This document shows positions 1-36,290 of a stretch of DNA of 36,290 nt, one piece after another. The notes beneath the pieces are model-generated. The model saw only the letters and a list, made by a program, of their open reading frames with translations, was not told the DNA's origin and searched no databases. The stretch is from contig JAISUZ010000066.1 of NCBI GenBank assembly GCA_031271785.1, positions 1 to 36,290 of the forward strand, given 5' to 3'. The position numbers and the translations under genes were made by a program. This stretch comes from Fibrobacter sp. GTDB lineage: Bacteria; Fibrobacterota; Fibrobacteria; Fibrobacterales; Fibrobacteraceae. The stretch's first letter is position 1, and each line of letters opens with the position of its first letter.

Positions 1-977
1 GCCCATTTGGATGTAGTTAAATTCCCATAAAAATCATCAAATAATTTGTTGATCATAATCCGTTGCCGTTCATTGATCAATGTATTTTTATGCGCTTCCC
101 AAAAGGATGCTTTTTTCACAATATTCTGCAAACTGGCTTCGGTTTCCTGTAAAGCATGTTTTAAACAGTTCAAAAACCAAAGTAACCATTCCGTAATATC
201 ACCGCTGCTATACTGCACGGTTCGGAGCGTTTGATAGTAAGTATCCCGCTCTTGCTGAATTTGTTTTGATAAACTGTAAAACCTTTCGGAACTGTTTTCA
301 CTGCGAGCAAGTAACATATCCGATATAGCGCGTGCCATTCGCCCGTTACCATCATCAAAAGGATGAATAATAATAAACCAGAAATGGGCGATTGCCGCTT
401 TCAAAACCGCGTCCATTACAATTTCTTCTTTATTCAGCCATGAAAGAAATTGATCCATTTCCGTTTTTACTTTCTTTGCTTCTATCGCTTCATAATGGAC
501 TTTTTCTTTTCCCATCCACCCTGAAACGACTTCCATTTCTGCCGTGCGATATTGAGCCACTTCAATTTTATGAAGTCCGCTGTAGCCTGTTGGAAATAAA
601 GCCGCATGCCAACCAAATAAACGCTCTTCTGTAAGCGGTTTTTGAAAATTATGGGTCGCATCGAGCATCATTTCAACAATCCCCTCAATATTACGAGGAG
701 AAGGAACAAGTCCGCCTGTGTTTATTCCTAAACGGCGGGCAATCGAAGAACGAACTTGCGCATAGTTTAATTTTTCTCCCTCGATTTCGGATGATTTAAG
801 AATGTCAATGGTTAATGTTTCCAATATTTTTTCTTCTTTAGCCGGAAACCCTAATGAATGAATTTGTCCCAACATTTTACCTTGCAAAAGGCGAACTTCG
901 CCAAGCGCTGCGCTTACCGTTGCATTTTGCCAATTGAAATGGGGCCAATCCTTATATTGATAGATGTATTTTTTCAT
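1..977 (-). CDS. Fic family protein (protein AMPylase/adenylyltransferase), C-terminus cut by window edge
   Basis: The frame is open from an ATG at 977 to the window start (325 codons, no stop), so the end is missing. It likely transfers AMP from ATP to a target protein hydroxyl. The Fic core motif HPFDDGNGRMAR lies near residues 205-216, with catalytic His205 and the phosphate-binding DGNGR. A flap segment (YRTAEMEVVSG) lies near 143-153. Upstream, SSEIEG at about 62-67 fits the inhibitory [S/T]xxxE[G/N] helix, so this is probably a self-inhibited class II Fic protein needing no separate antitoxin. The N-terminal ~80 residues resemble the domain often found in front of Fic in this subgroup (DUF4172-like). 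No strong ribosome-binding site is seen; tandem palindromes lie directly upstream. The stretch is AT-richer than the core genes, which suggests an acquired gene. The target is unknown. Confidence 0.9.
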   Translation of the reverse strand, partial: MKKYIYQYKDWPHFNWQNATVSAALGEVRLLQGKMLGQIHSLGFPAKEEKILETLTIDILKSSEIEGEKLNYAQVRSSIARRLGINTGGLVPSPRNIEGIVEMMLDATHNFQKPLTEERLFGWHAALFPTGYSGLHKIEVAQYRTAEMEVVSGWMGKEKVHYEAIEAKKVKTEMDQFLSWLNKEEIVMDAVLKAAIAHFWFIIIHPFDDGNGRMARAISDMLLARSENSSERFYSLSKQIQQERDTYYQTLRTVQYSSGDITEWLLWFLNCLKHALQETEASLQNIVKKASFWEAHKNTLINERQRIMINKLFDDFYGNLTTSKW

Positions 978-980
978 GTC

Positions 981-1046
981 TTGCGGTAAATATAACCTTT
1001 ATTCGCCGCAAAAATGCGGCAAATAATCGCTTTTTTCACCGCAAAT
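981..1046. repeat. Tandem pair of 33-bp imperfect palindromes at the fic start
   Basis: Two adjacent 33-bp units (981-1013 and 1014-1046) match at 24 of 33 positions by eye. Each begins with TGCGG(T/C)AAAT and ends with C(G/A)CCGCAAA, so each is itself an inverted repeat. The centre also holds a tight hairpin, GCCGCA-AAAA-TGCGGC (1005-1020). The pair begins 4 bp upstream of the fic ATG and covers the place where its ribosome-binding site and promoter would be. This placement fits a repressor operator or a translational control element. No regulator gene is visible beside it. Confidence 0.5.
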
Positions 1047-1163
1047 ACCTTAAATCAGAGTTGTGATGAGGATGTTGAATGTGATTTTAATATTTTTTGA
1101 GAAACCTTTAGGCTGGAAGCCGTTCCGGTTTGGAAAAACCAGGTAATGGTGCATACTTGTTGG

Positions 1164-1184
1164 ATGCTGAAGCGAGTTCAGCAT
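1164..1184. repeat. REP-like palindrome in the gap before the STM3941-like gene
   Basis: ATGCTGAA-GCGAG-TTCAGCAT forms a perfect 8-bp stem with a 5-nt loop. Short extragenic palindromes of this general form (GCTGAA...TTCAGC next to GTCAT) occur in many bacterial genomes. There is no T-run after it, so it is not an obvious terminator. The rest of 1047-1343 shows no gene and no other structure I can defend. Confidence 0.4.
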
Positions 1185-1343
1185 GACCCGGGTAACGTCA
1201 GTCTGAGAAGCATATAACGCGTGAAGCCGATAATGAGTTCTGCTTTTGACCCAATTTTGATCGGAGGTGCGGAGTGGCGAGGGGTTGTGCCGTTTGAAAA
1301 GATAATGCCTATTTGAACGTGGAAATGTTTAATCTATATGTTT

Positions 1344-1880
1344 TCATTGTTTGTATTTCTTCATTTCCTCTATCAATAAATTATACAACTTATCAAAGTT
1401 TTCCTGTAATATATTTGCGGAAATATTAATTGGCGAACCGAACATTTTGTAATTTATTTCCATTACTTTTCTTTTATGTGGACTTGTTACTTTGTTAATG
1501 TAATCCTGTGGATTTTTAACGATAAACGCCAAGAATTTTTGATTATTCACATTGCAAATTATGATTTCTTCGATGTCCGACCACAAAATAAATCCTGCCG
1601 AAAAGACGCTTGAATTGTCGATGATACCTTCCTTGTTTATAATTAATCCTGCTTTTTTATCCGAACGTTTACGGAATATGCTTACTGCACAAAATCCAAA
1701 GAGTAAGATAGATACAAGTCCTGTAATAGAAGTAATAGTCGGATTATACCAAGGAGTAATGAACATGGAAGGATTTATTAAAAAAAGTCCGCCAAGTATT
1801 ACAAAAACAATAGAACAGAACAGAGCTAATGACATTTTCTTTTTGCTCAATGGAATTTCAATTTGTTCTGTTTGTGCCAT
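1344..1880 (-). CDS. Small two-TM membrane protein, STM3941-like
   Basis: A 178-residue protein with two hydrophobic segments near residues 17-37 (SLALFCSIVFVILGGLFLI) and about 45-67. A basic loop (FRKRSDKK) follows, then a soluble domain of about 100 residues containing GFILWSDIEEIIICNVNNQKF. That W-x-D-I-x-x-I pattern after paired membrane helices is typical of the uncharacterised STM3941-type family, whose soluble part resembles a PH-like fold. The start is ATG at 1880 with only a weak AAGAGA upstream. Low GC matches the neighbouring fic gene rather than aspS. Molecular function is unknown; the family assignment is from pattern memory, not a search. Confidence 0.65.
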   Translation of the reverse strand: MAQTEQIEIPLSKKKMSLALFCSIVFVILGGLFLINPSMFITPWYNPTITSITGLVSILLFGFCAVSIFRKRSDKKAGLIINKEGIIDNSSVFSAGFILWSDIEEIIICNVNNQKFLAFIVKNPQDYINKVTSPHKRKVMEINYKMFGSPINISANILQENFDKLYNLLIEEMKKYKQ

Positions 1881-2000
1881 ATCGTTTTCTCTTGTGTTTC
1901 ATTGTTGATATTTTACTGTATTATCCGCCGGTTGCTTACTATAATGTAATCTCTTTTTTATACCATATCAAAGAATGCCGTATTTTACATTCTTGAACTC

Positions 2001-2031
2001 AAAAAACTCACCGGTGATAGATTCCGGTGAG
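2001..2031 (-). terminator. Rho-independent terminator after aspS
   Basis: Read on the minus strand, CTCACCGG (complement of 2024-2031) pairs with CCGGTGAG (complement of 2007-2014) around a 9-nt loop. A run of six T (2001-2006 on the plus strand is AAAAAA) follows. It lies 25 bp past the aspS stop and before the next minus-strand gene, so it probably ends the aspS transcript. Confidence 0.8.
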
Positions 2032-2055
2032 TCTGTTTATTTTCGAAGATTCGTT

Positions 2056-3834
2056 TTATTTCGGGAGGTTTACCGAGATATGAATGTCTTGGAGTTGTTC
2101 GAGTTCGACTTCGCTAGGGCTTTGGTCCATGGGGCTTGAGGCGCTTGTGTTTTTCGGGAATGCGATAAAGTCGCGGATAGAGTCGAAGCCTTCGAGGGTG
2201 GCGACAACGCGGTCGAGGCCGAAGGCAAGTCCGCCGTGCGGGGGAGCGCCGTATTTGAACGCATCCACAAAGAATCCGAATTTTTCGCGTACCTGTTCTT
2301 CGGTGAGTCCGAGCAGGCGGAACACTTTTTCCTGTACTTGCGGGTTGTGAATTCGTACGGAGCCGCCGCCGATTTCCACGCCGTTCAGTACAAGGTCATA
2401 AGCTTGTGCGTTACAGTTTTTGAGGTCCCCGGAGAGCATCGTTTCCAGGTGCTCGGGCATGGGGCTCGTGAACGGATGGTGCATGCTCATGTAGCGCCCT
2501 TCGGTTTCGCTGTATTCGAACATCGGGAAGTCGGTGATCCATACAAATTCACGCACGCTTGGGTCCATCAGGTTTTTGAGGCGCGCAATTTCAAGGCGGA
2601 GTTGTCCCATGGCGTTTGCCGCCATTTTTTCATTACCGGCGATAAAGAACATCATGTCGCCCGCTTCGGCGCCGGTGGCGTCGCGGAGCGCGTTCAGCTG
2701 TTCGGTGGTGAAAAATTTTCCGACTTGTGTTTCCACTTCGCCGCCTTCTTTCACGCGCATCCACACGAGGCCTTTGGAACCGTAACGCCCTACGTAAGCG
2801 GTTAAATCGTCGATTTGTTTGCGGGTAAAGTCCACGCAGCCTTTGGCGGCGATACCGCGTACCACGCCGCCCGAGGCGATTACGTTTTTGAACACGCCGA
2901 ATTCCGAAGCGGCGGCGATGGAAGATACATCGCGGATTTCAAGGTCGAAGCGGAGGTCGGGTTTGTCGGAGCCGTATTTAAGCATGGCTTCGGCATATTT
3001 CATGCGGCGGATGGTTTTCGGCGGGGTGAAGCCCCAGACTTTTCCGATGACTTCCGTGACAAAACGGTCGAAGAGTTCGATGATATCGTCCTGTTCCACA
3101 AAAGACATTTCCACGTCGATTTGCGTAAATTCGGGTTGGCGGTCGGCGCGGAGGTCCTCGTCGCGGAAACATTTGGCGATTTGATAATAGCGGTCCATAC
3201 CGGCGATCATCAAAAGTTGTTTGTATTGCTGCGGGCTTTGCGGCAATGCGTAAAATTTGCCCGGGTTCACGCGACTCGGCACCAGATAATCGCGGGCGCC
3301 TTCCGGCGTGCTTTTACAGAGAACCGGCGTTTCGATATCTTCGAAACCGTTGGCGTGGAAAAAGTCGTGCACTTCTTTGAGGAAACGGCTTTTTAAGATA
3401 AGGTTCTTTTGAATCCAGGGGCGGCGCAAATCCAAGTAGCGGTAACGCAGGCGAAGATCGTCGTTTTCCCGGCATTCTTCTTTGGGGTCGTTGATTGCAA
3501 GCGGCGGATTTTCCGAAGCGTTCAGAATGGTGAGCGCGTTGATTCTAACGTCGATCATTCCGGTGGAAAGTTTATCGTTTTGCATGCCTTCGGGGCGCGC
3601 TTGAACGGTTCCCGTGACGGTAATTACATATTCATTGCGGAGCGCTTCGGCCGTAGCATAAATTCCGGCATAGTATTTGGGGTCAAAAACGATTTGCGTT
3701 TTTCCGTATTTGTCGCGGAGATCCACGAAAATAACACCGCCCAAGTCCCGGCGGCGATCCACCCAGCCTGCGAGAGAAACTGTTTTACCTACATCTTCAA
3801 GGCGCAGTGCGCCGCAGTTATGCGTCCGTTTCAT
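2056..3834 (-). CDS. aspS: Aspartyl-tRNA synthetase, bacterial type
   Basis: A class II aminoacyl-tRNA synthetase of 592 residues that charges tRNA-Asp. The N-terminal OB-fold anticodon-binding domain (GWVDRRRDLGGVIFVDLRD) is followed by the catalytic core with motif 2 (FRDEDLRADRQPEFTQID, near residue 223). A bacterial-specific insertion (GAD) domain follows. Motif 3 (HGGLAFGLDRV) lies near residue 540. The length matches the family's usual ~590. The frame is open 19 codons further upstream, but ATG 3834 begins with the expected MKRTHNCG and has AGGAAG about 8-11 nt before it, so I chose that start. It stands alone, with its own terminator. Whether it is discriminating or also makes Asp-tRNA-Asn cannot be told by eye. 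Confidence 0.97.
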   Translation of the reverse strand: MKRTHNCGALRLEDVGKTVSLAGWVDRRRDLGGVIFVDLRDKYGKTQIVFDPKYYAGIYATAEALRNEYVITVTGTVQARPEGMQNDKLSTGMIDVRINALTILNASENPPLAINDPKEECRENDDLRLRYRYLDLRRPWIQKNLILKSRFLKEVHDFFHANGFEDIETPVLCKSTPEGARDYLVPSRVNPGKFYALPQSPQQYKQLLMIAGMDRYYQIAKCFRDEDLRADRQPEFTQIDVEMSFVEQDDIIELFDRFVTEVIGKVWGFTPPKTIRRMKYAEAMLKYGSDKPDLRFDLEIRDVSSIAAASEFGVFKNVIASGGVVRGIAAKGCVDFTRKQIDDLTAYVGRYGSKGLVWMRVKEGGEVETQVGKFFTTEQLNALRDATGAEAGDMMFFIAGNEKMAANAMGQLRLEIARLKNLMDPSVREFVWITDFPMFEYSETEGRYMSMHHPFTSPMPEHLETMLSGDLKNCNAQAYDLVLNGVEIGGGSVRIHNPQVQEKVFRLLGLTEEQVREKFGFFVDAFKYGAPPHGGLAFGLDRVVATLEGFDSIRDFIAFPKNTSASSPMDQSPSEVELEQLQDIHISVNLPK

Positions 3835-3893
3835 AAAAAAGAACTTCCTATCGGATAAATTTCGCGGGGAAAGATAGTAAAAAGCATTCAAGA

Positions 3894-3944
3894 GGGTGGG
3901 GGAGGCCTCCCCCTCGCTTCAGCCCGGGATCACCGCGGTTTCTT
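3894..3944 (+). repeat. Repeat family A, partial copy A1 (near aspS promoter)
   Basis: It shares the left end of family A: a GGGGG...CCCCC hairpin, then TCGCTTCA(A/G)CCCGGG and (A/C)TCGCGG-like sequence. In this copy the hairpin is a perfect 16-bp palindrome, GGGGGAGGCCTCCCCC (3898-3913). Similarity to the other copies stops near 3944. It starts about 15 bp upstream of a TACTAT (-10-like, minus strand, 3874-3879), so it occupies the place of the aspS -35 box. Confidence 0.65.
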
Positions 3945-4020
3945 AACTTAAGTGCTTCGGACATAAAAATTAGGGACAAAGTGGCGATGAATTTGTCATG
4001 GCGAGAGCAGAGCCCGCGGC

Positions 4021-4203
4021 CATCCGGACTCTGTATTATTCCTTACCGGATCGCCGCACGCGTTCCGCGTTCGCGATCACATTATATGACCTTACGAACA
4101 AGGGGGGATGCGCAAAACCGGGCGCGGGTTCCGGCGACTGAAAGAAGCCGAATCAGAACCCGCGATTACCCCGGGTTGAAGCGAGGGGGACGTGCCCCCT
4201 CCT
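4021..4203 (-). repeat. Repeat family A, full copy A2
   Basis: This 183-bp copy is nearly identical, in reverse orientation, to 10876-11058. Read on the minus strand it has a GGGGG-CACGT-CCCCC hairpin, then TCGCTTCAACCCGGGG. A 9-bp stem follows (plus strand CGCGGGTTC 4123-4131 with GAACCCGCG 4156-4164), then a GGTTTTGCGCATCCCCCC block and a GCGAACGCGGAACGCGTGCGG block. With A1 it forms inverted ends of a ~310-bp segment (3894-4203). A frame open through it would encode a peptide, but the same peptide appears at the other copy only because the DNA is repeated; I see no gene. The rest of the gap (4204-4359) shows no clear promoter and no TPP riboswitch. Confidence 0.85.
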
Positions 4204-4359
4204 AAACAATTTTGCCTTTGTTTGTTCGGATTGAATGGGTGCGGAAACTTTCCTTTTTTTAATACTTCGATAATCCGGTTTCCCGAATTTTCAAATCCTT
4301 AGTCTTTGTATGAGGTTTCCGCCGTTCCATCGCCCTATACTTTTTTATATTCGAGGCTG

Positions 4360-4560
4360 ATGAATTTATTTTTGAACGGCAATGCGGTGAAAGCGGAACA
4401 AGGTGTTACTTTGGATGCTTTTTTATGTTCTCATGATTTGAAGCGCGCGGGGATTGCCGTGGCTGTGAATGATGCTGTGGTTCCCCGTTCCCGGTGGGAA
4501 TTTTCTGTTTTGAATGAAAGTGACCGGGTTCTCGTAATTGAAGTGGCGCAGGGTGGATAG
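4360..4560 (+). CDS. thiS: Sulfur carrier protein ThiS
   Basis: A 66-residue ubiquitin-fold protein that carries sulfur as a C-terminal thiocarboxylate for making the thiazole half of thiamine. The chain starts MNLFLNGN and ends in the required Gly-Gly (EVAQGG), which ThiF would adenylate. The start at 4360 gives the family's usual length and has GAGG just upstream (short spacing); an upstream in-frame ATG at 4306 would add 18 residues unlike the family. Its stop is followed directly by the thiC ATG, so the two are co-translated. ThiF, ThiG, ThiH and ThiO partners are not in the window. Confidence 0.93.
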   Translation: MNLFLNGNAVKAEQGVTLDAFLCSHDLKRAGIAVAVNDAVVPRSRWEFSVLNESDRVLVIEVAQGG

Positions 4561-6258
<1,698 letters not shown>

Positions 6259-6280
6259 AAGGCGCCGTCTAAAATTTCTT

Positions 6281-6345
6281 TTTTATGAGATCTGCAATAA
6301 CATATCGTATTGATTCGGTTCGTGCTTGCATGAAAGTTAGGGAAA
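6281..6345 (+). repeat. Repeat family C, copy C1 (downstream of thiC)
   Basis: About 65 bp starting TTTTTATGAGATC and running through ATTCGGTTCGTGC and GCATGAAAGTTAGGGA is ~80% identical by eye to the reverse complement of 35628-35692. Both copies read away from a gene end: this one begins ~22 bp after the thiC stop. Beyond the shared block come A/G-rich words (AGGATATGAGAAATGGGATA). The remainder of the gap to 6444 holds only a weak CGCAC-TGG-GTGCG hairpin near 6390. Confidence 0.6.
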
Positions 6346-6444
6346 TAGGATATGAGAAATGGGATAAGAATACTGCCGCTGTCATCCCGCACTGGGTGCG
6401 AACAAATCGGCGGCGCACATTTCAATTTTTAGAGATGCCCTAAA

Positions 6445-7044
6445 ATGGAACTTTTACTCGTTTCAAGCCCCGAAGATTTTGCGGGAGAGCACACCATGGT
6501 GGAGGCTCTTTTTGAAATGGGGCTCACGCGGTTTCACTTGCGGAAACCGCGGCATTCCGCAGCGATGCTCGAGCGCTGGGTTCTCGGTTTGAATCCGGAT
6601 TTTCATTCGCAAATTGTGATTCACGGACACCCGGAAGTCGCGCGTGCCTTGAACCTGCTCGGGTTTCACATGAACGCCGCCTGGTTTGAAACGCATCCGG
6701 AACCGGACTCGCTTTTGCGGAGCGCTTCGGCGCATTCCTTGGAAGAACTCGGAAAACTTCCCGCCGATTTATCTTACGCGTGGATCAGCCCTGTGTTTGA
6801 TTCCATCTCTAAAACGGATTATCCGTCGGCGTTTTCTTTAGAAGAACTTTCCGGTTTTCTTATCAAGCATCATGCGGAAAGTAAAGTTCCTGTTTATGCC
6901 TTGGGCGGGATTGATGAAGATAACTTAAAAGCGGTGGCGCAAGCCGGTTTTGACGGCGCGGTGGTTTTGGGGAGCGTTTGGAATCACATCAATCCGCTTC
7001 ACGCCTGGAAACGCTTGGTGCGTGCCCGCGCCGTATTGCGTTAA
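6445..7044 (+). CDS. Thiamine phosphate synthase-like protein (ThiE/TenI family)
   Basis: A TIM-barrel protein of 199 residues. Family landmarks are HLRKP near residue 32 (place of the usual QLR-K), SAHSLEEL near 95 (usual VSxHS), WISPVFDSISKTDYP near 112 (the GPVFxTxTK phosphate loop) and YALGGIDEDNL...GFDGAVVLGSVW near 151-180. ThiE joins HMP diphosphate with thiazole phosphate; TenI is the related thiazole tautomerase. The usual IINDR is IVIHGH and GVHLGQ is GFHMNA, so the choice between ThiE and TenI is open. It follows thiS-thiC but is separated by a repeat. Its TAA overlaps the stop of the convergent gene (shared TTAA at 7041-7044). Confidence 0.8.
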   Translation: MELLLVSSPEDFAGEHTMVEALFEMGLTRFHLRKPRHSAAMLERWVLGLNPDFHSQIVIHGHPEVARALNLLGFHMNAAWFETHPEPDSLLRSASAHSLEELGKLPADLSYAWISPVFDSISKTDYPSAFSLEELSGFLIKHHAESKVPVYALGGIDEDNLKAVAQAGFDGAVVLGSVWNHINPLHAWKRLVRARAVLR

Positions 7045-7979
7045 AGTTTTTGCGGTAATTCTTTGTCGAGGAGAGGGTAAATGCGGTTGAGTTCCAGCAG
7101 CCCTCGAATGAAATCCGGATTCCCTTGAAAAAATCGAATGGATTCTACCGGCATGGCGGCATCGAAAGCGGGTTCGGTGGAGAGGTATTTTTTCCGCACG
7201 AGAGCCATAAACGAGTGTTTGTTGAAACGCACGCCGCTCATCATTTTTTGATGCGCCGCAAGAAAATCTTCGCTTGAGACAGAGCATTCTCCGCCGGCAG
7301 CATCTTTGTTTTTGGGAGCGGCTTCTATAAAAGCGGAAAGCAACAGTTGTTCGCCGGCGGAAAGGAGCGTTGCCGGGTACTCGTGTTGAGTCGCGCGCAA
7401 AAACAGGGTTTGGTACAAAAGAGAAATCACGTTGGGGTGCGGAACCCGGATTTGAGTTTGCACTATTTCAAACAATTGAAGCGCTGCGAGCGCCTTGATT
7501 AAGCGGAGCGATTGGGAATAACTCAATCCGTTAATTTGTTCGATTCCGGATAAAATAAGATTCAAATCCAGAGTTCGGTTTTCGGATTTTTGAAGATGGC
7601 GTTCCATTAAAAAGAGAGCGGCCGGCAGCGCGCGGAGAATTTGCGTTTGTTCTTCTCTTTCGCGGGCTTCCCGGTTTCTTTGGCTCAGGGTTTGGAGCAC
7701 CGGGCGGAGCCATGCCGGATAACTTTCGAGCGTTTCATCGAACTCTTGGCGGTTGATCACCATCAACTCGGTTTCTTCGAGCGCTTGCAGAGTGTAAGGG
7801 TTCGGGAGCGTTTCAAAAAAAGAATGCTCGCCGATAATAGCGCCCGCGCCGATTTCTCCGAGGGAAACATTTTTTTCACCCTCGCGTTTCCGCATTTCAA
7901 GAGAACCGCTGCGAACGACATACATGGAGTCGCCCGGACTGCCTTCCGTAAAAAGAATCTCGTCTTCTTTGAGAATCAT
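7041..7979 (-). CDS. Cyclic-nucleotide-binding-domain protein 2 (Crp-like, altered pocket)
   Basis: A 312-residue protein. Residues ~1-110 are a Crp-type beta-roll (ILKEDEILFTEGSPGDSMYVVRSGSLEM, then GAIIGEHSFFETLPNPYTLQALEET). In the phosphate-binding cassette the Arg-Ser that grips cyclic nucleotide in E. coli CRP is replaced by Asn-Pro followed by Tyr-Thr, so cNMP binding is doubtful. A helical part near 150-200 (INGLSYSQSLRLIKALAALQLFEI) looks like a degenerate winged helix, followed by ~120 residues I do not recognise. The start at 7979 overlaps the stop of the upstream gene in ATGA and has GGGGAG upstream. A longer open frame reaching 8297 is out of frame with the real upstream gene and was not used. 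Confidence 0.8.
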   Translation of the reverse strand: MILKEDEILFTEGSPGDSMYVVRSGSLEMRKREGEKNVSLGEIGAGAIIGEHSFFETLPNPYTLQALEETELMVINRQEFDETLESYPAWLRPVLQTLSQRNREAREREEQTQILRALPAALFLMERHLQKSENRTLDLNLILSGIEQINGLSYSQSLRLIKALAALQLFEIVQTQIRVPHPNVISLLYQTLFLRATQHEYPATLLSAGEQLLLSAFIEAAPKNKDAAGGECSVSSEDFLAAHQKMMSGVRFNKHSFMALVRKKYLSTEPAFDAAMPVESIRFFQGNPDFIRGLLELNRIYPLLDKELPQKL

Positions 7980-8608
7980 CGGAAAACTCCCCGGAATCCG
8001 GATTCCGCAAACACATTCAATAAATTCGGATTCGGAATGCGGATTAAGTTGAGCGATTCGGAGTACTCCGCGAGCCGGCGGGCGGTAATGCTCTGCAGTA
8101 AATCGCGGGTTTCTTCGGGAGAAACTTGCGTAAGCCAGGAATATTCGGCAAAGCAGAGTTCCGCATTCAGAGGCGCTTCTCCGCGGAGCGCTAAAAAACG
8201 AGCGAAACTTTGAAGCGGATTGGGGAGGAGCGGCACAGCAGGTTTTCCGGCGGCTCTGGTTTCGGCAGATATTTTCTTGATCACGGCGAGAAGCCAAACC
8301 GGAATATTTCTGAACAGCGTATAAATGTCTTCTTCCGAAACTACCGTTAAAACGGAATCCGTTACCGCGCGGATAGAGTAAGGCGCGGCTTCACCTTCGA
8401 GCAAGGAAAGCGTTCCTGTCAATGAACCGGCGCCGAGCGATAGAATCTTTTTTTCAACCCCGTATTTTTCCGAGAAAGCGGTCAGCTCTCCGGACTCGAC
8501 CACAAGAAGTTCCCGCTTGATTTCACCCTCTTTTAAAACAAGAGAACCCGCCGGGACAAATCGCTTCTCCGGCGGGAGTTCTGATGCTAATATTTCACCG
8601 GAAGCCAA
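7976..8608 (-). CDS. Cyclic-nucleotide-binding-domain protein 1 (Crp-like, altered pocket)
   Basis: A 210-residue protein about the size of CRP. The N-terminal beta-roll (FVPAGSLVLKEGEIKRELLVVESGELTAFS; GAGSLTGTLSLLEGEAAPYSIRAVTD) is followed by a long helix and a C-terminal winged-helix-like part (WLTQVSPEETRDLLQSITARRLAEY...LIRIPNPNLL). The ligand cassette has Ala-Pro-Tyr-Ser where CRP has Arg-Ser, the same type of change as in the next gene. The start is TTG at 8608, supported by GGAAG 6 nt upstream. It sits 21 bp after rplS with no terminator, so it is probably co-transcribed with the ribosomal/tRNA-modification genes, and it is translationally coupled to the second CNB gene. Whether it binds DNA is not shown. 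Confidence 0.8.
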   Translation of the reverse strand: MASGEILASELPPEKRFVPAGSLVLKEGEIKRELLVVESGELTAFSEKYGVEKKILSLGAGSLTGTLSLLEGEAAPYSIRAVTDSVLTVVSEEDIYTLFRNIPVWLLAVIKKISAETRAAGKPAVPLLPNPLQSFARFLALRGEAPLNAELCFAEYSWLTQVSPEETRDLLQSITARRLAEYSESLNLIRIPNPNLLNVFAESGFRGVFR

Positions 8609-8629
8609 TGCGAACTTCCTTTTTGAAAA

Positions 8630-8977
8630 TTAGTCTTGACGTTCGAGAATGCGAGCCGCTTTACCGCGGAGATCACGCATGTAGAAAATACGCGCTTGAC
8701 GTACTTTACCCGGACGGTCGATTTTGAAAGATTCGATGCGGGGGCTGTGAACCGGGAAAATACGTTCAACGGCAACGTTGCCGGACATTTTGCGCACGGT
8801 AAGCGTAGTGGAAATACCCGCGTTTTTCTTTTGGATGATAACGCCCTTGAACGGCTGAATGCGTTCTTTCGCGCCTTCGATCACTTTCACATTTACAGTG
8901 ATGGTATCGCCGGTACGGAAGTCGGGCATATCGGACTTTTTGCTTTCATGATGAATTGTTTCAATGTTCAAAGACAT
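8630..8977 (-). CDS. rplS: 50S ribosomal protein L19
   Basis: A 115-residue ribosomal protein at the 30S-50S interface. It has the conserved core FRTGDTITVNVKVIEGAKERIQPFKGVIIQKKNAGISTTLTVRKMS and RIFPVHSP, plus the basic end YMRDLRGKAARI. ATG 8977 is preceded by GAGG with 7 nt spacing; an in-frame TTG two codons earlier is less likely. It starts 2 bp after the trmD stop. Operon order rpsP-rimM-trmD-rplS is the conserved bacterial arrangement. Confidence 0.97.
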   Translation of the reverse strand: MSLNIETIHHESKKSDMPDFRTGDTITVNVKVIEGAKERIQPFKGVIIQKKNAGISTTLTVRKMSGNVAVERIFPVHSPRIESFKIDRPGKVRQARIFYMRDLRGKAARILERQD

Positions 8978-8979
8978 AT

Positions 8980-9696
8980 TCAAACCTCGTTAATTTTGGA
9001 GTCAAATTTAGTATTATTCCGCCACTTTTCGTAGATGTCGGGGCGTCTTTCTTTCGTTCTTTTTAAAGATTCGGCTTCCCGCCATGCCTGAATTTTGGCA
9101 TGATGCCCCGAAAGCAGCACTTCGGGGACTTTTTTTCCGTTAAAAACTTCGGGCCGTGTGTAATTCGGCCACCCTAAAAGCCCTTTTGCAAAAGAATCGG
9201 TATCGGCGGAATCCGCATTGCCGAGGGCGCCTTCCATCAAACGCACCACCGCGTCGGTGACAAGCATCGCCGGAAGCTCGCCACCGCTCACCACAAAATC
9301 GCCGATGGAAATCTCAAGATCCACTTCGGTCTCGCGGATACGCTCGTCGATTCCCTTGTAATGCCCGCAGATAAACACCAGGTGCGATTCTTTGGAAAGC
9401 GTTTCCGCCATGGCATGGTTAAACGGCACACCGTCGGCCGCGAGGTAAATCACTTTACCGCCCGAAGCGCGAACGCCCGTACTTGCAATGGCCCTCGCGA
9501 GCGGCTCCGGCCGGAGCACCATGCCCGGTTCGCCGCCGTAAGGAACGTCATCCACTTGACCGTAATCGTTAATCGCGAAATCCCGCAGGTAAACGGTATT
9601 GAAATCAAGCAAACCCTTTGCCTGCGCGCGCGCCATAATAGACATCCGCATCGGCTGGAACATTTCCGGAAAAAGCGTGATGCAATCGACTTTCAT
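8980..9696 (-). CDS. trmD: tRNA (guanine-N1-)-methyltransferase TrmD
   Basis: This knotted SPOUT methyltransferase makes m1G37 next to the anticodon, which prevents frameshifting. The protein has 238 residues. Conserved pieces are MKVDCITLFPEMF at the start, DDVPYGGEPGMVLRPEPL near residue 50-67, and the SAM knot (YLAADGVPF; FICGHYKGIDERI; SIGDFVVSGGELPAM). Its ATG overlaps the rimM stop in ATGA, giving translational coupling. The C-terminus is slightly short but complete. Confidence 0.97.
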   Translation of the reverse strand: MKVDCITLFPEMFQPMRMSIMARAQAKGLLDFNTVYLRDFAINDYGQVDDVPYGGEPGMVLRPEPLARAIASTGVRASGGKVIYLAADGVPFNHAMAETLSKESHLVFICGHYKGIDERIRETEVDLEISIGDFVVSGGELPAMLVTDAVVRLMEGALGNADSADTDSFAKGLLGWPNYTRPEVFNGKKVPEVLLSGHHAKIQAWREAESLKRTKERRPDIYEKWRNNTKFDSKINEV

Positions 9697-10220
9697 GCAC
9701 CCTTCTCCAGAAGTTCTTCAATGTAAGAAATCGAAACGGTCACGGCTCGTTTATCCGTATCAATCCCGAGAATACAATCATCGATCCAGGGGATCCAGAT
9801 ATTTCGGCCGTCTTGAAGCGCCACGGAAAACGCATTCACCGACGGAAATTCCTGAACGGATAAAACTTTCCCCACGGGGTCTCCGCCGGCGGCAATTACG
9901 GCAAACCCTTCGAGATCCGAAAAGTAATACTCGCCTTCGGGAGGGAGAATCCGTTCGGAAAGAGGAATTTGAATTTCCAGATTCACCAAAGGCGCAAGGG
10001 ACTCGGGAGTCTCGTAACCCTTGAACTTGAAAACCCACAGATCTTCAAGGCGGCCCGCCGACTCGATTTGAAGTTCCGTTTCCCGGTTTTCCGGAAACAC
10101 AAAAACGCGCTTCAACTGTTTGTAGCGGTTCAAATCGTGCGTGTAAGGCTTGCATTTAATCTGGCCCCGGACGCCGCGCGGCCGCATAAGGCAACCGATG
10201 GAAATAAGAGAATCTGCCAT
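9693..10220 (-). CDS. rimM: 16S rRNA processing/ribosome maturation factor RimM
   Basis: A 175-residue factor for 30S head assembly that works with S19 and neighbours the S16 gene. The N-terminal RimM barrel (ISIGCLMRPRGVRGQIKCKPYTHD) is followed by a PRC-barrel domain with EGEYYFSDLEGF and a C-terminal VQEFPSVNAFSV...IPWIDDCILGIDTDKRAVTV. The ATG at 10220 lies directly after a terminator-like hairpin, and its only GAGG is inside the hairpin's 3' arm, so expression probably depends on opening that stem. The stop overlaps the trmD start. Confidence 0.95.
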   Translation of the reverse strand: MADSLISIGCLMRPRGVRGQIKCKPYTHDLNRYKQLKRVFVFPENRETELQIESAGRLEDLWVFKFKGYETPESLAPLVNLEIQIPLSERILPPEGEYYFSDLEGFAVIAAGGDPVGKVLSVQEFPSVNAFSVALQDGRNIWIPWIDDCILGIDTDKRAVTVSISYIEELLEKGA

Positions 10221-10255
10221 AAAAAAAGAAACCTCAGGCGGTGAACCTGAGGTTT
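10221..10255 (-). terminator. Terminator-like hairpin between rpsP and rimM (attenuator and SD sequester)
   Basis: On the minus strand AAACCTCAGG pairs with CCTGAGGTTT (plus-strand arms 10229-10238 and 10246-10255; 10-bp perfect stem, 7-nt loop). CTTTTTTT and then the rimM ATG follow. The stem plus T-run is a classic terminator, yet it lies inside an operon. Its 3' arm holds GAGG, 11 nt before the rimM ATG and the only candidate ribosome-binding site. It should reduce rimM-trmD output relative to S16 by partial termination, SD masking, or both. Confidence 0.75.
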
Positions 10256-10268
10256 AAATATTGAAAAA

Positions 10269-10664
10269 TTAAGCTTCTTCCGCCGGAGTTTCTTTCGCTT
10301 TCTTTTCGGCTTCGGCGCGAGCCTTGGCTTTCGGTCCGAGCACTTTTTTCTTCGGCTTGTCCGGGCGCGGCACGGCAGTTTTGCCTTCGATAGAGCGGCC
10401 GGCTCTCACTTCGTGGAAAAGCTCCATAATGCCTTGCTTGCGGAGGAGCGAAGCGACAGTGTCCGACGGCTGTGCGCCGGAGGTGAGCCATTTCATCACC
10501 TTGTCCTGTTCAAAACGGATTTCCGGTTTTGCCAGGTTCGGGTTGTAGAAACCCACTTGTTCAATGAATTGACCGTCGCGGGATTTGCGGTTGTCCACCA
10601 CGATAACGCGGTAGATCGGTTGGTGACGCTTGCCGAAGCGGGATAAACGAATAACGGTTGCCAT
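10269..10664 (-). CDS. rpsP: 30S ribosomal protein S16
   Basis: S16 binds and stabilises 16S rRNA early in 30S assembly. The conserved part is residues 1-80 (MATVIRLSRFGKRHQPIYRVIVVDNRKSRDG is split here by MATVIRLSRFGK and RVIVVDNRKSRDG, with FIEQVGFYNP following). The protein is 131 residues, longer than the ~80-90 of compact S16. The extra ~45 residues are a Lys/Ala/Glu/Pro-rich tail (KPKKKVLGPKAKARAEAEKK), probably flexible and RNA-contacting. ATG 10664 has GAGG with 6 nt spacing. A good promoter lies just upstream, so this operon does not depend on read-through from ffh. Confidence 0.97.
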   Translation of the reverse strand: MATVIRLSRFGKRHQPIYRVIVVDNRKSRDGQFIEQVGFYNPNLAKPEIRFEQDKVMKWLTSGAQPSDTVASLLRKQGIMELFHEVRAGRSIEGKTAVPRPDKPKKKVLGPKAKARAEAEKKAKETPAEEA

Positions 10665-10691
10665 AATAAACCTCTTTTTAGTTTGGCGGGG

Positions 10692-10720
10692 AATATAGAA
10701 TAGTTTTCTTTATATGTAAA
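10692..10720 (-). promoter_or_regulatory. Sigma70-type promoter of the rpsP operon
   Basis: On the minus strand TTTACA (complement of 10715-10720) and TATATT (complement of 10692-10697) are separated by exactly 17 nt. The expected start is near 10685, giving a leader of about 20 nt that contains the GAGG of rpsP. This is one of the two best promoter matches in the window. Confidence 0.7.
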
Positions 10721-10875
10721 GGGCGGGTTTTAAAAAATATCCGTTGAATAAAGATAAATTAACATAAAATCGGCGTTTTTTGCGAAAATGGACTGAATAT
10801 TAAATGTATCAAGCATAATTTTTTTTGCGAGACCCGCGTTTCGGCGGAAACTTCACACAGGGATAAAATGATTAC

Positions 10876-11058
10876 AGGAGGGGGCACGTCCCCCTCGCTT
10901 CAACCCGGGGTAATCGCGGGTTCTGATTCGGCTCCTTTCAGTCGCCGGAACCCGCGCCCGGTTTTGCGCATCCCCCCTGTTCGTAAGGTCATGTAATGTA
11001 ATGTCATCGCGAACGCGGAACGCGTGCGGCGATCCGGTAAGGAATACAAGTCCGGATG
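10876..11058 (+). repeat. Repeat family A, full copy A3 (between ffh and rpsP)
   Basis: A 183-bp copy matching 4021-4203 in inverted orientation with few differences. It has the GGGGG-CACGT-CCCCC hairpin, the 9-bp stem CGCGGGTTC (10915-10923) / GAACCCGCG (10948-10956), the GGTTTTGCGCATCCCCCC block and the GCGAACGCGGAACGCGTGCGG block. It occupies most of the ~500-bp gap 10665-11167. The remaining parts (10721-10875 AT-rich, 11059-11167) show no gene. An SRP RNA was looked for here and not found. Confidence 0.85.
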
Positions 11059-11167
11059 CCCCCAAGCGATGCACCCCCCTTAAAGGTATTCGGATTATGC
11101 CCGTATATACATTTCCTTATTGTCGATTTGTTAGGGTGACCGTTTCAGGATCCGTTCCCTTAACTCT

Positions 11168-12520
11168 CTACCTTTTCTTCTTCTTTTTCGGCGGCGTGTA
11201 GTTGGAACCAACCGTCCCGCCGTTTTGTTTATGCATCATGCCGCCCATTTTTTTAAACATCGCTTTCATTTCCTCAAATTGCTTGAGAACCTGATTCACG
11301 CGCTGGACGGTAGTGCCCGAACCCGAAGCGATGCGCTTCTTGCGGTTACCCTCAATAATGTTCGGCTTTTTCCGCTCTTTCGGAGTCATGGAACTCAGCA
11401 CCGCCTCCACATAAACGAGTTCTTTTTCGTTTACCTGGTCGAGCGGGAGTTTATTAAGCCCCGGAATCATACCGAGAATATCCTTGATTTTTCCGAGTTT
11501 CTTAATGGTACGCAGTTGATTTAAAAAGTCATCGAGATCGAACGTATTATTCAGGATTTTTTTCTTCAAATCCTTCGCATCTTTCTCGTCGATCACCGCC
11601 TGCGCTTTTTCCACAAGGCTCACCACGTCGCCCATGCCGAGAATCCGGCTTGCCATACGGTCGGGGTGGAAAAGTTCTATTTCCGGGAGTTTTTCGCCGA
11701 CGCCGACAAAACAAATCGGAACGCCCGTGATCTTTTTAATGGAAAGCGCGGCGCCGCCCCGGGTATCGCCGTCCATTTTGGAAAGGCAAACGCCGGTAAA
11801 GTTCAGCCGCTTAAAGAATGTTTCGGCAACGCTCACCGCCTCTTGCCCGATCATCGCATCGGCCACAAAAAGAATTTCCTGCGGCTTCACCGCATCGCGC
11901 GCCTGTTCGAGCTCCTGCATGAGCGTTTCATCAATCTGCAAACGCCCGGCGGTATCGTAAATTACCAGATCAAAACCGTTTTCCACCGCGTACCGGTGCC
12001 CGTTTTTGATAATCTCTACCGGGTTTCCGAGACCTTCCTCGTAAACGGGAATCCCGATGGATTTACCGAGAACCTGCAACTGCTTAATAGCAGCCGGCCG
12101 GTAAACGTCCGCTGCCACGAGGAGCGGTTTGCGCTTGCGCTTACTGCGCATGTAAAGCGCGATTTTCCCGGCAAACGTGGTTTTACCCGACCCTTGAAGC
12201 CCCACCATCATCACCCCAACCGGCGGCTCGCCGGAAAGTGACAATTCGTGGGTTTTTCCGCCCATAATCTCCACAAGCTCATCGTGAATAATCTTCACGA
12301 TCTGCTGCCCCGGAGTCACCGAAAGCAACACTTCGCTCCCGAGAGCCTTTTCTTTAACGGATTTGACAAAATCGCGGGTCACGTTGAAATTCACGTCCGC
12401 TTCCAAAAAAGCACGGCGCACCTCGCGGAGAGATTCCGCCACGTTTTCTTCCGTAAGCTTGCCTTGTCCGCGCAGATTTTTAAGGGTTGATTCGAGAGAG
12501 TCGGTCAGTTGTGAAAACAT
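11168..12520 (-). CDS. ffh: Signal recognition particle protein Ffh (SRP54)
   Basis: The SRP GTPase binds signal peptides of nascent membrane proteins together with 4.5S RNA and docks with FtsY. The protein has 450 residues. An N-terminal helical bundle (FSQLTDSLESTLKNLRGQGKLTEENV, in two blocks) precedes the G domain with GLQGSGKTTFAGKIA, DVYRPAAIKQLQ, DTAGRLQ, SKMDGDTRGGAAL and GVGEKLPEIE. The methionine-rich M domain carries the RNA-binding RIASGSGTTVQRVNQVLKQF and ends in a basic tail. The start at ATG 12520 gives MFSQLTDSLE; the frame is open 24 codons further upstream but that part does not resemble Ffh. Diverges from ilvC with an 84-bp gap. Confidence 0.97.
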   Translation of the reverse strand: MFSQLTDSLESTLKNLRGQGKLTEENVAESLREVRRAFLEADVNFNVTRDFVKSVKEKALGSEVLLSVTPGQQIVKIIHDELVEIMGGKTHELSLSGEPPVGVMMVGLQGSGKTTFAGKIALYMRSKRKRKPLLVAADVYRPAAIKQLQVLGKSIGIPVYEEGLGNPVEIIKNGHRYAVENGFDLVIYDTAGRLQIDETLMQELEQARDAVKPQEILFVADAMIGQEAVSVAETFFKRLNFTGVCLSKMDGDTRGGAALSIKKITGVPICFVGVGEKLPEIELFHPDRMASRILGMGDVVSLVEKAQAVIDEKDAKDLKKKILNNTFDLDDFLNQLRTIKKLGKIKDILGMIPGLNKLPLDQVNEKELVYVEAVLSSMTPKERKKPNIIEGNRKKRIASGSGTTVQRVNQVLKQFEEMKAMFKKMGGMMHKQNGGTVGSNYTPPKKKKKR

Positions 12521-12572
12521 AATCGCGAAATTTAATAAATGAAAAGAGCCAGAGACGCGATTTCTTACTAAA

Positions 12573-12592
12573 TTGGTGCCAAAGTTCACCAA
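12573..12592. promoter_or_regulatory. Inverted repeat just upstream of the ilvC ribosome-binding site
   Basis: TTGGTG (12573-12578) and CACCAA (12587-12592) form a perfect 6-bp inverted repeat with 8 nt between. The ilvC Shine-Dalgarno AGAGGA starts 2 nt later. It could be an operator for a dimeric regulator or a small leader hairpin near the SD. No IlvY-type regulator gene is adjacent. Confidence 0.3.
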
Positions 12593-12604
12593 AAGAGGAT
12601 TTTC

Positions 12605-14077
12605 ATGAATTATTTCAACACGCTCCCTCTTCGCGTTCAGCTCGAGGAATTAGGTCATTGCCGCTTTATGGAGGCTTCGGAATTTTCCCGCGGCGTCGAA
12701 GCATTGAAAGGAAAGAAAATTGTATTTATCGGCTGCGGCGCGCAAGGTTTACATCAGGGCTTAAACCTCCGCGACAGCGGGCTTGACGTGTCTTACACGC
12801 TTCGCAAAGAAGCCATCGAAGAAAAACGCGCCTCTTGGAAAAACGCAACGGATAACGGATTTAAAGTCGGCACTTACGAAGAAATGCTCCCGACGGCAGA
12901 CCTCGTGTGTAACCTCACGCCGGACAAGCAGCACCACAATGTGATTCCCGCCATTATGCCTTTAATGAAAAAGGGCGCCGTGCTTTCTTACAGCCACGGA
13001 TTCAACCTCATTGAAGAAGGTCAGCAGATCCGCGCCGATATTACCGTGATTATGGTTGCTCCGAAAGGCCCCGGTTCCGAAGTGCGCGCCGAATACGTTC
13101 GCGGGTTCGGTATGCCGAGCTTGATTGCCGTACAGAGCACCAACGACCCCGAAGGAAAGGGCTGGGAATACGCAAAGGCTTATGCGGCAGGGCTTGGTTC
13201 CGATCGCGCCGGCGTTCTCGAAAGTTCCTTTATCGCCGAAGTCAAATCGGATTTGATGGGCGAACAAACCATTCTTTGCGGCATGCTTCAAACCGGAACC
13301 CTCCTTTGCTTTGATAAAATGCTCGAATTCGGATTGGATGCCTCTTATGCCTCGAAACTCCTTCAGTACGGCTGGGAAACCATTTCCGAAGCGTTGAAAC
13401 ACGGCGGTATCACGAACATGATGGATCGCCTTTCCAATCCGGCGAAAATGCGCGCGTTCGAACTGGCGGCGGAACTCAAAAAAATCATGCGCCCGCTTTA
13501 CCAAAAGCACCAGGATGATATTATCTCCGGCAAGTTCTCCTCAACCATGATGGCAGACTGGGAAAACGGCGACAAAGATCTTTTAACCTGGCGCGAAGAA
13601 ACCGGCAGGACAAAGTTTGAAAAAACTCCGGCCGGCGACATGGTGATCTCCGAACAGGAATATTTCGATAACGGCGTACTTATGGTCGCGATGATCAAAG
13701 CCGGTGTGGAACTCGCGTTTGAAACCATGGTTTCCGCGGGCATTAAAGACGAAAGCGCCTACTACGAATCTCTCCACGAAACGCCGCTCATTGCAAACCT
13801 CATTGCGCGTAAAAAACTTTACGAAATGAACCGCGTTATCAGCGATACCGCCGAATACGGCTGTTACCTGTTTGCGAACGCCTGCGTGCCGCTCCTTCAA
13901 GACTTTATGAAGACGGTCGCCAAAGAAGACATCGGCTCCGCTTTCGGCGCCGAACGTTCTGCGGCAGTGGATAACGAATGCTTGATCGAAGTCAATCGCC
14001 AAATCCGCAAGCACCCGGTAGAAACCATCGGCGCCTGGCTCCGCTCCAAAATGCACGGCATGAAAAAAATCGTCTAA
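12605..14077 (+). CDS. ilvC: Ketol-acid reductoisomerase, long (class II) form
   Basis: This enzyme is the second step of valine, leucine and isoleucine synthesis: Mg-dependent alkyl migration and NADPH reduction of acetolactate/acetohydroxybutyrate. The 490 residues fit the class II enzyme with a duplicated C-terminal domain. The Rossmann motif GCGAQG is at residues 43-48. The basic loop [13 protein letters not shown] fits NADPH preference. Metal-ligand segment [14 protein letters not shown] and the second-domain segment [20 protein letters not shown] are present. The start [10 protein letters not shown] and the text throughout resemble the E. coli enzyme closely. SD AGAGGA lies 6 nt before the ATG. 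It faces ilvN-ilvB and shares their terminator. Confidence 0.97.
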
Positions 14078-14095
14078 ACAAACTTTAGCGTTTAT

Positions 14096-14136
14096 ACAAA
14101 AAACACTTCTTCAAAAAATGAAGAAGTGTTTTTTGT
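14096..14136. terminator. Bidirectional terminator between ilvC and ilvN
   Basis: A perfect 17-bp inverted repeat (14096-14112 and 14120-14136) has core ACACTTCTTC / GAAGAAGTGT and flanking A-tract/T-tract. The loop is AAAAAAT. On both strands the stem ends in a run of six T, so it can stop ilvC transcription rightward and ilvB-ilvN transcription leftward. Confidence 0.85.
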
Positions 14137-14172
14137 TGGGGTGACGATGGAGAAAAAGACAACCGAAGTTTT

Positions 14173-14667
14173 TCAGGTTTCTTCTTCGCCGCGGAGCATG
14201 ATCACTTTCCCGGTGCGGATATATTCCACGATTTTGAACTTTTGGCAAAGCGCTTTCATCGCGTCGATTTTATCCGTGTTGCCGGTGATTTGAATGATCA
14301 TCGAATTTTCCGTCATGTCAATAGTGTTTGCTTTGAAATGTTCCACGAGCTGGAGGATTTCCGCGCGCTGGTCGAGTTCGTAGCGCACTTTGATGAGCGC
14401 GAGTTCTTTTTCCACAACGCTCATGTCGGTGTGATCTTTCGCGTGAATCACGTCGATCAGCTTTTCGAGTTGCTTGATAATCTGGATCAGAATTTCCGGG
14501 TTGCCGCGGGCGACAATGCTGATGCGGCTGAAATTCGGATTCAGCGTGGGCGATACCACAAGAGAGTCGATGTTGTAACCGCGGCGGGAAAATACAAGAG
14601 CGATACGCACGAGAACGCCGGGGCGGTTCGCGACGAGTAAACTGAGGGAATGAGCGGTTTCTTGCAT
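14173..14667 (-). CDS. ilvN: Acetolactate synthase small (regulatory) subunit
   Basis: The regulatory subunit of acetohydroxyacid synthase confers feedback inhibition by valine-type end products. It has 164 residues from ATG 14667. The N-terminal ACT domain (LSLLVANRPGVLVRIALVFSR, RGYNIDSLVVSPT) is followed by the conserved C-terminal domain (VEKELALIKV...LVEHFKANTIDMTENSMIIQITG). The length and the 160-residue layout fit the IlvH/IlvN large-type subunit. The start is preceded by GGGAG; an alternative ATG nine codons earlier overlaps ilvB. It begins 1 nt after the ilvB stop (TGATATG), so the two subunits are translated together. Confidence 0.95.
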   Translation of the reverse strand: MQETAHSLSLLVANRPGVLVRIALVFSRRGYNIDSLVVSPTLNPNFSRISIVARGNPEILIQIIKQLEKLIDVIHAKDHTDMSVVEKELALIKVRYELDQRAEILQLVEHFKANTIDMTENSMIIQITGNTDKIDAMKALCQKFKIVEYIRTGKVIMLRGEEET

Positions 14668-14668
14668 A

Positions 14669-16387
14669 TCAGGTGCTCCCTGTGGGTTTTTCAAGTTGAG
14701 TTTTGGGCGGTTCCGTGATCATCGAAGAAATGGGCGCGCCGGCCGGGATCATCGGGAATACGTTGTCTTCTTTTTCGCATTCGCAATGAATCAAAATCGG
14801 TCCGTCGTTATAGGCGAGCGCTTTTTGAATCATACGTTCGGCGTCGGCGCTGCGGCGAATGCGGAGCCCCGGGATTCCGTAAGATTCGGCGAGCTTCACA
14901 AAGTCCGGATTGCCTTCCATGTTCACGCCGGAGTAGCGTTTGTCATAAAAGAGGTCTTGCCATTGGCGCACCATGCCGAGGAATTTGTTATCGAGAACAA
15001 ATATCTTGACAGGCAGTTTGTGAATGGCGGCGGTCGCGAGTTCGGAGAGCGTCATTTGGAACCCGCCGTCGCCCACAAAGCAGCACACCGGCCAGTCGGT
15101 GGTATTGCCGAAAGCAGCCCCGATCGCTGCCGGGAATCCAAAGCCCATAGTGCCGGCGCCGCCCGAGTTATGCAGTTGCCGCGGGTAGTCGGCGCCGAAG
15201 AACTGCGCCGTCCACATTTGATGCTGCCCCACGTCCACCGTCACCACGGCTTTCCCTTTGGTTTGTTTATACACCGTGTGGATCACGTGCTGCATGCGGA
15301 GTCCGCCCTGTTTGGGGTAGGTGAGCGGGTAGCGTTTTTTCCAGGTTTGAACGGTTTTGATCCAATCTTCGGTGTCGAGTTTCGAGACCATCGGGAGGAG
15401 TTGCTCAAGCACGAGTTTGGCATCGCCGCACATAAATACATGAGGTTGAAGCACTTTGCCTTCTTCGGCCGGGTCAATATCGATATGGAGACGCACGGCA
15501 TCTTTACAGAATTCATCGAGTTTTCCGGTGATGCGGTCGTCCCAGCGGGAGCCGATACTCATTATTAAATCGCAGTCGAGAACCGCTTTGTTCGCATAAA
15601 CCGTGCCGTGCATGCCGAGCATGCCGAGGGAAAGCGGATGCGTGGCAGGGAAAGTGCCGAGCCCGAGGAGTGTGGAAGTCACGGGAGCGTTTAACTTTTC
15701 GGCAAGTTCCTTAACCCATTTTCCGGCACCCGAAATCATGGCGCCGTGCCCCGCGAGGAGGAGCGGTTTTTTTGATTTTTTAATGTATTCCGCAGCTTGT
15801 TTCACCGCTTCTTCGTCGGCGTAAGTCGGAATAGTGTAGCCCGGCAAGTCCATTTTGTCGATAAACGGCGCCGTGCAGGGGCCGGCGAGAATGTCTTTGG
15901 GGAGGTCAATGAGCACAGGGCCCGGCCGGCCGGTTTGCGCAATATGGAATGCTTCTTTCATTACGCGGGTGAGGTCGTTTGTGTTTTTCACCAAGTAAGA
16001 GTGCTTCACAATAGGGAAGGTCATGCCGCAGGTATCGCATTCCTGAAACGCATCTTTTCCGAGATTCGGGGTGGTGGTTTGCGCGGTGAGGATAATCAGC
16101 GGAACGGAATCCATCATGGCGGTATAAATGCCGGTGAACGTATTGGTGGCTCCGGGGCCGCTCGTGACGAGGGCAACTCCCACTTTTCCTGTTTCGCGGG
16201 CATAACCGTCGGCCATGTGGGTTGCGCCTTGTTCGTGGCGGGAAAGGATCATGCGGATGTTGGTATCTAAAATAGCATCGAACATGGGGATGGCGGATCC
16301 GCCCGGATAACCGAAAATAGTATCAACACCTTCTCTTTTGAGGCATTCGATTACTATTTGAGCGCCGCTTAACGCGTGATTAGTCAT
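14669..16387 (-). CDS. ilvB: Acetolactate synthase large (catalytic) subunit
   Basis: This ThDP-dependent enzyme condenses pyruvate with pyruvate or 2-ketobutyrate as the first common step of branched-chain amino acid synthesis. The protein has 572 residues. The N-terminal pyrimidine-binding domain has the catalytic Glu in SRHEQGATHMADGYAR. The central FAD/regulatory domain follows. The C-terminal ThDP motif runs from GDGGFQMTLSELATA to the KFLGMVRQW segment. ATG 16387 was chosen because a strong promoter at 16422-16450 would start transcription near 16415, downstream of the other possible start at 16450. It heads the ilvB-ilvN pair. Confidence 0.96.
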   Translation of the reverse strand: MTNHALSGAQIVIECLKREGVDTIFGYPGGSAIPMFDAILDTNIRMILSRHEQGATHMADGYARETGKVGVALVTSGPGATNTFTGIYTAMMDSVPLIILTAQTTTPNLGKDAFQECDTCGMTFPIVKHSYLVKNTNDLTRVMKEAFHIAQTGRPGPVLIDLPKDILAGPCTAPFIDKMDLPGYTIPTYADEEAVKQAAEYIKKSKKPLLLAGHGAMISGAGKWVKELAEKLNAPVTSTLLGLGTFPATHPLSLGMLGMHGTVYANKAVLDCDLIMSIGSRWDDRITGKLDEFCKDAVRLHIDIDPAEEGKVLQPHVFMCGDAKLVLEQLLPMVSKLDTEDWIKTVQTWKKRYPLTYPKQGGLRMQHVIHTVYKQTKGKAVVTVDVGQHQMWTAQFFGADYPRQLHNSGGAGTMGFGFPAAIGAAFGNTTDWPVCCFVGDGGFQMTLSELATAAIHKLPVKIFVLDNKFLGMVRQWQDLFYDKRYSGVNMEGNPDFVKLAESYGIPGLRIRRSADAERMIQKALAYNDGPILIHCECEKEDNVFPMIPAGAPISSMITEPPKTQLEKPTGST

Positions 16388-16421
16388 GATAATAGTTCCA
16401 TATTTGAGTAAAAACAGGATA

Positions 16422-16450
16422 AATATAGGATAAAAGCATCTCAACGACAA
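16422..16450 (-). promoter_or_regulatory. Sigma70-type promoter of ilvBN
   Basis: On the minus strand TTGTCG (complement of 16445-16450) and TATATT (complement of 16422-16427) lie 17 nt apart. The predicted leader is only ~28 nt, which leaves no room for a peptide-type attenuator. The -10 is the same TATATT as at rpsP. Confidence 0.65.
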
Positions 16451-16581
16451 TGCATAACTCTGAAAAACTGATATTTTTGTGGGTATTTTTGCATGATTTT
16501 TTGTTTTATTGCCTAAATATTGTTATTTCATTGCATTAGTTTGTGTGTAATCTATGAATTTTGTTTTAAAATCGAGACTTT

Positions 16582-16610
16582 TTGACAATGTTGTGATTTT
16601 TGTTTTAGAT
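16582..16610 (+). promoter_or_regulatory. Possible promoter of the radC-family gene
   Basis: TTGACA (16582-16587) is a perfect -35 box, followed after 17 nt by TTAGAT (16605-16610), a weak -10. The leader would be ~95 nt. The whole 16451-16712 gap is very AT-rich and shows no gene or strong hairpin. Confidence 0.4.
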
Positions 16611-16712
16611 CTTTGAAAATAAATAAAATGATATTAACTTTTCCTGCTCTTTAATACGAAAAAACAGAAATTGAGGAGCAAAATTCAACAATGATTTGCT
16701 AAGAGGGGTTTT

Positions 16713-17369
16713 ATGGGGAATGATACTGTTTTTCCGAGGGAAAAATTGAAGAATTTAGGGGTTGAAGAGCTTTCCGTTTGTGATTTGCTGGCGTTGATCC
16801 TCGGGAGGGGAACGGCACAAAAGAATGTTTTTGCCTTGGCGTTGGAACTTGAATATTACCTCGCTTCCTGTAAGCAGGTGCCGGGTATCAGCGATCTGAT
16901 GGGGATCAAAGGGCTTGGTTATGCGAAAGCGGCGCAAATTACGGCGTGTCTTGAATTTTCCCGCCGTTTTTTACTGGCTCAAAATGTCAAATCGGTGAAA
17001 ACGCCGGAAGAACTGATTCCTCACCTCGCTTTTCTGAAGTATGAAAAACAGGAAACTTTTGTCGCTATTACCCTTTCTTCGGCGAATTCCATTTTGAAAA
17101 TTCACAATCTTACCGTCGGACTTGTAAATCAAACTCAAATACACCCAAGAGAAGCTTTTGTTAAAGCGATCGAAGACCGCGCGGTGGCGGTGGTTTTTGC
17201 GCATAATCATCCGTCCGGCAATTTGCAGCCAAGCCGCGCCGATGAGGAAATGACCGGTCAATTATGTCAGTCCGGAAGAATTTTGGGGATCGAAGTTTTG
17301 GATCATTTGATTATCGGAGCTAGCGGTTTTTGCAGTTTAAGGAGAATAAATCCGGCTTTATTTGCTTAA
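16713..17369 (+). CDS. radC: RadC family JAB/MPN-domain protein
   Basis: A 218-residue protein. The N-terminal part (GVEELSVCDLLALILGRGTAQKN; helix-hairpin-helix-like GIKGLGYAKAAQI near residues 64-76) is followed by an MPN/JAMM domain with the zinc-site motif HNHPSGNLQPSRAD. These are hallmarks of the RadC/YicR family, historically named for DNA repair but of uncertain biochemical role. SD AGAGGGG lies 4 nt before ATG 16713. It is transcribed alone or ahead of the OmpA-family gene 114 bp downstream. The family call is firm; the function is not. Confidence 0.9.
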   Translation: MGNDTVFPREKLKNLGVEELSVCDLLALILGRGTAQKNVFALALELEYYLASCKQVPGISDLMGIKGLGYAKAAQITACLEFSRRFLLAQNVKSVKTPEELIPHLAFLKYEKQETFVAITLSSANSILKIHNLTVGLVNQTQIHPREAFVKAIEDRAVAVVFAHNHPSGNLQPSRADEEMTGQLCQSGRILGIEVLDHLIIGASGFCSLRRINPALFA

Positions 17370-17413
17370 AATGGGGAATGGGTCAAATTAAAGCGCATTT
17401 TGTCGGAAAATGT

Positions 17414-17441
17414 TTGACTTCTCCCGTTAAAAATCTAATTT
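17414..17441 (+). promoter_or_regulatory. Possible promoter of the OmpA/TSP3 gene
   Basis: TTGACT (17414-17419) is followed after 16 nt by TAATTT (17436-17441), then a ~35-nt leader carrying CGGAG before ATG 17484. The -35 is good and the -10 poor. A separate promoter would make sense for an abundant envelope protein. Confidence 0.3.
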
Positions 17442-17483
17442 TGGAAAAGTTATTTTTACAGCGTTTTGTAAAACGGAGATTAT

Positions 17484-19976
17484 ATGAGTAAATGGATATT
17501 GCCATTATTCTTGGCGCTTTCGGTAAGCGCTATGGCTACACTCAATAAAGAGGGCTTAAAGGGTATCAATAAAACCCAGTCGGCTCAAAGCATGGGGCAT
17601 TCTAACCTTGCGATTTCGATCCTTGGGGATATCACCAACGATAACCGCGTGGTGAACGGGTATTTGGACCAAACCAATTTGGATCTTTCTCATTCCTATG
17701 CGGAGGTCAACGAATTTTGGGGTGTGAACGCCTATTTGGCTATCGGGCTTGGGATTTGGCATTACTTTGATTTCAGTATTATGCTTCCGATCTATTATGA
17801 AGATTTTTCCGTGAAGTATATCAACGGACCGACCGAAGTAAGCGGACTCCAAAATTCGGGACAAGGGAATATACGCCCCACGCTTAAAATCCGGATTCCG
17901 CTCCCGGAAGACCAGATTTTTGATGCCGCTTTCGTTATCGGCGGTGATTTCGGTACTTCCGCTCCGAATAAAAATAAAGGGCTTTGGATGCGCGAGCCCG
18001 AATTTGTGGATAAAAATACGCGTCAGGTGCAGGCGTTCGGTTTTCAGGAAACCACGATCCGCGCCAAACTCGCGGCTACGGTTGATTTTGGCAAAATGGA
18101 TAACGGCGTTCCGTTTCAGTTCCATTTGAACGGCGGTTATCGTCACCAGTATGACGCTCCGCAATACAACGATATTTACAGTTTCAGCGCCGCCGCCGAA
18201 TGGCAGCCGCTTCCGGTGCTTTCTCTCTTTGCCGAATATTATGTGGATTTTATGCCTGAAATTGCAAGCGAGACTCTCGGGAATCAAGTGCTTGATTTAA
18301 ACGAAGTATCTGCCGGTCTTGTATTCCATTTGCCGGCCGGTCTTGATCTCCATGCCGGTATGCACATTTACCTCGGCACGGATGATCTTTATCTGACGAA
18401 TCTTCAAACGCTTGAAAACGAATCGCGTCTGATTACTTACAGCGGTCGCGTGAATCCCGGATTTTACGGGTACGGCGGTATCACCTGGTCGATGTTCCTG
18501 ATTCCGCTGGACAAAGACGGCGACGGCGTGAAAGACAGCGATGATCAATGCCCGGATGAATACGGTTCGGTTCAAAACTCCGGTTGCCCGTGGGCTAATC
18601 CGGATATTGACGAAGACGGTATCTGCGATGCCTGGGTAGCGGAAAAAGGTCTTTTCGGTGAATTTGCCGATATTTGCGATGGTATTGATAAATGCCCGAA
18701 CGAAGCCGGCGACGGTGACGACGGCTGTCCGTTGGATAATCCGGATGTGGACGGCGACCGCGTTTGCGATGCCTGGGTTTCTCAGAAAAACATGACTTCT
18801 TACTTTGCGGATGTTTGCTCCGGTGTGGATAACTGCCCGGCTCAGAAAGGTCCCGAATCGAACTTCGGCTGCCCGGATGACAATCCGGATGCCGATGGCG
18901 ACGGACTTTGCGATCCGTGGGTTTCTCAGAAGAACCGTTTGAAAGATTTCGCCAATGTTTGTAAGAGTTACGACGAATGCCCAGGCGAAGCCGGTCCTGT
19001 GGCGAACAAAGGCTGTCCTTGGCCTGACCCGGATACCGACGGCGACGGCATTTGCGATACATGGGTGACGGAAAAGAAAATGGGTTACTTCTTTGAAACC
19101 ACAAAAGAACCGGGTGTGAAACACTGTAAAGGTTTGGACAAGTGTCAGTACGAATACGGCGTGGCCGATAACGACGGTTGTCCGATGGAAAACCCGGATT
19201 CGGATGCCGACGGTATCTGTGATGCCTGGGTTTCTCAGAAGGGTATGCAGGAACGTTTCGATGATATTTGTACCGGCATTGACCGTTGCCCGGCAGAACC
19301 GGGTTTAGCAGCGGCGCAAGGCTGCCCGATGGACAATCCGGATATTGATGCCGACAGCGTTTGTGCGCCTTGGGTCGCTGAAAAAGGAATGTTCGAAGCC
19401 TTTAAGGATATTTGTTCGGGAATCGACAAATGCCCGAGTGAAGCCGGCGATCCTTCTAACGACGGCTGCCCGATGGATAATCCGGATACCGATGCCGACG
19501 GCGTTTGCGACCCGTGGGTCACTCAAAAGAAGATGCTCAACCGCTTTAAGGATATTTGCGTGAATATGGATAGATGTCCGTTTGACCCGGGTTCCGTAGA
19601 AGGTAACGGCTGTCCGGCTCCGGTGATCGAAGAAAATGTGAAGCTCGAAGGCGTAACTTTCAAGAGCGGAAGCTCGGTTCTTGAACCGAATGCGAAGAAA
19701 GTGCTGAAAGATGTTGCCGAACAGCTTCTCGCACCGGAAAACAAGAATGTCCATATCGAAATTCACGGACATACCGATAACGTGGGCAAGAAAGCCAAGA
19801 ACAAAAAGCTTTCTCTGGACCGCGCTCAATCGGTGGTGAATTACCTTGCTTCTCAAGGGGTTCCGAAGAGCCGCATGGAAGCATTCGGACACGGCGATGA
19901 AGAACCGGTAGCCGATAACGCAACGAAGGAAGGTAAGGAACAAAACCGCCGCATTGAAATGCACCGCGTGGATTAA
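17484..19976 (+). CDS. OmpA-family outer-membrane protein with thrombospondin type 3 repeats
   Basis: An 830-residue protein. A signal peptide (WILPLFLALSVSAMA, cleavage near residue 18) is followed by ~320 residues of beta-barrel-like alternating sequence. From residue ~343 to ~711 run calcium-binding thrombospondin type 3 repeats: one short unit and seven units of ~48 residues with the pattern NPDxDxDGxCDxWVxxK...DICxGxDKCPxExG...GCP. The C-terminal ~110 residues are an OmpA peptidoglycan-binding domain (IEIHGHTDNVGKKAKNKKLS; NRRIEMHRVD). The likely role is to tie the outer membrane to peptidoglycan through a rigid Ca-loaded stalk, as in Fibrobacter-type OmpA proteins. Unit five has a 7-residue insertion and unit seven has CAPW in place of CDPW. 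A strong terminator follows. Confidence 0.92.
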   Translation: MSKWILPLFLALSVSAMATLNKEGLKGINKTQSAQSMGHSNLAISILGDITNDNRVVNGYLDQTNLDLSHSYAEVNEFWGVNAYLAIGLGIWHYFDFSIMLPIYYEDFSVKYINGPTEVSGLQNSGQGNIRPTLKIRIPLPEDQIFDAAFVIGGDFGTSAPNKNKGLWMREPEFVDKNTRQVQAFGFQETTIRAKLAATVDFGKMDNGVPFQFHLNGGYRHQYDAPQYNDIYSFSAAAEWQPLPVLSLFAEYYVDFMPEIASETLGNQVLDLNEVSAGLVFHLPAGLDLHAGMHIYLGTDDLYLTNLQTLENESRLITYSGRVNPGFYGYGGITWSMFLIPLDKDGDGVKDSDDQCPDEYGSVQNSGCPWANPDIDEDGICDAWVAEKGLFGEFADICDGIDKCPNEAGDGDDGCPLDNPDVDGDRVCDAWVSQKNMTSYFADVCSGVDNCPAQKGPESNFGCPDDNPDADGDGLCDPWVSQKNRLKDFANVCKSYDECPGEAGPVANKGCPWPDPDTDGDGICDTWVTEKKMGYFFETTKEPGVKHCKGLDKCQYEYGVADNDGCPMENPDSDADGICDAWVSQKGMQERFDDICTGIDRCPAEPGLAAAQGCPMDNPDIDADSVCAPWVAEKGMFEAFKDICSGIDKCPSEAGDPSNDGCPMDNPDTDADGVCDPWVTQKKMLNRFKDICVNMDRCPFDPGSVEGNGCPAPVIEENVKLEGVTFKSGSSVLEPNAKKVLKDVAEQLLAPENKNVHIEIHGHTDNVGKKAKNKKLSLDRAQSVVNYLASQGVPKSRMEAFGHGDEEPVADNATKEGKEQNRRIEMHRVD

Positions 19977-19994
19977 GAAGTTCTTATGAATGTG

Positions 19995-20024
19995 AAAATC
20001 CCGCTCGAAAGAGCGGGATTTTTT
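19995..20024 (+). terminator. Rho-independent terminator after the OmpA/TSP3 gene
   Basis: AAAATCCCGCTC (19995-20006) pairs with GAGCGGGATTTT (20011-20022) around a GAAA tetraloop, and six T follow the G-C part. It lies 18 bp after the stop codon. Confidence 0.9.
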
Positions 20025-20042
20025 GTATGCCGTTACCTGGTT

Positions 20043-20145
20043 GGGGGCGGTCCCCCCTCGCTCCAACCGGCGAATTTCGCAGAACCTTCACCGGCTCCCA
20101 CTGGTCGCCGGGTTCTGCGCGTCGTTTTGCGCTACCCCGAAGGTA
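20043..20145 (+). repeat. Repeat family A, divergent copy A4
   Basis: It shares the layout of A2 and A3: GGGGG-CGGT-CCCCC hairpin, TCGCTCCAACC, a stem-loop with CGGCTCC...TCGCCGG in the loop, then GTTTTGCGC and a CCCC block. The stem is CGCAGAACC (20078-20086) / GGTTCTGCG (20111-20119), different bases from A2/A3 at most positions but still perfectly paired. After it, CGAAGGTATGATCTTCG forms another small hairpin (about 20138-20154). The stretch 20155-20291 shows no gene. Confidence 0.7.
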
Positions 20146-20291
20146 TGATCTTCGGGCATAAAAAACGGGGGATAGGGGATAGAAACAAACTACCATCATC
20201 TCATGCCATGAGACCTCAGTCAGGGTAATCGCGAGGACAGGCTCTGTACGCGGAGACAGAGGTGTTTTTCATATCCGAATAACCTGTATTC

Positions 20292-20466
20292 TGTGGCAGG
20301 GATGCGACCCGGACGGGCGGAGACGCGTTCGCGGCTCCGTTTTTGGCGGGGGCTCTTGCGCTCTATAGTGAAAACCAAATGGATCAGGATGGCGAGAGTG
20401 AGCGCAAGGTGGGTGCCGCCCCAAAAATGCAAGCCCGGTCCCGGAATGAAATGGAGGGAGCCACCC
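20292..20466 (+). repeat. Repeat family B, long copy B1
   Basis: It starts TGTGGCAGGGATGCGACCCG and ends GGAGGGAGCCACCC; the same ends occur inverted at 25984-26099. Shared internal hairpins are CCCGGACGGG and GGAGACGCG-TT-CGCGGCTCC. The middle is ~60 bp longer than in B2 and folds on itself: CTTGCGCTC pairs with GAGCGCAAG, flanked by GGCGG / CCGCC. No open frame here looks like a gene. The stretch 20467-20566 holds only a weak GATACG/CGTATC hairpin. Confidence 0.75.
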
Positions 20467-20566
20467 TATTTTAAGTAATCCGCTAAGCAAACAGGAGCGA
20501 ACGCCAATACTTTTTTTACTGAGATACGGGTGTATTGCGTATCCGTTGAGTTAAAGAGATGTTTCC

Positions 20567-22606
20567 CTAAACCGCATTTTCCATAAAGTATTGCTGGCTT
20601 GATTTTCCGGGTTCTTTGAGCCTTATGTATTTTCCGGAAGCGGTAAGGTAACTTGCTTTTTCGTTATCGGCAAGCATGATTTCCAACATTTTGTTTATTT
20701 TTCCGCGAATGAGCGGGCTGTTGATAGGGGCTGCAATTTCGACTCGTTTGGATACGTTTCTTGTCATTAAGTCGGCGCTGGAAATATAAATTTCCGGATT
20801 TTCCACGCCGAAACTGTAAACGCGGCTGTGTTCCAAAAAGCGCCCGATAATGCTTTTTACCATGATATTTTCGGTTTTTCCGGAAACGCCCGGCAACAGG
20901 CAGCAGATTCCTCTTACAATCAGCTGAATTTTTACGCCGGCCGTGGATGCATTAATAAATTCCTTAATAAAATCCATATCGGTTAAGCTGTTCATTTTGC
21001 ATACGATTCCGGCCGGTTTTCCCAATTTGGCAAGCGCGATCTGTTCTCTTATTTTTTGTAAGAGTCCTTCTTTTAAGGTAATGGGGGCGAGCAGGAGTTG
21101 AGAACAGTTTACATTCACTTCACCCATAGAGAGCGCGCGGAAAAAGTTTGCCGCATCGGTGCCTATTTTGGGGTCTGCCGTAATGACATTTAAATCGGTA
21201 TATAAACGGGATGTTCCCTCGTTGTAGTTTCCTGTGCCGAGATGCGTAATGTAAGAGATTTTCTCTTCGTTTTTTAAGACGATGAGTGCGATTTTAGAAT
21301 GGACTTTGTAATTTCCTACGCCGTAAACGACGGTACAACCCGCATCTTTTAAAATTTCTGCAAAGTGTAAATTATTTTCTTCATCAAAGCGGGCGGCGAG
21401 TTCGATAATGACGGTTACGTCTTTGCCGTTGCGGCTCGCGCGGCGCAAGGCTTCCACTACTCGGGATTGTTTGTCCAAACGGTAAATGGTGATTTTAATG
21501 GAAACGACTCGTTTGTCCGTACTCGCGCTGTCTAACAAATCTAAAAAGGTATCCATGCTGTCGAACGGATAAGACAAAAATATATCCCGTTCGAAAATGC
21601 TTTTGATTATGGAGTTTGGTTTGGAAAGCGGAACATTTCGGCCTGTAAAAGGAACGTATTTAAGAAGCGGAACTCTTTCCGCCGGTAAATATTTATCTAA
21701 CGAGAATAAGAATTTGTAATCAAAAAAGTATTGTACCTCAAAACATTGATGCGGGGCGATTTCCAAATGCTTGCATAAAAAATCTTTAATGGCTTTACAG
21801 TCGTTATAAAGTTCCAAACGCACCGTTTGTAATTTTTTACGGGCATCTACTTTTCCTTTTAATACTTTGGAAAAATCAAATTCCGATTCATAGTCGATAC
21901 TGTAGGCTTCGGTGTCCACATCGGCGTTGCGGGTTAACCGTACCAGCGTTTTACTTAATACTTTGTAATTGTTAAAGACAGTGTCGGCGTAATGGAATAT
22001 TAAATGCTCGGCTGTCATGAGTTTGGTGTTTTTTGCCGATTGGTCTGTGATAAGCCTGTCGTATTTATCGGGAACAGGTACTATGCCGAAAAAGTTTTTA
22101 TTCCCGCGTTCCAAGTGGAGCACCACATACATTTTAAGATTTTCCAAATGAATGAGCGGGTGTTTGTTATCGAGAATAATGGGGTTGAGCAGAGGAAGCA
22201 TGGTGTTTTGAAAATATTTTTCAAATCGTTTTCCTGTAATTTTTGTTCTTTGCGAAAGGTTATTGAGAATGATCCCTTCGGTTTTAAGTTCTGCTAAAAG
22301 ACTTTTGGCCACGCTCGCTCTTTGGTGATACAGCGTGGCGGTGTGCTTATAAATTAATTCTAATTGTTTTGTCGGCGTGAGTCCTGTTTTATTTTCTCTG
22401 TCTTCGGGGTGTAAGGCAAGTCCGTTCAGCAAACTGCCTACGCGCACCATGAAAAATTCATCGAGATTGCTTGTGAAAATAGAAATAAACTTGCATTTTT
22501 CCAGCAATGGATTCGTGGGGCAGGTGGCTTCTTCCAAAACCCGTTCATTGAATTGAAGCCAGGAATATTCACGGTTGATAAATGCTTTTTTGATGAAGTT
22601 TTTCAT
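20567..22606 (-). CDS. ppk: Polyphosphate kinase 1
   Basis: PPK1 reversibly polymerises the gamma-phosphate of ATP into inorganic polyphosphate. The protein has 679 residues with the four-domain PPK1 layout. The N-terminal NREYSWLQFNERVLEEA and SNLDEFFMVRVGSL are followed by the phospholipase-D-like catalytic half. The autophosphorylated His is His436 in YKVHSKIALI, and the second conserved His is His593 in FLEHSRVYSFG. Substrate Arg/Lys residues appear in ELAARFDEENN and THLGTGNYNE. It lies 11 bp after the pfk stop on the same strand, so it is probably co-transcribed. The DNA is AT-richer than the flanking housekeeping genes. No clear terminator follows. Confidence 0.96.
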   Translation of the reverse strand: MKNFIKKAFINREYSWLQFNERVLEEATCPTNPLLEKCKFISIFTSNLDEFFMVRVGSLLNGLALHPEDRENKTGLTPTKQLELIYKHTATLYHQRASVAKSLLAELKTEGIILNNLSQRTKITGKRFEKYFQNTMLPLLNPIILDNKHPLIHLENLKMYVVLHLERGNKNFFGIVPVPDKYDRLITDQSAKNTKLMTAEHLIFHYADTVFNNYKVLSKTLVRLTRNADVDTEAYSIDYESEFDFSKVLKGKVDARKKLQTVRLELYNDCKAIKDFLCKHLEIAPHQCFEVQYFFDYKFLFSLDKYLPAERVPLLKYVPFTGRNVPLSKPNSIIKSIFERDIFLSYPFDSMDTFLDLLDSASTDKRVVSIKITIYRLDKQSRVVEALRRASRNGKDVTVIIELAARFDEENNLHFAEILKDAGCTVVYGVGNYKVHSKIALIVLKNEEKISYITHLGTGNYNEGTSRLYTDLNVITADPKIGTDAANFFRALSMGEVNVNCSQLLLAPITLKEGLLQKIREQIALAKLGKPAGIVCKMNSLTDMDFIKEFINASTAGVKIQLIVRGICCLLPGVSGKTENIMVKSIIGRFLEHSRVYSFGVENPEIYISSADLMTRNVSKRVEIAAPINSPLIRGKINKMLEIMLADNEKASYLTASGKYIRLKEPGKSSQQYFMENAV

Positions 22607-22617
22607 ATGAATTCCTT

Positions 22618-23679
22618 TTATTCGCCGAATGAAATTCCGGTATCTTTTGCCATACGAATCATTTCATGATTGAGTGAAACCGATTTTGCTTTTCCTGCAA
22701 TACTTGCTAAACTGTTGTAAGTCATTTTTCCGTTGTTAAGGGCTACGGTCACGCCGTATTTGCGCCCTTTGGCAAGTTCGGCGGCAAACGAACCCATTTG
22801 CATACAAATGACACGGTCATACGCATTAGGGGAACCGCCCCGCTGAATGTATCCCGGTACCGTGACTCTGGTCTCTACGCCCAATTTTTCTTCAATGGCT
22901 TTTGCGATTTTGTTGGAGGCGGTCATTTTAATGTTTTCGATACGCTTTTGCATGCGATTTTTTTGAGCGAATAATGCGTCTTCTTTGTCGATCGCGCCTT
23001 CTGCTGCGACTATAATACAATACCCTTTTTGCTTTTTTGCAAGTTTCGCCGCGTTAATGACACTTTCAATGTTGTAGGGAATTTCCGGAATTAAAATCAC
23101 ATCGGCAGAGCTTGCAATACCGGCGTAAAGAGCGAGCCAACCCACTTTATTTCCCATAATTTCTACAAGCATAATACGCCCGTGGCTTGCCGCTGTGGTT
23201 TCTACTCTGTCTATGCATTCGGTGGCGACACTCACGGCGGTATGAAATCCGAAAGTAAAATCGGTGCCGAAAACATCGTTATCGATGGTTTTGGGTAAAG
23301 CGATAATGTTCAAGCCTTCGCTTGCCAGAAAGGCGGCGGTTTTATGAGTCCCCTGACCGCCTAAAATAATCAGAACATCAAGACCCATTTTCTTATAATT
23401 TTCTTTCATTCTGGCGGCTTTATCGTTTTCATTTTTTTGAATAATTTTCTTGTAAGATTGCCGGGAAGTTCCTAAAATGGTGCCGCCGAGTTTTAAAATA
23501 TCATAAAATTCTTCCGGTTTTAATACTTTGTATTCACCGCTGATCAGTCCGCCGTAACCGTTCGCAATTCCGTAAATTTCGACTTTTGAATTTGATAAAG
23601 TAATTGTTTTTACAAACCCTTGCATCACGGCGTTTAAGCCCGCGCAATCGCCGCCGCTTGTTAAAATTCCAATTTTCAT
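22618..23679 (-). CDS. 6-phosphofructokinase family protein (phosphoryl donor uncertain)
   Basis: A PfkA-superfamily enzyme of 353 residues that phosphorylates fructose 6-phosphate. GGDCAGLNA is at residues 9-17, the catalytic TIDND at 131-135 (Asp133 as base) and PGYIQRGGSPNAYDR supplies sugar-phosphate contacts. Donor-site residues are mixed: GGQGTHKTA has Gln109 where E. coli PfkA has Mg-binding Asp103, a Gly (110) at the ATP-type Gly104 position, and Lys130 at the position (124) where PPi-dependent enzymes have Lys. It could use ATP in the manner of the atypical long group, or another donor. It has no clear SD. Upstream (23680-23894) TTGACT is the only promoter-like word. Confidence 0.88.
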   Translation of the reverse strand: MKIGILTSGGDCAGLNAVMQGFVKTITLSNSKVEIYGIANGYGGLISGEYKVLKPEEFYDILKLGGTILGTSRQSYKKIIQKNENDKAARMKENYKKMGLDVLIILGGQGTHKTAAFLASEGLNIIALPKTIDNDVFGTDFTFGFHTAVSVATECIDRVETTAASHGRIMLVEIMGNKVGWLALYAGIASSADVILIPEIPYNIESVINAAKLAKKQKGYCIIVAAEGAIDKEDALFAQKNRMQKRIENIKMTASNKIAKAIEEKLGVETRVTVPGYIQRGGSPNAYDRVICMQMGSFAAELAKGRKYGVTVALNNGKMTYNSLASIAGKAKSVSLNHEMIRMAKDTGISFGE

Positions 23680-23894
23680 AGTTCATTTTTTAGTTTTAAA
23701 TTGTGAAAGTCAAGCTTAATTTAACTAATACGTATCTTATAAATAGAGTGGTTCTGTTTTTAGAAATAAAGTTCTAAAAATTTTACGGAGGGTATATTCG
23801 GATTTTACACAAACTTCTAAATACGGAAAAGAGGTACCTAAAAAATGAGATGTAAAGATTTCGGATTCACCTCAACAAATAAATTAAATCCAAT

Positions 23895-23926
23895 AAAAAA
23901 CTCCGGTCATTTGACCGGAGTTTTTT
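23895..23926. terminator. Terminator after rpsD
   Basis: AAAAAACTCCGGTC (23895-23908) pairs with GACCGGAGTTTTTT (23913-23926) around the loop ATTT, giving T-runs on either strand. It lies 26 bp past the rpsD stop. Nothing transcribes toward it from the left, so its use is for rpsD. Confidence 0.85.
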
Positions 23927-23951
23927 TGTAATAAACAAATTTCTTGAAATA

Positions 23952-24557
23952 TTACCGGGAGTAGTATTCCACCACGAGTTGTTCTTCGAGCTTAACCGGA
24001 ATTTGTTCGCGGAGCGGATTCGAAACGAGAGTTCCTTCCATTTTGGTTTTATCGACGGACAAATATTGCGGAGCTTCCGGCGCGCTGTCGAGAGCTTCTT
24101 TAATTTGAACGTGATTCTTGGAACGTTCGCGAAGAGCGATTACATCGCCTGCTTTGATCAAACGGCTCGGGCTGAAACTGCGAACGCCGTTTACGGAAAA
24201 GTGACCGTGCGCCACATATTGACGGGCGGCGAAAATGGTGCGGGCAAAACCCATGCGATACACTAACGCATCCAAACGGGTTTCCAGGAGAATCATCAGG
24301 TTATCTCCGGCAGAACCGTTGCGGCGGTTGGCTTCTTTATAAGCCTTTTGCATTTGGGCTTCGGAAATGTTGTAAGTGAAGCGCAGACGTTGTTTTTCCA
24401 CCAACTGTTGTTTATAAACGGATGCGGATTTTTTGCGGTTCAAACCGTGCTGTCCGGGAGGGAAATTACGGCGGTCGAGAACTTTTTGTGTTTTGGGAGT
24501 GGTAGCGAGTCCGAGAGAACGGGCTACTTTCGCTTTTGCACCGCGAAAAGATGACAT
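23952..24557 (-). CDS. rpsD: 30S ribosomal protein S4
   Basis: S4 is a primary 16S-binding protein and nucleates the 30S body. The protein has 201 residues. FPPGQHGLNRKK, YKQQLVEKQRLRFTYNISE and the S4 RNA-binding domain (LETRLDALVYRMGFARTIFAARQYVAHGHFSVNG, in two blocks) are clear. The C-terminus MEGTLVSNPLREQIPVKLEEQLVVEYYSR is typical. The N-terminus has no cysteine cluster, so this is the zinc-free form. It is placed outside the usual rpsK-rpsD-rpoA cluster, alone with its own terminator. GAGG with 7-nt spacing precedes the ATG. Confidence 0.97.
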   Translation of the reverse strand: MSSFRGAKAKVARSLGLATTPKTQKVLDRRNFPPGQHGLNRKKSASVYKQQLVEKQRLRFTYNISEAQMQKAYKEANRRNGSAGDNLMILLETRLDALVYRMGFARTIFAARQYVAHGHFSVNGVRSFSPSRLIKAGDVIALRERSKNHVQIKEALDSAPEAPQYLSVDKTKMEGTLVSNPLREQIPVKLEEQLVVEYYSR

Positions 24558-24590
24558 ATTTTAACCTCGAAAGGAAGCTCTTTAGTTGAA

Positions 24591-24596
24591 ATTATA
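24591..24596 (-). promoter_or_regulatory. Possible -10 box of rpsD
   Basis: The minus strand reads TATAAT (complement of 24591-24596), 34 bp before the rpsD ATG. No convincing -35 is found at 16-18 nt (CGGTGA at 17), so this is suggestive only. Confidence 0.35.
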
Positions 24597-24706
24597 CAGT
24601 GGCAGAGCTTGGCTCACCGGATAATGAACCCCAATTTTAGTAAAAACCGGAGAATAATTCAACGATTACCGAGGATTCACCCAAGAAAAACCTATTTTTG
24701 GGGCGC

Positions 24707-25963
24707 ATGATCTCCCATTTTTTACGAATAACCCTTATTTTTTTTGTTTTTGGCGCATTCGCGGGTGAAACTTGCGTAGATGGCCTGAAAATTGCCGGGA
24801 TTCGTTTGGAGGGGCTTGAGGTCACGCGGGAACGCGTTGTTCAGCGGGAACTGATCCACCGGGTATCCGGAAATTTCTCTGCCGAAACGTGGAACCAGGA
24901 AAAACGCCGCCTCGAAGGCCTCGACCTGTTCGCGCACCTTGAACTCACTTGTACCGCAAGTGATTCGGGGCAAGTTCTGCATTACCGTTTTTCCGAACTT
25001 TTTTATTTGATCCCCTCGCCGTCCACCAAAAAAACCGATCAGGACGGCTGGATGCTCGGGCTCGCGCTCGCTCATTTAAATATTGCCGGGGAAGATATTC
25101 GCGCGGAAATTCAATACCGCACTTCGGTGAACCCGTGGATGGAAGCGAACGAGTTTGCGTTTTATGCGGAGGTTCCCTGGCTTTTCGATACGGACATGAG
25201 TACTTCTCTCGACTTGGTGCGCACCGACAGTTGGGATAACCTGCGGGATTATCAGGAAAAATCGTGGCTTGCGCGCCTCGGATTCAAAAAAGGCATTTCG
25301 AAATCCGTCTTCGGGCTTGCCGGCGCATCGTATCGTTATTTGGAAAACTTCGGTTATATTCCGGATGGTTCGCTCGGCATTCTCTTTGATAACCGCGATG
25401 CGGCGCTCGACCCGCGCCGCGGATTTTATTCGGAATGGCGCTTTTCGCAGTTCGGCGGTATTCCCGGGAGCGACGAAAATTACCGGGAGTATCTCACGGA
25501 TCAGCGGCTTTATTTCTCTTTTCCGCGCTTGATCTCCGCGGTTTCTTTGCTCGGGCGTTACCGGCCGGGGAATCAAAAATTTTACGATCGCCTGCATCAG
25601 GGCGGGGCAAACACCTTGCGCGGCTTTGACCCGGATTCTTCGATTCACGGCAAGCACGAAATATTGTGGAACGCCGAAGAACGCATTGTGCTGTTGGAAC
25701 GCCGCCCGTTTTCGATATTCGGAGCAAGTTTTTTCTGGGGAATTCAGGCGGTAGTCGGCATGGACGGCTCCTTTTTATGGAATGCCCGAGAGTTACCCGC
25801 TTGGGAAAATTACCGCAGCTCCGTTTACGGAGGAATTCACATTTTGATTCCCGCCCTTTCGCGCATCCGCGTTGAAGTCGGTTACAGCCCGGATGTCGGA
25901 GAACCGAAAATCACCGTCGGGTTATTTGAAAAAGTCGATACGCAGCGCTGGTTTTCGCGGTAA
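24707..25963 (+). CDS. Short Omp85/BamA-superfamily outer-membrane protein
   Basis: A 418-residue protein from ATG 24707 (GGGGCGC upstream; a TTG three codons earlier is possible). A signal peptide (ISHFLRITLIFFVFGAFA) leads into one POTRA-like domain, residues ~25-90 (KIAGIRLEGLEVTRERVVQREL...LFAHLELTC). About 300 residues of amphipathic beta-strands follow. Loop motif TLRGFDPDSS corresponds to the conserved VRGF/Y of Omp85 barrels, and DNRDAALDPRRGFYSEWRF is typical of the bacterial surface-antigen domain. With one POTRA and a small total length it is not BamA itself; a TamA-like or phylum-specific insertase or transporter is likelier. It diverges from rpsD. Confidence 0.85.
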   Translation: MISHFLRITLIFFVFGAFAGETCVDGLKIAGIRLEGLEVTRERVVQRELIHRVSGNFSAETWNQEKRRLEGLDLFAHLELTCTASDSGQVLHYRFSELFYLIPSPSTKKTDQDGWMLGLALAHLNIAGEDIRAEIQYRTSVNPWMEANEFAFYAEVPWLFDTDMSTSLDLVRTDSWDNLRDYQEKSWLARLGFKKGISKSVFGLAGASYRYLENFGYIPDGSLGILFDNRDAALDPRRGFYSEWRFSQFGGIPGSDENYREYLTDQRLYFSFPRLISAVSLLGRYRPGNQKFYDRLHQGGANTLRGFDPDSSIHGKHEILWNAEERIVLLERRPFSIFGASFFWGIQAVVGMDGSFLWNARELPAWENYRSSVYGGIHILIPALSRIRVEVGYSPDVGEPKITVGLFEKVDTQRWFSR

Positions 25964-25983
25964 CTGTTGAAATTTGTTTTTAT

Positions 25984-26099
25984 GGGTGGCTCCCTCCATT
26001 GTATTCCGGGACCGGGCTCGCATTTTCGTGGCAACAAGTTGCCTGCAAAAACGGAGCCGCGAACGCGTCTCCGCCCGTACGGGTCGCATCCCTGCCACA
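25984..26099 (-). repeat. Repeat family B, short copy B2 (abutting rph)
   Basis: On the minus strand it runs TGTGGCAGGGATGCGACCCG ... GGAGGGAGCCACCC, the same ends as 20292-20466. It keeps the palindrome CCCGTACGGG and the hairpin GGAGACGCG-TT-CGCGGCTCC. The middle is short: GGCAAC-TT-GTTGCC, a 6-bp hairpin. It fills the gap between the Omp85-type gene and rph, meeting the rph stop codon, where ACATTA-CCT-TAATGT is a further small palindrome. Confidence 0.75.
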
Positions 26100-26822
26100 T
26101 TAAGGTAATGTGTTTCCGAGTAATTCCAACTGCAATTTTTGGATTTCGGTACAGGCTTTTTCTCCGAGGTCCAGAAGCGCGTTCAAATCGTTTCTGCTGA
26201 AGGCCGCGTGTTCTCCCGTGCCTTGAATTTCGATAAACGATTTGGCGTCTTGCATCACGAGATTCATATCCACATCGGCGGCGGAATCTTCTTCGTAACA
26301 AAGGTCGAGGCACGGCGTGCCTTGAACGATGCCCACGGAAATCGCGGTGATGGTATGCTTTAAAATATTTTGCGTGATGCCGAGCTGCGGTTTGATTTTT
26401 TGAAGAGCGAGCCCGAGAGCCACGAACCCGCCGATAATGCTTGCGGTACGCGTGCCGCCGTCCGCTTCGATCACATCGCAGTCCACCACCACCGCATTTT
26501 CTCCGAGGGCTTGCAAGTCTGCAGCACCGCGGAGGGCGCGCCCCACGAGCCTCTGAATTTCCTGGGTGCGCCCGCTCGCTCCCTTGCGTTCGCGATCCAC
26601 GCGCTGATTGGTGCTTTGCGGCATCAGCGCGTACTCCGCCGTAATCCAGCCTCTCCCTTTTCCTTTCAGCCAGTGCGGCACTTCGGGCAAGAGAGTCGCG
26701 TTACAGAGCACGCGGGTTTTTCCCATTTCAATCAGCACGGAACCGTCCGCGCTCGATACAAAGTGAGGGGTCATTTTGATGGGGCGAAGTTCATCCCGTT
26801 TTCGAGAGTCGGAGCGTTGCAT
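26100..26822 (-). CDS. rph: Ribonuclease PH
   Basis: A phosphorolytic 3'-5' exoribonuclease that trims tRNA 3' ends. The protein has 240 residues, the family's usual length. Key stretches are the N-terminal RPIKMTPHFVSSADGSVLIEMGKTRVLCNAT, WITAEYALMPQST, RSLVGRALRGAADL-like RLVGRALRGAADL, and CDVIEADGGTRTASIIGGFVAL, which bind phosphate and RNA. Located 5 bp after pheA, it is the third gene of nlpC-type/pheA/rph. The C-terminus ends against a family B repeat but is full length. Confidence 0.96.
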   Translation of the reverse strand: MQRSDSRKRDELRPIKMTPHFVSSADGSVLIEMGKTRVLCNATLLPEVPHWLKGKGRGWITAEYALMPQSTNQRVDRERKGASGRTQEIQRLVGRALRGAADLQALGENAVVVDCDVIEADGGTRTASIIGGFVALGLALQKIKPQLGITQNILKHTITAISVGIVQGTPCLDLCYEEDSAADVDMNLVMQDAKSFIEIQGTGEHAAFSRNDLNALLDLGEKACTEIQKLQLELLGNTLP

Positions 26823-26827
26823 ATTAA

Positions 26828-27697
26828 TTATTCCGCAGTATGGTGATAATTCAAAAATTCCTGTTTGCCGGCGCGGAATGTGCCGAGCCGGTAAATGAAA
26901 TCGGTGTAGCGTTGCAGTTCCTGAAGCGCTTCCGCCACGAGTTTATCTTCGGGAGAACCTTCAAAAGAAAGGTGGAAAATGTATTCCCAGGGGTGATCGG
27001 GGTGCGGGCGGCTTTCAATGCGCGTGAGGTTCAGGTTTCGCTTGGCAAAGCAGCCGAGCGCTTCGTAGAGCGCGCCCGATTTTTGCGAATCGGAAAGCTC
27101 GAACAAGAGTGCGGTTTTGACATCGTTTCCCTGAAGAATTTTGGGCTGCATTTTTTGAATCGCGTAAAAACGCGTGAAGTTCACGCCTTTGATGTTTTCA
27201 AGATTCTTGGCAAGAATTTCAAGCCCGTAAACGCTCGCGGCAAACGCGCTTGCAATGGCTGCGTCGGTGTGATTGTTTCTTTTGGCGATTTCTTCGGCGC
27301 TGCCGGCGGTATCGTAAAACGCGACTTTCTGAATTCCCGGATGAGAAGTGAAAAAACGGCTGCATTGCGCGAGTCCTTGCGGGTGACTCAAAACCTGTTT
27401 CAAATCTTCGATGCGCGTACCTTTCACGGCGCAAAGACAGTGTTCGATTTGAAGCGTGACTTCGGCGACAATCGGGTGGCGCCATTTGTAAAGCAAATCG
27501 TAATTTTCGTAAATCGATCCGGCGGTCGAATTTTCAATGGGGATCGCTCCGCCGTCCACCGCGTTGGTTTCAATCCCTTGATAAATTTCCTCAAAAGTAT
27601 TCATCGGGACAATTTCAATGTCTTTCCCGAAAAGATAATAGGCAGCACTTTCGCTGTAAGCCCCGCGCCTGCCTTGAATGGCGATCCGTTTTTTCAT
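26828..27697 (-). CDS. pheA: Prephenate dehydratase (monofunctional)
   Basis: This enzyme converts prephenate to phenylpyruvate, committing chorismate-derived carbon to phenylalanine. The protein has 289 residues. The catalytic domain (RIAIQGRRGAYSESAA; GGAIPIENSTAGSI; VLSHPQGLAQCSRF) contains the conserved NFTRF near residue 172, which includes the catalytic Thr. A C-terminal ACT domain (KTALLFELSDSQKSGALYEALGCF; LTRIESRPHPDHPWEYIFHLSF) senses phenylalanine. No chorismate mutase domain is fused. It starts 2 bp after the upstream lipoprotein gene, using GAGGAG as SD. Confidence 0.96.
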   Translation of the reverse strand: MKKRIAIQGRRGAYSESAAYYLFGKDIEIVPMNTFEEIYQGIETNAVDGGAIPIENSTAGSIYENYDLLYKWRHPIVAEVTLQIEHCLCAVKGTRIEDLKQVLSHPQGLAQCSRFFTSHPGIQKVAFYDTAGSAEEIAKRNNHTDAAIASAFAASVYGLEILAKNLENIKGVNFTRFYAIQKMQPKILQGNDVKTALLFELSDSQKSGALYEALGCFAKRNLNLTRIESRPHPDHPWEYIFHLSFEGSPEDKLVAEALQELQRYTDFIYRLGTFRAGKQEFLNYHHTAE

Positions 27698-27699
27698 TA

Positions 27700-28206
27700 T
27701 TATAATCTCCTCGCGCCTTTATAGCGTTCTTTCCAATAAGAGTTGTCGAGCGGCGTGACCGTCACGCCTTGAGAGGAACTCGCATGCACAAAGCGGTTTC
27801 CGGAAAGGTAAATACCCACATGATTCACGCCCCAAAAATTCCCGAAGAAAACGAGGTCGCCTTCTTCAAGATCGGAAGGACCGACGGATTTACCCATTTT
27901 GTAAAGCTGTGTGGTATTGTGCGGAATGCTTTGCCCGGTTTTTTGCAGATAAACTTGCCGCACGAATCCGGAACAATCCGCGCCGGATTTGGATTCTCCG
28001 CCGTAACGGTAAGGCGTGCCGAGCCAGGGTTGCGCTAATGCTTCAAAAGAATCTTCCGATGGCTTCTGCCTTGGAGTTTCTTGCGCGCGGCTTTCGGATT
28101 TCGAAGGGCCGTAATCGCCGATACTCCTGTTGTAACCCGGACGTTCGGGAAATGTGCAGGAGGCGAGCCCCCCAAAAAAGAGGAGTAGGGATAAACGAAG
28201 AATCAC
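27700..28206 (-). CDS. NlpC/P60 lipoprotein (peptidoglycan endopeptidase)
   Basis: A 168-residue protein with a short signal and lipobox LASC (lipidated Cys near residue 17). A disordered Ser/Pro/Lys linker follows, then an NlpC/P60 domain: WLGTPYRYGGESKSGADCSGF with catalytic Cys in DCSGF, GDLVFFGNFWGVNHVGIYLSGNRFVHASS with catalytic His in NHVGIY and the third residue in VHAS. It probably cleaves D-Glu-type peptide bonds in the wall from the outer-membrane side. The start is GTG 28206 with a poor SD. It leads pheA and rph. Confidence 0.9.
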   Translation of the reverse strand: MILRLSLLLFFGGLASCTFPERPGYNRSIGDYGPSKSESRAQETPRQKPSEDSFEALAQPWLGTPYRYGGESKSGADCSGFVRQVYLQKTGQSIPHNTTQLYKMGKSVGPSDLEEGDLVFFGNFWGVNHVGIYLSGNRFVHASSSQGVTVTPLDNSYWKERYKGARRL

Positions 28207-28252
28207 TCCGTTAAATTAGAAAAATCCGCTCCGGGCTTTCTATATTATAAGT

Positions 28253-29596
28253 ATGATTGATACGCTTCTGCGTTATAATGCAAGTGCGCCGCGTTATACG
28301 AGCTACCCTCCGGCGAATTTATTCCGGGCGGCGGAACATTCGGATAATATTCAAGGCATTTGGGAAGATTCCAACCGCGATGAACCGCAGAATTTGAGTT
28401 TTTATTTTCATGTTCCTTTTTGCCCGGCGCGGTGCCTTTTTTGCGGCTGCACTTCGGAAGTTTGTCATGACACGGAAACGATCGCGCGTTATTTTAAGGC
28501 GCTTCATCTCGAAATGGAGCGGAAACTTCCGTGGATTGAAGTGTCGCGGAAGGTCACGCAAATTCATTTCGGCGGCGGTACGCCCACGAGTGTAGCGCCT
28601 CATTACCTGCAAGAAATTCTCGAAACCCTGCGGAGCCGCTTTTCTTTCGCTCCGGGAGTTGAAATCGCTATTGAGTGCAACCCGGCCGCTTTTACGGAAA
28701 ACGACTTAAAGCATTTGGCGGCGCTCGGGTTTAACCGCATCAGTTACGGCATTCAGGATTTTTCGCCGGCGGTGCTTCGCACCATTGGGCGGAAACCCTC
28801 GCTGCTTCCGGTGAATGAACTCGTGAAACTTTCGCGGGAACTCGGCTTTTCGGGCATCAATCTGGATTTGGTTTACGGGCTTCCCGGACAAAGTAAGGAA
28901 ACGTTCCGCGAGTCCATTGAGAAAACGGTGGCGGCAAATCCGGACCGGATCGCTCTTTTCAGTTATGCGCATATCCCTTGGATTCGCCCGGAGCAAATGC
29001 AAATGGAAGCCGCCGGAATCCCCGGCCCGCGTCTGAAAATCGAAATGTTCCTGATGGCGCGGGAATATTTTTTAAAGCATGGTTATATCGCCGTCGGTAT
29101 GGATCACTTTGTAAAAGAAAACGATGCGCTTGCCGAAGCGCTCCGCTCGGAAGATCTGCGCCGGAATTTTCAGGGTTATTGCACGCGGAAAACTACCGGG
29201 CAAGTTTATTCGTTCGGGGCGAGCGCGATTTCTCAGCTTGCTGGCGCGTACCTTCAAAATGTGCATGACAGTTCCGTTTATACCGAAAAAATTCTTTCGG
29301 GAGAAAACACGGAAATCCGTTGCCATTTGCTGAGCGAAGAAGAACGGATTTTAGGAAATATGATTGAACGCTTTATGTGTAATTTTAAACTGTCCCTCAC
29401 CGAAAAAGAATTCTCGGCGGTTCGGGAAGGTTTCCGTATGCTTGCCGCTCTTGAGAGCGAAGGACTCGTGCAACGGGTTTCCGAACGTGAAATTCATGCT
29501 ACCGAACTTGGGAGCCTCGTGATCCGTTATCTCGCCATGCAGCTCGATCCGCTCATGAACCGGGCGGAGAAACCGGTTTTCAGCCGTACGATATGA
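28253..29596 (+). CDS. hemN: Oxygen-independent coproporphyrinogen III oxidase HemN
   Basis: This radical SAM enzyme decarboxylates coproporphyrinogen III to protoporphyrinogen IX without oxygen, fitting an anaerobe. The protein has 447 residues. Start YNASAPRYTSYPPANLF is the HemN-type N-terminus, which separates it from HemW. The cluster motif is FCPARCLFCGC (Cys57, 61, 64 and the extra 66). GGGTPTS, IECNPAAFTENDL, GIQDF, DLVYGLPGQ and a C-terminal HemN domain follow. No SD precedes ATG 28253; a TATATT word ends 6 nt before it. META and DUF2179 genes follow on the same strand. Confidence 0.94.
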   Translation: MIDTLLRYNASAPRYTSYPPANLFRAAEHSDNIQGIWEDSNRDEPQNLSFYFHVPFCPARCLFCGCTSEVCHDTETIARYFKALHLEMERKLPWIEVSRKVTQIHFGGGTPTSVAPHYLQEILETLRSRFSFAPGVEIAIECNPAAFTENDLKHLAALGFNRISYGIQDFSPAVLRTIGRKPSLLPVNELVKLSRELGFSGINLDLVYGLPGQSKETFRESIEKTVAANPDRIALFSYAHIPWIRPEQMQMEAAGIPGPRLKIEMFLMAREYFLKHGYIAVGMDHFVKENDALAEALRSEDLRRNFQGYCTRKTTGQVYSFGASAISQLAGAYLQNVHDSSVYTEKILSGENTEIRCHLLSEEERILGNMIERFMCNFKLSLTEKEFSAVREGFRMLAALESEGLVQRVSEREIHATELGSLVIRYLAMQLDPLMNRAEKPVFSRTI

Positions 29597-29630
29597 GCAA
29601 TCTTTCTATCTTAAACGGCACGGCAGAAAT

Positions 29631-30047
29631 ATGAAAAGGTTATTGATTTTAACGATCGTTTTTTTCTTTTCATTCTCACTCTCAAAAGAGGAGAATCTTT
29701 CATTGTCCGGTACGCGGTGGTGTTTGGCTCGCCTTGAAAATCAAACGCCGGATTGTACTCATTTTACGGAGCAATCGCCGCATCTTGTTTTGGATAGCGC
29801 CGGGGCGGCTTTCGGGAGTTCGGGCTGTAACCGTTTCCGCGGTACGTTTCGGCTTTCGGAAAAAGAGCGGATTTCTTTCGGTACGTTTGCGGTGACGCGA
29901 AAAATGTGCGCGGACATGAGCATTGAAAATCGTTTTTTCAAATTACTTGATTCCGTAAAAACGTATCGCTTTGCGGGCGCGGATAGCCTTCGTTTCCTGG
30001 ATGCTTCGGGTAATCTTTTAATGCAATGGAAAGCGGTGCGCGAATGA
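29631..30047 (+). CDS. META-domain protein, secreted
   Basis: A 138-residue protein. A signal peptide (LLILTIVFFFSFSLS) precedes one META/HslJ domain: LSGTRWCLARLEN, GAAFGSSGCNRFRGTFRL, then TRKMCADMSIENRFFKLLDSVKTYRF. In characterised relatives (HslJ) this domain is linked to heat or antibiotic tolerance; the biochemical role is unknown. It starts 34 bp after hemN and its stop overlaps the next gene in ATGA. Confidence 0.85.
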   Translation: MKRLLILTIVFFFSFSLSKEENLSLSGTRWCLARLENQTPDCTHFTEQSPHLVLDSAGAAFGSSGCNRFRGTFRLSEKERISFGTFAVTRKMCADMSIENRFFKLLDSVKTYRFAGADSLRFLDASGNLLMQWKAVRE

Positions 30048-30607
30048 AAGAATGGCTGATTTCATTTTTTACCGCCACGCCTCTTTGGGAATGTCTCCTG
30101 ATTTTTGTGGCGAAAGTGGTGGAGGTTTCCATGGGAACCATTCGCCAGATTCTGATTAACAAAGGGTTTCGCCGGGAAGGCACGATCCTTGCTTTTTTTG
30201 AAATTATTTTGTGGGTGGCGATTGTTTCGCGGGTGATTATCGGGCTTGCGGAAGCGCCGTTTAAAGCGGTTTTCTATTGCCTCGGTTTTGCCGTCGGCGT
30301 GTATGTGGGTTCCCGCATTGAGCAATATCTTGCCTTTGGGCGCATTCAAATTCAGGTGATTGCTTCCGAAGAATCCGGGATCTTGATTGCAGATAAATTA
30401 AGAGGCATGGGTTTCGGAGTCACTACCATGAAGGCGGAAGGGCGCACTCAGCCGCGGATGATTCTCATGATTCTTGCAAACCGGAAAGGGAAAGAGATTG
30501 TGATTCGCGCGATCCGGGAAATTGATGTTCAAGCGTTGATTATTTCAAACGATGTGGCGCTGAGCCACGGCGGTTTTTATCCGATTTGGCGGCGCATCGG
30601 GAAGTAA
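30044..30607 (+). CDS. UPF0316/DUF2179 membrane protein
   Basis: A 187-residue protein from ATG 30044, which overlaps the META stop in ATGA; an ATG six codons earlier is possible. Three hydrophobic helices near residues 12-30, 45-70 and 72-92 (ILAFFEIILWVAIVSRVIIGL; AVFYCLGFAVGVYVGS) include the family segment VEVSMGTIRQILINKGFR. A cytosolic DUF2179-type ferredoxin-fold domain follows (IQVIASEESGILIADKLRGMGFGVTTM). Function unknown. It ends tail to tail with the MBOAT gene with a 1-bp gap and no terminator. Confidence 0.85.
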   Translation: MKEWLISFFTATPLWECLLIFVAKVVEVSMGTIRQILINKGFRREGTILAFFEIILWVAIVSRVIIGLAEAPFKAVFYCLGFAVGVYVGSRIEQYLAFGRIQIQVIASEESGILIADKLRGMGFGVTTMKAEGRTQPRMILMILANRKGKEIVIRAIREIDVQALIISNDVALSHGGFYPIWRRIGK

Positions 30608-30608
30608 A

Positions 30609-32459
30609 TCAGAATTGGAAATAAATGAACGGCGGCGAATCTGCGCTCATAAATTGATACATCACAAAAATAATAAGCGCGGTGAGTAAAACAAGCATGG
30701 GGAGCGAGAGGCTTGCAAATGAAATACGGTAGCGTTGTTTCCACCGGGAAGGAAACCAGTGAATAATCATCCCGAGGGCAAAAACGGCGATGATATTCAT
30801 GTGTTCCCAGGCGATGGCCGGCACAAGGCTTAATTTCCACGGAGAACCGATTTGATGAATCATGTTTGTGGCGGTTTCCCAGGCGACTTCATTCGCTTCG
30901 GCCGGGTTGAGGTTTGAGCCCGATCGGAAGAAAAGCCGGGTGAACGTGATAAAAATAAAAGTGAGGGCGACATTCCAAACCGTTTGAATCCACGGGAATG
31001 TTTTTTGAGAAAAAAGGCGGAACACCATCACGGCATAAATACCAGTAAAAATAATGCCGCCCCAAACGGCAAAAATCGCGAGAAGCGGGTGGTAATAATG
31101 CTTGCAGAGTATCGCGCAGCCGGCGGAAAGAATAAAAATGGCAAGCGCGCGAATTTGTACGGAATAGCCGCTCCAGATTTTATGGATAATCATCCCGAAT
31201 CCGTTTAAGCCGCCCCAAATCATAAAATTCCAGCTCGCGCCGTGCCAAAGCCCGCCGAGAAGCATGGTGGTGAGCGAGTTCATTTGCGTGGCCATATTCC
31301 GGCGCGCCGCGGGTTTGAAATAAGCGTAAATTGAAAGATAAACGGCAAGCAGAATAATCGCAAGCGCAACCCAAGGGCTCCCCGAAAGAATCATGGCGAT
31401 TACGGCGATCACCGAAATCCAGAAAAACGTACCGAAACTTGCCCTGCGGTTTCCGCCGAGAGGAATGTAAAGGTAATCGCGGAGCCATGTGGAAAGGGAA
31501 ATGTGCCACCGCCGCCAGAAGGCGGCGGGATTCAGCGCCTTGTAGGGAGAGTTAAAGTTTTGCGGCAACCGGAAACCCATCAGGAGCGCGACTCCGATCG
31601 CAATATCGGTATAACCGGAAAAATCCGCATAGACTTGAAGCGAGTAGGCAAAGAGCGCGAGAAGGTTTTCAAAACCGGAAAAAAGGAGCGGCGTTTCGAA
31701 AACACGATCCACAAAGCGGGTCGCGAGATAATCGCTCATAATGATTTTTTTTCCGAGCCCGTTTAAAATCCAGAATACCGCGAGCCCGAACGCTTTCCTG
31801 GAAAGCCGGGAACTTTTATAGAGCTGCGGAATGAATTTATCGGCGCGCACAATCGGACCCGCCACAAGCGGCGGGAAAAACGAAAGGTAAAAACCGAAGT
31901 CAAAAAAGTTGCAAACTGGCTTTACGGTTTTGCGGTAAACATCAACGGTATAGCTGATCGCTTGAAAAGTGAAAAAAGAAATCCCCACCGGTAAAATAAT
32001 CACGTCCACGAGGGATTTGGTTTTAAAAACCGCGTTGCTTGCCGCGGTGAAAAAGTTGTAAACCTGTAACTGAATCCCGGTGATTTGATAAAAGAGGTCG
32101 AGGAAAAAATAAGAGTACTTAAAATAACTGAGGGTGCCGAGATCAATAAAAACCGTAATGATGAGAATCAATTTCCGGAGTGAACTCTTATGCTGTTTAT
32201 CAATCAGGATCGCGCCGATATAGTTTACGAAAACGGTAAAAATAAGAATACAAACGTAACTGCCCGAGGTTTTGTAATAAAAGAAAAGGCTTACAAAAAA
32301 GAGAAAAAGATTTCTCAGGAAAAACTTATTGTGAATCAGAGAAAACACCGCAAAGACAATGGCGAAAAATCCCCAAAAGTAAAATTGGGTGAAAAGGAGC
32401 GGCGAATTCGGATCAAAAGAAAGAATGTAGGAGAAGTAAGAAAGAATACGGTCAATCAT
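30609..32459 (-). CDS. MBOAT O-acyltransferase (AlgI-like)
   Basis: A polytopic inner-membrane protein of 616 residues, somewhat longer than AlgI (~520). MBOAT hallmarks are FFPPLVAGPIVRADKFIPQ near 194-212, YADFSGYTDIAIG near 277-289, FWRRWHISLSTWLRDYLYIPLGG near 314-336 (in two blocks, FWRRWHISLS and TWLRDYLYIPLGG), and the catalytic His406 in GGLWHGASWNF. Such proteins move acyl (usually acetyl) groups across the membrane to a periplasmic acceptor. Two SGNH-hydrolase partners precede it; it overlaps the nearer one by 1 nt (TGATG). The acceptor glycan is unknown because no glycosyltransferase is present. Confidence 0.93.
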   Translation of the reverse strand: MIDRILSYFSYILSFDPNSPLLFTQFYFWGFFAIVFAVFSLIHNKFFLRNLFLFFVSLFFYYKTSGSYVCILIFTVFVNYIGAILIDKQHKSSLRKLILIITVFIDLGTLSYFKYSYFFLDLFYQITGIQLQVYNFFTAASNAVFKTKSLVDVIILPVGISFFTFQAISYTVDVYRKTVKPVCNFFDFGFYLSFFPPLVAGPIVRADKFIPQLYKSSRLSRKAFGLAVFWILNGLGKKIIMSDYLATRFVDRVFETPLLFSGFENLLALFAYSLQVYADFSGYTDIAIGVALLMGFRLPQNFNSPYKALNPAAFWRRWHISLSTWLRDYLYIPLGGNRRASFGTFFWISVIAVIAMILSGSPWVALAIILLAVYLSIYAYFKPAARRNMATQMNSLTTMLLGGLWHGASWNFMIWGGLNGFGMIIHKIWSGYSVQIRALAIFILSAGCAILCKHYYHPLLAIFAVWGGIIFTGIYAVMVFRLFSQKTFPWIQTVWNVALTFIFITFTRLFFRSGSNLNPAEANEVAWETATNMIHQIGSPWKLSLVPAIAWEHMNIIAVFALGMIIHWFPSRWKQRYRISFASLSLPMLVLLTALIIFVMYQFMSADSPPFIYFQF

Positions 32460-33907
32460 CAGGGGTCCTTGGCAGGAAGGCGCGCCACATGAGCCAGGTA
32501 AGCTTCAATTAAGGCTTCGTAAAGGAGGTCGCCGAGCAGTTTGTAACCGGTTTGGTTAAAGTGAACGCGGTCTTTCTTCGCGAGAGACGCTTTTTCCCAT
32601 TTCGCCATGGAACCGAGCCCGCCCATAAGCGAGAATAAATCCCAAACGCCCGCGTGATAACGCGTAGCCATGGAGAAAAAAGCTTTGCGCGCCACTTCAC
32701 CGTTCGGGTGAGTCACGAACCGGCGTTTTTTCACTTTCCGGTAACTGTCGTTGTTGGTGGTGAACAGAATAGCGACATCCGGCGAAACGCTTCGGATCCG
32801 CGTGATAAGCGTATCATAACGGTCTTGAAATTTCCGATCGTCGAAATATTCCACATTCGCATCGTTGATTCCGATAGAGAGAATCAAAAGATCGGGTTTG
32901 ATAAACTGCAAATCCCGCACCAGATTTTCGCTGATCAGGTACGCCGAAGTCCCGGCGCCGTTAATGCCGATCGAAGTGTAAGAAATACCGTTGGAATCAT
33001 TTTCAAGCAAAATGCCGGTGAGCGTGAACGTCGGGTACACGGATGGCGGAATCGTATCTTCCGGCGCGGCCGAAGAAGAGGAAAGCGATGCCCCGGAAGA
33101 CGAGGAAACTTTCTTCGAGGTTTTGGAGGCCTTTGAAGAAGAGGAGTGAATCAACTTCGCAATCGAATCCTGATAAATGGAATCCATCACGATTTGCCGC
33201 GAAAGAGAATCCTGAAGCGCCGTATCTTCCCAAAGGAATTGAAGCGCTAACGTATCTCTCGGAGTTTCCAAATTAAAAACGTAAGAACCGCTTAACGAAT
33301 CGTGCTGCCCGTAAAGATGAGAAATGGAATCCAGTTGGATCACGGGAATTACATCGTTACTGTCGGCGAACCCGAAAACGCGCACTTGATCGTAGAACCA
33401 AAGCGGTTTGGTATTGTACTTATTGAGGAGAATCGTCACTTCGGCGCGCGGATCGCTGGTGGTCGCGGCAATGCCCAGGAGCCCGAGAGGTTTTTGAATC
33501 GGCTTCACAACGCTTTTGGTCATGCTCCATTTTCCGCGGTAACCGGAACCGTAACTCACGGGCGTATTGGTGTGCGCGGCGGAGTAGGGGAAAACAAACC
33601 CGCGGCTTGCCGCTTTACCCGGATATTCGGTAGCGAGTCTTTCCCGCACCTGATTGGAAATCACATCCGCCTGAATGTGAGAACCTCCGAGATGCAAAAT
33701 ATTCACCTGCCCTTTATTATGAAACACGAGGGAATCCATCTTGGCGTAAAAAGAGCTGAACGCGCTGTCGCCTTTCGGAAAAATAATGTGGTTAAACGAA
33801 GTATCGATAAACGGGTAATGAATGAGCCGCGCGGTGAGACTTGTGGAATCCGCCGAAAATACCGTTAGGGCGAGAACAAAAAGGAGGGCGAGGCTTCGTT
33901 CGATCAT
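32459..33907 (-). CDS. Secreted SGNH/GDSL hydrolase-like protein with Ser-rich linker
   Basis: About 482 residues. A signal peptide (SLALLFVLALTVFSA) leads into an SGNH fold. Block I is ILHLGGSHIQADVIS with Ser near 76 (Gly replaces the usual Asp of GDS), block III is SIGINDAN near 343-350, and block V is KKDRVHFNQTGY near 443-454 with the Asp/His pair. A beta-rich insertion fills residues ~130-250. A linker near 253-279 is made mostly of Ser, Lys and Ala, resembling Fibrobacter export linkers. The split catalytic blocks and the MBOAT partner suggest an AlgX/AlgJ-like acetyl transfer or esterase role. It starts 3 bp after the first SGNH gene. Confidence 0.82.
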   Translation of the reverse strand: MIERSLALLFVLALTVFSADSTSLTARLIHYPFIDTSFNHIIFPKGDSAFSSFYAKMDSLVFHNKGQVNILHLGGSHIQADVISNQVRERLATEYPGKAASRGFVFPYSAAHTNTPVSYGSGYRGKWSMTKSVVKPIQKPLGLLGIAATTSDPRAEVTILLNKYNTKPLWFYDQVRVFGFADSNDVIPVIQLDSISHLYGQHDSLSGSYVFNLETPRDTLALQFLWEDTALQDSLSRQIVMDSIYQDSIAKLIHSSSSKASKTSKKVSSSSGASLSSSSAAPEDTIPPSVYPTFTLTGILLENDSNGISYTSIGINGAGTSAYLISENLVRDLQFIKPDLLILSIGINDANVEYFDDRKFQDRYDTLITRIRSVSPDVAILFTTNNDSYRKVKKRRFVTHPNGEVARKAFFSMATRYHAGVWDLFSLMGGLGSMAKWEKASLAKKDRVHFNQTGYKLLGDLLYEALIEAYLAHVARLPAKDP

Positions 33908-33910
33908 AGC

Positions 33911-35470
33911 TTAAATCTCCGGGACGGTTTCGGAAGAATCCGGGATGAGTGAAAGTGTATCGGCGTGAGTCTTAATCTCTTCAACTTCTTGAGCGTCCAA
34001 AGCGTGGCGCTTTCTGAACTCGTAATAATCGTAGTGAACGGAAAGCGCGTTAAAAAGCAGGTTCCCCATGTGAGCCGCGCCCGTGCGCGTAAAGTGAACG
34101 TGATCGGTGAACCCGAGCGGCGGACTTCGCTTCACCCATTTCATAATCGAACCGTTCCCGCCCATCACGCGGTGCATATCCCAGTAAGCGATATCATTTT
34201 CGAGAGCCGCTTCCTTAAGCGCTTGAATCACGATATTGAGCGCCGGGTAAGTCTGGAATCTCCCATTCACTTGCCGCGCCATATCCGCCGGACCGATAAA
34301 CAAAATATCCGCCTCGGGATTTGCTTTCCGGATCGCTTCAAACTGCCGCGCCATCAAATTTTTTGTCCACTCAATGTTGTTTTTATTGGAACTCGGAACC
34401 AGATTGCCGCCGTATTCGAGAATAATCAATTTCGCGTTCAACACCTGATAAGCTTCCGCGAGCGACCCGGAATGAATCCTGTTGAAAACCGTACCGGAAC
34501 TCCCGCGCATAGCCACGTTATCCACCGCCACGCCGGAATTTCCCTCGGCAGAAATCGCATAAATTTCCGCTTTTCCGGACAAATTCAGGCGAACGGAACC
34601 GGTAGGGCTCGGGAACTTCCAGGTGTAAACGGAAATGAAATCTTTTTTTTCAACGGTCGGTTCAACGCTTTGGAAAACCCGTTTCCGCTTGGAACTTTCC
34701 GGGTTCGCGGAATCGGCGAGAATTTCCTGTTCAAAAGAGAGCTTTACCGAAAACCGGCTTGTTTTTCCCGCAAGCAAACGGACTTGCGAAAAAGTCCCGG
34801 AAAGAGGAAAATCATTTTTGTTCTTGGAAACTCTTTTTTTAATGTTAATTTGGGCGTTTCCCGAAAGTTCGGTCACTTGCGCCATAGGCCCGTAACGGGT
34901 GTGTGCGGCGCGCTCTTCCTGAGGGGCAAAAACCTGAAAATGTTCCAGATCGCCGTTATTCCAATGAGAAATGGTAATCGAAGGAACGCGCATTACGGCG
35001 GGGAGCATTCCGGGGCCGCTGCCGCCGAACAACGTTTGCAAATTTTCCCGCAAAGTCGCCGAAATACGGTCTTCTTCGAGCTGAGAATCCCCGTAATGAA
35101 TAATGTGCACCACGCTTGAATCTTCTTTTGCTTTCTCCAAAGAAGCAAAAAAACGGTCAAACCATCCGGGATCATTTGCCGGCAAATCAAAACGGGTCGC
35201 ACCCTTCTCAAAAAAATCAAGATAAAACCGGATGGAATCGGCAAACGCCGTAAGTTTTTTGGCGCGCGTCTCTTCCATCATGCGGCGGATCGCTTCTTCC
35301 GGATCTTCCTTGGGAGCTTCTTCCCGCGCTTCCGGAAACATTTCCTTAAGAGAAGCAAAATGAAGCGTCACAGGCCCGAGCGGAATCCCGTTCGCCGGGA
35401 ACACGAGAGAAATACCCCCGAGAAGCACAAACAAAGAAACAAGAGCGATCAAAATTTGCAGCGGTTTCAT
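33911..35470 (-). CDS. Membrane-anchored SGNH/GDSL hydrolase-like protein
   Basis: A 519-residue protein. An N-terminal membrane anchor (PLQILIALVSLFVLLGGISLVF) is followed by an acidic helical linker (~45-95). The SGNH core has block I HIIHYGDSQLEEDRIS (Ser129), a block II Gly near AMRGSSG (~323), block III LEYGGN (~352-356) and block V FTDHVHFTRTGAAHMG (Asp456, His459). A beta-rich module of ~150 residues is inserted between blocks I and II, as in its neighbour. It is the first gene of the three-gene run SGNH-SGNH-MBOAT and probably the membrane-tethered partner. ATG 35470 has a weak SD. Confidence 0.85.
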   Translation of the reverse strand: MKPLQILIALVSLFVLLGGISLVFPANGIPLGPVTLHFASLKEMFPEAREEAPKEDPEEAIRRMMEETRAKKLTAFADSIRFYLDFFEKGATRFDLPANDPGWFDRFFASLEKAKEDSSVVHIIHYGDSQLEEDRISATLRENLQTLFGGSGPGMLPAVMRVPSITISHWNNGDLEHFQVFAPQEERAAHTRYGPMAQVTELSGNAQINIKKRVSKNKNDFPLSGTFSQVRLLAGKTSRFSVKLSFEQEILADSANPESSKRKRVFQSVEPTVEKKDFISVYTWKFPSPTGSVRLNLSGKAEIYAISAEGNSGVAVDNVAMRGSSGTVFNRIHSGSLAEAYQVLNAKLIILEYGGNLVPSSNKNNIEWTKNLMARQFEAIRKANPEADILFIGPADMARQVNGRFQTYPALNIVIQALKEAALENDIAYWDMHRVMGGNGSIMKWVKRSPPLGFTDHVHFTRTGAAHMGNLLFNALSVHYDYYEFRKRHALDAQEVEEIKTHADTLSLIPDSSETVPEI

Positions 35471-35627
35471 GAATTAAACTTTATCTGTATTTTAGAATGA
35501 GGAACAGGAATTGAAACAGCCGATTGGGGTTGACTCGATGCACACCGCGAGCTTGGAACAGCCGCGAAGTTATCGTAAAATTTCGGGTATGAAATATAGG
35601 GAAATGGGATATATGTCCCATGTCCCT

Positions 35628-35692
35628 TATCCCTAATTTTCATGCAGGCAGGAACCGAATAGATGCGATGTGTTATGACCGATTTCATAAAA
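35628..35692 (-). repeat. Repeat family C, copy C2 (downstream of hisS)
   Basis: The minus strand reads TTTTTATGAAATC...ATTCGGTTCCTGC...GCATGAAAATTAGGGATA, about 80% identical by eye to 6281-6345. It begins within a few bases of the hisS stop. Beyond the shared block (35596-35627) is ATGGGA-TATATG-TCCCAT, a 6-bp-arm hairpin. The rest of 35471-35595 shows no gene; a TAAAAT word upstream of the SGNH gene (minus strand) is a weak -10 candidate. Confidence 0.6.
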
Positions 35693-35693
35693 A

Positions 35694-36290
35694 CTAAATA
35701 AGACCCCTAATCGCTTGCAAAGTCCCCGCGCCTTGCGTACCGTCGGCGAGAACCTTATACTCAAATTCCCCCGCGGCGGCTTTTTCACCGTCGGCATAAA
35801 CCACCATTTTTACCGCCGCCGCGTTCGCCTGCTCCATCTGCTTGCCGAGTTTCAGCGGAGAAAGCGCGTGCGTCACGGAAAAACCGGACTTGCGGAAAAT
35901 AGAAGCGGTTTTAAAAATCAGATTCATATCGCCCGAAAAAGAAGCCACAAAAATATCGGGCTTGATTTGAGTCTCCGAAAGTAAACTGCGTTCGGAAAGT
36001 AAATCCGCGAGAACCACGTCGCCCATGCCGAACCCCACGGCGGTCACTTTCGTACCCCCGAGTTTCTCGCATAAATTATCGTAACGCCCGCCGCCCGCAA
36101 TCGCGCGCATGGATTTATTCTTATCAAACACTTCAAACACAATTCCCGTGTAGTAAGCAAGCCCGCGCACCACGCTCAAATCCAGTTGCACACAACCCGC
36201 AAAACCCGCGGCTTCGAGCGCGCTGAAAAGCGTTTGCAGTTCTTCAAGCGCTTGGGAAGCCTCTTCGGAAGAAACAACCGCTTTCAATTC
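35694..36290 (-). CDS. hisS: Histidyl-tRNA synthetase, C-terminal part (cut by window edge)
   Basis: The last 198 residues of HisRS; the frame runs on past the window end. Visible are the histidine-binding LDLSVVRGLAYYTGIVFEVFD, class II motif 3 (IAGGGRYDNLCEKLGG...AVGFGMG) and the C-terminal anticodon-binding domain (PDIFVASFSGDMNLIFKTASIFRKSGFSVTHAL in two parts, then KLGKQMEQANAAAVKMVVYADG). The N-terminal half with motifs 1 and 2 is outside. The stop is TAG at 35694-35696 and a family C repeat follows directly. Confidence 0.95.
   Translation of the reverse strand, partial: ELKAVVSSEEASQALEELQTLFSALEAAGFAGCVQLDLSVVRGLAYYTGIVFEVFDKNKSMRAIAGGGRYDNLCEKLGGTKVTAVGFGMGDVVLADLLSERSLLSETQIKPDIFVASFSGDMNLIFKTASIFRKSGFSVTHALSPLKLGKQMEQANAAAVKMVVYADGEKAAAGEFEYKVLADGTQGAGTLQAIRGLI

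Follow-up and report, generated by a model that had tools for sequence, protein, structure and literature searches.

The intergenic DNA downstream of an OmpA-family gene (17484-19976) in a Fibrobacter contig raises the question of how a repeat comes to keep its hairpin while both hairpin arms differ in sequence between copies, and of what kind of element such a repeat might be. The original prediction, made on the 36,290-nt stretch that we analyzed as a whole (the window), held that the arms of one copy, A4, had changed together relative to those of copies A2 and A3, as selection on a hairpin would leave them. The assembly to which the window belongs comprises 2.28 Mb in 112 contigs and is 95.5% complete. 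Our preferred answer, to which we assign a probability of about 0.68, is that the repeat is a selfish, non-autonomous DNA palindrome whose frame is fixed while the sequence of its self-complementary stem is free, resembling the Rickettsia palindromic elements (RPEs) but spread across phyla.

Copies and covariation in the window's genome

The features of the window are listed below, with scores from R1, a covariance model built from 19 copies including A4.

3898-3943, + strand: A1, a 5' fragment (hairpin 1, conserved box and 5' arms), from sequence and repeat search; the 3' half is absent
4018-4095, - strand: module B beside A2, from repeat search; outside the element
4103-4200, - strand: A2, full copy (R1, 112.9 bits)
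10879-10976, + strand: A3, full copy (R1, 111.2 bits)
10988-11062, + strand: module B beside A3, which matches alone elsewhere in the genome; outside the element
20042-20139, + strand: A4, full intergenic copy of the element (R1, 93.8 bits, E = 3e-16)
20043-20057, + strand: hairpin 1 of A4, GGGGG-CGGTC-CCCCC, from sequence and fold
20069-20072, + strand: P2 5' arm of A4, GGCG, from the alignment; its partner is 20120-20123
20078-20086, + strand: P3 5' arm of A4, CGCAGAACC, from sequence; common to 12 of 60 copies
20111-20119, + strand: P3 3' arm of A4, GGTTCTGCG, from sequence and fold; perfect complement of the 5' arm
20120-20123, + strand: P2 3' arm of A4, CGTC, from the alignment; the pairing with 20069-20072 includes one G.T

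Inspection of the sequence bears out the stems as predicted: the arms of A4 (CGCAGAACC/GGTTCTGCG) are fully paired, the P3 arms of A2 and A3 are CGCGGGTTC/GAACCCGCG, and a GGGGG-N-CCCCC hairpin is present in all four pieces. A chance match of A4 is ruled out by its E-value of 3e-16, albeit under a model that includes A4, and by the repeat search preceding the model, which grouped A1, A3 and A4. The 183-bp unit that had been proposed for A2 and A3 has to be divided: the element proper spans ~98 bp in this genome, and the other half is module B (starting TGTCATCGCGAACGCGG...), a separate dispersed repeat also present on its own in the genome. A1 has hairpin 1, the box and the 5' arms and is a fragment without the second half of the stem. 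Module B (TGTCATCGCGAACGCGGAACGCGTGCGGCGATCCGG...ATGACA) is itself a second dispersed palindromic repeat, which often adjoins the element yet is independent of it.

The model finds 72 matches, dispersed over many contigs of the 2.28-Mb genome. Among 61 distinct copies, aligned by fitting to the model (which favors structure) and compared with shuffles that leave relatedness in, standard pairs occupy 96.8% of pair cells versus 79.3 ± 0.6% in the shuffles, both-sided changes number 283 against a shuffled mean of 89.5, with only 4 one-sided changes, and the covariation score is 0.429 versus 0.106. The observed pairing, both-sided count and covariation score are each reached in 0 of 500 shuffles, and sliding the partner by 1-3 columns lowers the paired cells of the 61 copies to 46-55%. 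When 19 copies are aligned with MAFFT, without fitting to the model, the picture is unchanged (59 both-sided versus 2 one-sided changes), and 57 copies from several phyla yield 98 both-sided changes versus 1. Hence, the joint change of arms claimed for A4 stands, far beyond the controls, but it is not a single compensatory replacement, the A4 stem being one of many types: 18 distinct P3 5' arms occur among 60 copies, in 24 combinations of P2 and P3, an event-like count, with P2, a 4-bp stem just outside P3, varying in step as well. The contrast of A4 with A2 and A3 is one between subfamilies, and the A4 stem is more frequent in the genome than any other type (12/60). Unpaired arms, the outcome that would have spoken against the prediction, are scarce elsewhere, with a perfect 9-bp P3 in 44 of the 60 copies, one mismatch in 9 and two to four in 7. 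Hairpin 1 covaries too, GGGGG/CCCCC alternating with GGGGA/TCCCC, and in two copies from Treponema ruminis (L234 and L237) the outer helix has an additional G in one arm and an additional C in the other. The copies fold better than their shuffles (z ~ -2.6). With respect to genes, sense copies within 60 nt after the stop of a long frame outnumber reverse ones by 27 to 6 among 62 copies of the window's genome. Intragenic copies were sought in this genome as well, and the frames spanning them looked spurious, leaving no convincing case.

A fixed frame across phyla, plasmids and single-stranded DNA phages

The main point lies outside the window, whose copies are the long-stem form of a wider element: its frame is common to phyla, plasmids and ssDNA phages, and it occurs in frame in enzymes. 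This one conserved frame spans Spirochaetota (including the completely sequenced T. ruminis), Fibrobacterota, Bacteroidota, sphingomonad plasmids and Microviridae. It reads GGGGG-hairpin-CCCCC-TCGCTNCARCC-(variable stem)-GKYTTNCGCTACCCCC, often followed by a third hairpin; the fuller consensus is GGGGGAAGTCTCCCCC-TCGCTNCARCC-stem-GKYTTNCGCTACCCCC-TCT-third hairpin, the last being GCGGGG..CCCCGCAACGCCCC or CCTAGGGG..CCCCTAAAACCCC. Hairpin 1 has the general form GGGGGA-NNNN-TCCCCC, the element is ~55-150 bp long, and a CTAC (GTAG on the other strand) at the hairpin foot is invariant in 57 copies. Within the window's family the model has matches in 95 of 111 genomes, at rough E-values, and the thirty of these loci that were displayed mostly have the same frame, with interiors of ~14-110 nt and unrelated stems (one, L036, is partly masked). 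In several long interiors the loop contains further, nested repeats, as with GTCATCCTGAGCG...TCGAAGGATC in L053 and L054. In T. ruminis, five loci (L240-L244) have a short variant with the middle GCGCCCACTTCGTTGGTCGCTACCC and without the TTCARCC box.

An exact-pattern scan of named genomes recovers, among the matches listed, Treponema from rumen, horse and termite, other Spirochaetaceae, Prevotellaceae, Bacteroidales, Fibrobacteres and Chitinispirillales. The distribution is patchy, with 76 of 393 Spirochaetota versus 1 of 395 Bacteroidota carrying the element in evenly drawn samples, and complete E. coli genomes have no copy at blastn sensitivity. Carriers can hold many copies: 45 at E<0.01 in complete T. 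ruminis, 46 in Treponema JC4, 148 in a Spirochaetaceae metagenome-assembled genome (MAG) and at least 150 in a Prevotellaceae MAG (G137). The copies of the latter are near-identical and many lie near contig ends, while the 394 other sampled Bacteroidota genomes are without the element; its abundance may reflect a recent burst, a transfer or a question of binning. Mobilizable soil plasmids of Sphingomonadaceae (L337, L347-L351) carry intergenic copies with variant boxes CTGAGNNCGAGCC and CNCTACCCCC, several on some plasmids. In Microviridae (L335, L336, L346, L356) the element is at the C-terminal end of a hypothetical protein gene, and a microvirus from yak feces reads as the full three-hairpin form; some related microviruses are without the element. 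The DNA pilot protein gene adjoins the element-bearing gene in L335, L336 and L356.

Turnover is also visible at single sites. In two Treponema genomes (L081 and L140) the same copy in a radical-SAM gene has the same odd hairpins 1 and 3 and a changed P2 loop region. In two other genomes (L148 and L168) an ABC-F gene has copies at one and the same position that differ in all three hairpins, with interiors of 47 and 8 nt, which would fit an in-situ replacement as well as a second insertion. The number of copies and their patchy occurrence suggest that the element is mobile. A search of the open-access literature on palindromic elements of Treponema, spirochaetes or Fibrobacter found no description of it. 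As to the prediction of a structured mobile or regulatory element not yet described, its first part holds for a dispersed, structured and probably mobile repeat without an Rfam match in the window, and a regulatory role as RNA is disfavored (see below). A family of this breadth makes it possible to test by what route such palindromes move and how frequently working proteins gain loops from mobile DNA, and the turnover of stems inside a fixed frame amounts to a natural experiment on DNA-level pairing.

Copies inside protein genes

In a six-frame check with flanks, which by its design is biased toward in-frame cases and includes a few doubtful frames, ~20 of 138 copies lie in a frame open through 240 bp on each side. 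In the complete T. ruminis genome, 8 of the 30 best-scoring copies are inside open frames. The T. ruminis inserts are in genes for the following proteins.

HsdS
DUF763-like protein (assigned by eye)
CarA (NF009475, 482 bits, cut-off 221)
FolE2 (272 bits, cut-off 215)
ABC-F ATPase (two inserts)
PriA (TIGR00595, 599 bits, cut-off 230)
Omp85-like protein (assigned by eye)
GltB

Among the 30 best-scoring copies of T. ruminis there is no visible out-of-frame gene break, a count that would miss gene halves of fewer than 110 codons. Were insertions into genes retained irrespective of frame, two in three would be expected out of frame and eight in-frame cases out of eight would have p ~1.5e-4; out-of-frame insertions into genes thus appear to be purged. 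Three T. ruminis loci that resembled broken genes (L231, L241 and L242) each turned out to be a pair of different neighboring genes. Stops are absent from most frames of the element, and these frames encode peptides, such as GESLPLAPAADASSATPSAGDTPATPP, that are rich in small residues and proline; an example from the GltB, FolE2 or PriA insert of T. ruminis is ...GESLPLAAAADASSATPSAG.... To judge from the open frames, the inserts are probably translated. Sense copies outnumber antisense copies inside genes in the six-frame check, an excess that is expected because one antisense frame has a stop.

The GltB insert supplies 40 residues versus a 4-residue turn in the B. subtilis enzyme. Across Treponema orthologs this loop is mostly empty: the element is present in T. 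ruminis and a second species (L255), and further Treponema hold in-frame peptides from other palindromic repeats there, suggesting that it may be a tolerant loop. An AlphaFold model of the segment has a mean pLDDT of 51, too low to interpret. The palindrome-like peptides in the GltB loop of different Treponema species (L247, L250, L251, L252, L254, L256) include EPVETT, SHAELVSAS and SHGFDFANAKS...NPCDN; the GltB match behind L247 contains a TAG.

Level of pairing, mode of spread and alternative readings

The pairing looks to be at the DNA level because G.U pairs are nearly absent. The variable pairs of the alignments labeled A1 and A2 comprise 3 G.T, 4 A.C and 441 Watson-Crick cells, and G.U makes up 0.7% of pairs in the element versus 6.4% (20/314) in tRNAs of the same loci (Fisher p = 1e-5, with only 15 tRNAs as a rough yardstick). 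A pair that switches between copies (columns 32/94 of the 61-copy alignment A3) is A-U in 36, G-C in 25 and G-U in none; in the wider set of 57 copies, two switching pairs have G-C, A-U and G-U counts of 42/15/0 and 39/17/0. A G.T on one DNA strand is equivalent to an A.C on the other, and their equal rarity fits DNA-level pairing or block replacement of arms rather than selection on RNA. We accordingly regard it as unlikely that the element is a structured RNA (a 3' UTR stabilizer, attenuator or sRNA) with its hairpins under selection. Folding above shuffles, the sense bias past stop codons in the window's genome and the combination of fixed boxes with a variable-length stem, as seen in many RNAs, are in its favor; the near-absence of G.U intermediates, with A.C mismatches equal to them or commoner, the lack of G-U at the switching pairs and the occurrence of both orientations within genes, including in-frame copies in protein genes, disfavor an RNA role. 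Compensatory changes passing through G.U intermediates, as in a structured RNA, are not what we see (4 one-sided versus 283 both-sided changes; G.U at 0.7% versus 6.4%), and none of 4227 Rfam models reaches its gathering threshold in the window or gives even a sub-threshold match over the copies. The sense bias after stops (27 versus 6 of 62) nevertheless hints at a transcript-linked insertion bias or role and counts against a purely selfish DNA element. A function restricted to gene 3' ends was considered and discarded, elsewhere copies occurring within genes in both orientations.

Of the hairpin selection "in RNA or extruded DNA" that had been predicted, the paired arms stand and the RNA alternative does not fare well; template switching would give the same pattern. 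A purely mutational origin of the pairing, by template switching or arm-to-arm conversion and without hairpin selection, is thus a serious if doubtful alternative. Both-sided changes with almost no half-way states are what wholesale copying of arms would produce, and template switching has been proposed for the concerted arms of nematomorph coding palindromes (PMC6649704). However, the boxes kept fixed across phyla indicate that something acts on the element, the paired R-Y position and the G-C/A-T switch in hairpin 1 are isolated single pairs rather than runs, and L234 and L237 have their extra G and C on opposite sides.

A REP-type element moved by a RAYT or IS200-like Y1 transposase is quite unlikely. 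REPs are imperfect hairpins with conserved mismatches and a GTAG/CTAC foot, and the element recalls them in its hairpin with conserved mismatches and its CTAC/GTAG foot, invariant in 57 copies. On the other side, Y1_Tnp (PF01797) was not found in five carriers (the window's genome, G000, and G136, G137, G139 and G143), all of them drafts in which single-gene gaps are possible and one of them with at least 150 copies; in T. ruminis, which has two Y1 genes, neither Y1 locus contains the element; and copies lie within genes. A Y1 transposase seems not to be required. Still less probable is a spread single-strand replication signal such as a primosome or primase site, to which multiple DNA hairpins and a presence in ssDNA phages and mobilizable plasmids would be natural: it leaves tens to at least 150 chromosomal copies and the in-frame genic copies unexplained, and related microviruses manage without the element. 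An attC-like integron recombination site would share the variable palindrome, fixed boxes and mismatches. It is extremely improbable, as none of the 140 rows in three alignments has the R'' (RYYYAAC) and R' (GTTRRRY) boxes and the copies are scattered over many contigs rather than in cassette arrays.

On the preferred reading of a selfish palindromic DNA element, the element would be moved as a folded single strand of DNA by an enzyme acting in trans. Insertions would survive between genes or in tolerant protein loops, the latter because most frames are without stops and encode peptides rich in small residues and proline, and harmful inserts would be purged. The stems could drift in sequence yet remain paired because the hairpin is needed, because template switching restores one arm from the other, or both. 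Neither a parent transposon nor a defined target duplication was found for the element; in Fibrobacter, where the flanks are rearranged, no clean empty site was found, and the filled and empty GltB orthologs are too divergent to fix the exact ends. More tentatively, we entertain the possibility of a previously undescribed cross-phylum family of hairpin DNA, probably carried by ssDNA phages and mobilizable plasmids, which would insert as folded single strands through a hairpin-recognizing enzyme and, with free turnover of its stem sequence, continually add in-frame peptides to proteins that are essential to gut bacteria.

To our knowledge, in-frame palindromic insertion in genes is known mainly from Rickettsia. 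RPEs are short many-copy palindromic repeats in frame inside unrelated metabolic genes (PMC10969869) and are reported to lose repeat identity over time (PMC6649704). With ~98 bp and 72 matches the element is a dispersed palindromic repeat close to the ~100-150 bp of RPEs, and it resides in frame in unrelated protein genes in T. ruminis, which was not seen in the window's genome. The likeness drawn here is one of form and location. Unlike RPEs, the element occurs in several phyla, plasmids and ssDNA phages, has fixed boxes around a free-sequence stem, and keeps its stems paired while they change. Nematomorph mitochondrial coding palindromes are likewise inverted repeats in genes with arms evolving in concert, for which template switching has been proposed (PMC6649704), but they are hairpins scattered through mitochondrial genes, whereas the element is a bacterial repeat family with conserved boxes. 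The REP/RAYT and attC systems each fail a defining feature: the former shares dispersed imperfect hairpins and a GTAG-type foot tetranucleotide and differs in the Y1 transposase, which was not found in the five draft carriers, the intragenic copies and the larger fixed frame of the element, and the latter shares a variable hairpin with fixed boxes and differs in its R'/R'' boxes and arrays. MITEs are similarly small, non-autonomous and dispersed, but have a parent transposon and a defined target duplication, neither of which was found for the element.

Two other repeats were observed in the window. Positions 20292-20466 and 25984-26099 match each other in inverted orientation, over 54 nt at 98% and over 49 nt at 90%, and are a candidate for another dispersed repeat, and the OmpA-family gene contains a 131-nt direct repeat in six copies (18582-19594), spaced mostly at ~144 nt.
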